From Ectocarpus siliculosus (Eukaryota > Sar > Phaeophyceae > Ectocarpales > Ectocarpaceae): a stretch of 64,000 bases of DNA. The notes beneath the pieces are model-generated. The model was not told where the DNA came from. It searched no databases and worked only from the letters and a program-made list of their open reading frames with translations. The stretch is from the NCBI GenBank assembly GCA_000310025.1, contig FN649734.1:3317-67316 (forward strand), written 5' to 3'. Both the position numbers and the translations under genes were made by a program. The first letter of the stretch is position 1; the number at the start of each line of letters is the position of its first letter. Shown piece after piece: positions 1 through 64,000 of the stretch.

Positions 1-13
1 AGGGGGGGGGGGG

Positions 14-540
14 GGAGTTTTACACAGGTTTCAAAAACACGCGTGCAACGAAACAGCTGTGTCGACCGCGCTACAGTAATCTTCGTCACTTCGATTTCAG
101 AGATTGGAGGCGTTGTCGGCGAAATATTGCCGCTCACGTTTCCACATGCAGTCCATTTTGTAAAGAGGAAAAACATGCACACTGGAGTATTCGTGCGTTC
201 GATTTTGGCCCTTTCTTGGTGCAAATTCACGTGTAAGTTGCGGTTTGAAAATGGGGGCATGGTTTGTTTTCACTGGAAGGATGTGGATGTCATCGCACAG
301 CAACTTACGACACGGGTCTCCTGCTGCATCATCGAAATACGCATGTGGTTGTTGCAATCGGCCAAGCACTGGTGGCACGCAAGGTTTCAAAATATGGCCA
401 CGGCGGGCAGTTTCACAAGCCATGAACGTCGTATTTTGGTTGTTTGTCATGTTCCTGCTCTGTACACCACAGCCTACTCTGGTCCATTCCAATTATAACA
501 TCACAGACCAGGGAATCTCCTGCGTACCTTCGGTGGAGGT
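14..540 (-). repeat. Segmental duplication, copy 1 (intron sequence plus exon end)
   Basis: About 500 bases here recur at 2170-2692 with only a few substitutions. Both copies run from a poly-G tract and the shared word gttttacacaggtttcaaa to the exon-end sequence before the gtacgc donor of the Ala/Pro gene. The duplicated stretch lies in an intron of that gene each time. Open frames occur on both strands of both copies, but they simply reflect recent duplication. Confidence 0.85.
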
Positions 541-1025
541 GGGGGGCCCGGGGATGGTAGCAGCAGCAGCAGCGGGGGTGGCGGCCGGGGCAGCGGCAGG
601 AGAAGGAGTGGTTGCAGCAGCAGGAGAAGGGGCATGGACGGAACCAGGAGCAGAACGTCGTGCAGCACCGGCAGCACCGGCAGCATCCGATGCGGCAGGA
701 GCAGGAGCAGGAGCAGGAGAGGCAGGAGTTGGAGTAACACCTCCGGTAGTAGCGGGATAACAAACGCAAAAGAGAGACAAGATGAAAAACGGGGTTGGAT
801 GTAGTGCCATGTGAGTGTTATGAGGAAGTTTGTACTTAGCAGGAACAGCGGAGATTATCCACAACATTACAGACCAGGGACTCTCTTGCGTACCTTCAGT
901 GGAGGTGGGGGGACCGGGAGTCGTAGCAGCAGCAGCTGCGACAGGGGCCTGAGTGGCAGCGGCGGCTGGGGTCCCTTTCAAACCTGAGTTTTTTACCGGA
1001 GGAACAAAGATGACGAGAGAGAGAA

Positions 1026-1058
<33 letters not shown>

Positions 1059-4000
1059 AGCGGACTGAGGTGTTGTCGACTAATTGGCATTTATATTGAG
1101 GGGGTCGAAACTGCATGGTCGAAAATTCGTGCACGAACCATTTTCATGGTTTCTTTACAACACAACTAGATTTTAAAGGGCATCGAAAAAGCGGAAGGGT
1201 GCGCGCGGAAATCGCGGGTCAGTCATCAACAGGAGCAGGACACCCTACGGCGGCAATCCAAAAAACACGATATCCACACCGGCGCCTTAACTGCTCACCT
1301 TGTTTGAAGGTGGGGGTGGGTGCCGGGGCGGCGGCAGTAGGAGGAGCGGCGGCAGGAGCAGGAGAACGGGCAGGGGCCGAGGCAGGAGCAGAACGGCGTT
1401 CAGCAGCAGCAGCGGCAAAATCCGGCGCGGCGGGAGCAGGAGCAGGAGCAGGAGCAGGAGCGGGGGCGGCAGCGGAAGCGCAGGCAGCGGCAGCGGCGTG
1501 GGTGATAGGACCACGAGTGGCCACAGTAGCAGAAGCCGAAGAATAACTTCCACCACCGGAGTCAGGTTCCCGTGCTTTTCATTGATTGCGAGGACAACGC
1601 GCACGAGCGGGCTAAGTGTTTTCGTTTGTGTGGCATTTTTTTTTCTTATGGTGAAAGATTGGCGGGTATGTTGTGGACGGAATGTCACTTCGGGCAGACA
1701 TCTAAAAAGGCATCATAAAAAGAAAAAGAGGAGAGGGAGGAGTGTTTTCTGCAACTTCCTCACCGCCGTGCTTCTTGTGCTTCTTTCGGCGCTTCTTCGG
1801 CTGCCGAGTGCTGTCTTTCGATATGCGTTCCCGCTTGCGTTCCTGCTCGTAGAGTCTCTTCCTCTCCCCGGCGAACATGAGCCACATTTTTATCGCGGTC
1901 TCCCGGGAACGATGTATTTCAACGGGGTCTTCGACACCATGGTACGAAATTCCCTCATTCAAAGCTTCCGTGAATTCATTGTACTCCTTTTGCATTTGCC
2001 TGATCCTTGCGTCGATTTCGATGCTCTTCAGGACAAAGTCAGAGGCGGTAGTGGCGCCGGAGGTGGCAGCAGCGGCCGCTCCGGCGGCGGGTGTGGAAAC
2101 GGCGGGGGGAAGGGCCGGGCCGATGGAGGCGGGGATGACAGACGGACCTGGGGGAGCAGAGCGGGCGCAGGGGGGGGGAGTTTTACACAGGTTTCAAAAA
2201 CACGCGTGCAACGAAACAGCTGTGTCGACCACGCTACAGTAATCTTCGTCACTTCGATTTCAGAGATTGGAGGCGTTGTCGGCGACATAATGCTGCTCAC
2301 GTTCCCACATGCAGTCCATTTTGTAAAGAGGAAAAACATGCACACTGGAGTATTCGTGCGTTCGATTTTGGCCCTTTCTTGGTGCAAATTCACGTGTAAG
2401 TTGCGGTTTGAAAATGGGGGCATGATTTTTTTTCACTGGAAGGATGTGGATGTCATCACACAGCAACTTACGACACGGGTCTCCTGCTGCATCATCGAAA
2501 TACGCATGTGGTTGTTGCAATCGGCCAAGCACTGGTGGCACGCAAGGTTTCAAAATATGGCCACGGCGGGCAGTTTCACAAGCCATGAACGTCGTATTTT
2601 GGTTGTTTGTCATGTTCCTGCTCTGTACACCACAGCCTACTCTGGTCCATTCCAATTATTAACATCACAGACCAGGGACTCTCTTGCGTACCTTCAGTGG
2701 AGGTGGGGGGACCGGGAGTCGTAGCAGCAGCAGCGGCGACAGGGGCCTGAGTGGCAGCGGCGGCTGGGGTCCCTTTTAAACCTGAGTTTTTTTTACCGGA
2801 GGGAGAGAGAGACAGATAGAAAAAGAGAGACAGAGAGAAAGAGAGAAAGAGAGACGAAGAAGAGAGAGACAAAACGACTGGTGAAGATATTGGTACGACA
2901 TGCGCCCAAGAGTTGAACCTGTGCGTACCTCAATTGGGTTGGGGGCGGCGGTTGTGGCGGCCCAAAGCTGTAGAAACAACGTCGAATATCCGAGGTCTTT
3001 ATTCTGCACTTGGGCTTTCAAGGACGACCAGTGCTTCAGAAAAATCAAATGGCAATGCTTTTGGAGTATGTCACCTGCAGAGGTGTTGTTTGAGCTAACG
3101 GTGGCGGAAGCGGCGGCAGGATTGAAGTTCCCATCTTGAGTTTCTGTCGTATTCTGCGCGGGCAGAGAAGCAGCATGGGCGGGGTTGGTGGGCGATAGCC
3201 GAATGTACACGGGAAAAAAATCCCGGGCAGCCTTGACAGCACATGGGGAAAGAGGAAAAGATTATCAGCATTTCAAAGGTGCACATCCAAGGTAATTCAG
3301 TACGCTTACCGACGAACTACGCTTCATCGTACGTTGAACAACGAGGCATAGGCACTCGGAACGGTAAACACTTGACCAAACACAAGCTTGAAAAAAGGAA
3401 GAAGAAACACGGAACACCATCAGCACAAGAAATTCACCAAGCAGCCTTATGGGAATTTTTAACCTAATTACCGAGTTGTATGTTGGCGCCGACTCGAGCG
3501 AAGTTCCCTCTTCGGGGTTCATCCCCGCAACCAAGCCCTGTATCAAATCAGAATAAGGGCGAAGGGGGGGGGGGATAATTTTTTTCAAGTTTTATTCATG
3601 CCTTTCGGAGAAAAAAAATCAAGTAAGCTGACAGGCTGCAGCTATAATATCCCGCGTTCGCAAGACCAAGGACGCATGTTTCTCTTTTAACACAACAGGA
3701 CCCGTTGCAGACAACAACCTACACGCGACAGCCGACATAGCACTACAAAAGAGATACACACGGGTAGGAGCGGGGTTTAATTTTGAAGCATTCAATTTTA
3801 TTTCTCCCTCTTCCGGGTTCATCTCCGCAACGAAACCCTGTATCAAATCAGAATAGCGGAGGGGTGGGGGATAAATTTTTTCAAGTTTTTCATGCCTTTC
3901 GGAGAAAAAAAATCAAGTAAGCTGACAGGCTGCAGCTATAATATCCCGTGTTCGCAAGACCAAGGACGCATGTTTCTCTTTCAACACAACAGGACCCGAT

Positions 4001-4619
4001 GAAGGCAACAGCCTACACGCGCGGCCGACATAACAATACAAAGGAGATACACACGGGTAGAAGCGGGGTTTAATTTCGAAGCATTCAAGCTTATTTCCTT
4101 CACCGTGCAGGAGAAAAAATAGGCCATGAGGCGGCCAATAACAAAATATTGGCGGGAAAGCGAAAGGCTCAAAACCGTAGCTGCCCTGAAAGCGCAACCT
4201 GCTACGAGAGAGAAGGAAGTGTGCGGTAGGCTACCGTACTGCGTATTAGGTTTGTTTTCGTTACGTGTGAGAATGAAGCGCACTTTGAAGTGGCAAACAG
4301 AAGATGCTTAAAAAAAGGACAGCTGTCACCATCCGCAAAAAAAGAGGGGGCGGGAAAGCGAAAATGACAACACACGGCCCACCCCACGCAAACGACAAGG
4401 CGGTTGTATTCTTACCGGTGGAGCGCGGGCTGCCGGGTGCACGACTGTCGTTGAAGCAGTGGCAGAAGCAGTCGAAGAGCGTCCAGTCGTCGTGGCCAAA
4501 GTCGAAGCTGTACTCGTTGCGGCAACGAGTGCCAAAGCTCTTCGACTTTGCTGAGAAAGCCTTCGCTTGTAGTTTTTTCGGGCCCACTTTCCCTGCAACG
4601 ACGTTGTGATAACGAACAT
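528..4619 (-). CDS. Ala/Pro-rich modular protein gene, 3' end beyond left edge
   Basis: Seven exons are proposed in transcription order: 4416-4619, 3075-3153, 2692-2781, 1764-2147, 1299-1574, 894-983 and 528-740. The first runs phase 0 to 0, the second 0 to 1, and the other five are phase 1 to 1, so all join in frame. Exon 1 can start at the ATG at 4619 or at an in-frame ATG near 4760. Most of the protein is Ala/Pro/Thr low complexity. The 1764-2147 exon differs: it encodes a charged, probably helical segment (LKSIEIDARIRQMQKEYNEF) ending in a Lys/Arg cluster like a nuclear localisation signal. The 2692-2781 and 894-983 exons are near-identical copies, and 528-740 shares their 3' end (GPPTSTE). 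The window starts inside the next intron, so the C-terminus is missing. No family is recognised; RNA support would be needed to confirm expression. Confidence 0.5.
2170..2692 (-). repeat. Segmental duplication, copy 2
   Basis: Second copy of the 14-540 segment, lying in the intron between the 2692-2781 and 1764-2147 exons of the Ala/Pro gene. The adjoining exon was copied as well: its sequence recurs at 894-983. This suggests the gene grew by duplication of exon-plus-intron blocks. Confidence 0.85.
3508..4097. repeat. Tandem duplication, two units of about 295 bp
   Basis: Unit 1 (about 3508-3803) and unit 2 (about 3806-4097) share long matching blocks such as cctgtatcaaatcagaata and tgacaggctgcagctataat, with scattered substitutions and homopolymer length changes. 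They lie within the proposed first intron of the minus-strand Ala/Pro gene. No coding signal is apparent. Confidence 0.85.
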
Positions 4620-4778
4620 TTTGTTTCTCAAACCCGAGTCGAACTTGTCTTTCGGATGTAAGGGCAATAACATCAGTGGGGATGAGACCACCTCGCGGTA
4701 TCGAATTCGTTTACAAATTGCGCCGTTGGATACGTTTACATTCAAAGCTGTGTACGGCAACGAGACGAACGATCGGTC

Positions 4779-4930
4779 ATTGTGATAGCAACTCGACGAG
4801 TATCATCGCTTTGCCTGTCTGAAGCTTTCCAGTTTTTTAGCGGTTAATGAAGTCGAGGGCGCACACGGCGACACGCTCGCCCACCGAGCACAACAAAGAG
4901 TTCTGTACACAGGGTAGATGACATAAGATG
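4779..4930 (+). repeat. Dispersed repeat, copy 1
   Basis: About 145 bases beginning gtgatagcaactcgacgag match 12002-12140 in the same orientation with roughly ten differences. Neither copy has a recognisable coding function, terminal inverted repeat or target duplication, so the class of element is unknown. A short minus-strand frame is conserved across both copies but follows from DNA identity. Confidence 0.75.
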
Positions 4931-7900
4931 CCACACCCCCTGAACGTTTGTTTTTAGTTTTCAAAGGTCGATTACTCCACAGCAGAAAGCGTGGCGTGGG
5001 CGGGTGGCGTTGGCACCGATAGCTTTCCGAAACAAACCTATCGTAGGACATCCTCGTCGTCGTTGACTAACATTCTTAGCTGTGGATATCGATGATGCGA
5101 TATATTATGTCACCTACTGCCGGTATATGCCATGCATAAGAACAAGGAGCACCCTCTATACTCCAGTATTTTTTGTTTTTTTAATATGACACAACGAATC
5201 CATCTCAGAAAAGAGTCTGAGACAGATTAGCAATGAATTCATAGCGAGCGTCAGAAAGTACCTGTATGTCTACGATTTCCCAGACAGCATATAGGGGCAT
5301 CTCCCCTGTGGGTAACAGGCTCAACAAAACAGTTTGGTAGCTGTCTTGTGTGTCTCATATATGTTATGTTGGGAAGGTGCAGAAGAAATGTGTGAGATAC
5401 TGTTGGGTCTGGCGTTTTGTGCCTGGCACCCTTTTAGTCGTAGGGCATGCGATCTTCCTCAATTTTTAAACGTGTTTTCAGTGTGGTACGCGTATGTACC
5501 GGGTATACATGCATGTGTGCGGACACATTTCGGAGTATGTGCGGACACACGGGAGGAGTGGTTTCACCATTTTCTTACCGTTTTGCGTATTTTTTTGTAT
5601 TTATTTGGTAGTTGAATTGAAACCTCTCATTATACCCATCCATGAAGGAGTCGTTTTACACGTTAATAATTCATAAGTGCTGCAAAAACTATCCATGGAC
5701 GAACCCAGCAGTTCCGTTGTTGTTGTCTTCACAATCATTGACAATCCCGTTCGTTCTGCTCTCTCTACCCAGTACCTTCTTCGTCTGTCCGTACTATTAT
5801 CAATTATGGTACTTGACGCGGTCGATCCCCGCCGTGGTCACAGGCTAACTTACCCAAAAAATTTACACGAAAATAAATTTGACCCTAAGAAGGGTCCGCG
5901 AGTCAACGACAGATTAGTATAGGAACCCCCGCTCGCTTCAATACGCTATGCGAGGTAGTAGCTATAGACTGGACAAATAGGAAAAAAAATCAAAATAATA
6001 ATAGAGGCGACCTCGCCCGCACCCGAAAAAACCGTCAGTCTTCGACCGGCACTTCTCACTACGCCCATCCATGCGCATGCACTTTTTGGTGCCGAGGGAC
6101 TCCATGCTTTCTCAAGAATGCCGCCAATCATCTCGTTGATATTTTCTGTCGTTTACATACATACATGTAGTGCGCACGTCACACCCGAATAAAAAGGAGA
6201 ATACACCAGAACGCGCTCTCCGCACGCTGGGAAAGATTCCGGGACTATTGAATGCGGACCCCGGAAGATGCGCTTTTCACAGTAGGTTTCCTCTCCGAAA
6301 CGAAAGAAACGGACGGGAGAAAGGGAAAAAAGAAAAAAAAAAAACGTAGTACGCGTTCCCCGTTATAGACATTTAATAAGAGTCGTATTGTGGTAGTGGC
6401 AGGAACCTCTCTCTGCGATCAGGTCAGAAGGCCACCAGTCCCCGGGGCTCTTCTGTTGCACCCACCCTGGACGGACGTAGCTAGCAGTAGGGCATGTCCA
6501 ACTAACTACTGCTGAAATATTGGAGACAACGAATCAAACCGACAGGTGGGTCGTGCGTGGGCGGGGGACCCTAAGGAACAGCCAGACATGTTTACATCCT
6601 CACAGTTTCTTGCAAGCAAGAACGAAGGGCGATAACAAAAGAGAGACCGCCAGCGACAGGAAACAAAGAAGAAGTAGAGGAGAGCAGAGCTAAGAAACAA
6701 GTGAAGAAACAAGGCCCCCTTGCCGCTCTGACCCACCGGAAGCTTTCCATGTACCGCAGCAAACAGCAGTGGCAGCACCCACTACCTCACAACATGCAGT
6801 ACCCGGGTACACGGGCTGGTACGTATTGTACTAGAAGTTTAGTCTCTCTCTCTCCGGTAAGAACAATAACGCCCGGGCGAACTTGAACTTGTAGTCACAA
6901 GAAATAGCGTCATGATGACGTACTTCATTCTGCTTACCGTGGGAGGTGCGCATCGTTACGCGAGGAAGGCGTTGACTCCTCGCACAGAATATTATGCTGC
7001 CGTAGACCTCATCCCTCAAGCTCAACCACAGCTGTACCCGATACATGGTAGCATCATATCCAGCTGTAGAAGAATCGAAAAAACTGTCTTCTTGGTGGCG
7101 AAGCGGACCCTCTATATTGTGACTCTCCAACTGCTTGCTGTTCGTGGATGGCAACATGCGACACAGACAGACAAAATCTTGGGTTTGACGTCGGTCTTAT
7201 CCGCCGCAGAGGGTATAGCTATACTTAAAGTCGGGGAGGGGTCGTGATTTGCACTTCCCTACGGAACCGTACTTGAGGCGTCATTAAATTTGTACTGCAG
7301 TAGCCGAGGTTGTTAGTCGGCGGGGAAACACAAAAAACATATTCATGGATGGGTTGGGTGAGTGGGGGGACCCCAAAAAAGCGATCAGTCGCGGTTCGCG
7401 TTGTTCTGGGGCCCTACCGGCGAAAAACATCGTCGCCGCTCTGAACCGCTGGAAGCTGTCACACAGCACTGCATGTGCGGCGAACCGTAGGGGCCATGCG
7501 CATTGTTTGACGGAAAGAGGCGGTGCCCATCGCCTCACATGCAGCAACCGGGTACACGGGTAGCCTCCTACTCAGCAAGATGCAAAACGATTGCCATTGA
7601 CGTTCGATGTTATTGGAACCCCGACGGCAAAAATGCAACAGAGAGAGAGAGAGGTAGACTAAAGGAAGGGAGACTCCAGAAGACAAGGCATGAACTCTAG
7701 AGAAGACACCCACTCTTATCCCTCTGGCCCGCCGCAGGCTTGAACACGTGTAACGAACGGCGACATCCGATGTGCGCTCAGCAACAACAAATACGACAAA
7801 AGAAAAATAGTCTAGTCGTCGTTTCCGAACTGCTGTGGAGATACCGTAAGTTGGTGGAGACTTTCTTTGTTTTCTGGTATGAAGTGGCAACAAAGAAGAA

Positions 7901-8565
7901 CACGACTATCTATTTGTGTAGACTAGAAGCACGACGGACGAACTATTATCTCAATGCGCTTGCCGTCGCAATAGATGCGCACCACTAACGCTATACGAAC
8001 GAGCAGACTGTTGTCAAACCTGACTACGATAACCGTACGACCATTGCAGCACATTCCGAGCATAACAGCAGCAACCGCAGCAGCAGCCGCATGTGTACAA
8101 TGGTCACTCAAGAACAAACGCAAAAAATAAATAAATAAAGATTGTGGCGCGCAGCCCGCAGTACCCTCTTTCGCTGTTCAACCGGCCGTTCCCATGGCGA
8201 AACAGGGCAAGGAACAGTCAAGGTCGACTCTTGCCGACCACAGGAGGCGGAAGCTGCTCAAACTCGGGGACGGCTCATGGTTTGCGATTCCACACCGAAC
8301 CATACTCGAGGCGCCACGAGACTTACACTGTAGCTCAAGATCGGCATTTGAGAGAGGGTCGGGCAAGGGGTGGGCTATGCGAATAAAAGTTTCACGGATA
8401 TTGAAAGATGAGACTGAAGCTAAAGCTTCAGAATGATGAATTTGGGGTGGATGTCGTAACATACCTGACCAGGTTTCGGTGTCCAAGGAGGCATCCCAAC
8501 GACGCGATGTCTGCCGATAGAAATCGATGACACGTTGAGTTACGAAACCATCGAGAAGTAGAAAA
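4931..8565. other. Intergenic stretch, no gene recognised
   Basis: Only short open frames without family resemblance or convincing splice structure are present. The segment 6720-6830 resembles 7430-7580 at low identity (words such as gccgctctga, ggaagct and ccgggtacacgggt), suggesting an old diverged repeat. There are poly-A runs near 6325-6345 and a GA-rich run near 7640. Nothing else could be assigned. Confidence 0.5.
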
Positions 8566-8569
8566 TCGT

Positions 8570-9165
8570 TCGAGTTGCACTCAGGGCTCAACCAGGCCGA
8601 TGGGAAATGGCAGCAAGACAACAGGAAAGGTAGACGGCAGAGAAATATGGACGAATCGCGGGTGGGGCACTGTCAAGGTGTGGTGCAATTATTTTGGTAT
8701 TTTTAAGACCCTGTGCATGCGAGAAAACCGATTAAGTCACGTTTAGACATGCTACCGCTTGCAACTACCGAATGAGTCGTATTCAGACCCTGTGCAGGTG
8801 AGAACTACCGATTGAGTCGCGTTTAGACATGGTACCGCTTGGCAGCTCCCGAAGAAATCGTGTTCAACCCTGTGCAGACACCGTGCACGCACTCAGGGTT
8901 TAATCAGACCGATGAAGGCAAACGCTGTGCACGCACTCAAGGATAACCAGGCCGATGGGGCAAACACCGTGCACGTCTCAGGGATACCAAGCCGATACAC
9001 GTTGGGCGGGTACAGCACTCGTGCGCGCCCTTCGGGGATCAGCACAAGCCACACCAACGATATGCTTCTGCAGCAAGGCCGATACACGTTGGGCGGGTAC
9101 AGCACTCGCGCGCGCCCTTCAAGCATCAGCACAAGCCACACCAACGATATGCTTTTGCAAAAAAA
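8570..9165. repeat. Nested tandem repeats with three period sizes
   Basis: Three arrays adjoin. The first is an approximately 80-bp unit starting accctgtgca (near 8708, 8788 and 8867). The second is an approximately 45-bp unit with gtgcacgcactca and ccgatg (near 8880-8990). The third is a 90-bp unit in two copies (about 8988-9077 and 9078-9165) with cgatacacgttgggcgggta and caccaacgatatgctt. Earlier units are more diverged than the last pair. No gene is seen. Confidence 0.8.
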
Positions 9166-9420
9166 AAAACAAGAGGTTTTCTTACTGCTGTGCAAAGTAC
9201 CCGCAAGTCTCGCGTAACAAAAAGTATTTTCTTTTGATTGTGCGAGTTGAGCAATCAGCGGGGCGGCAAAAAATACTGGCAACGGATCTGTTGAAAATTC
9301 TGAGTTTGCCAACAGAAAAAATTTAAAGTCGAGTTGAAATGCGTGATCAGCGCCACAGCATTTCTCAGTTGGATGGATGGCTTGACGACACAAGCGAAGA
9401 TAGCTAAGCTGCTTGACCAT

Positions 9421-10080
9421 GCACAGGTAGACAAATGGCTACCCACCCATATTCCTCTGAGGAAAAATAATCCTCTGGAGGGTTTGAAATCCTCTGGAGG
9501 ATATTTAACCCTCTAGAGGATTTGTGCACGATACACTTCGAGGGAAAAATCCAAACAAAGCTCGGAGGGAAGACAATCGGCCCCTTCCGAGGATATATAA
9601 AAAAAAATCCTCCCGAGGGAACGATATACAGCATCCTCCAGGGCATTGCCTGAGAAACGTTACTCTGGGGGGTACATATCTCACGTATTCCTCGGAGGGT
9701 AGGCAATCGGTGTCCTCCGCGGATTTGAAAGCACGATTTCCTCAGAGAGGGAGCAGATTCGGCATCCTCCAGAGCATTACATCAAGAACGGGTTGCTCTA
9801 GAGGAAAAATGTCGAACAGTTCCTCGGAGGGCAACACTTAACAATCCTCCAGGGGGAATCTGAAATTTGAATCCGCTGGAGTTGACTGGATTACGATTTC
9901 CCCTCGGAGGAAGCCATTCTTGCTTCGTCGAGGCGTTACAGTAGTCTAATTTCCTTGTGAGGAAAAAGCCCGAAAATAGTCCTCCTGAGGTATCTGACTT
10001 GCATTCCTCCGGAAGGTGGAGGGTGTCCAAGTTCCTCCAGAGGTTACTGGACAATGATGATATCCTCCAGGAGAGGAATG
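9421..10080. repeat. Array of degenerate CCTC...GAGG palindromes
   Basis: Roughly 25 short palindromes or near-palindromes of the form CCTCNNGAGG lie about 20-35 bases apart, for example CCTCTGGAGG at 9472 and 9491, CCTCTAGAGG at 9510 and CCTCCAGAGG near 10033. The intervening AT-richer sequence is not obviously repeated. The array starts next to gcacaggtagacaaatggct, which recurs inverted beside a related element at 15184-15203. The right end runs into the assembly gap. It looks like a structured mobile element or satellite; no coding capacity is evident. Confidence 0.75.
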
Positions 10081-10117
10081 AATGTGAACTTCTACAAAGA
10101 TAGATGCAGATGTATCC

Positions 10118-10458
10118 NNNNNNNNNNNNNNNNNNNNNNNNNNNNNNNNNNNNNNNNNNNNNNNNNNNNNNNNNNNNNNNNNNNNNNNNNNNNNNNNNNN
10201 NNNNNNNNNNNNNNNNNNNNNNNNNNNNNNNNNNNNNNNNNNNNNNNNNNNNNNNNNNNNNNNNNNNNNNNNNNNNNNNNNNNNNNNNNNNNNNNNNNNN
10301 NNNNNNNNNNNNNNNNNNNNNNNNNNNNNNNNNNNNNNNNNNNNNNNNNNNNNNNNNNNNNNNNNNNNNNNNNNNNNNNNNNNNNNNNNNNNNNNNNNNN
10401 NNNNNNNNNNNNNNNNNNNNNNNNNNNNNNNNNNNNNNNNNNNNNNNNNNNNNNNNNN
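10118..10458. other. Assembly gap (341 N)
   Basis: Unsequenced bases directly follow the palindrome array. Any open frame drawn across this block is meaningless. Confidence 0.99.
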
Positions 10459-10864
10459 AAAATATCAGCTGAAAAATATCACGGCTGCGGCTTTGGGTCC
10501 ATCACAGCAGCACAGAGCACAAAAAAAAAAAATCGGACGACGACAGAGGCCACGGGCTGCACGAGTCAGCAAGTAAACTTTCCAGCATACATGCTGCGGT
10601 GCTGCTGCGAGACACAGCCCGAGGATTGCTCCTCGCCCGTGCCGCTGTACACAATGAGGAAGCGCAGGCAGTAGGTGTGCGCGGAGGAAGGCGCCGTGGT
10701 GGGCACACAGCAAAATTGGCCAAAAGGCGGTCGGGGGAGTCGGGGCTCCAAAATGGGGTGTCGCGATTCAGACACGAGCCCCCTTCGGCCGTTGTGTTTT
10801 TGCTTCGGCCGTTGGCTGACCATGTGACACACACACCGGCACGCACATATATGCACGATGAGCG

Positions 10865-11061
10865 ATGAGCACCAGCCTCCGCGGACCGCTGCCACTGTAC
10901 ATCGACGTCCACACACCACAGCATCATGACCCGAGCAGAATGTGTGCCATCCTGCTTGGTTTTCACGAGCAAGGCTCTGACAACAATGGACCTGGAAAGA
11001 GCCTTGGCAGGGACGAGACAGATAGAAGACCACCTCCTTACGATCCCGCTGCTTGTTCGAG
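10865..11061 (+). CDS. Possible first exon, unknown protein
   Basis: An ATG at 10865 opens a frame of about 65 codons that reaches a strong donor consensus (gaggtaagt) near 11061. No partner exon or protein family was found, and a longer open frame exists on the opposite strand over 10.5-11.25 kb. This may be a chance frame. Confidence 0.15.
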
Positions 11062-11069
11062 GTAAGTGC

Positions 11070-12000
11070 CGCAATGTGAATGGCAGTATAGTAGAGGGAT
11101 GAAATAGGCTGAGAAGGCCCTGTGCGAGGCGTGTTTTGGTGATTCCGTGGGTGTCGTTGCTTGGGGCTTGCTTCATTCTCCGCGGGGGAGGGTGTGTGGT
11201 TTGCTCCTGTTTTGAGACCGTACGACGAGGAGGGGCCCACGTGCTCAACATCACAGCTTGTCACATGCACTATGCGCCTGCACTATGTATGCGTCTGGCC
11301 AAAGCTTACAGACCCGCGCAGTCCTGAATTCATGCTAGCCAAACCATCGGGCGCGGTACCATGGGTAGGTCCACCTGGGCAAACCTGGGCTACCCTGTGT
11401 GGGCGATTTTTTAATGGCGGCGCCTGGAAAAAAAAGAAAAAAAAGGAAGAAAGTCTAGGCCTTTCTCTCGCAAAACACCTGTACAAGTAGTCTATATCTC
11501 GACGACCACGACGTCGATTCACAAGTGGGTTGCTGCAGATGATGCAGAGTGAGCCGGAGATGACCTAGATGTGTCTGCGCTCTGATTGATTGTCCCCCTG
11601 CAAAACAGCAGCACTTGTCAAAACAATCATGATGTGTCTATCTGCTGTATGTAGCATTTCAACACTATTTAAGTAGCAAGCACGCCATCGTCTCAAAAGG
11701 AGGCCAGCGGCAGCCAAGTGCAGCAAGCGGCACCACAGCGGTGATTCGAGCAACCAACATGTCGAGGGAAGTGGTGCCGCCTTGAAATCCGCGCCTGTTA
11801 TGATGTGTGCAGTGAAAGATCCCGCCTGTTTCTCTGCTGCTGCTGCTGCTGCTGTACACACGAACTCTCAAAGGCAAAAATCGAGCATCAGAATCACCTC
11901 TGTCTGATCTGCCTGATCTCTGTCTCACCCAGTCATTCTGCACCACACCAGACCATTATACACAAAAGAACAGCAGCAGTTGCTAGAGTGGAGTGTATAA
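11070..12000. other. Gene-free stretch
   Basis: No coding, RNA or transposon signal was recognised. There is an A/G-rich run near 11425-11450 and a short GCT trinucleotide run near 11838-11855. Confidence 0.4.
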
Positions 12001-12001
12001 T

Positions 12002-12140
12002 TGTGATAGCAACTCGACGAGTCTCGTCACGTTGCCTGTCTGAAGCTTACCAGTTTTTTAGCCGTAAATAAAGTCGAGGGCGCACACCGCGACACGCTCG
12101 CCCACCGAGCACGACAAAGAGTTCTATACACAGAGTAGAT
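12002..12140 (+). repeat. Dispersed repeat, copy 2
   Basis: Same-orientation match to 4779-4930. It abuts the ATG of the small gene proposed at 12139, so that gene's upstream region is repeat-derived if the gene is real. Confidence 0.75.
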
Positions 12141-13209
12141 GGCAGGCGGCGCCGGCGACGGCGGTGGCAGTGGACCCAGACACCGACGAAAACCCATAAC
12201 GAATCTCGCACCGGCGAAACAAAAGGTGGGAGTCTTTGGCTGGCGTTTTTGCTCCCCGGAAGTGGTCGCATCTGTCTGGCAAAATATTGTTTGTACATTG
12301 GAGCTGTTGAATCGGAGCTCTTTCAAGTGTTTGGTATGTCTGCTTGCTCAGTTGGAGGACGAATGGTGCGTTACTGCTGATTGGAAGCGCTACTTCGCCG
12401 CGTGTCTCGGTTGGAGGGAGGGGAGGTTCCGCGTCCTTCGTTCTTTTTGCCCGTAAGGTTTTTGTTTCCAGTTCCACGGAACACGTGCTGGTTTGACCTA
12501 TGTAGCGTAGTTTTTGCAGGGGAGGCGTTGAATTGATTTACTTTGAAATACCATGTTTTTAGTGTTTCTGGTGTCTCCTATTACTCGACAAGGCAATTGT
12601 CTCTTCTCTAACGTGTCGAGGTTCTGTCATTTGCTTTCCTGTGTATTTTTTTGTTCTAAAACAGGAGAAGCCGCAGCAGCAAAGGAGGGATTGCGGCAGG
12701 AGAAACAGGGGCGGCAACGGCAGCGGCAGCAGCAGACGAGGGAGCGCCAACAGCGTGGAGGAGAGCTACACTCCTAGAGAGGACGGGGACGGGCAGGTGA
12801 ATGTTGTCATTGTTTCGTTGTTTTGTGAGAGTGCCATGTGATTTGTGATGACTTATATGTAGGATGTTATTCTCTTGTGACTCTGAATGACGACGAGTAT
12901 CATACCCTCGTGGCGAGGACCGGGACCGACACGTGATTGCATTTTTTGTCATCGGGGAAGTTCTGCAGCACTCAGTTCTCTGGCGGTGTGCGATAGAAAA
13001 AAAACTGTTTTCTTTGGGGGAAAACGTTGTGTGTTGTACAGTAGCATCGGGTTAACCCACTTATCCGCTGCAATACGCACGTCAGTCTTGGCGCCTCCTT
13101 TTTTTGGCAGGAAGCACCTAAATTTCATGAGAGTGATTTCTCGCTACACGCGATCAACCATCTCTCACATCTCTCTATCCCGCCCCCCCCCGTCGGACGT
13201 CGTTGTTAG
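12139..13209 (+). CDS. Possible small three-exon gene, Gly/Arg/Gln-rich
   Basis: Exons are proposed at 12139-12225 (Gly-rich start, then a basic segment ending APAKQK), 12665-12796 (EKPQQQRRD, then Gly/Ser/Arg-rich) and 13111-13209 (ending PPPPVGRRC and a TAG). All junctions are phase 0. The donors are gtggga and gtgaat; the last acceptor has a strong pyrimidine run (ccttttttttggcag-like). The product would be about 105 residues, basic and low in complexity, perhaps nucleic-acid binding. No family is recognised. The third exon is the weakest, and the gene could instead continue elsewhere. Confidence 0.3.
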
Positions 13210-14725
13210 AATTGGATCATCACGCGATAGCGGTGGCGAGGAGAGTTGTATACAAGGGAGCAGGAGAGAGAGGACTGCAGTGGGCAACCAATGCCGCGGG
13301 CAACCAATGAAGCGGAGGCTCGGAAGATGGTCAAAAACAGAGGCTTGGGGGGTGGTTGAGTGTGGGGCTGTGTTGTTGCTTTTTGACATTTGAAGGCTGA
13401 GGTGTAGGAATCCACAGGCAACCTTGCTGGTTGCTTCGTTATGTGTGAGTTCTTGGGTTCAGACATTATGTATGTGGCTACTTTATTCGTCCCCCCTGTT
13501 GTGTTTCGCGCGTGGTGATGCGAGAGCCTGGTCCGGTGAGAACCCGGCGTGCTCCGTCCCGGCTTTGTAGGGATGTGAGGTCAATGGTCTAACGACTACG
13601 GCATGCACGACTATGAGTACCCGCGACTATGAGTACCCCCCCCCCTCCCCCTGTTGTGTTGCATTGGTGTGATGAGGTAACCGGTTCTCAAGCTGAATAT
13701 CTGCTGCAGCCGCTATTCCCGCAAGAGATGCAGTAGGAGGTGGCCTGCAATAAGTTTCTGTACGGCCGATCGTGTTGCAAAGTAGTTGTACCGAGACGTT
13801 GGGGCTGTCGCGCGAACGCACATCGGTGAAGAATTGTGTCTTTCCGGTGCATCCCTCGTGCGATGTTGCGAGGGTGCGTTTCGGGCATGGTTTTGAGTTG
13901 ATTAAGAGTTGCTGGCGCTTGCAAGGGGTGTCGGTTTCCTGAAGCTTTCTGGACTCAGAGCTACGCCCGTACGTGTCTAGTGATGTTTTCAGCAACGCCG
14001 TGTACGTTCCCATACGCCTATTGGCAGTTCGGTTTTACAGCAGTTGACGGGGACAGTCTTTCGACTTGTCTATTTAGGAATGAATGCTGGCGGTGCGGCG
14101 GCCAACGAAATACCACTGTGATGTCGTTTTCATTGGCAGATTCTCTCGGGCACATTTGTAGACAGTCGTTTTTCGTCGTTTTTCAGTTTTCCGTTGCGGG
14201 GATGTACCCCGCGCACTTGTTATCCACGCATGTTTGTGTGTTGTTTCGTAAAAATAGTTGATGGGGATAGTCTTTGACTTGGCGACATACTGTTGGGCGA
14301 GGTGATTCGCAACGAAGTGTAGCGCTTTGCCTTGGTGTAGGAGATTTCGTTATTGTTTTTTTGTTGATAAGGCACTGTAGTTCTCTTTGAGCACGTGCGT
14401 ATATAGCCAGTCGTGTTTCTTCGGTGGTTCTCAATGATTTCGTTCTTGTTTTCCGTCACGAGGATGCCTCTATTCCGTAGTAAGTCGTAAGATGTTCGTG
14501 ATTTGGGAAAGAGATTTGGAAGGTTGCCCTGTTTCAACGTCGACGGCCGTAGTAATTGTTGATGCTTGAGCTTTTGTTTTTCTGTTCAGTCAAAACGTGC
14601 CGCCTCTTGGTTCCAGATCTTAGGAGCGGAAATTTGAAAAATTATTGGCTCGTTTAAAACGGCCCTTACCTGGTGTGTGTTGCTTCCAAGCGATCAAATC
14701 GAATATATGCAACGGGCGTAAATTG
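13210..14725. other. Gene-free stretch with weak internal repeats
   Basis: No coding signal with family resemblance was found. A short word repeats imperfectly at about 14042 and 14257 (gttgacggggacagtctttc and gttgatggggatagtctttg), hinting at an old 215-bp duplication. A 14-bp unit (cgactatgagtacc) occurs twice near 13608-13640. Confidence 0.4.
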
Positions 14726-14729
14726 TACA

Positions 14730-15205
14730 CCCCCCTCAGAGGATATTATCAGAGAGCGACAAAATTGACGTGAACAACAGAACGTACACTGTTCCCAGCA
14801 GTCTCCACTATAAGCAACGCACCACATGCTCCAGCGAACATATTGTTCCCCACTTCCTCCCGGGGAAGTTCTCTGGCTATTCCTCTGGAGGTTTTCTAGA
14901 GGATTGCCCAAAAAAGTGGAAGGTCTGATTTGGTAAAAAGGTTATCCCCCCAGAGGAAACCCCCCCACCAAAAGCTCTGGAGGATCACTGTCCAAAGTGT
15001 AATGTATTCTTAGTGGAGTACTTATTCCAACGGTCCTCCAGAGGATTTCGGGCGGTGTTCCTCCAGAGCTTTCGGTGGGGGTTTCCTCTGGGGATAACCT
15101 TTTTACCAAATCAGAGCTTTTGCTTTTTTGGGCAATCCTCTGAGGATTGCGGTTTCACCTATCCTCTAGAGGATTTGAACCCTAGCCATTTGTCTACCTG
15201 TGCGT
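14730..15205. mobile_element. Fold-back element related to the palindrome array
   Basis: Arms at about 14895-14984 and 15059-15146 are inverted copies around a 74-base centre. Both contain, in opposite orientation, gattgcccaaaaaag, gatttggtaaaaaggttatc, agaggaaaccccc and gctctggagga. Additional CCTCTAGAGG-type palindromes flank the arms. At 15184-15203 the inverse of the border word of the 9421-10080 array appears, so the two belong to one family. The element carries no gene and is probably a non-autonomous, hairpin-forming transposon; target duplications were not identified. Confidence 0.6.
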
Positions 15206-16500
15206 CGGCGTCAGGATCTACAGCGAAATGCGCATTCGTTTTGGGCTCCCTCGCAACCTGGTTCCGGAAATAATGCTTCGCGCGCTCCAGCAACAAAAAA
15301 AGCAGAAAAACACACATACCCCCTGCGTGCCGTAGCGCCGATGACAGCTTTCGAATGCTGCCGCCAGTGCTTGTGCTGGCGCAGCCCGCTGGTGTCGCGT
15401 TCTCTATCTCCCGCTGGGCGGAAGGAGGGGGAGAGGAGGGGGAGAGGAGGGGGAGAGGAGGGGGGGGGGGGGGGAGAGATGATGAATGATTACAGGGATT
15501 AGGGGTTGGTGCGACAGCAGCAGCTGACGCCAGCTGTCGAAAAAACGCCTTACTCGGGAATCAGGGGATTGTGGAACTCCCTTGAAATGCGGCGCAATAG
15601 GCTTGGCGCGGGTTTTCTCGGGTCGCCTGCGCAGTGCCGAGTTGTGAAGCATCGGGATTGGTCACCAGGGTGCGCGGGAGACTGTGTGCGAATGAAAGTT
15701 TTGTTTACGGGTGTCTGTGTTGGTGGGCACGCAAGCGTTGGCGCTCTATAGACTATTGTATGTGGGACAGGCATTATTTTATCCGCAGGAACGGGTCTTG
15801 ACGACTGTCTGTTGCCTGTCTGTTACCTGTGTTTTTTTGTACCAGTTCCCTGCTGGAGGCTGGGGGGTAAAATGGCAAACGTATTCCTAAGGGTGGAGGC
15901 GTGCAGTATGTACTGCTCACACCGCTCACCGCTCGCTACAGCAGCACAGGGGACTCTGTACTGCTGCTGTAGCAGTATAGATTTACGCCGACTCCTGTGT
16001 GTGGTCGGAGCACACGTACGACGGCGCATACAGTGCCGGCCCGCACTTAAGAACCTCCTATTTTCGGCGAGGCTCAGTTCTTATTGGCTGCCCCAACCCG
16101 AGCACCAGTTCTTATTTGCCAAGTTCTTATTTCGTAGTCCATTCTGCTCCTCCAGAAGGGCATTCTTGTTCTTATTTCAATACCGATTGCTCTATTGGCG
16201 GCTGTCAACCATGAGCAACACTACTACTACTGCTTGCTGTTGTTGTCGGTACAAAAAACACCAAGACGTGGAGCAGCAACTGTCAACCTTCTTGGTCCAC
16301 AAGGGTGACGTGTTCGTGTGAGTGCGTATGTAGTCGGATCTGTAGATGAGATGACTGTTTCAGGTGCCCTGCACATAGTATGCGTTGGGTAGTACGACCA
16401 GAGAATGATTGTGCGGAGCCCCCACGCCAGCTGCTGTCAGCTGGCCTCCCCGGCGGGGGTCCGTGACTGCGCATCCTACGTACGTCTGGGCAACTCCACT
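15206..16500. other. Gene-free stretch with purine-rich tract
   Basis: A G-rich purine run at about 15420-15475 (repeats of ggggagagga, then an uninterrupted G run) could form a quadruplex. The rest shows only short open frames with no family resemblance. Confidence 0.4.
16030..16054 (-). repeat. Transposon-end-like motif, copy 1
   Basis: cagtgccggcccgcacttaa here is the reverse complement of the sequence at 32631-32653. Downstream to about 16190 are several ttcttat words, matching ttcttaa/ttcttat words beside the other copy. This resembles the terminus and subterminal repeats of a DNA transposon or MITE whose other end was not found. Confidence 0.5.
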
Positions 16501-16576
16501 GCGCATCCTGGTACTCTAAAACCAGTATCATGTCGTGCCCAGAAAGCTAGTTGGTGCGCAGTGCGTTTGTTTTCTG

Positions 16577-16606
16577 TCTGGGCATTTCTGGGCATTTCTG
16601 GGCATT
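16577..16606 (+). repeat. TCTGGGCAT triplet, possible left terminal repeat
   Basis: Three consecutive copies of TCTGGGCATT. The inverse of this word is clustered at 24205-24241, on the far side of the transposase-like gene at 17008-23060. The arrangement could mark transposon ends with subterminal transposase sites. Homology does not extend much beyond the words and no target duplication was established. Confidence 0.4.
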
Positions 16607-17007
16607 TGGGGTTTGCGCCGAGAGAAGCCAAGGCGAAAAGGGGCCGCGGGAGGCGAGCTAATATCGCAGCGAGATCATCCCCGCCTGGCACATAGAACTG
16701 CATATTCTGCGGGGCACCTCAGAAACGAACTGAATATTCCCAGACCCCAATGACTTGCTTTTAGTCTTGAGAAGACCACCAGAATATACGCAGCCCGCCC
16801 AGAAACGCGGCGGGTTTCGCCACTAACTACATGGATGGACTGAAAATGCCAACCAAGCTCTGTGAGGGCAGACACAACACAGAACGAGAGAGGCAGGCGC
16901 CATCGTATGTCCAAATTTCCTGGAGGATATTCCTGTGAGGCGTATCAAGAAATAAAGAGAGACCAAGAGCATGGCTGCTCGGGCTGCCGCAAGGCGGGGT
17001 CGCCCTG

Positions 17008-17527
17008 GTGATGTTTTTCAGGGCCCTGCGACCCAGCTTTTCACGTGTCATATATATGTGTTTCCGAACACAAAACCCGGGTGATCTTCGTACTGCCGTT
17101 CGGAGTGCGGAAAATCCAACCAAGTTTGACCACTTCTGCTCCACCTGTTGGCGATCCGAGGAGCAGCTCGAGCGCCGAGGAGCTCACAACAGTCACGGTA
17201 CTCTGGAAGATCGCGCAGCAAGCCAGGCAACGGGAGGCGGTGGTGGTGGCAGCAGTGCAGGTGCGAGAGATTCAAATTCTTCTGCTTCTTCTCCTTCGTG
17301 TGAGGCGGGAGGGGCTTGCAGCGGACCCGTCGCGGAGGACGAGGACGAGGACGAGGACGAGGAAGAGGAAGAGGAGGACCTTGAGGATGAGGATGAACTG
17401 GAAGAGGCCACGGCTGGTGTTTGGCGAAATGACATCCTGCAAGTCGCGTTGGCTAGACATGCCAAGGCGGTACAAAGGTTTCTCCCGACAATCGCTCCGG
17501 ATGGCCAACTGATCCCTGCGAAGACGC

Positions 17528-17564
<37 letters not shown>

Positions 17565-20500
17565 TGCAGCTGCCGCTACCGGCAATTCGAAAGGGAAGGG
17601 GCCCGCCGCGAGGCACCCCTCACCCGCAGCGGTGGCTGCGGCATTTAGAGAGAAGTTCCCGCAAGCACCATTATGTACACCTGTAGAAGGTGTTGAGGCT
17701 CGTGCGCGTGTAGCGATGCACCCAACGGCAGCGACGGCGGCGATGAGCAGAGCAGCGACGGACGGGGGAGCGGATATGGGCGAGCTCCTGCGAGAGGCGG
17801 CCATGGCGGCCTTCGCTACCATCCACGTGGCCGTCGCTCTCTATGTGCACGAGGTGGTTTTCTTTGAAGAATTGGTCCGCGACCCACGCTTCCAGGCAAG
17901 TGTGTGTTGCTGATTTGTGGCGCGTAGTACACATTTATTGTTCGCCGTATGCACAGCAGTAGCACACGTTAAAAATTGCTGTTCAGTTCTCTAAAAGCAC
18001 CGACAAGTTTTGTGTTTTGCTTGTTGCATTCTATCCCGCTTGTTTGTGTTCAGATAATATGGCCCCCACCTCCACCCCCCACAAAAAGAAATTAGCCATG
18101 CACAAAAACTCGCTCGTGGTGCGGTGTGTTTAATTCTCGCACGGGAGCACCCCTTCTTTGGCAGTGTATTAGCATTGCACGGCACGTGGCACTTGTTTGT
18201 AACCAGAGTATCGTTTCTGTCATGTGCCCCCCTCAGGTGAAGACCAACGGAGGAGAAGTGGGAGTCAGGATGATTTGCCCATCGTGCTTGACGAACGAGT
18301 TTGTTGAGACTCCAGGAGTGTCGGGGAATGGCTTCCCCTCCGTGTCTAGTCAGAAGGTGAGCAAAGCGCCAAATACAATAGAACGGGACCACACAAGTGA
18401 ACGCGATTCAAGTATTTGAGCTACGGAAACACAAGTTAGCGGCGTTGACTCCAACCTCATCCACATGCACTTTTTTCGCTTTTTCGTTGGCAGATACGAG
18501 TGGCACACGACATCCACGGAGTAGTAGTCCACGTCTTCGGGAAGTATCGGTGTAAGAACCCAGCGTGCGCTTTGAATGTCCGGAGTGCTCGTAAATCGGC
18601 AGAGAAGGCCGAAAAGAACGGGGGACCGAAGGCTAGCGAGATCGTGTGGGACGATGCTGCCGTTACGTCGCACTGCAAGAATGGCGTCGCGTTCAACACA
18701 ATGGATACTAGGTATGTGTGATTTTCATGTCGAAGAATATTGAAACCATTTGTGGACGCGGTGGTGTCTGTAGGTGACGTGTCGAGATATTGGTTGACAA
18801 GGCGCATGCGGGAGGAAACCGGAACGTGTGTCAAATTCGTTCATCCCATCCACCGACAAGTTTGACCTGCCGACATCTATCTCTCTGTCGATTTCGTAGG
18901 TACATGCAGTTGCTTCCTGCTGCGGTGGTGGCTAAACTACCGTACCGCTTCTTCAAGCAAAACATCACGTCAGAAAGGCTGTTGGACATGGTTTCCGCAA
19001 CGGAGGGCGATACGCCGGTACGCCCAAAGCTTGTGTTGTGTTGGTGGCTACTGATCGATTTTGTGGCGGCAGTACCCCGAGCCCGACATTTTGTGATGGA
19101 AGCATCCCGTGTCGCCGTCGCATGTCTCAGCAGACGTTGCATCTACCTTTGTTTTTGCGAAAGATTCCCAGTAGATAGATGAGAAGCCGTTGTGTTTGGG
19201 ATTAACCCCGTCAGGGTCTCCTGCTACTTGTCCTTGGCTAGCTGGGCGGTGGAACGTTAACTTTCTCTTTCGTTGTTGACGTCTGTCAGGGTTTCCACCG
19301 GCTGCTAGTGGCACGCGACCAGGGACAAGAGCTGAGAGATATGCAGAGGTACATCCGATTCGCGGAGGAGGAGCAGGCTAGGGAGAGACGGAGTCGACTT
19401 GACGGGGAGTTCACCAAGTGGCCAGGATGGAGATTCAACCGCGGGACATTGATATCGACACCGTCCGTCGCCGTCTTGAACACCATCAACAAGGCTGCCC
19501 ATCTGCAGGTATTGTATGCAGAGCTGACATCGGCCATGGCGTGCACGTTGCAAGAGGTTCGGAAGCGATGCTGTTGTTTCTGATGTTGAGAATGCAAGGC
19601 GAAACAACGACGTGTTGCAGATTTTTTTGGTTGACGGAAGAAATCTTGCGGGCGCGTTGTTCGATTGTTCGCAGGACAGAGACCACATGCTACGCGAGCT
19701 GATTGCCCAGGTAGCGGGGGAGTTCGTCAACTCAGACGGAACATTTCGCGCCGCCGGGAAGGTTATGGATGAGGCCCAGTGCCTGTATTTCCTGATGGGG
19801 GAGGATGCCAAGATTCTAGGGTACGGAGCCGTCAAGTCAGAGAGCGAGGAGGAGCTCACCCTTCTCTTCCAGAGGTGCGTGCGCCCCCTTTCAGGTCTTG
19901 GTCGAGCCTCATACTGAACCTGGCGTATTTCATTCAGTCAGAGAACGCATACGTATGTGCACAGGAGGTATCGCCAGCTCATGCGTTTTGTGGATGATCG
20001 AATTCCGCCCACAGGTACGCGGACAGGCGGAGGAAGAAGGGGACGTTGCATGCTCTGCGGTGGCTCTACGACGATCGCTGTTGCAGAGGTTGTAAAGACG
20101 TGACAAAGTACTATGGGGTCCAAATCTTCCCCCACGTGGAGCGCGCTCCACTTGCCGATTCGTTCCACGCAACCCAGGTGCGATGGACAAGTAATACGCG
20201 TTGGGACAGCCCCAGCCGTGCTTTCGCATGGTTGGGGTCTATGATGTGAACTTGGCATGGCGTTGGCGAAAAGCGCCCCGTGTTTCGGGTGTCAATAACG
20301 CCCGTGTGCGTGCAACGTCTGTGTACAATCCGTGCCTGCAACCCAAACCTTCGCAGCAGTATCAACGCTCAATTGCTTTTCAACTACTTTTCCCCCACCG
20401 CCTTCATTGCAGAATCTGGCGGGTGCAACCACTTCGAAGTCGCACGAGCGAAGGGGAGTGTATGCGAGGGGGGTGGGAGGATCTGTCCGCAGCAAATACA

Positions 20501-23060
20501 AGCCCGACGTAGACGCCGTAGTCGAGTACTTGATGCGGGAAAACAAGAGGATGACAAGGGCGGAGGCTGAGCGTAAGGCAAAATCCAAGTCTATGAGTCG
20601 GTATGTCCGTACGGTTTCTCGTCCGATAGAAGAGACGATAGCTGAGGTTAGCGAGGTGGTGCGCTTGCACGCAAGGCTGGACGCGGAAGGACGGGAGAGG
20701 GGCGAGCTGCCGCTGCTGCAACCCGAGTTGCCGCCGGGGAAGAGAGGACCGCGTGGCGCACAGGCAGAGCTGAATAGCCTCATCTCTTGCCTCCGAAAGG
20801 GATGCGGGCAAGACCCGTTGCCCGTGGATAAAATGTAAGTGGTTGTCGTGGCGTTTTATTTCCAAAGGGTAACTGCAACTGTTTGACGATGTTTTTTTAT
20901 CCCGACCCACGCGGTTGCCTACCATGTTTTTCTGGTCGTTCGGTTTTTCTTGTTTATGCTATGAAGCCTGATCGCTACTCAAAAGAACAACGACCCGTTC
21001 CTGTGTCCCTCTGTCGACACGAAGGTACCTCCACGTTGGCACGGGGAAGAAGACGAAGCTCAAGCGGTACGTCAAGAAAGGAGGCACTGCCAAGAACGAG
21101 TCGTTCCACCGTAGCCTGAACGCAATGACTTCGAGCGTTTCTCGGCTCGGGCCGGGCGTCTGCGATCAGCGACTGCTGCAACTCGTTTACCGCTTCAACC
21201 TCGACAAAGACCGCAAGCTCGGCCGTGCAAGCAAGCACTCCACTTTGTGGGTTTGGAGGGAGCGGGACATCAACGACGCAGCGAGAAAGTGCCTCGTCGC
21301 CGAACCTTTCCCGAAAGCGGGGCCCCGCCCGGATGTGAGACCCAATGACGTAGATGCACACCGACTTCATATCTGGTTGTATCCGCGTGTTTTCCCGGCC
21401 GCGCGGAATAAGCGGCAGTTGAAAGTTGCCTCCTTCCGGATGTCCTCGCATAAAAGAATTGTCGGTCGTTCATCACGGCCTCGTGCACGTTCAACATACG
21501 CTTCCCTCCGAGCTATTGTTCCAATTCCTCATATGTGGCCGCTGGTGTTCGTCTTTGTTCGCTTACGTGACATGCACGTTTATTCCAGGTGCAGCAAGAG
21601 GACTTGGACGCCGAGCCGATGGGTTTTGAGTACGCCAAACGTCTGAGGGAAGACCGCTTGGGAGCCTGCCGACAAGCTGCCATGCATATGGTCGGAGTCG
21701 GCAGTGGGGCACCGGTGCCGGAATCTGGTGTGAACAGTCCACCTCTGCGGTTGGCCACGGTACCAGAAACAGCGGTTCAGGGGGGGAGAGATGCGGGAGG
21801 TGGTGAAGGGAGTGGAGCTGGCGCCTCTGGGGTTCACGGTCAGGATTCCGGGGCGGGTAGTGCTGCAGGTTCTCGGGCGAGTGGTGCTGGGCGGACGAGC
21901 GGTGCTTCGATCGCTGGGGTTGGAGCTCAGGGGTCTGGGGCGGGTATTGCTGCGGGTGCTCGAGCGAGTAGTGCTGGAATTGGAGCTCAGGAGTCTGGGG
22001 CAGGTAGTGCTGATGGTGGTCGGGCGAGCAGTGATACGGCCGAGCACGGCGCCGCCGGGGAGGGCGCCACCGGAAGAGCTTCGGAAAATCTGGGCGGGGC
22101 AAGGAGAAGACCTATGCGAAAGAATACGTCGAGGGGCAGCGGTGCTTCACTCCTCAAACCGAAGCAGTGGTGGCTTGCTGGTCTCAGGCGGTGGCTGAAA
22201 CCATTGGAGAGGGTGTAAGTCCCAGCAAGGTTGTCCCTAAGGCGGTCGACAAGTTCAACACGCAGTACTTCGTGCAGGCGTTTTCACCTGGTACAGGGCA
22301 GGGGAGGTTGCGCGGGCCTACTTCAGTGAGGCAGGCCGAGAAAATGTCGAAGGAAAGGGCGTCTAGCAACCTCGCTACCTCGTTGGCCTCGGCATCTGCA
22401 AGCTTGAACGAGGCCAACTCCAGTACGAGCGTGCCAAGTACGAAGAGGCGTAAACGTGGGGATGTGAACGCTGCTAAGGCCCGAGTCGAGTCGGGGACGC
22501 CCTTGGAGCGCTCCGACATCGACAAAATCACGGACGTGCTGGCGAACGAGTACCTGAAATCCATGGGCCTGCCCACGTCTGGCAAGGTGGTGGACAAGCG
22601 CGAACGCCTACTGCAGTTATTCGCCAAGAACAAGTGGATGGTGTATACCCCCGATGCTGTCGACGGCGGGGAAGGGGCGGCTCGGGCGGCGGCGGCAGCA
22701 CCGGCGCCCGAGGTTGGTCAGCGGGTGTTGACCGCTGCCGGGGGCCGACCGGGGGCGGCGGTAGCGGCGGCCATGGCGGCGGCGGCGGCAAAGGCGGCGG
22801 CCGCCGCGGCTGACCAGGGAGTGTTGCCGCCCACTCCCGGGGGCAGGTCGGTGGGGAGTGTGGCGGTGATGGCCGGGGCTGTTCAGGATGGTTTCCCAGC
22901 TACCGCGGGCGGGCCAGGGGCGGGGGTGGCGGGCGGGACTGCTCGGGGAGCATTGCTCGCTACGGGTGGAGGACCGGGGGCGGCGGCCGGGGCGAATCAG
23001 CAAGGGTTGCCCGCTGCCGGGGGTGGGATGCGGCCGCCACAAAACGAAACGCGCATTTGA
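17008..23060 (+). CDS. Multi-exon zinc-ribbon / DDE transposase-like protein
   Basis: Exons: 17008-17895, 18237-18356, 18494-18711, 18900-19017, 19290-19508, 19675-19874, 20015-20177, 20413-20834, 21025-21334, and 21589 to 23060 with an unresolved frame change near 22.03-22.16 kb. All earlier junctions agree in phase; intron 1 uses a GC donor (CAG then gcaagt). The N-terminus has acidic and poly-Ala runs. Exons 2-3 hold a zinc ribbon (ICPSC, YRCKNPAC, SHCKNG). Exons 6-9 carry an RNase H-fold pattern: DGTF, YDDRCC, ADSFHATQ and NESFHRSLN supply D, D, D and E candidates. The C-terminal exon has Gly/Ala repeats and a SAP-like motif (LKSMGLPTSGKVVDKRERLL). This layout recalls large eukaryotic transposase-like proteins of the DUF6729/KDZ type; the exact family is inference. 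The start codon is uncertain. It may be an autonomous element's gene or a domesticated one. Confidence 0.65.
21840..22035 (+). repeat. In-gene Gly/Ala/Ser tandem repeats
   Basis: Imperfect units of about 50 bases (gagctcaggagtctggggc and similar) encode SGAG..AGARASSAGIGAQ-like peptides in the last exon of the transposase-like gene. All three forward frames stay open here, which makes the true frame hard to assign by eye. Confidence 0.6.
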
Positions 23061-24200
23061 TTGAGTCTTGCAGCATTTGCTTAGGTCATGTAGATGAACA
23101 AATGCAGCATCTGTGACAATTTTTTGCATTTTTTCCTACAGGGGCGAGGGGGCAAGCACAGACGAGCGTTGGGGCTGCACCTTGTTTTTTCTTGGCGGGT
23201 TGTAGCGGATTTTTTTTTTAGTTCCGTAGGTTCTGATTTTGGTTTGGCCCATTTGGGATGTACAAGGTGTCACGTGTCGTGTTGCACCCATGCTGTAACA
23301 ACTGCTTTGGAAGCAATTAGACTACAAGTGTTCGCCCGACCGACGGACCCCGCACTGCTGCCGATAGAGCTTACCATGTATTGGTGCTGTACTAGCTGCA
23401 TCGGCGACGAAAGTTATCATGTTTCACGTTCACAGCGCTTCAATAGCTTGCGCAGTTCGTTTGCTTGGCGTCTGCTGTAGTACTCCAGATGCGGAGTGCG
23501 CTGCCGTGGTATCGTACGGCCGACACCTTACAGCGGCGCATACAAAACATACAACGACAGAGTACACACAAACGGGCTTGCCAGATCATCATGCTGCGTG
23601 CCCGCTGGTAATGTAGTACGCTGTCCCCCCGCCTAACACACAGCAGGGGCAGTAGACCGTTGGTCACGCAGGTCTTACATACAGGGTAATGTGTATATGC
23701 TGTCGTGTGTATGTGCATGCATACAGCACATATACACGTACATACACCGCCGATACACCCCCGTGCTGCCCTCCTACTCGCCGCCACACGCAGTACCTCA
23801 TGGCGCACAGCATCACATGACATGGCAGACAGGCAGTACCATCGTTCGCCTTTCATGTTTTAAGAGGATTGGCGGTGCATACAGACGGCCGCTGGAGTGA
23901 GGAGGCAGTGCGCCGGTTGCAGTTGTTCAGTGTTCATTGTATGCGCGGCGGCGAATCTCGCTAAAATATTGTTGACTGCCAGAATCGAGCCGAACTGCTG
24001 AGGAGACAAAAATCGACGTGGGAGACTATCTCAACGCAGAGTTATCTGCTCCATCCCACGGTGAGAATATCCTGTACACCAGGAGTCAGTCATCTGGGTC
24101 ACATAATCTTCAGTTTGGTTGTGACGTGCTCCGCACAATGTGGACTTGCCCCCCAATTGCTGGGAGTTTACGGTGCGAACCCCCCCCAGAACAAAAAAAA
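23061..24200. other. Region downstream of the transposase-like gene
   Basis: No further coding signal was recognised. If the TCTGGGCAT clusters mark a transposon, this is its 3' non-coding part. Confidence 0.4.
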
Positions 24201-24204
24201 AAAA

Positions 24205-24241
24205 TCTGGGCATGCCCAGAAAGTGCCCAGATGCCCAGAAA
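24205..24241 (-). repeat. Inverted TCTGGGCAT cluster, possible right terminal repeat
   Basis: Contains the 16-base palindrome TCTGGGCATGCCCAGA and two more GCCCAGA words, mostly inverted relative to the 16577-16606 cluster. Together they bracket 7.6 kb that includes the transposase-like gene. Support is word similarity only. Confidence 0.4.
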
Positions 24242-24680
24242 TGACTTGAAAATAAAAAATTCAGTGGTCCATTTTCTTGCTCCCCGTGGCACTCCCTGCT
24301 CTTTCCCCCCAACCGGGTGTGATGTGAGAGATAACAAGCATCTAAACATCAAGCACTACAATCTCTACAAAGAATACAAGGGCATACCACTTACGGTTGA
24401 CGAATATGACGTTGGTCCTGCGCACCCTTCCCGATCTACTAATAATAATGCTCTCAAGCAAGACCCAGGAGCCTACAGCCGCATCCGAATCTCCGCTGTA
24501 CTTACTTGTCTAAAGGCAACTTCATCTTGCGCGTACTCTGGTCTTCTACCTCCAGCTGCACACAGTAGTAGTAGTCGTACAGGTGGCGAGTGTCCTTCTG
24601 AGATTGTTGAGTGATCAATCAACCCTCCAAACCACCCCATGCCCAGCCTAACGAGCACTCCACGTCGCAAAAGCAATCTG

Positions 24681-27600
24681 TCAAGAGCAACCAACGGGTT
24701 TGGCTTCTTGAATACTAAAGCCTGCCGGGATCTCCATTCCCTGCATCTCATCCTCATCCGGGTCTTGTGGGTCCATGCTGTCGTCGTCGTCTAGAAGAGC
24801 TTGCTCGTCGGTCTGAGGTTCAGAGACGTCTGCGAACGAGGCACCGGGGAACACAATGTTCGTGGGTCTACGGACATGGTTTGGACATGTTAGCCGTACG
24901 TACAAGTGTGACGCAGATGGTGTGAACCTTTTAGGTAGGGGTGCGGTGATGATGCACCGGGGCCCCCTTTTGTTGTGTGCAGCAGCCCTGCTGCCACTCC
25001 TCCTCTCTGAGCACGACAGCGCCCTGGGTACGGGCGTTGCCTCACCGTCTGAAGTTAATACACTACACAAACAATACCCGATAAGTACGCGGAGTACGGC
25101 CGACAAACACTCTAGAGTTTAGATTGATTGTCCCTCGAGGGATAGCCGCATCGGGTCATGTCTGCGTCGGACAGCGGTTCCGTCGCAGGGCTGGGGGAAG
25201 AGACCTCAGCCACGCAACAGCAACACGCCGAGGATCCGGCGATTGCGAGGCTGGAGGGCCAGTTATCGCAGCTGATGAGCGTAGTGATGGAGTTGAAGAG
25301 GAAGGAGCCTGGTGACGCCGTGGCGGGCGATGCCAGTAGGGGCGGCGGTGCTGCCGTCCCAAGCCAGAGAGAGGCTCTGCCGCCTGGGGGCGGCGGGGCG
25401 TTTTCCCGGGAAACGGCCCGTGATGGGCGAAATCACCCGCGGGAAAGCAGCTGGGACAACATACCGGGAGCGAGTCCTGGGGTTCCAGCGAGAGTGACGA
25501 CTGGCTGGGCAGGTAGATCGGGAGCGAATCCTGTGGTGGGGCCAGCCGGAATGAGCCCGGGCGTAGGACCGGACCGCGGGGAAGCGAGGGGGTTAAACCC
25601 CCAAGGTGAGCAAACCGCAATTCGAGGGGCCGGAGCATTTTTGATGGGTACAGCAGTAGTAGCCAAAAACGTGTTACGGTCAATGCACCGCGTCTCGAAG
25701 GGGAGAGTCGCGGCCACGGGTACGACTCGTGGAGGAAGGCACTTATTCAAGCCGCAAAAACCGTAGGCTTGGACGGGCAGCTTATCGGCAACGCCGAGAA
25801 GCACGCACCCGTCGGTGACCCAAACAGGCCTAGCTCGGAGCTGTATAGCTTGGGCTACACAAGTGATGAGGTTCAGAGGGGCCTCCAGGCGTTCCACTTT
25901 GTGACTACAGCCATCGTCCGAGAAGCCGACAAGGCAATCGTGAATAAATGCGAGACCGCAAAGGAGATCCTTGCGGAGCTCGACAAAGTACACAACCCGG
26001 AGTCGCAGGGCTCGAAACAAGCCCTCATGAAGAAGATGTTTCGATTCACGATCCCCGCACACAGCAACAGCAACCCTGTCGAGCATCTATACACGCTCGA
26101 GCTGCTGTACTCACGACTGCGGGAAAAAGGGCTCAACGCTGACACACCCTTTGTTCTCGCACACTTTGTCGATGCCCTTCCACCCGAGTACCAACAAGCC
26201 AAATTCTTGTTGGAGACGGCTACAAACCTGGACCGGGGCGAGATAATCAGGGTAGTCAGTACCGTGCACGCGAGCCTCCCGGAGGGGAGGAGGGCCACGA
26301 AGGGCCAGCGGAAGGCGGAGCATGCTTTCCTCGCGAGCGACGGTGGCAACAGGGGCGGAGCGCCCGGCCGCAGCAGCGGCGGCCACAGCAAGGGCGGCGG
26401 CGGCGGTGGCAGCCAGAAGGGGAAAGGGGGTGGTCGCAAGGGCGGTGGTGGTGGCAACAGCGGCGGAGGCGGCGGCGGTGCAGGTAGCATGCACGGCCGC
26501 TGCTTCCGGTGCGGAGAGAAGGGTCACCAGGCGGCCGCCTGTACCAAGCCGGAGCCCCTGCGATGCGAGAAATGCCTGGGCTACGGACACGACAAGAGCA
26601 AGTGCTCGTCCGAGCAGGCGGTGCTCGCGGTGGAGCTGCCGGTCTTGGACGCCACCGCACTGGAGGTGGCAGAGGAGGCGCTAGTGGTCCGTGACTTCAC
26701 AGGCGAGTGGAACAGAGTCGTTGATCGAGGGGGTGTAGAGCAGGCCAGGCAGGAAAGGTTTGTGGCCGATACCGGCGCAACCAACCACATGTTCCCGAGC
26801 GCTAACGCGTTCGAAAACTACCATGAGTGCGATCGACGTTTGAGTGTCGCCGCAGGGATGCAAGCCTTCGCCATAGTAGGCTACGGCGACGTGAGGGTGA
26901 CCATCGGTTCTCGCGTTGGGACCACAGACCTGCTGTTGAAACGGGTCGCTCATGTGCCGGAGCTGAATTACAACCTCGTGTCCCTCACAGCCCTTTTGAA
27001 GCAAACCAAGGGCCGCTTAGCCGCAGACGAGCGTGAGTTGGAGGTGTTCGTTGGTGGGGGGGAGTCGGTGTACTTCCCTCTATGGGGGGACCTGTTCGTT
27101 CAGACTGGTCACCGCATAGACTCGGGTAGGGAACTAGCCTGTGCCATAATTGCTCCTGGTAACGCGACAGCGAACCGCACCCCCGTTGACATCAACGACT
27201 TCCACTGCGCGCACGGCCACTCCCACGAGGTGCTGCTGAAGAACACGGCGAAGCAGCAAGGAGTGACGCTGGTGGGCCAGCTCCGGGAGTGCATGGGGTG
27301 CTCGACGGCAAAGGGGCTATCCAAGCCCATCCCCAACAGGACGTCAACCCGAGCAGTTAAGAAACTGCAGAGAGTGTTCGTGGATTTGAGTGGGAAGGCA
27401 AGGGTGCAGAGCTCGGGGGGAAAGTGGTACACTCTCATTGTAAGGGATGACTGCACGAGGTGGAACCGCGTCTACTTCTTGAAAAACAAGTCAGACGCTG
27501 CAGAGGCATTCGAGAGATACCTAGCGGAAAACAGGGCAGACGGAGCCCCATCCGAGGTCATGGTCGTGCGGTCTGACAACGGAGGAGAGTTTTTCGAGGG

Positions 27601-30457
27601 AGAGTTCGGAAAGCTGTGCCGCAAGTATTGCATCAAGCAGGAGTTCACCCCCGCATACAGCCCAGAATACAACGGTGTAGCTGAGAGAGCACTGGGACTG
27701 ATAAAGGATGCAGCACTAGCCGCCCGCATACAAGCGCCGATTCTTTACCCCGAAGCACCAAGCTACCCCTCCCTTTGGGCCGAAGCCACAGCTTGGGCAT
27801 GCAACGCCCTGAACTGCACCTCCACCACATCCAACCCGGACAAGAAATCGCCGTACGAAATGTGGCACGGGCACCCACCTCCCCCAGAGGCGACGTACCC
27901 GTTCCTCAAACCCGCCGTATACAAGGTCAAGCGCACGCACAAGTCAGAGCCGAAAGCAAAAAAGTGTTTTTACCTCGGCCCTGGAATCAACACAAACCGT
28001 GATTGCGTGCGCATCCTGAACGAAAAACGCCAAGCGATCACCACTCGCAACTTCACCTGGCAATCTGTGCCCGCCGCCCCGACCGCGCACCCCCAGCCGC
28101 TGCCTCCCATTGCAGAGGAGGACGAGGAGCTCACGACTGGGAAGCACGAGGGCGGAGGGGGTGCGTCATGCCACGGTGGAGGGAGGGCGGAGGGAGAACC
28201 TGAGGATGGAGGTTTCCACCTTGACACGACGGCAAACCCGGGGCCCGCGGAGCCGCCCGCGCGCGATGCGCCGGCGGCGCCGCCGGCCGCGCCCCAGGAG
28301 TCGGGCGCGGGCGACGCTGGCGATGGCGCCCCCTCGAGCAGGGAGGGCGCGAGCGTCGCCCCATCTACCACGTCGACCGGGATGGCCGATGTGGGCGGCG
28401 GCGAGGACGACCGCCGCAGCAGCAGCAGCAGCAGCAGCAGCCGCGGTGGCGGCGGCAGCAGCAGCAGCAGCGGTGGCGGCAGCGACAGCGGCAGCGACAC
28501 GGATATTCCGGTGCTCCGCGGGCCCGAGGAACGGAGGCTCGCCCGCTTTGGCGAGCCGGCCGAACTCACCAGCCGCCGACTCAGGGAGAACCCTCGCCGG
28601 AACACGAGGTACGAGTCGTCAACGAGTGCCGAAGGTCTGCTCGCCCGCCATGCATCGGCGGCCGGGCTGCCCACCCTGCCCATCACCAGCACGGAGGAGT
28701 ACACCCACTGGATGCTCGCGTGTGTGGTCGACGTGGTGGAAGGGCTAGAGGCGAGGGCGGTGCAAGCGCTGCTGTGCGAGCGCGCGGAGGAGGCCAACAT
28801 CGCGCGCCAAGAGGCAGAGGACTTCCTGCTGGGAGCGGAGGACCTCGTGCTCAACTCTCCAGACGCCTTCGTGAGGGCCCTGGCGTCGACCGAGCTGAGT
28901 ACAGAATCCCCCATAGGACCGAAGCGAGATGACGAAAGTGGAGGGGAGTGGCCGGTGAGGGAGGCCATCGGCAGCATGATGTGGGTGTCGACGTTCTCGC
29001 GCCCGGACATCTCGTTCGCTGTGCGTGCGGTAGCGCGCCACGCCCACGCCCCTGCCGAGAGGCACTGGAAGGCGATACGGAAGATCCTCGCCTACCTCAA
29101 AGAGACGAGGGACCTCGGGATCACCCATAAACGGGGATCGGGGCTGGGGCTGGCGGTGTACGTGGACGCTAGCTACGCCGACGCTGAGGATAGACGTTCG
29201 GTGTCAGGGCTGGCAACAACGGTTGGAGGAACCGTCATCAGCCACGGTAGCAAGACGCAAGCTATCGTATCTTTGTCGTCTACGGAGGCAGAGTACATTG
29301 CTGCCGGAGAGGGTGTGAAAGAAGCTTTGTTTGTGCGTGCAGTGCTTTCGTTTATTGCCCCAGAGACCAGCGGCGGTAGCATTCAGGTCCTTGAGGACAA
29401 TCAGGGGGCCATGGCTTTGGTGCAGAACCCCCTTAGCTCAGCGCGTAGCAAGCACATCGACGTGCGGTACCACTTCATTCGTGGATTGTTTAGGTCGGGT
29501 GACGTCTCGATCAAGTTTGTGTCGACGTCGGAGCAACATGCAGACATGCTCACCAAGGCTCTTAGCAAGAGCAACCTGCAGTACCACCGGAAAAAGCTGA
29601 TGAATTTGCCGGAGCTTCTGTAGGATTTTCTAGCGCTTGGGGAAGGTCATGTATACCATGCGGGGAAAGATGCATTACTGTCGCGGGCTGTGTCCCAATG
29701 GCAGGAGTAGGAGGCTTGCCTCGCATTCTTGTCTTCGCCTTGGCCTTCCTGATAAGTGCGGCCGTTGTGATCCGCCGTGATAGCAATGGTTTGTGTTGGA
29801 TGGGATTTATTTTCGAGGGGTTTTGCCCGGGTGCCGGGTTTCCCCTCGACCACCGTATTGGCATTTTATTGATGTATCCGGGGTGTTTTTGCCCTACTGA
29901 TGGTTAGTCACTTGCGTGGAGAACCAGGGAGGGTGTTCGTGGGTCTACGGACATGGTTTGGATATGTTAGCCGTACGTACAAGTGTGACGCAGATGGTGT
30001 GAACCTTTTAGGTAGGGGTACGGTGATGATGCACCGGGGCCCCCTTTTGTTGTGTGCAGCAGCCCTGCTGCCACTCCTCCTCTCTGAGCACGACAGCGCC
30101 CTGGGTACGGGCGTTGCCTCACCGTCTGAAGTTAATACACTACACAAACAATACCCGATAAGTACGCGGAGTACGGCCGACAAACACACAAGAAGTTAGG
30201 GTGTCCGTCGCCAAACTCAACATGGCCCTATCATCATTTTTTGTAGTCGTGCACGGAAACAGAACAACAGCAAAAAACACAAGCTCACGTCAAGATAGAT
30301 GAAGGACATCATCGTCATCCGCAAAGAATGACGAGTGGGTCTTTTATTTATGCAAAACAAACTTACCGCCGGTGTCTTCACCGCTCGCTGGAGTCAGCGC
30401 CCTCCACGAGCGTCTCATGTCCTCCATCACCCTCCTCCCCCCGCCCCTCAGGCTCAT
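24681..30457 (-). CDS. Small acidic-tailed protein gene interrupted by a Copia element in its intron
   Basis: Exon 1 is 30367-30457 from an ATG (or 30367-30478 if an upstream acceptor is used), and ends at the strong donor gtaagt in phase 1. Exon 2 is 24681-24829, opening after cctcgttcgcag in phase 1 and ending in TGA, so the frames join. The encoded C-terminus is acidic (LLDDDDSMDPQDPDEDEM). The Copia element and its target duplication occupy nearly the whole intron; without them the intron would be only about 200 bases, starting some 20 bases from the insertion site. The host gene is antisense to the retrotransposon. No protein family is recognised, and further upstream exons are possible. 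Confidence 0.4.
24852..24856 (+). repeat. Target-site duplication CACAA (left)
   Basis: Identical to 30187-30191, immediately outside the right LTR. This confirms an intact integration event and exact element ends. Confidence 0.9.
24857..25109 (+). repeat. 5' LTR
   Basis: 253 bp, TGTT...AACA. It differs from the 3' LTR only at ggacatg/ggatatg and ggggtgcgg/ggggtacgg. As the upstream LTR it should hold the element's promoter; no clear TATA box was picked out. Confidence 0.95.
25158..25766 (+). CDS. Copia leader reading frame (Gag N-terminal extension)
   Basis: A 202-codon frame opens at the first ATG after the 5' LTR and overlaps the gag-pol frame over 25610-25766. The product begins MSASDSGSV, has a short possible coiled-coil (IARLEGQLSQLMSVVMELKR), then is Gly/Pro/Ala-rich. 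Because the gag-pol frame has no early ATG, this frame is probably the true translation start, reaching gag by a -1 shift. Run-containing candidate sites are atttttg near 25638 and ccaaaaac at 25664-25671. Splicing is an alternative: a good donor (aaggtgagc) lies near 25606, but no convincing acceptor restores the frame without removing conserved Gag residues. Confidence 0.6.
   Translation: MSASDSGSVAGLGEETSATQQQHAEDPAIARLEGQLSQLMSVVMELKRKEPGDAVAGDASRGGGAAVPSQREALPPGGGGAFSRETARDGRNHPRESSWDNIPGASPGVPARVTTGWAGRSGANPVVGPAGMSPGVGPDRGEARGLNPQGEQTAIRGAGAFLMGTAVVAKNVLRSMHRVSKGRVAATGTTRGGRHLFKPQKP
25610..29623 (+). CDS. Copia Gag-Pol polyprotein with in-frame loss of reverse transcriptase
   Basis: The open frame runs from 25610 to a stop at 29621-29623. 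The Gag core includes YDSWRKALIQ. Two CCHC knuckles lie at 26501-26542 and 26564-26605, after a Gly-rich run. The protease motif DTGA starts at 26768. The GAG-pre-integrase H..H..C..C zinc site is near 27205-27305. Integrase catalytic Asp 27383, Asp 27575 and Glu 27683 give DD(35)E spacing. RNase H near the end keeps YVDASYAD, STEAEYIA and EDNQGAM. Between integrase and RNase H there is a Gly/Ser spacer, then SPDAFVRALAS, which resembles the start of the copia RT domain, followed within about 30 residues by IGSMMWVSTFSRPDI, which normally lies after it. YVDD and the other RT motifs are absent, and about 230 residues appear deleted without breaking the frame. Confidence 0.9.
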   Translation, partial: ANRNSRGRSIFDGYSSSSQKRVTVNAPRLEGESRGHGYDSWRKALIQAAKTVGLDGQLIGNAEKHAPVGDPNRPSSELYSLGYTSDEVQRGLQAFHFVTTAIVREADKAIVNKCETAKEILAELDKVHNPESQGSKQALMKKMFRFTIPAHSNSNPVEHLYTLELLYSRLREKGLNADTPFVLAHFVDALPPEYQQAKFLLETATNLDRGEIIRVVSTVHASLPEGRRATKGQRKAEHAFLASDGGNRGGAPGRSSGGHSKGGGGGGSQKGKGGGRKGGGGGNSGGGGGGAGSMHGRCFRCGEKGHQAAACTKPEPLRCEKCLGYGHDKSKCSSEQAVLAVELPVLDATALEVAEEALVVRDFTGEWNRVVDRGGVEQARQERFVADTGATNHMFPSANAFENYHECDRRLSVAAGMQAFAIVGYGDVRVTIGSRVGTTDLLLKRVAHVPELNYNLVSLTALLKQTKGRLAADERELEVFVGGGESVYFPLWGDLFVQTGHRIDSGRELACAIIAPGNATANRTPVDINDFHCAHGHSHEVLLKNTAKQQGVTLVGQLRECMGCSTAKGLSKPIPNRTSTRAVKKLQRVFVDLSGKARVQSSGGKWYTLIVRDDCTRWNRVYFLKNKSDAAEAFERYLAENRADGAPSEVMVVRSDNGGEFFEGEFGKLCRKYCIKQEFTPAYSPEYNGVAERALGLIKDAALAARIQAPILYPEAPSYPSLWAEATAWACNALNCTSTTSNPDKKSPYEMWHGHPPPPEATYPFLKPAVYKVKRTHKSEPKAKKCFYLGPGINTNRDCVRILNEKRQAITTRNFTWQSVPAAPTAHPQPLPPIAEEDEELTTGKHEGGGGASCHGGGRAEGEPEDGGFHLDTTANPGPAEPPARDAPAAPPAAPQESGAGDAGDGAPSSREGASVAPSTTSTGMADVGGGEDDRRSSSSSSSSRGGGGSSSSSGGGSDSGSDTDIPVLRGPEERRLARFGEPAELTSRRLRENPRRNTRYESSTSAEGLLARHASAAGLPTLPITSTEEYTHWMLACVVDVVEGLEARAVQALLCERAEEANIARQEAEDFLLGAEDLVLNSPDAFVRALASTELSTESPIGPKRDDESGGEWPVREAIGSMMWVSTFSRPDISFAVRAVARHAHAPAERHWKAIRKILAYLKETRDLGITHKRGSGLGLAVYVDASYADAEDRRSVSGLATTVGGTVISHGSKTQAIVSLSSTEAEYIAAGEGVKEALFVRAVLSFIAPETSGGSIQVLEDNQGAMALVQNPLSSARSKHIDVRYHFIRGLFRSGDVSIKFVSTSEQHADMLTKALSKSNLQYHRKKLMNLPELL
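29934..30186 (+). repeat. 3' LTR
   Basis: 253 bp, TGTT...AACA, preceded by a purine run and followed by the target duplication CACAA. Two differences from the 5' LTR. The 310 bases between the polyprotein stop and this LTR hold no further gene. Confidence 0.95.
30187..30191 (+). repeat. Target-site duplication CACAA (right)
   Basis: Pairs with 24852-24856 on the left side of the Copia element. Confidence 0.9.
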
Positions 30458-30479
30458 CGTTGCCGTTCTCCGAGCTAGC

Positions 30480-31430
30480 TGTGTTCGTCGTCGCTAGTAG
30501 AGGGAATCCACGTGTTGTTGAAATGACGTGAAAGATTGACATTTCAGGAAGTTTTGACGTGACGAGGTTACGCCGCGTTTTTGGAGGCAAACTCTGACGG
30601 CGAATTTTTTGTGAAAAAGCGTCAAAACTTAAACCGACGCGAAGAGATTGATGACACTTCAAATATCGCCAGACTGTGGCTCATACACGCTTGCTCTGTG
30701 CTCTGTTACCATCACCAAATCACGAAAGGAGCGCGGTCAGCAGCGAACATATTGGCCATGCCTACTGATTGCTCCTAGCGGTCCTGCACACACACGTCTC
30801 GGCAGTTCTCACGGCGGCCCAGTGGCCGGACTCGCGTGTTCGGCGCCCGCGTTCGGTAGATGAGCCATCGCGATTGCGCACGGGCTTTCAGCAGCAAAAA
30901 GGGGCATAGGCAGTAGTCGGGGGAGTCCCGCCCTGGAAGGGAGCACATATATATATAGAGGATTAAGGGAGGGTACACGGACTTGGCCAGTCAGTAGGTG
31001 CATTTCTCCCGCCCCCTCACGGGGTTCGGTGCTCTGCTGCCGCAGTGACATCGGTACACAGCAGTACAGCGAGCAGCTACCTCACTCATCAGCAACGGCA
31101 GTTTGACGCCTGGGAAGTCGCCGCGGCAAAAGAGGGAAGGTCGGCGGGATGAGGCGGAGCGGTACACCTAGTCTCCTGGGAGCCTGGGAGTGAGTGTGAG
31201 TCTTCGCTTCAGCATGTCGACCCTGGGTGGCATCCCGAACCAACCCGGGGTCGTGAACATGACCGGCGTTAACGCGTCAACTTGCGTCAACTCTATACCA
31301 CCATTTTTTTTTCCCCTCCCACGTGCCAACGGGCACACGCGGTGCGAATTTTTTCCCGTCAAAACCCTCAACCGTTACTTTATGTTGGCGTCAATCCTCA
31401 AAGGTCAAAATTCCGCGTCAATCCATAGTG
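30480..31430. other. Gene-free stretch
   Basis: Short open frames only. Words of the type gcgtcaa/ttgacg recur at 30520-30640 and 31268-31410 and could be subterminal repeats of the adjacent DNA transposon relic. No clean terminal inverted repeat was found. Confidence 0.35.
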
Positions 31431-31436
31431 GATACC

Positions 31437-32240
31437 CTATACTGTCTTCATCGTTCGCGAAGGTATACACGGCTTGTCCAAACCTTCCAAGGTGATTCGA
31501 TCATCGCCCGAGCCGTCCACGGTCATAGCCATTCCGCACTTTTCGAAAAGACGGTGTCGGTACGCTTGTTGGTTGTTGAGTCTTGCCATGGCCGCTCCCA
31601 TCCACTGAGTGATCAAGACCCGCCTATCAGAAGCTGTCAACGACGCGGTTTCCCACCTCTCGAGGTTGTCCGACTGCTCGATCCATATGTCCATCTGCCT
31701 CCCGACTTCCACCTTGCGAAATCGTCCGGCTCCTGCATCAACTGGCTGCACCTCATCCGTACACTCCGCAGGGCCATACCAGGCGAGAGTGTTGCAGTGC
31801 TTCGCAAGATACTCCTTGCATCCGTCCGTCATCTGCGCGTGCAAGTTGTCCATGATAAGAATGGACCTCGCCTTGGGGAGCTCACCCCGCCCGCGCATCA
31901 GGCCTTCGCGGTAGGACCTCTTCGCCCACTCCATGCATGCAGAGCTTTTGGTCGGCCCACGCATTCTCCTGGAAAAAACACGTCTACGTCCTCGTGATAC
32001 GCTGCCTTCTCCACCGGCGAGATCCGCTTTCCCGTGCCTCGGAAAATCACTGAAATGTGCATGATGGTCTTCTCACCCGGACCAAAGATGACTTGCATCG
32101 TGCACTGCCTTTTCTCTAGGCCAGCAAAGGGCTGCGAGATTGCTACCCGCAACGCACCTCTCTTGTCCCACGTGTCGAGCAGCCGTTCACAAGTTTGCCA
32201 AGCTCTTTCAATAGTCCATGGGGCAAGGGATTGGAGAGGG
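31437..32240 (-). pseudogene. DDE_1-type (pogo/Tigger-like) transposase relic
   Basis: Read on the minus strand, 32240 to 31437 gives a catalytic-domain fragment: MQVIFGPGEKTIMHISVIF and HEDVDVFF, then after frame changes WAKRSYREG, ILIMDNLHAQ (second Asp), TLAWYGPAECTDEVQPVD (third acidic site) and a tail to a stop. Continuity is broken near 31975 by one extra T in the run before ccaggag, and near 31940 by a 4-base duplication in tgcatgcatgg. The upstream DNA-binding part is not recognisable. A spliced explanation is less likely because no donor fits. It is a dead remnant of a cut-and-paste transposon. Confidence 0.7.
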
Positions 32241-33388
32241 ACATGATCCCCCTGCACGGCAGGCAGCTCGTGGCACGCTGCACGATGCGTGGCACGCCGC
32301 AAAATTGGGCACCCGGGGGGCACGACGTGACAGTGGTGCCCCCGCCCTCCCCCCCTTTTTGACAAAATACAATTTTTAGGTATGCCACCCAAAAATAACC
32401 TGACCCCTCCCAAACCCAATACACATATACTTCGATCACCCTTCCTCCCTGCGAATATGTAGACTTATCTGGCAGCCGCCACATTGCTGTCGTTCTTATC
32501 TGTAGCAGCAGTGGTGCACCTCTGGTGTGTGTTCTTGTTCCTAACAGGACGTGCAGTCGAGCACGTGTGTTCTTATCCGCAAATTCTTAACTTTTGGAAT
32601 TTTTGAGCCTCATATTCTTAAGTGCCATATTTTTAAGTGCGGGCCGGCACTGTACCGCACGGGGTTTCAGGGTCCAGCGTATTCGCCCAATCTCCCCGGC
32701 CAGGGCCCGGCCCTCTTGTCCGCATCGTCGAAGGGCTCCATCATCCATCATCCGAAGTTGGTTTTTCTGCCTTCCTTGCTATGTGTGAGTCAAGAGTCAA
32801 GAGAGTTGAGAAGCAATCAGGGAAAAACCGAACCCGACGTCAAAACCATCCTCCATCCTCGTAGTATCCTCGTCATCTCGTCATCCCATCTGAACCAAAC
32901 CAACAGCTATACATGACATGTAGTAACATACAGCAGGACAGCAGTAGTAGCAGCTGGCTCTAGGCTCTAGGCTATAGCTTCAACTTCTACATAGCGGTGC
33001 AGAGAGAGTCGACGATTACGGGCAGCAGTGTGTAGTATGCAGTCTCTTTAGTGCGATGCTGGTTGCGAGTGCAAGGATGTAGACGCTAGATTGGGGTTGA
33101 ATGCTGATGATGATGATGCTGATTGCGAGCGAAGGAGGAGCGAATGAATGTCGGAGGGGTCGGGTGCCCGACAGCGAGCTATGCATACAGAGCTCCACAC
33201 GGAAACTTCAGCAGCAGCAGATGCTGTATCTACAAGCCAAGCAGGTCCAATGTTTCGCCCTTCATGAAGCAGGATAAGTCGTGCGGACGTGCGGATATAT
33301 ATGTCGTACGGGTTCCTTTGAGCACAGATTCATCATGAACGCGTGTGCGTGGACACCTCGCACCTGCTCTGTCGTCCTCTTCCGACAG
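32241..33388. other. Gene-free stretch containing transposon-end motif copy 2
   Basis: 32631-32653 carries the inverse of the 16030-16054 motif (ttaagtgcgggccggcactg), with ttcttaa words just upstream. No gene was recognised, although short GC-rich open frames exist. Confidence 0.4.
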
Positions 33389-33533
33389 CTGGGATGCGAA
33401 CAGATTATTCTGTACAGTCGTGCGGCCACTCTACCCCGCGAATTGAGTGGAGAGGACTCCCGCGTCACCGACAACCTCCAAATCCAGGGGCGTTGCTGCA
33501 ACCGTGACCCTGAAGCCCCATACAAGATTCAAG
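33389..33533 (+). pseudogene. Degenerate cysteine-module exon
   Basis: Bounded by acceptor cgacag and donor gtacga in the same phases (0 to 1) as the second exon of the cysteine modules downstream. The encoded peptide aligns with them (LGCEQ..., ELSGEDSRV, IQGRCCNRD, EAPYKIQ) but most diagnostic cysteines are replaced: DDCC is EDSR, and the final PC is PY. No matching first-half exon is seen nearby. It is probably a decayed paralogous module, possibly from an older copy of the gene at 34486-43379. Confidence 0.45.
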
Positions 33534-34485
33534 GTACGACTGGGGGGCAGACGAAGAGAAACACGAGAACTGCCAGTACAGCAGCTATATACATAGACTA
33601 CTGGATGGAGACACCAGACACGGGTGTCGACTTGGCGGAATCGAAATGGGTGAGTTCACGACTCGAACTCATCAGGGTAGGACCGTGCGGGAGAGATATC
33701 ACACGGTAGTACAGCTCGGCGCAACAGGTATGGTATGTAGAATTGAATACCTTGGCCCGTTCGTTGTTTCTCGCTTCAACGAGGCATGTGAGAAGTCCAG
33801 TCATTCGGTTCAACCGAGGCATTTGACCGATAGCATTATTTTTCTCGGTTCAAGTCCCTGACCACGGATGGAAGGATCCAACCATGCGTGCCCAGCCCTC
33901 TCGCACCCCCTTGCCCACCTGCTCACAACTTTCACAGCCAGTGGACCATATCGTCAATCGGCACCGAAATCGACTTGTCAACGGAAAAAAAAAAAAGGTG
34001 AGGCTGGTGGTGCAAGAATACAGAATAATAAAGGAGCAACTTACATAAAGTATGCATACATACATTGAAATGATCGAATGGGCTCCATCTTGTGCCTACT
34101 ATACTGCTGGAAGTGTGAGGTTGACTTCAAGCAAGTATATTCTATGTGGATGGATAACTCCACGCTGACTCTCCCACAATCTTGCCGAACGGCTGCTAAG
34201 GGGAGAGCGTCTTGTAGCGAGAACGAACTACAGCATACATTGTGCGTACGTCCAATCCTTCTGGTGTTGTTCCGCCGAAGTATATACAAACCAACATGTC
34301 ATGGATCTACTGACCTTGTTACACACCCCGCGTCTACGTCTTTACGGGATGCCCCACAAGCCATTGCCAGGGTGAAACCCGGGTGACGAAGAAATCATCC
34401 GCTCGCACACGATAAAACGAGTTGATATGTCGCTTCCCGACCGCCCCGCGTTTCCCTCGAACTAAATTGCCGGTTTCAAAGAATC
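33534..34485. other. Upstream region of the cysteine-module gene
   Basis: No coding family was recognised. The region between the degenerate module and the signal-peptide exon should contain the promoter of the gene starting at 34486, but no core element could be assigned. Confidence 0.35.
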
Positions 34486-37400
34486 ATGATGCACATTTTC
34501 TCATCTTCGTGGGGAAAGCTCCTCGTGATGGCTATGCTCGTCACTTCCGTGGCAGGTGGTGAGTGAGAGAGGTTGCGGGAGGCTTTCGTATACAGCTGTT
34601 CTCCATGCCACGCCCTGTAGGACAAGAAGATGCAGGCCTCGCCTACATGTGTACATGTATACATCAAGACATTAGGTTCTGTGGATTTTCCCCGTCCAGG
34701 TTTCCCATTGACGTAGAATATCCCCATGATTTTCTCACGGAGGCCGCGCAGGTTCCCAGGGTTTGGCGGCCCTTTTCTGCCCTGTCCCGACCTGAATCAA
34801 CGAAGCTGCCGACCGCCGATTGGTCTTTGTCGTGACCATTCATGGGGCCGCTAGCCGCCATACTTTCGTTTGGCTCCAGCCTCAAACTCATCAGCCTCGC
34901 ACTGTGATTGAGTGGCCTCGATGGTGCGTGTTGGCAATGCGCCGGACGACCACCACCAGTCATTCACAAGACAGCAATTCTGACAACGTTAAGGATTCCG
35001 GTTCTCGTTCTTGGTTTATCGGCCATCGGTTTGCAGGCGTGACGTACCCATTTGCTTCCCGATTTCGATCAACATGCCGTCCAGAGATGCTCTCTCGTAG
35101 ACCCTCCCTTCCCGCGCTCTAAGAGCCCAGACCACAACCAGTCGTGTCGAGGTGAGTTTCGTTGCGCCACGTGGGTGTCATGCCATGCAGGTTAACAGTT
35201 TTGAAGTTGAAAGTGACGTGCGGTTGAGTATCTTACACAAGGAAGTAACGCTTTCTTGCCCATAACAGCATGAACGCCAACGTCAGCCGTAAATTGACAG
35301 CTACTCATGGCACTTCCATTCTCGTCGTGCCTCCAGGTAAGTCGTCCTGGTCGAGGAAACCGACACCGTCCCAGGCCACGTGCGCCCCCTACCACCCGGG
35401 CATCCAAGGAAACATCGGCCAGGGCCGCCCAGGCATCGTCTGTTGCCCGGCGAGGCTTGGTCCTGATTTTTGTGTTGTGTGGTGTCTAGCTACAGACCAA
35501 GAGTGACTCATTGGCAAACTTCGTAGCTCATTAGAGCCTGCTAAACTCCGCTACCTCTTTACTCTCACCACATTTCCCCTTCTCCTGGTGCTCCTCTACT
35601 GACAGCTGGAATGCAGGCAGTGCGGTGGCGTGGGATGCAGGAAAAAACAACCCTTCGGATTGAGCGGGGATGACTGCTGCGTCTCCGGCATTCTCCGAAA
35701 CCAGGGCTATTGCGCCGACCGTGGAGCTAGCGCCCCTTGCATCATCCAAGGACGCGGGGGTAAGACCGGGGGGGGCACAGAGTAACGGCTCGAATGACGA
35801 GACGGCCTCTATGGTTGGTGTGCGACTTAGGAGTGCGAGAACACGGGTGAATGCTGATGGGGGGGCTTAGGTCACCCCCCGACTGTCCTACCAAAGCATT
35901 TCACCTGTTTTCGCTAAATGGTTTGGGATTGGAAATGGCGGCAGCTCCGTTGTACCTGAAGCCTTTGGGGGTCCGAGCAGAGGGGCTGACAGTCACAGGG
36001 CGCTTCATCTTCGTAGAAGCTCATGTCCGGTAGACCGCTCGAGTACGTACTGTGGAACTGAACCGCTTGTAGTAGACCGGTCGCGTGTGAGGAGGAAGAA
36101 CATGTGTGTATTGGTACGTATCGTCTAGGCGTTTGGCACGGATGGTGCGGGGTGATTTTACTCCTTTCAAATCACCGAAGGCGCTGCTCGCTGTCGATGC
36201 GCTCGCTTGGCTTCAACTCCCGAAACCTTCGCACTGTGACTAACGGCTCTGACGGGTGTTGGCAGTATGTGGTGGGGCACCAATGATTCACGAGCCAGTA
36301 AGGGTACACAGCGGTAGAAAAAATATTTGGCTAATCAGTTAGTCTTCCTACAGGCGTGCTCGGCCCTCTGATTTCCCCCCTTCGATGGATGTTCCTTCCC
36401 AAGGTAGACTCTCATACACCCTCGCGTTCAGTAATGGAATATGAGACCCACGCACTTCCCGAGTCGAAGTTTTAACGTTGCGTGCCAGCTAGCTAACCCA
36501 ACGTGACGTGCAGCTGCACGTCGTTGCATAGAGACGAATGTTTTCCGGCGACCGCAATGACGTCCACGTCAACCGCTTATTCACAACTCGCACATTTTTA
36601 TCTCCAGGTACGTCTTCTTCCCGGCAGAAGGAACCGTCACCGGCCCGGAAGCCACGCAAGTCTTCCCGGCAAACGAAATCGGCCCGGAAGCGGCACAAGC
36701 CTTCCCGGCAGAAGGAACCGACACTGTCCCAGGCCACGTGCGCCCCCTACCACCCGGGCATCCAAGGAAACATCGGCCAGGGCCGCCCAGGCATCGTCTG
36801 TTGCCCGGTGAGGCTTGGTCCTGATTATTGTGTTGTGTGGTGTCTAGCTATAGACCAAGAGTGACTCATTGGCAAACTCCGTGGCTCATTAGAGCCTGCT
36901 AAACTCCGCTACCTCTTTACTCTCACCACATTTCCCCTTCTCCTGGTGCTCCTCTACTGACAGCTGGAATGCAGGCAGTGCGGTGGCGTGGGATGCAGGA
37001 AAAAACAACCCTTCGGATTGAGCGGGGATGACTGCTGCGTCTCCGGCATTCTCCGAAACCAGGGCTATTGCGCCGACCGTGGAGCTAGCGCCCCTTGCAT
37101 CATCCAAGGACGCGGGGGTAAGACCGGGGGGGGGCACAGAGTAACGGCTCGAATGACGAGACGGCCTCTATGGTTGGTGTGCGACTTAGGAGTGCGAGAA
37201 CACGGGTGAATGCTGATGGGGGGGCTTAGGTCACCCCCCGACTGTCCTACCAAAGCATTTCACCTGTTTTCGCTAAATGGTTTGGGATTAGAAATGGCGG
37301 CAGCTCCGTTGTACCTGAAGCCTTTGGGGGTCCGAGCAGAGGGGCTGACAGTCACAGGGCGCTTCATCTTCGTAGAAGCTCATGTCCGGTAGACCGCTCG

Positions 37401-40400
37401 AGTACGTACTGTGGAACTGAACCGCTTGTAGTAGACCGGTCGCGTGTGAGGAGGAAGAACATGTGTGTATTGGTACGTATCGTCCAGGCGTTTGGCACGG
37501 ATGGTGCGGGGTGATTTTACTCCTTTCAAATCACCAAAGGCGCTGCTCGCTGTCGATGCGCTCGCTTGGCTTCAACTCCCGAAACCTTCGCACTGTGACT
37601 AACGGCTCTGACGGGTGTTGGCAGTATGTGGTGGGGCACCAATGATTCACGAGCCAGTAAGGGTACACAGCGGTAGAAAAAATATTTCTCGTCCATGGCT
37701 AATAAGAGAGTCTTCCTACAGGCGTGCTCGGCCCTCTGATTTCCCCCCTTCGATGGATGCTCCTTCCCAAGGTAGACTCTCAGACATACACCCTCGCTTT
37801 CAGTAATGGAATATGGGACCCACGCACTTCCCGAATCGAAGTTTTAACGTTGCGTGCCAGCTAGACTTGGAGTTTGAAAGTGACGTGTAGCTGCGCCTCG
37901 TTGTAGCGACAAACGTTTTCCCACAACCGCAATGACGTCAACGTCAACCGACATTCACAACTACGCACAATGTTTACCTCTAGGTACGTCTTCGCGGCAG
38001 AAGGAACCGTCACCGGCCCGGAAGCCGGGCGAGGCTTCCCCACCGATGAAGCCGACACCACCCGAAGCGACGTGCGCCCCCTACCACCCAGGCATTCAAG
38101 GAAACGTCGGCCAGAACAGCAATGGCAACGTCTGTTGCCCGGTGAGGCTAGCCCCTTATCTGAGTATTGCACGATGCCAACTTGCAGGCCACAAGTGACT
38201 GGCCAAGGCAGTCTATATCGCGAACTCGGTCGTTCATTTGCGTGATAAACTCGTGGATCGTTTGGAAATCTTCGTTGCTGTCGACACCTCTAGCCCACGC
38301 CACCGTTCCCATTCTCGATACGCGTTTCTGCGAACAGCTCGCATGCGGTACGTGTGGTGGACCAGAATGTGCCTCGAAGAAGCGTCGCGGACTTGACTGT
38401 TGTGTCGATGACATCATCCGAACGTGCAACCCTTGCTCTAGACCTGGCGCCAAGGCCCCGTGCATCATCGACGGTGAGTCCTTCCGACACGAGCTAACAC
38501 TAACGAGAAACGACTCAAGCATGGCATGCCGACTACCATAGACACGCGTTGCATTCCACGGAATATGAGTGGTGGCTTGGAAAGAAATTCCACCACTAGC
38601 GAGTCTCGTCTCGATGTTTGTAAGTATCTTGTGCATTTTTGGAACTGTTTTCTGTCCGAGTTGTCAGCGTTGCTCGTTGCTCTCGTACACCTTGACGGCT
38701 TCGTTAGATGATCCTAACAGTCTCCTAAAAGGCACTGACCACGTATCCTGCTCCCGAGGTACCTCAGGCTGGGCTGTGATGCATCCGAGAGAACGCCGTC
38801 GAGTTTGCGGTAGAATCAATGCAAACCAGACGCCGCAATAGGCCACCCGCGTGGTGATGGTTCTCTGCCTGGGCTCTCCCTTCGAGTTTTTGTTTCTATT
38901 CTTTCTTATCTCAGCACGCGTGCAACATATCTGTTGTTCCTATTGAGGCGCAATCCTCCACCGTCATGACATCTTTACTCATGAAGTTGTGCACCAACTA
39001 TTGTTCCGAAACTGCACAAACGTCACCTGCTACATGCTTGACGTGGTGACCACTCCCCTTTGAGACCCCTTCAACAACAATCCATCGTGTACGTCCCGGT
39101 CTATTCCACGCAGCGAAGACGGGGCCGACTCCCGCATCGACTACGGCGCCAACTATTGCCCCGACCCCAGCACCGACACCTGCGCCCACTCCTCTTGCAC
39201 CGACGCCAACCCCAACACCTGCACCGACCCCTGCTCCAACGCCAGTACCGACACCAGCACCGACACCAGCACCGAAGCTCGCACCAACGCCGGCGCCAAC
39301 CACGGCGCCGACGCCTGCGCCGACGTATGCGCCAACTTTCGCACCGACGCCTGCACCGACGCTTGCGCCGACCCCTGCACCGACGCCTGCGCCGACTTTG
39401 ACCCCGACGCCTGCCCCGACCCCTGCGCCCACTTTGGCACCGACGACTGCGCCGACTTTGGCACCGACGCCTACGCCGACAACTTTGGCACCGACGCCTG
39501 CACCGACTCCGGTCCCAACTCCCGCGCCAACCCTTGCGCCGACCCCAGCACCGACGCCAGCGCCAACTCCGGCGCCCACTCCCACACCCACTCTCGCGCC
39601 GACGCCTGCGCCAACGCCTGCAACGACCCCAGCACCGAAGCCTGCACCGACCCCAGCACCGACGCCTGCACCGACCCCAGCACCGACGCCTGCACCGACC
39701 CCAGCACCGACGCCTGCGCCGACGCTCGCACCGACGCCTGCGCCAACTCCGGCGCCCACTCTTGCGCCTACTCTTGCGCCGACGCCTGCACCGACGCCTG
39801 CACCGACCCCAGCACCGACCCCAGCACCGACGCCTGCGCCGACTTTGGCACCGACGCCTGGACCGACTCCGTCCCCGACTCCCGTGCCGACCCTTGCGCC
39901 GACCCTTGCGCCGACCCCAGCACCGACGCCTGCGCCAATTCCGGCGCCCACTCCCGCGCCCACTCTTGCGCCGACGCCTGCGCCAACGCCTGCGCCGACG
40001 CCTGTGCCAACGCCAGTGCCAACGCCTGCAACAACGCTTGTACCGACCCCAGCACCGACGCCTGCACCGACGCCTGCGCCGACCCCAGCACCGACGCCTG
40101 CGCCCACTCTTGCGCCGACGCCTGCGCCAACGCCTGCGCCGACGCCTGCACCAACGCCTGCACCAACGCCTGCACCGACCCCAGCACCGACCCCAGCACC
40201 GACGCCTGCGCCGACTTTGGCACCGACGCCTGGACCGACTCCGTCCCCGACTCCCGTGCCGACCCTTGCGCCGACCCTTGCACCGACCCCAGTACCGACG
40301 CCTGCGCCAACGCCTGCGCCAACTCCTGCGCCAACGCCTGCACCAACGCCTACACCAACGCCTGCACCGACCCCAGCACCGACCCTAGCACCGACGCCTG

Positions 40401-43379
40401 CGTCGATTTTGGCACCGACGCCTGGACCGACTCCGTCCCCGACTCCCGTGCCGACCCTAGCGCCGACCCTTGCACCGACCCCAGCACCGAACCCAGCGCC
40501 AACTCCGGCGCGCACTCCCGCGCCCACTCTTGCGCCGACGCTTGTGCCAACGCCTGTGCCAACGCCAGCACCGTCCCCAGCACCGACCCCAGCACCGACC
40601 CCAGCACCGACGCCTGCGCCGACTCCGTCCCCGACTCCCGTGCCGACCCTTGCGCCGACCCTTGCGCCGACCCCAGCACCGACGCCTGCGCCAACTCCGA
40701 CGCCCACTCCCGCGCCCACTCTTGCGCTGACGCCTGTGCCAACGCCTGTGCCAACGCCTGCACCAACGCTTGCACCGACCCCAGCACGGACGCCTGCGCC
40801 GACGCTCGCACCGACGCCTGCGCCAACTCCCGCGCCCACTCCCGCGCNNNNNNNNNNNNNNNNNNNNNNNNNNNNNNNNNNNNNNNNNNNNNNNNNNNNN
40901 NNNNNNNNNNNNNNNNNNNNNNNNNNNNNNNNNNNNNNNNNNNNNNNCGTGCACCAACACCTGCACCAACACGCGCACCGACCCCAGCACCGACCACAGC
41001 ACCGACGCCTGCGCCGACGCCTGCGCCGACAATGGCCCCGACACCTGCGCCGACATTGGCACCGACCCCTGCACCGACCTCTGCACCGACGCTTGCACCG
41101 ACGCCTGCGCCGACTCCGGCGCCCACTCCCGCGCCCACTCTTGCGCAGACTTCTGCGCCAACGCCTGCGCCGACTCCCGCCCCGACCCTTGCACCGACCC
41201 CAGCGCCGACGCCTGCGCCGACAACTTTGGCACCGACGCCTGCACCGCCTCCGGCCCCAACTCCCGCGCCGACCCTTGCGCCGACCCCAGCCCCAACGTC
41301 TGCTCCGACACCAGCACCGACACCAGTACCGACGCCTGCCTCAACTCTAACGCCGACTCCCGCGCCGACGCCTGCGCCGACCCCTGCTCCGACACCAGCA
41401 CCGACACCAGCACCGGCGCCTGCACCCACGCCTGCGCCCACGCCTGCGCCGACTCCCAATACAGACCATGATACCTGCGATATCTACACCGACATCCAGG
41501 GGCTGGTCGGAATGAACCACAATGGCATCGTCTGCTGTCCGGTGAGCATCCTTATCAAATGGTTTTCAAATGAGTCGCCAACTGTCATACGCCACTCGCT
41601 ACCTGACAAGTATCAGAGTCCCATCACACTACAGTGTACGTCACCGTATCAGTCGTGATCGTGGCCGCCTTTCGTCTTGTCATTCATTCCCGTCGAGACC
41701 AAGCGACCTCCCGTCTACACCCCCCCGTTCTCAATACTCATCTACACCAACAGCTCGCATGCGGGACGTGCGGTGGCCCAGAATGTGCCTCGAAGAAGCG
41801 TGGTGGACTCGACTGTTGCATCGATGACATCATCCGAACGTGCAACCCGTGCTCTACACCTGGCGCTCAAGCCCCGTGCGTCATCGACGGTGAGTTCTTC
41901 CACCGCTAACATACACCACCGAACAACAAAGGGCAATGATTGCAAACCCCATAGACATGCAATGAGGCTCAACCCATGTGATTCCTGGCTTGGAGAGGAT
42001 TCCCAATACACACGGATCTCCCGTTCCGATGGTTGCACATCGCTGTGTATTTTTTGGATCTATTTTCGTAGGTCTAACAACCTCCTAAAGTCAACAACCA
42101 CGCATCCTCCTCCCGAGGGTCCTTAGCCTGAGTTGTGATGATTGCCAGGGAACTCCGTCCGGGTTGCGTCGGCACAAACGAGATGCCACACGCAGGGTGA
42201 TTTCGGCTCTTCGTAGCTTGCGCGGCGACAGCTTGATTTCTACTCTCGATGTCTCTCTCCACGTTTACCGTATCTGCTACTCTTCTCGTGAACATGTACG
42301 TATTCCCCCGGTTCATTTCTCTTGTTCTCCCCGATGTATGACCAAACACCTCCTGTGCCGTGATGATCGTCCAACACACTCTCCTGACGGACCCCTCCGA
42401 CACGCGCTAATCGTGTACGACCCGGTCTACTCGATGCAGCGGAGACGCACTCAACGCCGAAGCCTACGCCAAAGCCGATGGCGACGCCAAAGCCGATGGC
42501 GAAGCCACTGCCGAAGCCGGTTCCGAAGCCAATGCCGAAGCCAATGCCGAAGCCAATGCCGAAGCCCATCGGTGAGTCAGGTCCATGCGTGAGACAGGAG
42601 AGAGAAAAGCGCGTTGTCTTGCCCTTTCATTTCCCTTGATCGATGTTCCTTCTCGAGGTCCTCTCTCACACACTCTCCCGCACCGTGCTCTATGAGATCC
42701 ACACCTGTTGTACCGTTCGATCCGGGTCGAAATATCGTAGAGTAGCGTGCCAGGTGTGCGGATTCGAAAGTGATGTGCAGCTGCGTGTCTTTGTCTAGCG
42801 ACGAACGTTTGCCCACGACCGCATGAACGTCAACAGAATACCCACTACACCGCTTGCGTACCACCTATCTCCAGGCACGCCTTCCCGGCCAAAGAAGCCG
42901 ACACCGCCCCAAGCCACGTGCTCTCCTTACTACCCGGGCATCCAAGGAAACATCGGCAAGGGTCGCCCAGGCATCGTTTGTTGCCCGGTGAGGCTTGCTC
43001 TGGATTTGGATTGTTGCGTTGCGTGACGTCTATTTAGTTGCAGATCAATGGTGACTAATGGCAAACTCCGTAGCTCATTGTTGCATGCCGAATTGGTGGA
43101 CCTGCTGCAGTAAGGGCTTCTTTACATGTGATGCTTCTTTGCATGTGATACCTCTTTCCCCCCACCACATGCCTCCTGCTCCGGGTGCTCCTCCACCGTC
43201 AGCTGGAGTGCCGACAGTGTGGTGGCACGGGATGCGCGAGGAACCAACCCTTCGGATTGAGTGGAGATGACTGCTGCGTCTCCGGCATCATCCGAAGCCA
43301 GTGGGATTGCTCCGACCCTGGGGCTAAGGCCCCGTGTGTTGTTCGAGGAAAGAGCGCTATGCGTGGGTCGCACATGTAG
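34486..43379 (+). CDS. Secreted modular protein with five CCP/CGGxxC cysteine modules and Pro-Thr linker
   Basis: Exons: 34486-34558 (signal peptide, hydrophobic [13 protein letters not shown]), 35337-35449, 35606-35759, 36608-36807, 36964-37117, 37984-38141, 38338-38473, 39114-41541 (contains the gap), 41754-41889, 42440-42571, 42875-42987 and 43203-43379 (TAG). Every junction agrees: first-half exons run phase 1 to 0 and second-half exons 0 to 1. Each module reads linker, C(A/S)PY.PGIQGN, GIVCCP, then L.C..CGG..C, (D)DCC, C and APC, giving 10-11 cysteines. Linkers are Lys/Pro-rich, one is a KPMP repeat (42440-42571), and one is a Pro-Thr-Ala repeat of about 770 codons. The architecture suggests an extracellular matrix or wall protein with disulfide modules on extended, probably glycosylated spacers; that role is inference. 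The domain is not one I can name. The first module's intron has a GC donor. Confidence 0.7.
35358..38000 (+). repeat. Tandem duplication, 1.36 kb units carrying one cysteine module each
   Basis: Unit 1 (about 35358-36715) and unit 2 (about 36716-37990) match at an offset of 1358-1359 bases with only about ten differences over the best 1.1 kb, including introns. Beyond about 36480 and 37850 the similarity falls, and the following module (37984-38473) is an older, diverged copy. This shows recent expansion of the module array. Confidence 0.9.
39120..41460 (+). repeat. Pro-Thr-Ala coding minisatellite with higher-order repeats
   Basis: Built from 12-base variants of ccgacgcctgcg encoding PTPA, PTLA and similar. 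Longer blocks recur, for example tttggcaccgacgcctggac followed by a run of Pro codons near 39842, 40212 and 40408. The reverse strand shows long Val-Gly-Ala open frames that are only mirror images. The 100-N gap lies inside, so true length and frame continuity are unknown. Confidence 0.9.
40848..40947. other. Assembly gap (100 N) within the Pro-Thr repeat
   Basis: Exactly 100 N, probably a placeholder. The Pro-Thr frame differs by one on either side, which is explained by the arbitrary gap length. Confidence 0.99.
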
Positions 43380-45733
43380 TGAGGCTCAAATTACTGCAAT
43401 CTGTCGGAACGTTGACCTTTCCTATACTTTCGTTGCTGTACACCGTAGTGAGAGGAATACACGAACGGTTCTTTCACATGTCCCTTCCGAGGGCATCAGA
43501 GTTCGAAATTGTAGCTTGACTGCTTTCAAGACTCACGAGTGCGAATGTTGTGTGGACGTTTTGTTGGAAGGTAACCCTCACTTCTGGGCAACTGGTGGAG
43601 GGGCGAATACTCACATGGCGCTTCTTTCCCAGGACATAATGATGTCCAAGGGAGGCAACTCGAGTATGTAGCGTTGAACCGCAAGGCGGGACGCGTGCGT
43701 GTGGATTAGGCACATGTGTGTTTGGTTAGTGTTTTCTTGGCTAGACAGTCGAAAGGACGATTTGACGTGGATGTTGCGGCCTGATTAACACGACCGGAAT
43801 CAGGACGTGTGGAGTGCAGTTCAGGGGGTGGATGTAAGATCAGTGGAGGACCAAGATGCACCTGATGGCGTGGTACAGGGCAGGGTATGAACTGGGCGTC
43901 TATCCGAAAGTGTGAGGACATCAAGCGTATTGTTGCCTTAGATTCGGTCAATATACTTCTTTACGCGTGTTTGCCAGCAGAACAATGGGGAGATATTATC
44001 CTTCTCCCAAAGGATGCGGTCCGAACGTCTGCCTTTGAGGCGCCTTGATTCAGATGCCCTACCGAGGTCCCACAGAGACTAGCACTCTCATTGGCGCCCT
44101 CACCCTTGGGGAAGGGTAGACTGAGTCGCCAGTGTACCAATCCCGATCCACGAGCCTTGCTCTGCGGTACCCTGTTGTATCTCTCTCAAACTAAAGGTAC
44201 GATAACCCACTTTTGAACACTCCAACAACCGGGTAGATACCGCAGCAAAGGAGAGGCAAACGGATTTCTCCGATGTGTTTTTTTCTGGTATAGTCGTGGC
44301 GCTCTCTTATCGCACCAAACCATTTGCAAGATCAAGCACCAGTCTAAACTATCGATCCCTCCCAAATACTGGTATTGAACAGCTTATCTTGACTTATCAC
44401 GAGTCGTGGCACCGTTTCTGATGAGCGGGGCGGAGAAATCACCCAAACACCTTGTTGTGTATGTCTAGATATCGCGACCTGCATACCATGGGTCAACGGA
44501 GCTCCAAGATCGACGAAAGTATCAGGTCCCCGAGAAGTTATACCTGCATTGAATGTTTTTCGTAGACACGAGAACTGAAAAGAGGCGTACCCAAGGGGTT
44601 GGGTCGAACGAAGGAGATCGGGACACGAATACCCTTCCACGACGAGTTTTCAGTGCTGAGAATCGCCGGACAACACACAGCAAATGCTCTCGGATGACCA
44701 TGGGGCGCCACTGTCACAAACGTAACTACACACGTTTTGAACACCGCCAACATGTGAGAACAACGCACATCAAGGCTATCAAGGCTCGTCAGGCTGTCGA
44801 AGACCACGGCGGGCACACCCCCCAGCGCATCACCCCAGAAAAATTTGCTGTATATGAGTTGGAATCTGGAGTTCGTGCATCGCGCATACACACAACGTTG
44901 GACGGAGAAAGAATATGATGCGTGTTTTTGAAAGAGCCCACCGGTGAGGAAGGCCCTGTTCGAAATACGTCACTTCAACAGTCTCTGACTCTCAACGCGG
45001 CGGGAGGCAGGCGCGGTTTTAAAGGACGAGCTGAGAACAAGATCTTTCTGACTCTTGAGTTTCTTAGTTTTCCATGTGTTTTTGTTTTGCAATGTTCAAT
45101 CAATCAATCAAACAGAGAAAGGCAAGCGCAACAACCAAGGAATTTGTTCGCCCGCACGTCACGTCCGCTGGCCCCACTTTGGTAGATCTGGATTTCAAAA
45201 CCAGGGCATTTCCTTCGGAAATGAGTGCCGACAACCAAGAATATAGGTTTGTACCCACGTCCAGACGAGCTATATGTACATACATAGGTTTGTATCGGTA
45301 AGTCATCCTCTGTCGTCGTACCGATTGAACAACAGCGTTTACGGAATTTCGAGATTTCCTACTCCCCCCAAATCACCAAAATCACCCCGAAATCGAACGA
45401 AACGCCTTACCCAAGTTCGGTGCGGGGACCTGCGGTGAGATCGGATCCCTTCATGTAGTCTCGTGGGGCATCAAATTGTTCGCTTAGGCCTGGATCGCTG
45501 CTCTCTTACGGGGCAAGCGTCTTCCAGGTTTGGATCGGCTCATCAACACCTTGGCATTGATGTGGCCAATGTTGCTACAGTACCGCTACGAGAACATCCG
45601 ACGCAAACATGCCGAACCCCTATGCATATGTATGTGGTCGGGCGTATGCAGTACTCTACACAACTAGATCTTACCGACCCGCCAAATAAAGACGGATTCC
45701 GTCTGGTCTGGCACTGCTAACACTATCACTACA
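43380..45733. other. Intergenic stretch between convergent genes
   Basis: Lies between the 3' end of the cysteine-module gene and the 3' end of the dynein gene. Overlapping open frames of about 120 codons at 44.5-44.9 kb on both strands show no family features. No RNA gene was recognised. Confidence 0.45.
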
Positions 45734-48700
45734 TCATAGAGTATCCATGACAAGGACAACCCCAGCGAGGACCCACTTCGCTACAGGCGTCTTCGTCCTA
45801 AGGAACGCATCAAATACATAAGTCGGACCTCGCTGCTGCGTCTTGTAAACGGGACACCTGTTCGAAGACGCAGTATTCGGGCGAACAAAGGGCGAAATCA
45901 GGACGTTGTTTGTGTGGCAAAGAAACTGCTGGTGAAGAACACCTGCTTTAGGTGTCTTTTTCACGATGTTTTTGAACATACTGTATTGCAGTAGTGAGGC
46001 ATTTCTAAATCAGGGCAAGGGTGTAATTCTGCAGCCTCTTCAATGACTAAATTTATCACTTGCACGTACGTCCATCGGCCATTTCCCGTCGTATCGTTTC
46101 GTGCTTAAATTCAGCCAACTAGTCAAAGGTGACTTTGTAGTGTGCAGCACCAGCGATGACCGCAACAACAGCACCGTCACTTTCGATGTCTCACATGAAT
46201 ACACTGTTGTCCGCCCTTTGGCTAACAACCGCGACACACGTGATGACCGGCATAGGGCAGTACATTTCCCTGGGCTTCGAGCTCTCCAGATGCTGCGCCT
46301 AATGAGCATGCAGCCCCATATGGATTTACGCGAGAGAGCAACGTCAAGGGGAGTTGCACAGCTGGCAGAAAAGACGGTGCCCTGAACCGCACAAGGACCT
46401 CGGGTTGTGGGAATGAGTGATTACGCGGTTTGTCGGGAATGGCTCAACGATGAAAGTCGAGCCGTTCAGGAGGGGCCCAACCTTTCCTCGGATGGAATTT
46501 CGCCAATCGTTTTCGCGGGAATCGCAGCAATGAGACAGCAACATTACTCAGCCATCTGGCAAGATTCAAACAGCATCTTTACACCACCATAGTAGTTCGT
46601 GTCGCTGACCGCACCTGGACAAGACGCAGTACAAACAAGAGAAGACTTAGCCTTTGGCAAATAGTCTATTCCCAGGGGATACATTTTGGACAAGTATGGC
46701 TTGTTCTTTTGCGGGAGAGGACGGGCATGTTGACGAAGTGCACGCACTTTCCACGTCTGAAGCGCAGGAATTTGGAGTACAGAAGGTGCGGCCCAGCACG
46801 CGCCAGGCTGCTGAATAATATGAAGTATCGTACGTTACTTTAGTTTGGCATCTCGCGTCCGAATACACTGACCCAGGTCTTAGTTGGTACTGGAGTATGT
46901 GATCGTTGAAATATTTTCGATTTCTTTGTCACCGGGAAGCAGCTAATCAGCACCTCTACACCTGAACATTAGCACCTGCAAGTTCCATCGTGCGCCATCC
47001 AAGCTTAGGCCGTTCACGTAGGCCCCATCCCGGCTGGGAACAGAAATGTCTGAGACATCCATCTATGATTGATGCGGTCAAATGACGGGAAAGTGAAACT
47101 GTTGGGTTAATGGTCAAAGCAGAGGAAGGAGAACTTTGTGGAACAATACCTGTGTCGGCCCCGTTTTTGTTTCGAACAAGTGGGACATCGATTGTATCAG
47201 TCGGGTACCGGGCGATTCGGCGATTTTCTGACCACCAAGGCCGCGTACCAAACACCATCATACAGGGTCGTTGTCGTTTCATGCTTGCCCAAAATGCGAA
47301 AAGTCCGAGGATTGTTGCGTTGTTCAACAGCATGAAGAACACCTGACCAACCTACACGAAAATGCTTCCTCGCGACAACATTCCGTAGCAGCGTGAATTC
47401 GCCTGGCATCTGCACAACATCACCTTTTTGGTAATCTCCGTGGACACGGACAACTTGTCTAGCTCCAGACCGCCAGCCTTAGCAGTGACCTAACACGACC
47501 GTGCACCGTGCCAGGAGGACACGTCACGAGGAGATACACATGGTGTCAGGCTGAAAAGCATGGGTAGCGCGTGCAGGGATTAACTCGTCCACAAAGTCAA
47601 GTATGCCGGGGCACACCTACACCTGCTATTATAGATGTTTTACAACTAAGTACCTGCAAGACTGCACAGCAGGCTAGCCCGCACCATCCATACGGACTGA
47701 TGTACCAGCACAGCAACCAAGCAGCAATACTTCTACAGGCAGCTCCTGTCCATTGTCCATCCATGATGTCTGGAAATACACGTTCGTTACCCGACGAACA
47801 TCCAGGAGCGACCACCAGAAACTCCAGCAACGAAAACCACCAGTCGCCAACCCCAAGGGCACCAACAACTCTGAACCGGGTCCACTTGAGTCAAAAACTG
47901 TGCCATCGAGACGCAGCGGTGGAGAACACGAACTTTGAGGGTCGTTCGGGTTACTCCTTGAAGGGCTACTGCGCATGTTGACGTGGCACAACTTTCAAAC
48001 GGATAGATTAGAGTCATCCTTCCCGGTGACCTTTACAAACTACTTTGGACAGAGAAGCATTTCCTACACAATGGTTTCCTATGTCACTACAGTAGTTCTG
48101 TCACCTGCATGATAGCCGTGAGGAACGATTGCGGGTTAAACAGCCCGCTGAGCCAGGTGACCGCAGGGGGCTCTTGAGGGCTTCCGACCCAGTCACTCAG
48201 CTGTACGAGTCTCGCCTTGTCGACGTTGTTGTTGATGTTGTTGTTGTCATCGAATACGTTTGTGTGTGCCGCAGCATTGTTTCGAAGCAAGGGTCAGGGG
48301 TAGGCATACCATCAACTGATACTACAGTCCAAAGCGGCAGTGTCCGTGAGTACATTAGTGGTGTAGGTCTCGGCTAGGTCTGCAAAACGTCAGCAAACAG
48401 GAAGAGGAGGAATGCATCTCGCGAACGTGTTGATGGCTGGTTCACTTTTCCGTTTCTTTTCTAAGCAAAACTCCTTCCAAACAGTTGACAAGTTTCCAGT
48501 GTTTCGCTGTGACAGCGATTCTGCTGCGTATCGTTGTGTGGCTGCGGTGACACTAAATCCAATGCACCGTTTGGTCTTGGCCAAAGAAGTTGGGCACGCT
48601 TTCACAGCGCAGGTCGCCCTAAGAATTAGGCGAAAAACCGAAAGCAGTTTCCAGAGATTAACAACGCATTGGTTTGGGCATCGTCATAGGATATCTGTGA

Positions 48701-51700
48701 TAAAACGTCACATGTCCACCGTTACCTGAAGATCGGACAGCCAAAGAGACAGGGATCTCATGGATGGATACGCCAGCTTCTCCCATGCACTGGGAACCTA
48801 AGAGTTTGCCAATGCCACAACAGAGAAGTCGATGAGCATACGGGGGCACTGTCGTTAATTGTTGGTAGAACCATGGTAATGGAATCGTGCCAGGACCGAC
48901 TTCTTCTGTGCCGGCTCACCGTATTGATATCACGCGGCAGCACAAACAGGCCAAGGGCCCTCCATGTGGAACACCCCTCCCCCCCGGGCCAAGATTGCAG
49001 CGCAATATAGGGGGTTTAGGCGGCACGCTTGCCAGTCTGTCGTAAAGGATTTAGTGTGCCCATAGTAAAACCGATATACTTTTCATTGAATATACTTTCG
49101 TGCCGCATTCTAAAACCCATAAAAGTCTCTTCATTTGTAGGCTTCGTGTCGTCATACTATTTCCTACACCATACACTAGACCTCGAGACCAAGATTAATG
49201 GGTTTTTTTGGGGTTTTTTTCCAAAATTCCCCTATAAAAGCTCTGTGGGGGATCCCGCGCGCCCGCGCTAAAAAAAGCCCCCGAAAATTTCCGAACCCCG
49301 GGGATTTTGTCAAAATTTCCCCCCCCGGGGACATATAATGCCCATCCCCCCCCCCCCCCCCCCTCCCGCGACCAAGATTGCAGCGTAACCCAGGGGTGTT
49401 GCGACATTTTCAGATGGAGGGCCCCTTGATACAGGTGCAATAGAAAATCGCGAGAAAATAATGGGATACGACAGCTATTTAGACGCCTTCCGAATGATGG
49501 ACATCGTGCGCCCGATCGGTTGTGCTTGATGAGGGGGTATGGAGTATGCGGTTGCCTTATTCTGCTGCATACTGCTGGAACGGTTCGACTGCTGATACAA
49601 CGGTACATCGTCGCCTGTTGCTGGTATCATTGTGTCCTTCCTTACCTTGTCCATGGAAACTGCCGACTGCAACTCCTCGAGTTGCTCCGTCATAGTGAGG
49701 TCCCCCTAAGCCAATTAACCATGTCCATGGTCATAGCCAGCGCCACGGCCATGACCAAGGTACGCGGGGCGTGATCGGCACAACCAAAGATGGGAGGATT
49801 GTTAGCGGTGCCAGGTACACAAGTATTAGGATTGAACTAATATCATGGAAACAATGGGGGGGATAGCGTTGGAGTGTGGGAATAAGTCCAACGAGGGAGT
49901 GTCGGTGCCCTGTTGGAATATCATTCCAGAACGTGCGCGATTTGTTTAATTCGCCGACCTGTGCCAAGTTCCTGCTGTTGAAGTGTAGCAAAATGCAACA
50001 TTGCTTGTGCGATGCTGCCTTCGCGCAAGTCAATATTCCCGTCTCACAAGTAAAAATTGAGAACGGCTATTGGCGACGCCTTTGCCGGCGTAGTCTTTGT
50101 TCGTCATCGTTGAAACGCCTGGTGTCTCTCATATCAGCCAACATGCTATAGCTGGCTGTATTACCTTGAAGGCGAGGCACAAGTCGGACAACGTCCGAAT
50201 TATCTCTCCCACTAAATGGTTCATGCGTTCACACTCCTGAGGCGCGCATGGGAGGGGGTGGAACGGCGAAGAGGAGGTGCGAAGAGCGGAGTATTGAGGG
50301 TATTACTTGGGCGTTGCATGGAGCGAAACCTTGTTTTTGATAGTGACCCCCTTCCCCGTCACGTCTTCCTCTTTTCGTCAAAACGAATTTTGGACCACGA
50401 CGGGGTTGGATGACAACCCGAGGCAACTTGTAGATCTGCGGGCACACGAGGAGCGCGGTCAACGCGGAACAAGTTGGCTCATGTAACGATTGCGGCTTCT
50501 GAACAGCTTTGCTTAGCTGTCAGAAAATATGGAGCTGAGGCTTGATGATCTGGCTTTCCGTTCCCTCGTGCAATTATTGCATGGCCTTAGTTACCGGCCT
50601 TCATTTTGCAGCTGGTCTCTGGCGGGAGAGGGCTAATTGTTAAATTTGGGGGGAATTCAGGCATGAATCCTGTACGACGGGCGCCTGATATGGACAATGT
50701 GGTAAGCTCCGAGATTATCGTCAAGTTCTCACCCGACGTTCCAACTCTAAATCTATCGAATCCTACTGTACCTGCAAGAGGATGTTCTCGTAGGGCCCGA
50801 GATCGTTGTCGCAAGCCACAGCGATGGCTTCCAGATCGAATTTAGCGTCTCGAACCACCTGACGTGCGACCGAGATGAAATGAAGGAAACGGGAATTTGT
50901 TTCACCGCCCGATCGACTCTAGCTCCGAGAAACCACACCCCCCTGATGTGGGCGATGCTGCTGAGTTAATGTTGACAAAGTGACAAGGATGACAAAGTAC
51001 GGCGGCTGGGCCATTCTGTGGAAAGTGCGATAATGTGCGAGAAAATAGCTACCTTAACCATATCGCCACCACGAACAATAAACAATGCCAAATGGTCGTT
51101 CGGCCTTGGGGGCACCCAAGCGAAGTCAAGCGAACGCCAAGCTTGGCTAACGCACAAGGTCCCTTGTTCAAACTGAGTTGGCTCCTTGTCTTTTTCGTTG
51201 TTCAATAGTTCGTCGTTCGGCTGGTAGACAGCCTCGAGAACAATGACATAACTACCTCTTGTCTGCTTCAGCAACAAGGCCGTCAACAATGCGTTCTAAG
51301 TAGGGGGGGCCGTTCTTGCTACTTGACAAACCGAAAAAAGGGCTGCGATGTTAACCACCCTACCCTTCCCCATGGTCGAAGGCGCGAAACGAGATTGAGG
51401 AGACGGAACAGGTGACAACAAGGGGACGTGGAGAGAACTTCCCAGACCACGCTTTCGGCCGCCGTCAGTTCCTTCGCTTGGCAGGGACAAGACATGCTCG
51501 CTGTCTTGCGTTCACGAGCACATCAGAGTCCACCACGCCGAGATAAAAGAGTTCCACGACAAGCTGCAGATATGACTGGGTTTCGCTGTAAACACTCTCA
51601 CGCGCAATACCGTGTAACCACATCTTGCGTCACACTCTGCTGAATACCTCCAGAATATCCTGGCTGGTCTGCTCAGCAAAGTTTACTCCGCCGTTGACGG

Positions 51701-54700
51701 CTCCTTGACCCATCGTTCGGTCCCGGGCCGAAAGATCCAAGATCGCCGCAAGCAGTTGGTGGGAGGTTTCCTGGAAAGAGTATGTTAATGTAGAGAGCGG
51801 AAACTCGTTATGTTTGGGTCAAATGAGAGCGTGTTAAAGTATATGGCGGGTGTACCATAGCGGTGGAAATATCCTTGGGCGAAGAGATCAAGAAGGGACG
51901 GAAGAACTGATCAGACTTGGGGTTGTCGACAAACGTTGTCAAGACGATGCAAAACGTGCTTGCGCTGCTCGTTGTCAGAGGCGTCGTCTGGCTTGGACGT
52001 GCAGATGAACGCTTGAAACTCAAGCTGGCATGCTGAACCATCTATGAACGCTAAGGACGTTCTGTCGATGTTAAACACTCCCTAGACGCCACACCGGCAG
52101 TCTGCGCCATCGCCATGAAGGCACGTTCTACAACGTGGGCGTTACTTGTGTAATAATACACGACAGGGGATCATACGTGAGATCCACTACTGGAGGTTCA
52201 GGCTGTGCGACACATCCAGCAAGCAGAGATCAGAACCCGTTCGCGAACCCGGAGGGTACGGGAAGACGAATGTCTGACATCAAATAAAAGCGGTTTGAGA
52301 AACCGTCCCAAAGGCACCCAAGCTTTGTTTCACTCGTGTTTGCGTGCATGATCACACAGGAACTGTCACGCCGTGAGGTTTCTCCAGTCTTCGAACGCAA
52401 ACAAGGAGGGGCAACAAGGAACGACGCTGCACCTTTCCGATACTCCTCGGTTTCAGCAGGACAAGGGCTTCAACCCCCTGGTGTTTCTAGGAGAAACATG
52501 CACGCAGTGGTCGTGGGCGGACAATGGATACAGCGTCTGTGTGCGCGTGAGCACCTCGCTGATCGTCACAGATGGTGAGAGCACGGAAGAGCCGCTACTA
52601 TCGTTACCGTGCGGAAGCCGATCTCAGCATTGGGATGCAGTCCGAAGGCCACCGGGGAGTTCCCGTGCAGGGTGGCGTCAATGTGGTCCAGGATCTACTC
52701 GATAGGGCAGAAGAAAACGAACAGCAGTCGATTACAAGGTAGGTGATTCAGAGGTTCCAGTAAAGCTAGAATCATCATCAAATAGTTGTCATTGTACTAT
52801 TTTCAGTATCTAAAGCTTACGACTCATCCGTTATTTGTTTCTGTCTTCCTCCTTGTTCTCTCCACAATCTCTAGCACAAACGCATCATACTGAGTGTGTA
52901 GAAACAGGAATCGAGAAATGCAAAGTACCGTGTGTCATGCAGAACAGCACTTCAAAGGCGAGTTTACTTCGCGTTGGCTTCCAATTTGTCTCGTTCATCC
53001 TTGCATTGTGAAGTCAAGAACAAGCTGCGTACGATATTCCGAAATCGAAAACGGCAGAGTATTAGCTTTCAATGATTCACGTATTTTCCCCCAGATCTCA
53101 CGTTCGGAGTATATTTTCCTTCACATACCTGGTCGTAGGAGTAGGAAACCGAGGGAGCCATGAAAATCTCGGCAGACGGGTCACCATTTCCCCCTTGGGG
53201 CGGCGAATCCGGGTAGGGGAATAGCGGCATCTCGTCGAGGAGGTCATCTTTCATGAAAAACGTCAAGTACGTGCTGCACATCAACCTGGATCCCGCAGGT
53301 TTGGGAGAGGGCCCAGTCAACAGCACAGCAGCATATCATTTGTCAAGGATATCTTCCATTGCAGAAATTGGGCGAGAAGAGAACCAAAGGGATGGTGACA
53401 CGTTTGCCGAGGGAGAGTCTTTTTCCACCCGGCGCTTGTGCACCGGGTGGAGCTTCGTGGAGAAGGCAGTCTGGTTTCGCAAGTTTGACCGAGGACTTTC
53501 CATTCAAATCCAGGGTAAAACCGTCTACGCACATCGCAGAGACGTTTCCAGTCGTAAGCATTTACCCGGTCATATGGTGGGGGCTACTCTATACCTACGC
53601 GTGAGGAACTTTGTCGGGTTTGTGCCAATCAGGCCAACCTTCCACTAAACCAAGACGTTGGGGGAATGCAGGTAAGTGATGGAATGGCATCACGTGTCAG
53701 ACGCGATGAATCAACAGCCATCGGTTCTACAAGCGATAAGCAAGCGTGTTTCCGATAGCATTCTATACATCGGCAGCGCACGACTGTTTCACAGTAGCCC
53801 TAACCCCAAGGAGAACCTTTGAGACAAGGCCGGGAGGAAGGGAGAGCAGTTCCTGCTGGGTAAGTGCGGGCTACACTGCTCTGGAATGCCCTGATAAAAA
53901 AGCTTGAGGTTTGTTGCATCGATCTATCGTTGCCGTTCGGAAGCACAGCCTCGACCTAACGAAAGGTCACCACCATTAGCATATGTAAGAAACAACAGAT
54001 GGCCGTTTGATGTGGGCGCCTTGCCCCCTACACACCTGTCGAAGTCATTGACGATATGGCCGCCGTACATGATCTCGCCAAACAGATACCGGAGGTCTGC
54101 CCACGGAACCTGATCGGAAGGTACATGGAATTGGTGTAAGAAAGCAGGCAAGAACAATACATAGTTCACACCGCACCCGCAATGCTTTCGTGACCTCCGG
54201 TACCGAACCGAGACATTTACCAGGCAAAATAAGCATTGCACCACTCCAACCCTTGGCAGACCATTGTTCAGTGTACCGCACATGTTTTCAGAGCTGTCGG
54301 GGGTGCTCGTTGTTCATTCGTAGCAAGGTTCGAGCGGCTACGGCATTACCTGGTGCACACAACCTTACCTTGCTTGGAGCGTTCTCCATGTAGTTTTTCA
54401 GGACCGCAACGCTGCACGTCAAGTCGGATGAGCTGAAGGGGTACATCATATTGAAACCCTGAAGGGGTGGAGAGGCGGACGTGACGTGAGGGCAGGAAGT
54501 GTGCAAGTTACCGATAACTATGCCATCGTTCTTGAACCCCACGCGGCTCGAAGAGGCACAGGAAGCGCCGAACATGCAAGGGCCAAAAGCCCCGTTGCCT
54601 ATGGTGTAGCAAAGCACATAGAATGACAAGTTTCTGGCCGTCGTGTCTCGGTGGAAGCAAACAGTCCCCCGTCAAGTTTCAACCGAGCATCCTATCAACG

Positions 54701-57700
54701 TAATAAGGGGTGTACCGTTGGAAACTGCTCGTGAGCACCAAAAGCAAGTGCATGAGGTATCGATAACGCAGTCAGGTTGTTTACCTTGGGACCGAACTTT
54801 TTTCTCTCCAGCATTAGGGCGTGGAAGTGGCACAGTCCGAACAAAATTCCTTGCGTCCTATTGGGAAGATCAACCACATGCGCATAGCAGTGGTCACAAC
54901 ATGGGTTAAGGCCGAAACGACGGGCACACCCACAAGCAAGAAAGATTGAACGATTGAATGAAGTGTAGCGCCTTTCAGCATCACTAGAACGCGCGACGGC
55001 AACGAACAAGAGATAACTTCAATCTTCGTCGCACATGCAACTTTCGCGGAGTTATCTCTCTTGTCCCAAAGCCGCAAACCACTAAACTGTGCGGAATAAA
55101 AGTGTTCCAACTTTCGACTCAGATTTCAGGTCAGTCAAGTCGACCTGCTGTTCTTGCCCCCAACGGGTCTCACAACAGCGCTCGACATAGAAAGTCCGAG
55201 CAGGGAAGTCATGTTTACCTTGGTTCTAGGTCACTGTAGTCCTCCCTGGAGATAGATGCGAATGCCTGCTTGAGGTTTGCTCGCAGACCCGAGGGCGGGT
55301 CATTTGTCAGTTTGATGCACCTGGTGGCCAGAATATTCGTTGCGCCATCGAAAGAAGCGTAAGTTATGCCACGGGCGGAATAGCTCAAACCCCAGGTGGC
55401 CGGCTTATTGGTCCACAGCTCGAGAGGTGAAACTACCGCATGTTAAGAAAAACCTGCATTATTCTACAAGGGGTGGGAGGGTTCGTTACGTCTGGTAGAG
55501 TAGAACAGACATTACCGGTCAGTTCGCGAAGAGGAACAGTTTTTTTTGTAACAGAACAAGGACACATGCTTGATGCGACACTGACGCTCTTTTCTTGCAA
55601 AGTGCTCACCTTGGCTGTGCGGGGTTAGTGCCACAACTGAAACATACACTATAGTGGTTCCCGTCCTACACGTTATGTTGTTAGCACAAGCTCGTCAGTT
55701 GCTTTGGTTCCCGAAATGCGCTGTCCAATTCTCGTGGTAGAGGCAGATGTGTGAAAATGCATCTTACCTTTCGAGAATGCCGACAGGGATTGTTTCCGAC
55801 GGGTCCGAGGAAAGCATCACGCGGAACTTGGGGTTTGATCCTATCTCCTTGAAGTAGTCCAGTCTCTTGCTCAGCGCCGGTAGCCACTTCGGCATCAAAT
55901 GGACGTTGTTCAGCACTACCCAATGTCCCTGTAAGGTTTGGTGAGAGGAAAGCGTCGCAAGTGCCGAACACTGTAGGTCAGAACCATGCGAGGTGACAAG
56001 TTACCCCGCCCGTTTGCACCCATATGCGTGTCATGGGCTATGCCGAAGTTGAGCAATGGCGCTTGAGCAGCAACTGTCCATGTCCTGTTCAGCGATCATT
56101 TTACGACATGAACAACCAGATAAGCAGGCGAATTCTCGAAGGGGGTTCTCGCTGGCCACTCACGGATCGAAACACGGCACTGGCACCGACAAAACACCCA
56201 CCCCATCAAGCCTGTGTGTTTACCCCTTCCCCTATCTCAATCGCAATATCTGACCCTGGGCGGAACACCCTCCCACCTGAGCGCTACCAACGTCTAGCCT
56301 GTCCATCGCCACCTCATCTTGTCCCTGGTGTCCATGTCATGTCGTATTACAAAAGCCACGCGCACAGGAACGTTGACGAAAAAAAGGCGACAAGAACCAA
56401 CAGTTTCGTCACAGCGGCCAAAACGTGGCAGTGAGCACAGGTGAAATAACGTGGGCGGAGGAAATCTTGTTTCGATAATGAAGCTGTGCCGCTGATATCT
56501 GCTGTCCCTTTCGACGTTCCAGGTGCAATTCGAAGCAACAGGAACTGCCCTGGGTAATCGCATGACTGCGGGGCTAACCCATTGACTGGAAGACGCAACC
56601 CTCGGGTGCATTTGTTTTCCAGTAGTTCGCCGTGCGCTTCCTGTGCAGCCGCGCTGTGCGAAGCAAGGAAGAAAATCGACTTGGTTTCTGTCGCTTTCGC
56701 ACCTGGCCTAACGAAATATCGTGGTAGTTAGTCCCCCTTTCCATGCCGTGCATGTCTGCAAGCTTGTCCACGTCGGCTGTGACATTTGCTCCGGCTGACA
56801 AGATGAAGTATATTGGGGTGGCTGGATCAGAGTCCTTGAAGGCCTCCGACAACACCTGGTTCGGCGAACCAACAGCATGAACATGGGAAAATTTCAGCCA
56901 CGCACCTACACGTCGTGAGAGTACAGCAGTTGCGCGTGCTTACGACAGCCGGGTTTTATCCTCCATTCCCATTTCCCCTTCTTCACCCTGTCCCTGCTAC
57001 AAAGAACTTCTCCCCTACGATATCTCCCATATTTTTACCACAAAAAAGGATTCCACCGCTTAAGTGGTTTCGCAGAACGATATGTATTTGCCAGAATGCG
57101 GTGCTCATGATAATGTCGGGAGTACATGTGTCACATTGGTCCATGGTAGGGTGAAAGAAGATGTTTCGTCGAACTCGTGCGACGCCAGAGAAGTATTCGA
57201 GAAGCATTTGCTTGCGGCGTTTTTTTCATAAGTCCCAAATGTTTCGCGAAACGACGGCTGGAGACCGAGCAACCCCGGCCACAAACCCACGACACGGAAC
57301 GTGGTGAAAATCGTCACAAGAACCAATTCAGCAACCGATCGAAGCTCCACGGTGTACGACGTTCTAAGCAGGCACGACACTACCTCGGTGGCTCCCTAGA
57401 TGAAACGGATTATGTTGGCGGTCTAACATCTTCGATAGTCGTTTTCATACCATCCTACTTCGGAAGCTTTACTATTATCGTGTTCTTTGTTATCGTTTCG
57501 TATAACAAGAATCCTGTGGTGATTTCTAACGGAGGCTACATAGGTGTCCAAGAACTGGCGTGGGAGGAACACACTGTAGCGACCACTGGCGACCATGTGA
57601 TAGCTCCTCGCACCTGGAAGCTGTTCAGCTTGGCATCGATGTCAGCGAACGCCGGGCCGTCGGGCAAGTTTGTTCTCACAAAGGTTGCTATCGCCTGCTC

Positions 57701-60700
57701 GACGGAAGCGCGACCCGATGGGACACGATGGGGCACAATCGATAGGGCGGGTTAGTGCGAGTGCGGGGGATGCGTACTCAGTGCCAGCACTTGGCCTCCA
57801 CGCAGCACGGAGGGTCGTCGGCGGTATCGACCGTGCTAGATCGAGGACACATGCACTTGTCGTTCTTACTATATCGCGATTTTCAGACTCTGCAAACGTT
57901 GGTGATGGTCTCCCAATAGTTGAAGCGAGCGTTCCGTGTCATTCGGGAAAAAATGGATTCCCACATGTCAACTACAGCGAACATCACTGCGGGTCCAACG
58001 ACATGGAAAATGCAAGAAGCGAGACTTGATGCACCCTGAAAATCGATTCCCAAAATTTCATGGCTTTCCTCTTCCCTCGCAGTCCAATCCAGCAAGAACC
58101 CACCGTACCTGGGTCATCCGGTCTGGTCGCAGGCACTTGACGACCAGTAACTTGAGGAACGGTCGCTTGTCGAGCTCTCGCCAATCCAGAGGAAGCTTTT
58201 CCACCTCGGGGGCAGCAGCATCAAACCACTCGCGAAACCGCGGCGCCGATTCAGCCACGTCATTGGCGAGCTTAGCAAACCTTTTGTTGTTTGGAGGCAA
58301 GGGGGGCGGGGGCATTGGGTTCAGGAGATCGATGTTGAGGTGGAATTCACGCCCGGGGGGATACACTTGCCATGCGCTAGAAGCACGCCCATTTGGCGAT
58401 CAACCGCCGCTTGAGCCGACTTACCCATCGAGCGAGCTCAGCTCCAGCACCATCCTCCACGCTGTTTCGGAGAGCCAGTCGGCCGGGGGTGGATCATCCC
58501 CCGCCCCACCGGCAGCGGCGGAACGTCCTCCCTTGAGCAGGAAATTCAGGGCCTCCGAGGAATACGCGGTGTCTCCCCCGAATGCTCCAAACTGATTGCG
58601 GAGGTTGCGGTTGTGGTAGAATGTGAGGGTGGCGGTAGGATTCACCCATGCGAAAGTGCCTCCATCCATCTAGGACATCAAGCGCCTAGCAACACATTCG
58701 GAACTGCCCTGTGGAGGATGCTGGAATATGACAGTTGTACAGCTTGCCAGGGCCTCCGTGAGGTAGATTTGGGATCTACTCCGAAACATTCGTAGAGGTG
58801 GGCTTGAGCTTTTTAAGGGTCGTTCCAACCGTCCACACTTGCCGAAAAAGGTTGCGACCTCTGGGTGTGGCAGTTCAGGTAACGGTCGACCCTCGCGTTC
58901 GTGATATATCGTCAGGCGTCCTTGGCGGCCTAAACATCATCGACGATGAATATGACGTAGCCCGCAGGTGGCTTGAGTAGAGGAGGTCAGCTGATACTCT
59001 GGAGCCTAGAAACGTCCAAACACGAAAAAAGACTGCACCTTCAACAGCCCGAAGGTGAGTTGTGTCAAGAAGATTAGCCGGTGCTTCTCGAACAGGCCCC
59101 TCGTTACCCACGTGTACACGGTGAATCGGAGGCTTCTCCTAAGGTTTTCCACGCGTTGCGGTTGGTCGTCAACCGCCGGCTTGCTCGAACTGATGGACTT
59201 GAAGAAAAACCTAGGCATTGTGTTGCACAAGGTGAACGTAGAGGGGTTGTCGATGAGATGAGAGTGAGGGGGGTATTGTCCTCGGCAGCTCACTGCACTA
59301 GAGCCGGCTGGCCCGTCGACAGTACGTGGTATCCCTAAATCCAGAGGGGTCCGTTCTGCTTATGCTCCGTTTGGAACGGCTGATAATGACCAGATTTCGG
59401 AGTGGTCTGAATACGCCTACCTACCGTGTTAGCGAGTCGAGGCTGTACTGGTACATGGAGTTGACGGTGCTGAGTTTGAGGAGCATGAAGTACATCAGGG
59501 AAGCCTCCGCGGCCACCGGTCGGTACACCTCTCGAGCCTGTGAGGAGTGGAATACAGGTGCGGGGGCTGTTTCGGCTTTTCGGGAGGCAAGGAGATCGAG
59601 CTCTGCGAAAAATGCTCGTCCCAATTAGACTGCGTTCTCTGTGTATAGGTTTAACTGGACCCCCCCTTTTTGTGCAAGCGGTTTTCGTCGGAAATTTCAA
59701 CCGGCCCGTAGGATATTGCATTAACGCTGCCCTCCAGTAGAGATGGCCCGGCACGCCGTTCTTCCTGCTTAACACAGTTTTGAATTTTCGATTGCTGTAT
59801 CGTGTTTGTCAGTCGGGTTGCCAACGGTTCGCACTTCGTTAATCCCAGCCTCGGTCTCCTTTCCTAGCACAACCGCCTCATTGATCTCTCGAGCGGTCTC
59901 CTTCATCTCCTCCAGTCCCTGATTTGTATCACACACGCCATGAAGGGTAGATGGATCGCGCGCGAACAGGATCAGTCGCCCTGCCATCAGAACAACTTCA
60001 CAGCCAGTAGCTTTCTCCGTGCCACACAGGTATATCCATTCACCATACATCGGCAGCTTTCCGTATTATCCGCAAATTCTCTTGCACAAGAACCAACTAT
60101 TAGTTCCAATGTGACCCGAACGTTTGACTGTGCTGGGGTCACTCAGTTTCGTTGATTGCTCGAAACAGCTCCGCGATCTCGGCAAACACCACTACCCCCC
60201 TCCACATACTAAACGAGGGTTACGTGACATACTGCGTTGGACCGGAGCCACCATGCTAGATTTTCACGCCTGTATTGAATTGGAAACCGATTCGTGGAGA
60301 TGCAAAGTTGGACAATCCCATGATGGGGCATGATAAACAATCAGACTTCGGGATCATTGAAACTTGTCGTAGGGATTACACGTTTCGTGGAGTCAAGCAT
60401 TCTCTATTGTGTCGTGCAGTTCAATTTTTCGAACATCGACAAGGGTGCCTGACAGGGATCACTTCGACCAATCCACTCAAGTATTTCGTTTCACCCGCGC
60501 GTTGAACAAGTGTTTTTTCAGCGCTTCGCGTGTCGCCAAAGTAAACCTCGGCACCGCGGCCAAGAACATATTCCACCCGTCTCCTAGGTGCTGCTACAAT
60601 AGGCTGGCGTTTGTATTTTGGCGTGAGTTGGCAGGGTCAACGAGCGCCTACCTCGATGAGAGCAACGTCGGCAAGAATATCAGCAGGAGCATCCGCTAGT

Positions 60701-63675
60701 CGCTGAAGCAGCTGGTCTTCAAGGCCTTGGAGCTGCATTTTGTAGCGGTTGGACGCCTGCAACGAAGCAACGAGGAGCGAGTGTATCGTCGACAAGCACA
60801 CGACTAAATATATAGGTAATTCGTACGGGCAACGCGTCATCGCTGTTGATCAGGTACCATTGAAGCGCTTATGTAGCGTGTGTGGCACGGCCAAAGTAGT
60901 GAAGGTGGTGTCCGCAGATAGTCGACATCGTGCACGCAGCTAGCTTTGCGAAACTTCTTCTTTCTTTAACCTGCGTTCCCGTCGTTCCGAGTGCCTCCCC
61001 TTTTGGTCTCGAACACCTTCCAAAAAGGTGTAAATCTAATCTACACCTCAGCGCCCAACGACGAGGCGCTCGCGTTCTCGCCAGATGGCTATTTCCGAGT
61101 ACATTCGGGCTGTTTCGCAGACCGTATGATACCTGCACGAGGTCGTTCTTGGTCTTTTCAAGTTCCGGTTGTTCTGCTCCAACGACCGACGCCAAAAGCT
61201 GATCCTCTAGTCCCCTGGAAAGATGGATTTTTTCCATAACAACGGTGTAAGAGGTGTTCGTTTTGAGGTCCTATGCTGAGCTCTTGGGTTGCGTCGAAGG
61301 CTTGTCCGCTTCTTGAGGAACACGCTAAAGGAGACTTGCGAAGAACGTGCAGTTTGTTTCGCGGTGCTGAGTCGGCCACGAGGAAATCAATGAGGATCAT
61401 CTCACAAACATTGTAACGAGCAAAACATTCATCTGGACCGACAGCTATATTCTTAAGTCTCCGCCTTCTCAAGGCCTCGTTTTCGAAGGACACGTAGCAA
61501 GCCATTCGTGAGGAGAACCCAAGTTTCTCCCTAGGGTCAGGGCTACCTTTCGGTCACGATGAAGTTGATGAGCGTGCAGGTTGCGAACACCTCCGGGCGG
61601 TAGTGAGGGTTCGAAAGTCGACTCTGTAGATAAAGCCTAAATGCCGGGTCGTACTCGCAATCCTCCCCGCCCATGCGCAGGAACAGGTTGCTCCCCTTCC
61701 GAATCACCGCCCTCTGCAGCACCGGGTTGAGCGCCGCGTCGATGTCTTGAGGGCAATTCTCCACGATGATTGTGTCGCCCTCCTGGATGGCCGCCACGAT
61801 TTTCTTCATCCAATTCGCCTGCGCTTTGATGTATTTTGGGTATGTTGTTTACGGTAGCGGCTGTTGTTCTCCACTGTATCTCGTCGTTGTTTGTCAGCAG
61901 CGCGGGCCTTGTAGTGTGTACAGCACTATACTACTGTGAAAATATTGTCGAAAGATGCTACAATGCACAACCTCCAAGACCACCATGGCTCTCTATTGTA
62001 TCGTGATTTTAGTCATTTCTGTGGAGACGCCGCGGTCTTCCTGAAGCTGCTATGCTGGTCCTACGACTTCCGTTCCGATGAACTGTAGCCTGCACAAAGG
62101 TATCCTTTCGCCTGTTTTATTGCTTCTGTACGGCAGATCGTACTTATCGCCCAATGCCAAGCATCGATACCTCAGAAGTACTAACATTTCCAGACTCACC
62201 GTAGTAGCTCTGGAACAACAAAGTTCAGGTAGGATTTCATATAAACAGGCTGTGCGGGTGCTTTCTTTTCAAATCTATACGGCATTACCACGTGCTTCAT
62301 ACGCAGACAGGCCTAAAGGTATTATGTTGACTCCGAAACCGTCGCAACGGCATACAGTAGGTTAAATACCGGGAGAATCCGGTGATCGTACAAGTATCGT
62401 GGTGGCTTTGGTGGTCGTACCTCGCCCATCTGGAGGACAACAAGTGATCGGCCGCTCGCCTCTGTGGCGACTTCCTCGTGACGACGCAGCCACCGGATGC
62501 CCTGAAGCTGCGGGTCGATCATGAGCGGCCATCGCTGGCACTAGAGATGGGGATAGTAAAACGGGTGGGCGAGGGAACCTCATGAAGCTACTTGTGCCTT
62601 ACAGGTATGTCACATGTCGGATCAACAGCAAACATTATGGAATGTCTTATTCTAGCGTCGTCATGTTGTTTCAGTTCCGACCTGAGTCAATATTCCTCCG
62701 TTCTCCACGCTGATTTGGTCCGACGGCAGTCGCTCGTTCTGCCATTCCGCCACTTGGCTGTCACTCGTCAGCATCTGCAGGGGTTCTAACCCCTCGCGAA
62801 GTGGTATCATCTTTGCTGTTAGGTCGGGTAGCCACCTGGGCATCACCGAGGACATGAACCATACAGCGTGCACGCCGGAAGCCGGACGTAAATTGTGGGC
62901 GGCGAGTCGAACCTCGCCCAGACAAAGTTGTCGGAAAAGGCGTGCTTGAACCGGTTTAACTTATTGATAGCGAGCGCGGAGGCATAAAAAAACATTTTCG
63001 CACTCTACTTCCAGGTCCATTATGGCCATCCATGCCAGTTCGAAGAGCATGGGGCATGGACTTCGCAATGTGTTAAAGGCAGAACTTGCGTTGCTAAAAC
63101 AACCGCAGTACCAGCAGCAACAGCCGCAGCAATGGCAATATCGATATCCACATCAGTATCTGCACACGGGGTATCGAACCTATTTCTCCACAGCTCTTGG
63201 CGGTAGTCCTTGCTGAATGCTCCCGCATAGCTAACGAAGGCCGCCGCGAGTAGCACGTCTCCCACGATGCTCGCTCCTCTATTGGACGCAAGGCAATGGC
63301 AGAGAGGGGCAATATTGGCGCGTTGGAAGTGGAACTCGGCGTGGAGTTGGCGATAGGCCTAGAACAAGCGGTGATGATTCCCCTTTGTGTCGGGTGGTGT
63401 TGGTGCTGGTGTTTCGTGCTTAAGGTCCAGGATCGTGAGGAGAATGCCTATCTACAGAACGCTACCCTGTGATCCACCTCCGCAATTAATTGCATTTTCA
63501 TAGTCAGTCAGATACGCGTGATCAACGGGCCAGACGACACCGCCAACAAACGACATTAGATCCAATAACCACGGAACGACCACCCGACCCGACGTGAACA
63601 GTTTCTAACCTCGTTCGCAGTCGCTCGACTTCTTCTCCCCAGCGTTTGTTCTCGCTGGCCAGCCCCTTTGTTAGC
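45734..63675 (-). CDS. Dynein heavy chain, C-terminal half (stalk end, AAA5, AAA6, C-terminal domain)
   Basis: Exons (high to low): 63610-63675, 63180-63278, 62682-62835, 62421-62540, 61547-61818, 61133-61214, 60652-60756, 59835-59918, 59425-59537, 59039-59210, 58425-58669, 58109-58376, 57614-57694, 56703-56855, [one not placed], 55768-55928, 55219-55320, 54785-54857, 54369-54458, 54036-54109, 53129-53285, 52608-52694, 51648-51770, 50772-50858, 50165-50236, 49646-49705, 48726-48797, 48105-48215, 47424-47489, 46976-47062, [one or two not placed], 45734-45857 with TGA. Phases agree at the resolved joins. Landmarks: end of stalk (GLASENKRW), AAA5 ([38 protein letters not shown]), AAA6 ([40 protein letters not shown]), C-terminal domain ([71 protein letters not shown]). 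The [13 protein letters not shown] form suggests an axonemal outer-arm alpha/beta-like chain; the subtype is inference. The 5' part lies beyond the right edge. Confidence 0.92.
48951..49430. mobile_element. MITE-like insertion in a dynein intron
   Basis: Inverted ends: caagggccctccat at 48952-48965, and its inverse within atggagggccccttg ending at 49428; the next block, aacacccct, is also shared in inverse. ACAGG lies directly outside on both sides (48946-48950 and 49431-49435), a candidate 5-bp target duplication. Length is about 480 bp with no coding capacity. It sits between the 48726-48797 and 49646-49705 exons. Internal sequence quality is doubtful. Confidence 0.5.
49195..49375. other. 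Homopolymer-rich, probably low-quality sequence
   Basis: Runs of T, G, A and C of five to twenty bases follow each other (for example ggggttttttt and a long C run). This is unlike the surrounding introns and resembles the decaying end of a sequencing read or a mis-assembled join. It lies inside the MITE-like insertion. Confidence 0.4.
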
Positions 63676-64000
63676 CTGCCCAAAGTCAGAGTATAGTGCC
63701 GCTTTGCCCATTAGAAGCGTCATCACGAGAAATCGAAAAGCGATGTCAATGACGAAATAAAAGGTTTAGCTCAGGTGCCGGCACCACACCAACTCCCAAA
63801 CGTTTGCTGGCAATGAACTGGTGCTCAATCGTTTAGACGTGTGAGGCGTTCGAGCTTATCTCAAAACAGACGTTTGGTTCGAGCGGGCCGATAGTGTGGG
63901 GTTGTCGTATCCCATGCAGTTGTTGGAAGGGAAGAGTGGTAATAATCTCTCGTAGGCACCAAACAACGCTTCACCATATTTTCTCAATGGGGTATTTTAG
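63676..64000 (-). other. Dynein intron running off the window
   Basis: Upstream of the first visible dynein exon, which begins in mid-codon, so this must be intron. The next exon, for the distal stalk, should lie to the right of the window. No other feature was seen. Confidence 0.6.

Follow-up and report, generated by a model that had tools for sequence, protein, structure and literature searches.

A predicted secreted protein of Ectocarpus siliculosus combines an unnamed cysteine module with a candidate arabinogalactan-protein backbone

What does a brown alga make out of repeated cysteine modules and a long proline- and threonine-rich tract, and how have such modules multiplied in its genome? 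The question is raised by a gene on contig C9 of the Ectocarpus siliculosus genome (189 Mb, 492 contigs). We analysed a stretch of 64,000 nucleotides that contains it (C9:3317-67316; the window, in whose own numbering the exon positions are given). The gene occupies positions 34486-43379 of the plus strand and consists of twelve exons, and its product, of which about 1289 residues are readable, comprises a signal peptide, five cysteine modules of about 70 residues each, Lys/Pro linkers and an extended region of Ala-Pro-Thr-Pro sequence.

Gene model and Pro-Thr region

Exon 1 (34486..34558) encodes the signal peptide, with a hydropathy peak of 2.74, and ends in a phase-1 donor. An in-frame stop lies upstream at 34423 with no earlier in-frame ATG, and the signal exon is kept with the same phase-1 donor and a similar hydrophobic core at three other loci (C2, C345 and C240). 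Module 1 is encoded by exon 2 (35337..35449), in which a Lys/Pro linker precedes the first half of the module up to GIVCCP, and by exon 3 (35606..35759), which carries the second half with DDCC and a terminal APCIIQG. Module 2 follows in exon 4 (36608..36807; basic linker and first half) and exon 5 (36964..37117; second half). Its sequence is identical to that of module 1, the two representing one recent tandem duplication (1335 bp, 94.8% identity with introns included), so that the gene holds four different module sequences. Exon 6 (37984..38141) contributes a linker and the first half of module 3, and exon 7 (38338..38473) the second half, of an 11-Cys subtype containing RTCNPC. In exon 8 (39114..41541) the Ala-Pro-Thr-Pro region runs directly into the beginning half of module 4; the second half of this module, again of the 11-Cys subtype, is encoded by exon 9 (41754..41889). 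A Lys-Pro linker with phase 1 at both ends forms exon 10 (42440..42571), and module 5 is divided between exon 11 (42875..42987; linker and first half) and exon 12 (43203..43379; second half), which ends in the stop codon TAG.

The exon joins outside the assembly gap are consistent in phase: exon 1 runs from phase 0 to 1, the module exon pairs run from 1 to 0 and from 0 to 1, and exon 10 is 1-1. Ten of the eleven introns have GT-AG splice sites and the intron after exon 2 is GC-AG. On this predicted model the first-pass annotation was right in proposing a secreted-looking modular protein from twelve exons at these positions. Its further claim, that each of five modules has its own exon pair of net phase 1-1, holds for the pairing as such but not for module 4, whose first half is the end of the Pro-Thr exon, nor for module 5, whose second half has no 3' phase because exon 12 is terminal. 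The gene model is imperfect, with one GC donor and one assembly gap of 100 N (40848..40947) inside exon 8. The frame is open on either side of this gap and is lost when read straight through; the sequences before and after it were translated separately, the N run being a placeholder of nominal length. Six comparisons of non-identical module halves gave dN values of 0.05-0.21 and dS values of 0.25-0.79, with dN/dS of 0.14-0.33; these six are the informative pairs, two further pairs consisting of identical sequences. Since dN lies well below dS, the window gene is not a chance assembly of open frames; it has the appearance of a genuine gene whose product is secreted and modular.

A partly collinear paralogue on contig C2 contains the signal exon and module 1, followed by a module resembling module 3 together with its Lys/Pro linker. 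Its Pro-Thr exon is shorter and terminates in its own stop codon. The C2 module that adjoins this exon carries the same extra cysteine in its second half.

The Pro-Thr region has the composition of an arabinogalactan-protein (AGP) backbone. Before the gap it spans 577 residues, 89.3% of which are Pro, Ala, Ser or Thr (PAST), with 239 of 242 prolines in AP, SP, TP, VP or GP dipeptides; after the gap it spans 175 residues, with 91.4% PAST and 68 of 70 prolines so placed. SPPP is absent from both sides and there is one PP, and over more than 750 readable residues nearly every proline follows Ala, Thr, Val, Ser or Gly. The sequence definition of AGPs (PMC9223364) thus applies. The region lies far above the 50% PAST minimum of classical AGPs, it has Ala-Pro/Thr-Pro glycomodules in place of Ser-Pro2-4, and the chain exceeds 90 residues and includes other motifs, here the five cysteine modules. 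The signal peptide that the definition calls for was read from the hydropathy and conservation of the hydrophobic core of exon 1 rather than from a dedicated predictor. The C-terminus of the protein, read by eye, is hydrophilic, with nothing like a GPI-anchor signal seen there, a supporting rather than a required AGP trait. With an AGP-type backbone joined to cysteine modules, the window protein is a chimeric AGP by sequence definition (PMC9223364). Signal peptide, modules, phases and backbone are all read directly from the sequence, and the region is probably sugar-coated in the manner of AGPs. It had been described as a spacer, which is only partly apt: by the dipeptide and PAST criteria it is an AGP-type backbone and not a neutral spacer. 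Among the module loci that also underlie the phase and cysteine counts, a second tract passing the same test was found in the C2 paralogue only, and a short stretch of the locus L005 resembles the region in its DNA; most members of the module family thus seem to lack an AGP rod.

We consider it reasonably likely that the locus encodes a secreted modular glycoprotein of the wall or extracellular matrix, of the chimeric AGP type, that acts as a multivalent wall cross-linker. The cross-linking part of this reading follows from four proposed elements. The disulphide-locked modules would attach to polysaccharides of the wall or to partner proteins; the Ala-Pro/Thr-Pro rod would be hydroxylated and O-glycosylated and would serve as an extended, hydrated spacer; the basic Lys/Pro linkers would bind acidic polysaccharides; and the odd cysteine of modules 3 and 4, beside the rod, would form inter-chain disulphides. 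The fold, glycans, ligands, cross-linking and expression of the protein are in this sense predictions from its sequence.

Architecture and amplification of the module

An alignment of 34 copies (27 of the 29 non-redundant sequences from the cysteine count, three sequences from further loci and four window modules) gave the consensus C-x(n)-CC-x3-C-x2(or 3)-C-x-G-x2-C-x(n)-CC-x(n)-C-x(n)-APC. Ten cysteines, one glycine and the proline of APC are invariant, and the alanine of APC is nearly so. Elsewhere in the genome exactly ten cysteines were found in 53/53 complete, distinct, N-free single-exon modules, counted from 117 matches. Window modules 1 and 5 also have ten cysteines, while modules 3 and 4, which flank the Pro-Thr rod, have eleven, the extra one in RTCNPC. 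These two are three residues shorter, with GLDCC in place of the GLSGDDCC of the other window modules, and module 3 reads GNVCCP where GIVCCP had been given. The cysteine spacing, described earlier as strictly kept, is therefore not so. Structure prediction for one second-half exon of the window, from an alignment of the four second halves of modules 1, 3, 4 and 5, reached a pLDDT of 42 and was set aside. The modules may fold as five-disulphide units.

The module belongs to a large family: its own genome holds at least 167 exon-level matches, which group into 61 clusters. This count merges three single-protein genome searches (122 matches at E up to 10; 146 and 105 at E up to 0.01) at about E 0.001 or better, the third search adding only places judged new. 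Ten of the 167 matches cover the first half of the module only (four on C9, for example) and about 157 include more; the near-equal copies on C47 and C358 may represent a single stretch that entered the assembly twice. Hits weaker than this level were omitted, including C8:374721 and C7:425184 (WSC match on the same contig and strand), as were the loci L021-L079 and L100; L019, which duplicates L080, was likewise excluded, and the loci fetched last stay outside the phase and cysteine counts. An open frame of 1814 residues at C8:1788433 was set aside because it starts in an N run. A subtelomeric location, suspected from clusters near contig ends, was discarded after the plant-type telomere repeat gave no match.

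The exon structure of the modules is more varied than the window gene suggests. Complete modules lie inside a single open frame for 55 of the 115 matches in the fetched loci, and the form split just after CCP occurs on C9, C2, C345, C240 and C62 and at C4:3131580-3141277; in other split modules the intron lies elsewhere, at a position that varies between subfamilies. The two-exon form given in the first-pass annotation is thus limited to some subfamilies. What is shared is the phase of the borders, as predicted from consensus splice sites. A GTRAG donor was found in 73 of the 100 modules that reach the C-terminal end and is in phase 1 in 72 of these 73; the sole exception, by position, is the terminal exon 12 of the window gene, whose stop codon shares letters with the motif. 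Grouped by place, donors are in phase 1 in 29/37 groups and in phase 0 in none. Acceptors were found for 50 of 68 eligible module starts, 45 of them in phase 1. The proposal that phase-1 introns bound the modules is in this way supported by the predicted sites.

Tandem arrangement is common, the largest cluster (C4:5399568-5427136) holding 24 exon-level matches and those on C207 and C345 12 and 7. The module is best read as amplified as a phase 1-1 exon unit, in a family that is large and unnamed in the searched libraries. It would have been propagated by tandem duplication, with combination with other extracellular domains being rarer. Arrays of this size, together with the recent duplication of modules 1 and 2, would also suit a repertoire for defence or recognition, in which the modules are fast-evolving secreted units, lectin-like or microbe-binding, comparable to the shuffled LRR and TPR exons of candidate receptors in brown algae, where exon shuffling is described for ROCO genes (PMC11378527). 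The purifying selection in the six comparisons of module halves, which is pairwise and not by site, speaks against such a repertoire, and the AGP-type rod and basic linkers suit a structural role better; we regard a defence function as unlikely.

Extracellular domains beside the modules

The WSC domain (PF01822), a cysteine-rich extracellular domain with 102 matches in the genome, adjoins some of the modules. A same-strand WSC match lies within 1, 3 and 6 kb of 5, 6 and 7 of the 61 module clusters, respectively, and 54 clusters have none within 6 kb. Ten WSC matches fall within 6 kb of module clusters on the same strand, where 0.23 would be expected, while the opposite strand has none. Of the seven clusters concerned, three lie within 50 kb of each other on C21. 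A stop codon interrupts five of these ten matches (C26:6811574, C4:5320639, C21:2554040, C21:2590424 and C21:2544843), some of which may be decayed or cross an intron. On C21 a WSC domain and a module share one open frame (L094:572-1087), the WSC scoring 28.0 bits against a cut-off of 27.8. Below this cut-off is a second shared frame (L102:1307-1672) at 25.5 bits, the score of the stop-free open frame at C21:2554040. WSC matches beside modules reach 44.6 bits (L104:1413-1895), 34.8 bits (L101:3219-3572) and 26.4 bits (L105:1080-1697; below cut-off), whereas the single open frame that was scanned at C26 contained no WSC. L101:3219-3572 also matches PF00537 below its cut-off, a match that we disregarded.

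The carbohydrate-binding domain CBM1 (PF00734) was found in L101:408-1010 at 38.1 bits (cut-off 20.6), about 340 bp from a same-strand module match, and on C11 modules, WSC and CBM1 stand in a row on one strand. A 2012 report gives no CBM1 for Ectocarpus siliculosus (PMC3532174), and our CBM1 matches differ from it. A scan of 83 of the 395 counted non-module frames for other Pfam partners returned PF00745 (E 3e-05) and PF18463 (E 2e-04, below cut-off), both regarded as chance. The EsV-1-7 repeat (PF19114) served as a fair negative control: at least 150 places were listed from 880 candidates in the genome, and none of the 150, checked by eye, comes closer than 6 kb to any module cluster. From this EsV-1-7 expansion the stramenopile setting that had been proposed can be narrowed to a brown-algal one; the ROCO marker PF16095, with one place in the genome, lends that setting no support.

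Modules thus adjoin other extracellular domains elsewhere in the genome, WSC at 7/61 clusters and CBM1 on C11. Two traits of class 1-1 exon-shuffled modules are seen in the predicted sites and open frames: phase-1 borders and an apparent occurrence in different genes with different partner domains. The earlier suggestion that the module spread by exon shuffling is borne out in part: modules do stand beside other extracellular domains, but most copies are in tandem, and the case for transfer from gene to gene depends on a handful of WSC and CBM1 neighbours.

These neighbours also bear on whether the window protein might be a mucin-like bioadhesive, or a surface glycoprotein of gametes or spores, whose cysteine modules polymerise through disulphides around an O-glycosylated Pro-Thr rod. 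Cysteine modules do flank the Pro/Thr/Ala region on both sides, and both rod-adjoining modules have an odd number of cysteines where 53/53 modules elsewhere have ten. Sequence cannot separate an adhesive from a wall protein; the WSC and CBM1 neighbours of the family, however, suggest wall polysaccharide, and we give the adhesive a low probability.

Relation to named domains and known wall proteins

Nineteen modules searched against Pfam at E up to 10 gave one match in one member, at E 0.67, and none that was significant; HMMER drops most matches above E of about 0.1 despite this setting. The WSC, CBM1 and EsV-1-7 models matched 0/19 modules at E up to 10, and all three retrieve other places in the same genome. 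NCBIfam gave no match for the 19 modules, PHROGs one non-significant match (E 0.78), and profile searches of PDB sequences one chitinase (E 0.44 and 1), taken as chance. With the spliced window protein as query, six Pfam matches appeared, all below curated cut-offs (best E 0.023). A degenerate DNA pattern found 59 stretches in a viral collection, and a profile search of these returned no full module; the best (L079, model positions 2-29, E 0.002) is a partial match taken as chance. In single-protein scans of the viral and GTDB collections, with 23 and 171 pattern matches respectively, none proved to be a relative. A second pattern yielded nothing viral and one GTDB stretch, which is taken as chance since a long bacterial open frame covers it in a different frame. 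These scans used exact short patterns, which distant relatives would escape, and the libraries covered were Pfam, NCBIfam, PHROGs, PDB sequences, viral and GTDB. No paper recognised as describing the module came up in the literature search. That the module cannot be assigned to a named domain, as first stated, agrees with the lack of any significant relative in Pfam, NCBIfam, PHROGs and PDB sequences, a Pfam match having been named beforehand as the refuting outcome. Similar segments of the form CC-x3-C-x2-CGG-x-GC...CC...APC presumably occur in other marine microalgae, in which case the origin of the domain would predate the brown algae.

Small disulphide folds often have ten cysteines, some of them in vicinal pairs, and CBM1 and WSC share the Cys-Gly-Gly motif, so that the module could be a strongly diverged form of WSC, CBM1, diatom PSCD or some other disulphide-rich fold that sequence searches no longer recognise; given the single Pfam match among 19 modules, the working WSC and CBM1 models in the same genome and the chance chitinase in the PDB, this is improbable.

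Several known systems come close to the proposed chimeric AGP-type wall glycoprotein. Brown algae are reported to have chimeric AGP-like core proteins (PMC8307928, PMC5100021), and the window protein shares with chimeric AGPs the signal peptide, a PAST-rich region, Ala-Pro/Thr-Pro glycomodules without SPPP and extra folded domains (PMC8307928, PMC5100021 and PMC9223364). It differs in that its folded part is an unnamed cysteine module, whereas some Ectocarpus chimeric AGP motifs are associated with mannuronan C5-epimerases (PMC5100021), and its glycosylation is putative. Diatom pleuralins join a Pro-rich region to repeated 90-residue PSCD domains (PMC4557024) and thus follow the same stramenopile plan of a Pro-rich stretch with repeated cysteine-rich domains; they belong to a silica wall, however, and the PSCD domain is described as rich in Pro, Ser, Cys and Asp. 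In an indirect comparison the module profile matched no PSCD-type sequence in the PDB, where a PSCD structure is presumably present.

WSC-domain wall proteins resemble the window protein in having a cysteine-rich extracellular domain that is abundant in this genome and sometimes lies beside or in frame with the module, and EsV-1-7/IMMEDIATE UPRIGHT proteins in belonging to a cysteine-rich repeat family expanded in brown algae (PMC7457493). Both are separated from it by their models, which the modules fail to match, and the listed EsV-1-7 places also by their distance from module clusters. The LRR exons of brown-algal ROCO genes likewise encode one repeat per symmetric exon and are amplified in brown algae, but their phase is 2 and the repeats they encode are the LRRs of ROCO GTPases (PMC11378527), whereas the module exons described here are in phase 1 and encode cysteine modules that look secreted. 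Oomycete CBEL-type proteins, too, are secreted stramenopile wall proteins with small cysteine modules and a Pro/Thr-rich hinge; theirs are CBM1 and PAN modules (PMC3532174), whereas the window protein has other modules and a far longer Pro-Thr region.

Seen against these systems, the known part of the finding is a chimeric AGP-like matrix protein, and the new part is its folded portion, a large family of cysteine modules unnamed in the searched libraries. As a tentative extension, brown algae may have built part of their matrix in an animal-like way but independently, from a ten-cysteine phase 1-1 cassette amplified to more than 100 copies and combined with WSC, CBM1 and AGP rods, with the eleventh cysteine making the window protein a disulphide cross-linker; we consider this possible, though less probable than the wall glycoprotein itself. 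Brown algae became complex multicellular organisms independently of the animal and plant lineages, and little is known of their wall proteins. The window protein is a candidate chimeric AGP core of the brown-algal wall, and a phase-1 cysteine-module family with wall-binding neighbours would offer a countable test of a second modular evolution of the extracellular matrix by exon shuffling.

Neighbours of the gene in the window

About 2.4 kb upstream of the modular gene, window 31440-32072 on the reverse strand gives a weak match to the DDE_1 transposase domain (E 0.0038, under the cut-off), and this stretch is perhaps a decayed pogo-like element. Exons of a dynein heavy chain lie on the reverse strand at window 56577-63358, where PF12777 is matched above its cut-off (63023-63358, reverse strand) and PF03028 slightly below its cut-off (56577-56939, reverse strand). 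Near the window start, the translated frames of positions ~1-495 and ~2150-2660 are almost identical on both strands, a resemblance that points to a probable recent local duplication.

Wall-binding domains and a module array

A domain-model search of the E. siliculosus genome revealed 23 places matching CBM1 (PF00734), for example C25:8506-8592, C15:2221900-2221986, C3:4764205-4764288 and C11:2179162-2179236. By contrast, a 2012 survey reports zero CBM1 for this species (PMC3532174). On contig C4, 24 exon-level module matches, all on the same strand and mostly spaced by ~1 kb, occupy 5399568-5427136, and a WSC domain (5398523-5398690) lies directly past the 3' end of this array. The array and the adjoining WSC domain are perhaps a single giant modular gene.

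Tail of the C2 paralogue and linker types

In the partly collinear paralogue on C2, the last residues encoded by the Pro-Thr exon (L007:6922-7530), up to its stop codon, form a short tail that is acidic and contains Cys: ESIDCDCECECDDGYGCEA. Some module copies at loci L013, L018 and L080 (contigs C358 and C8) are followed by Asp-rich rather than Pro-rich linkers, and thus the linker type differs between subfamilies.
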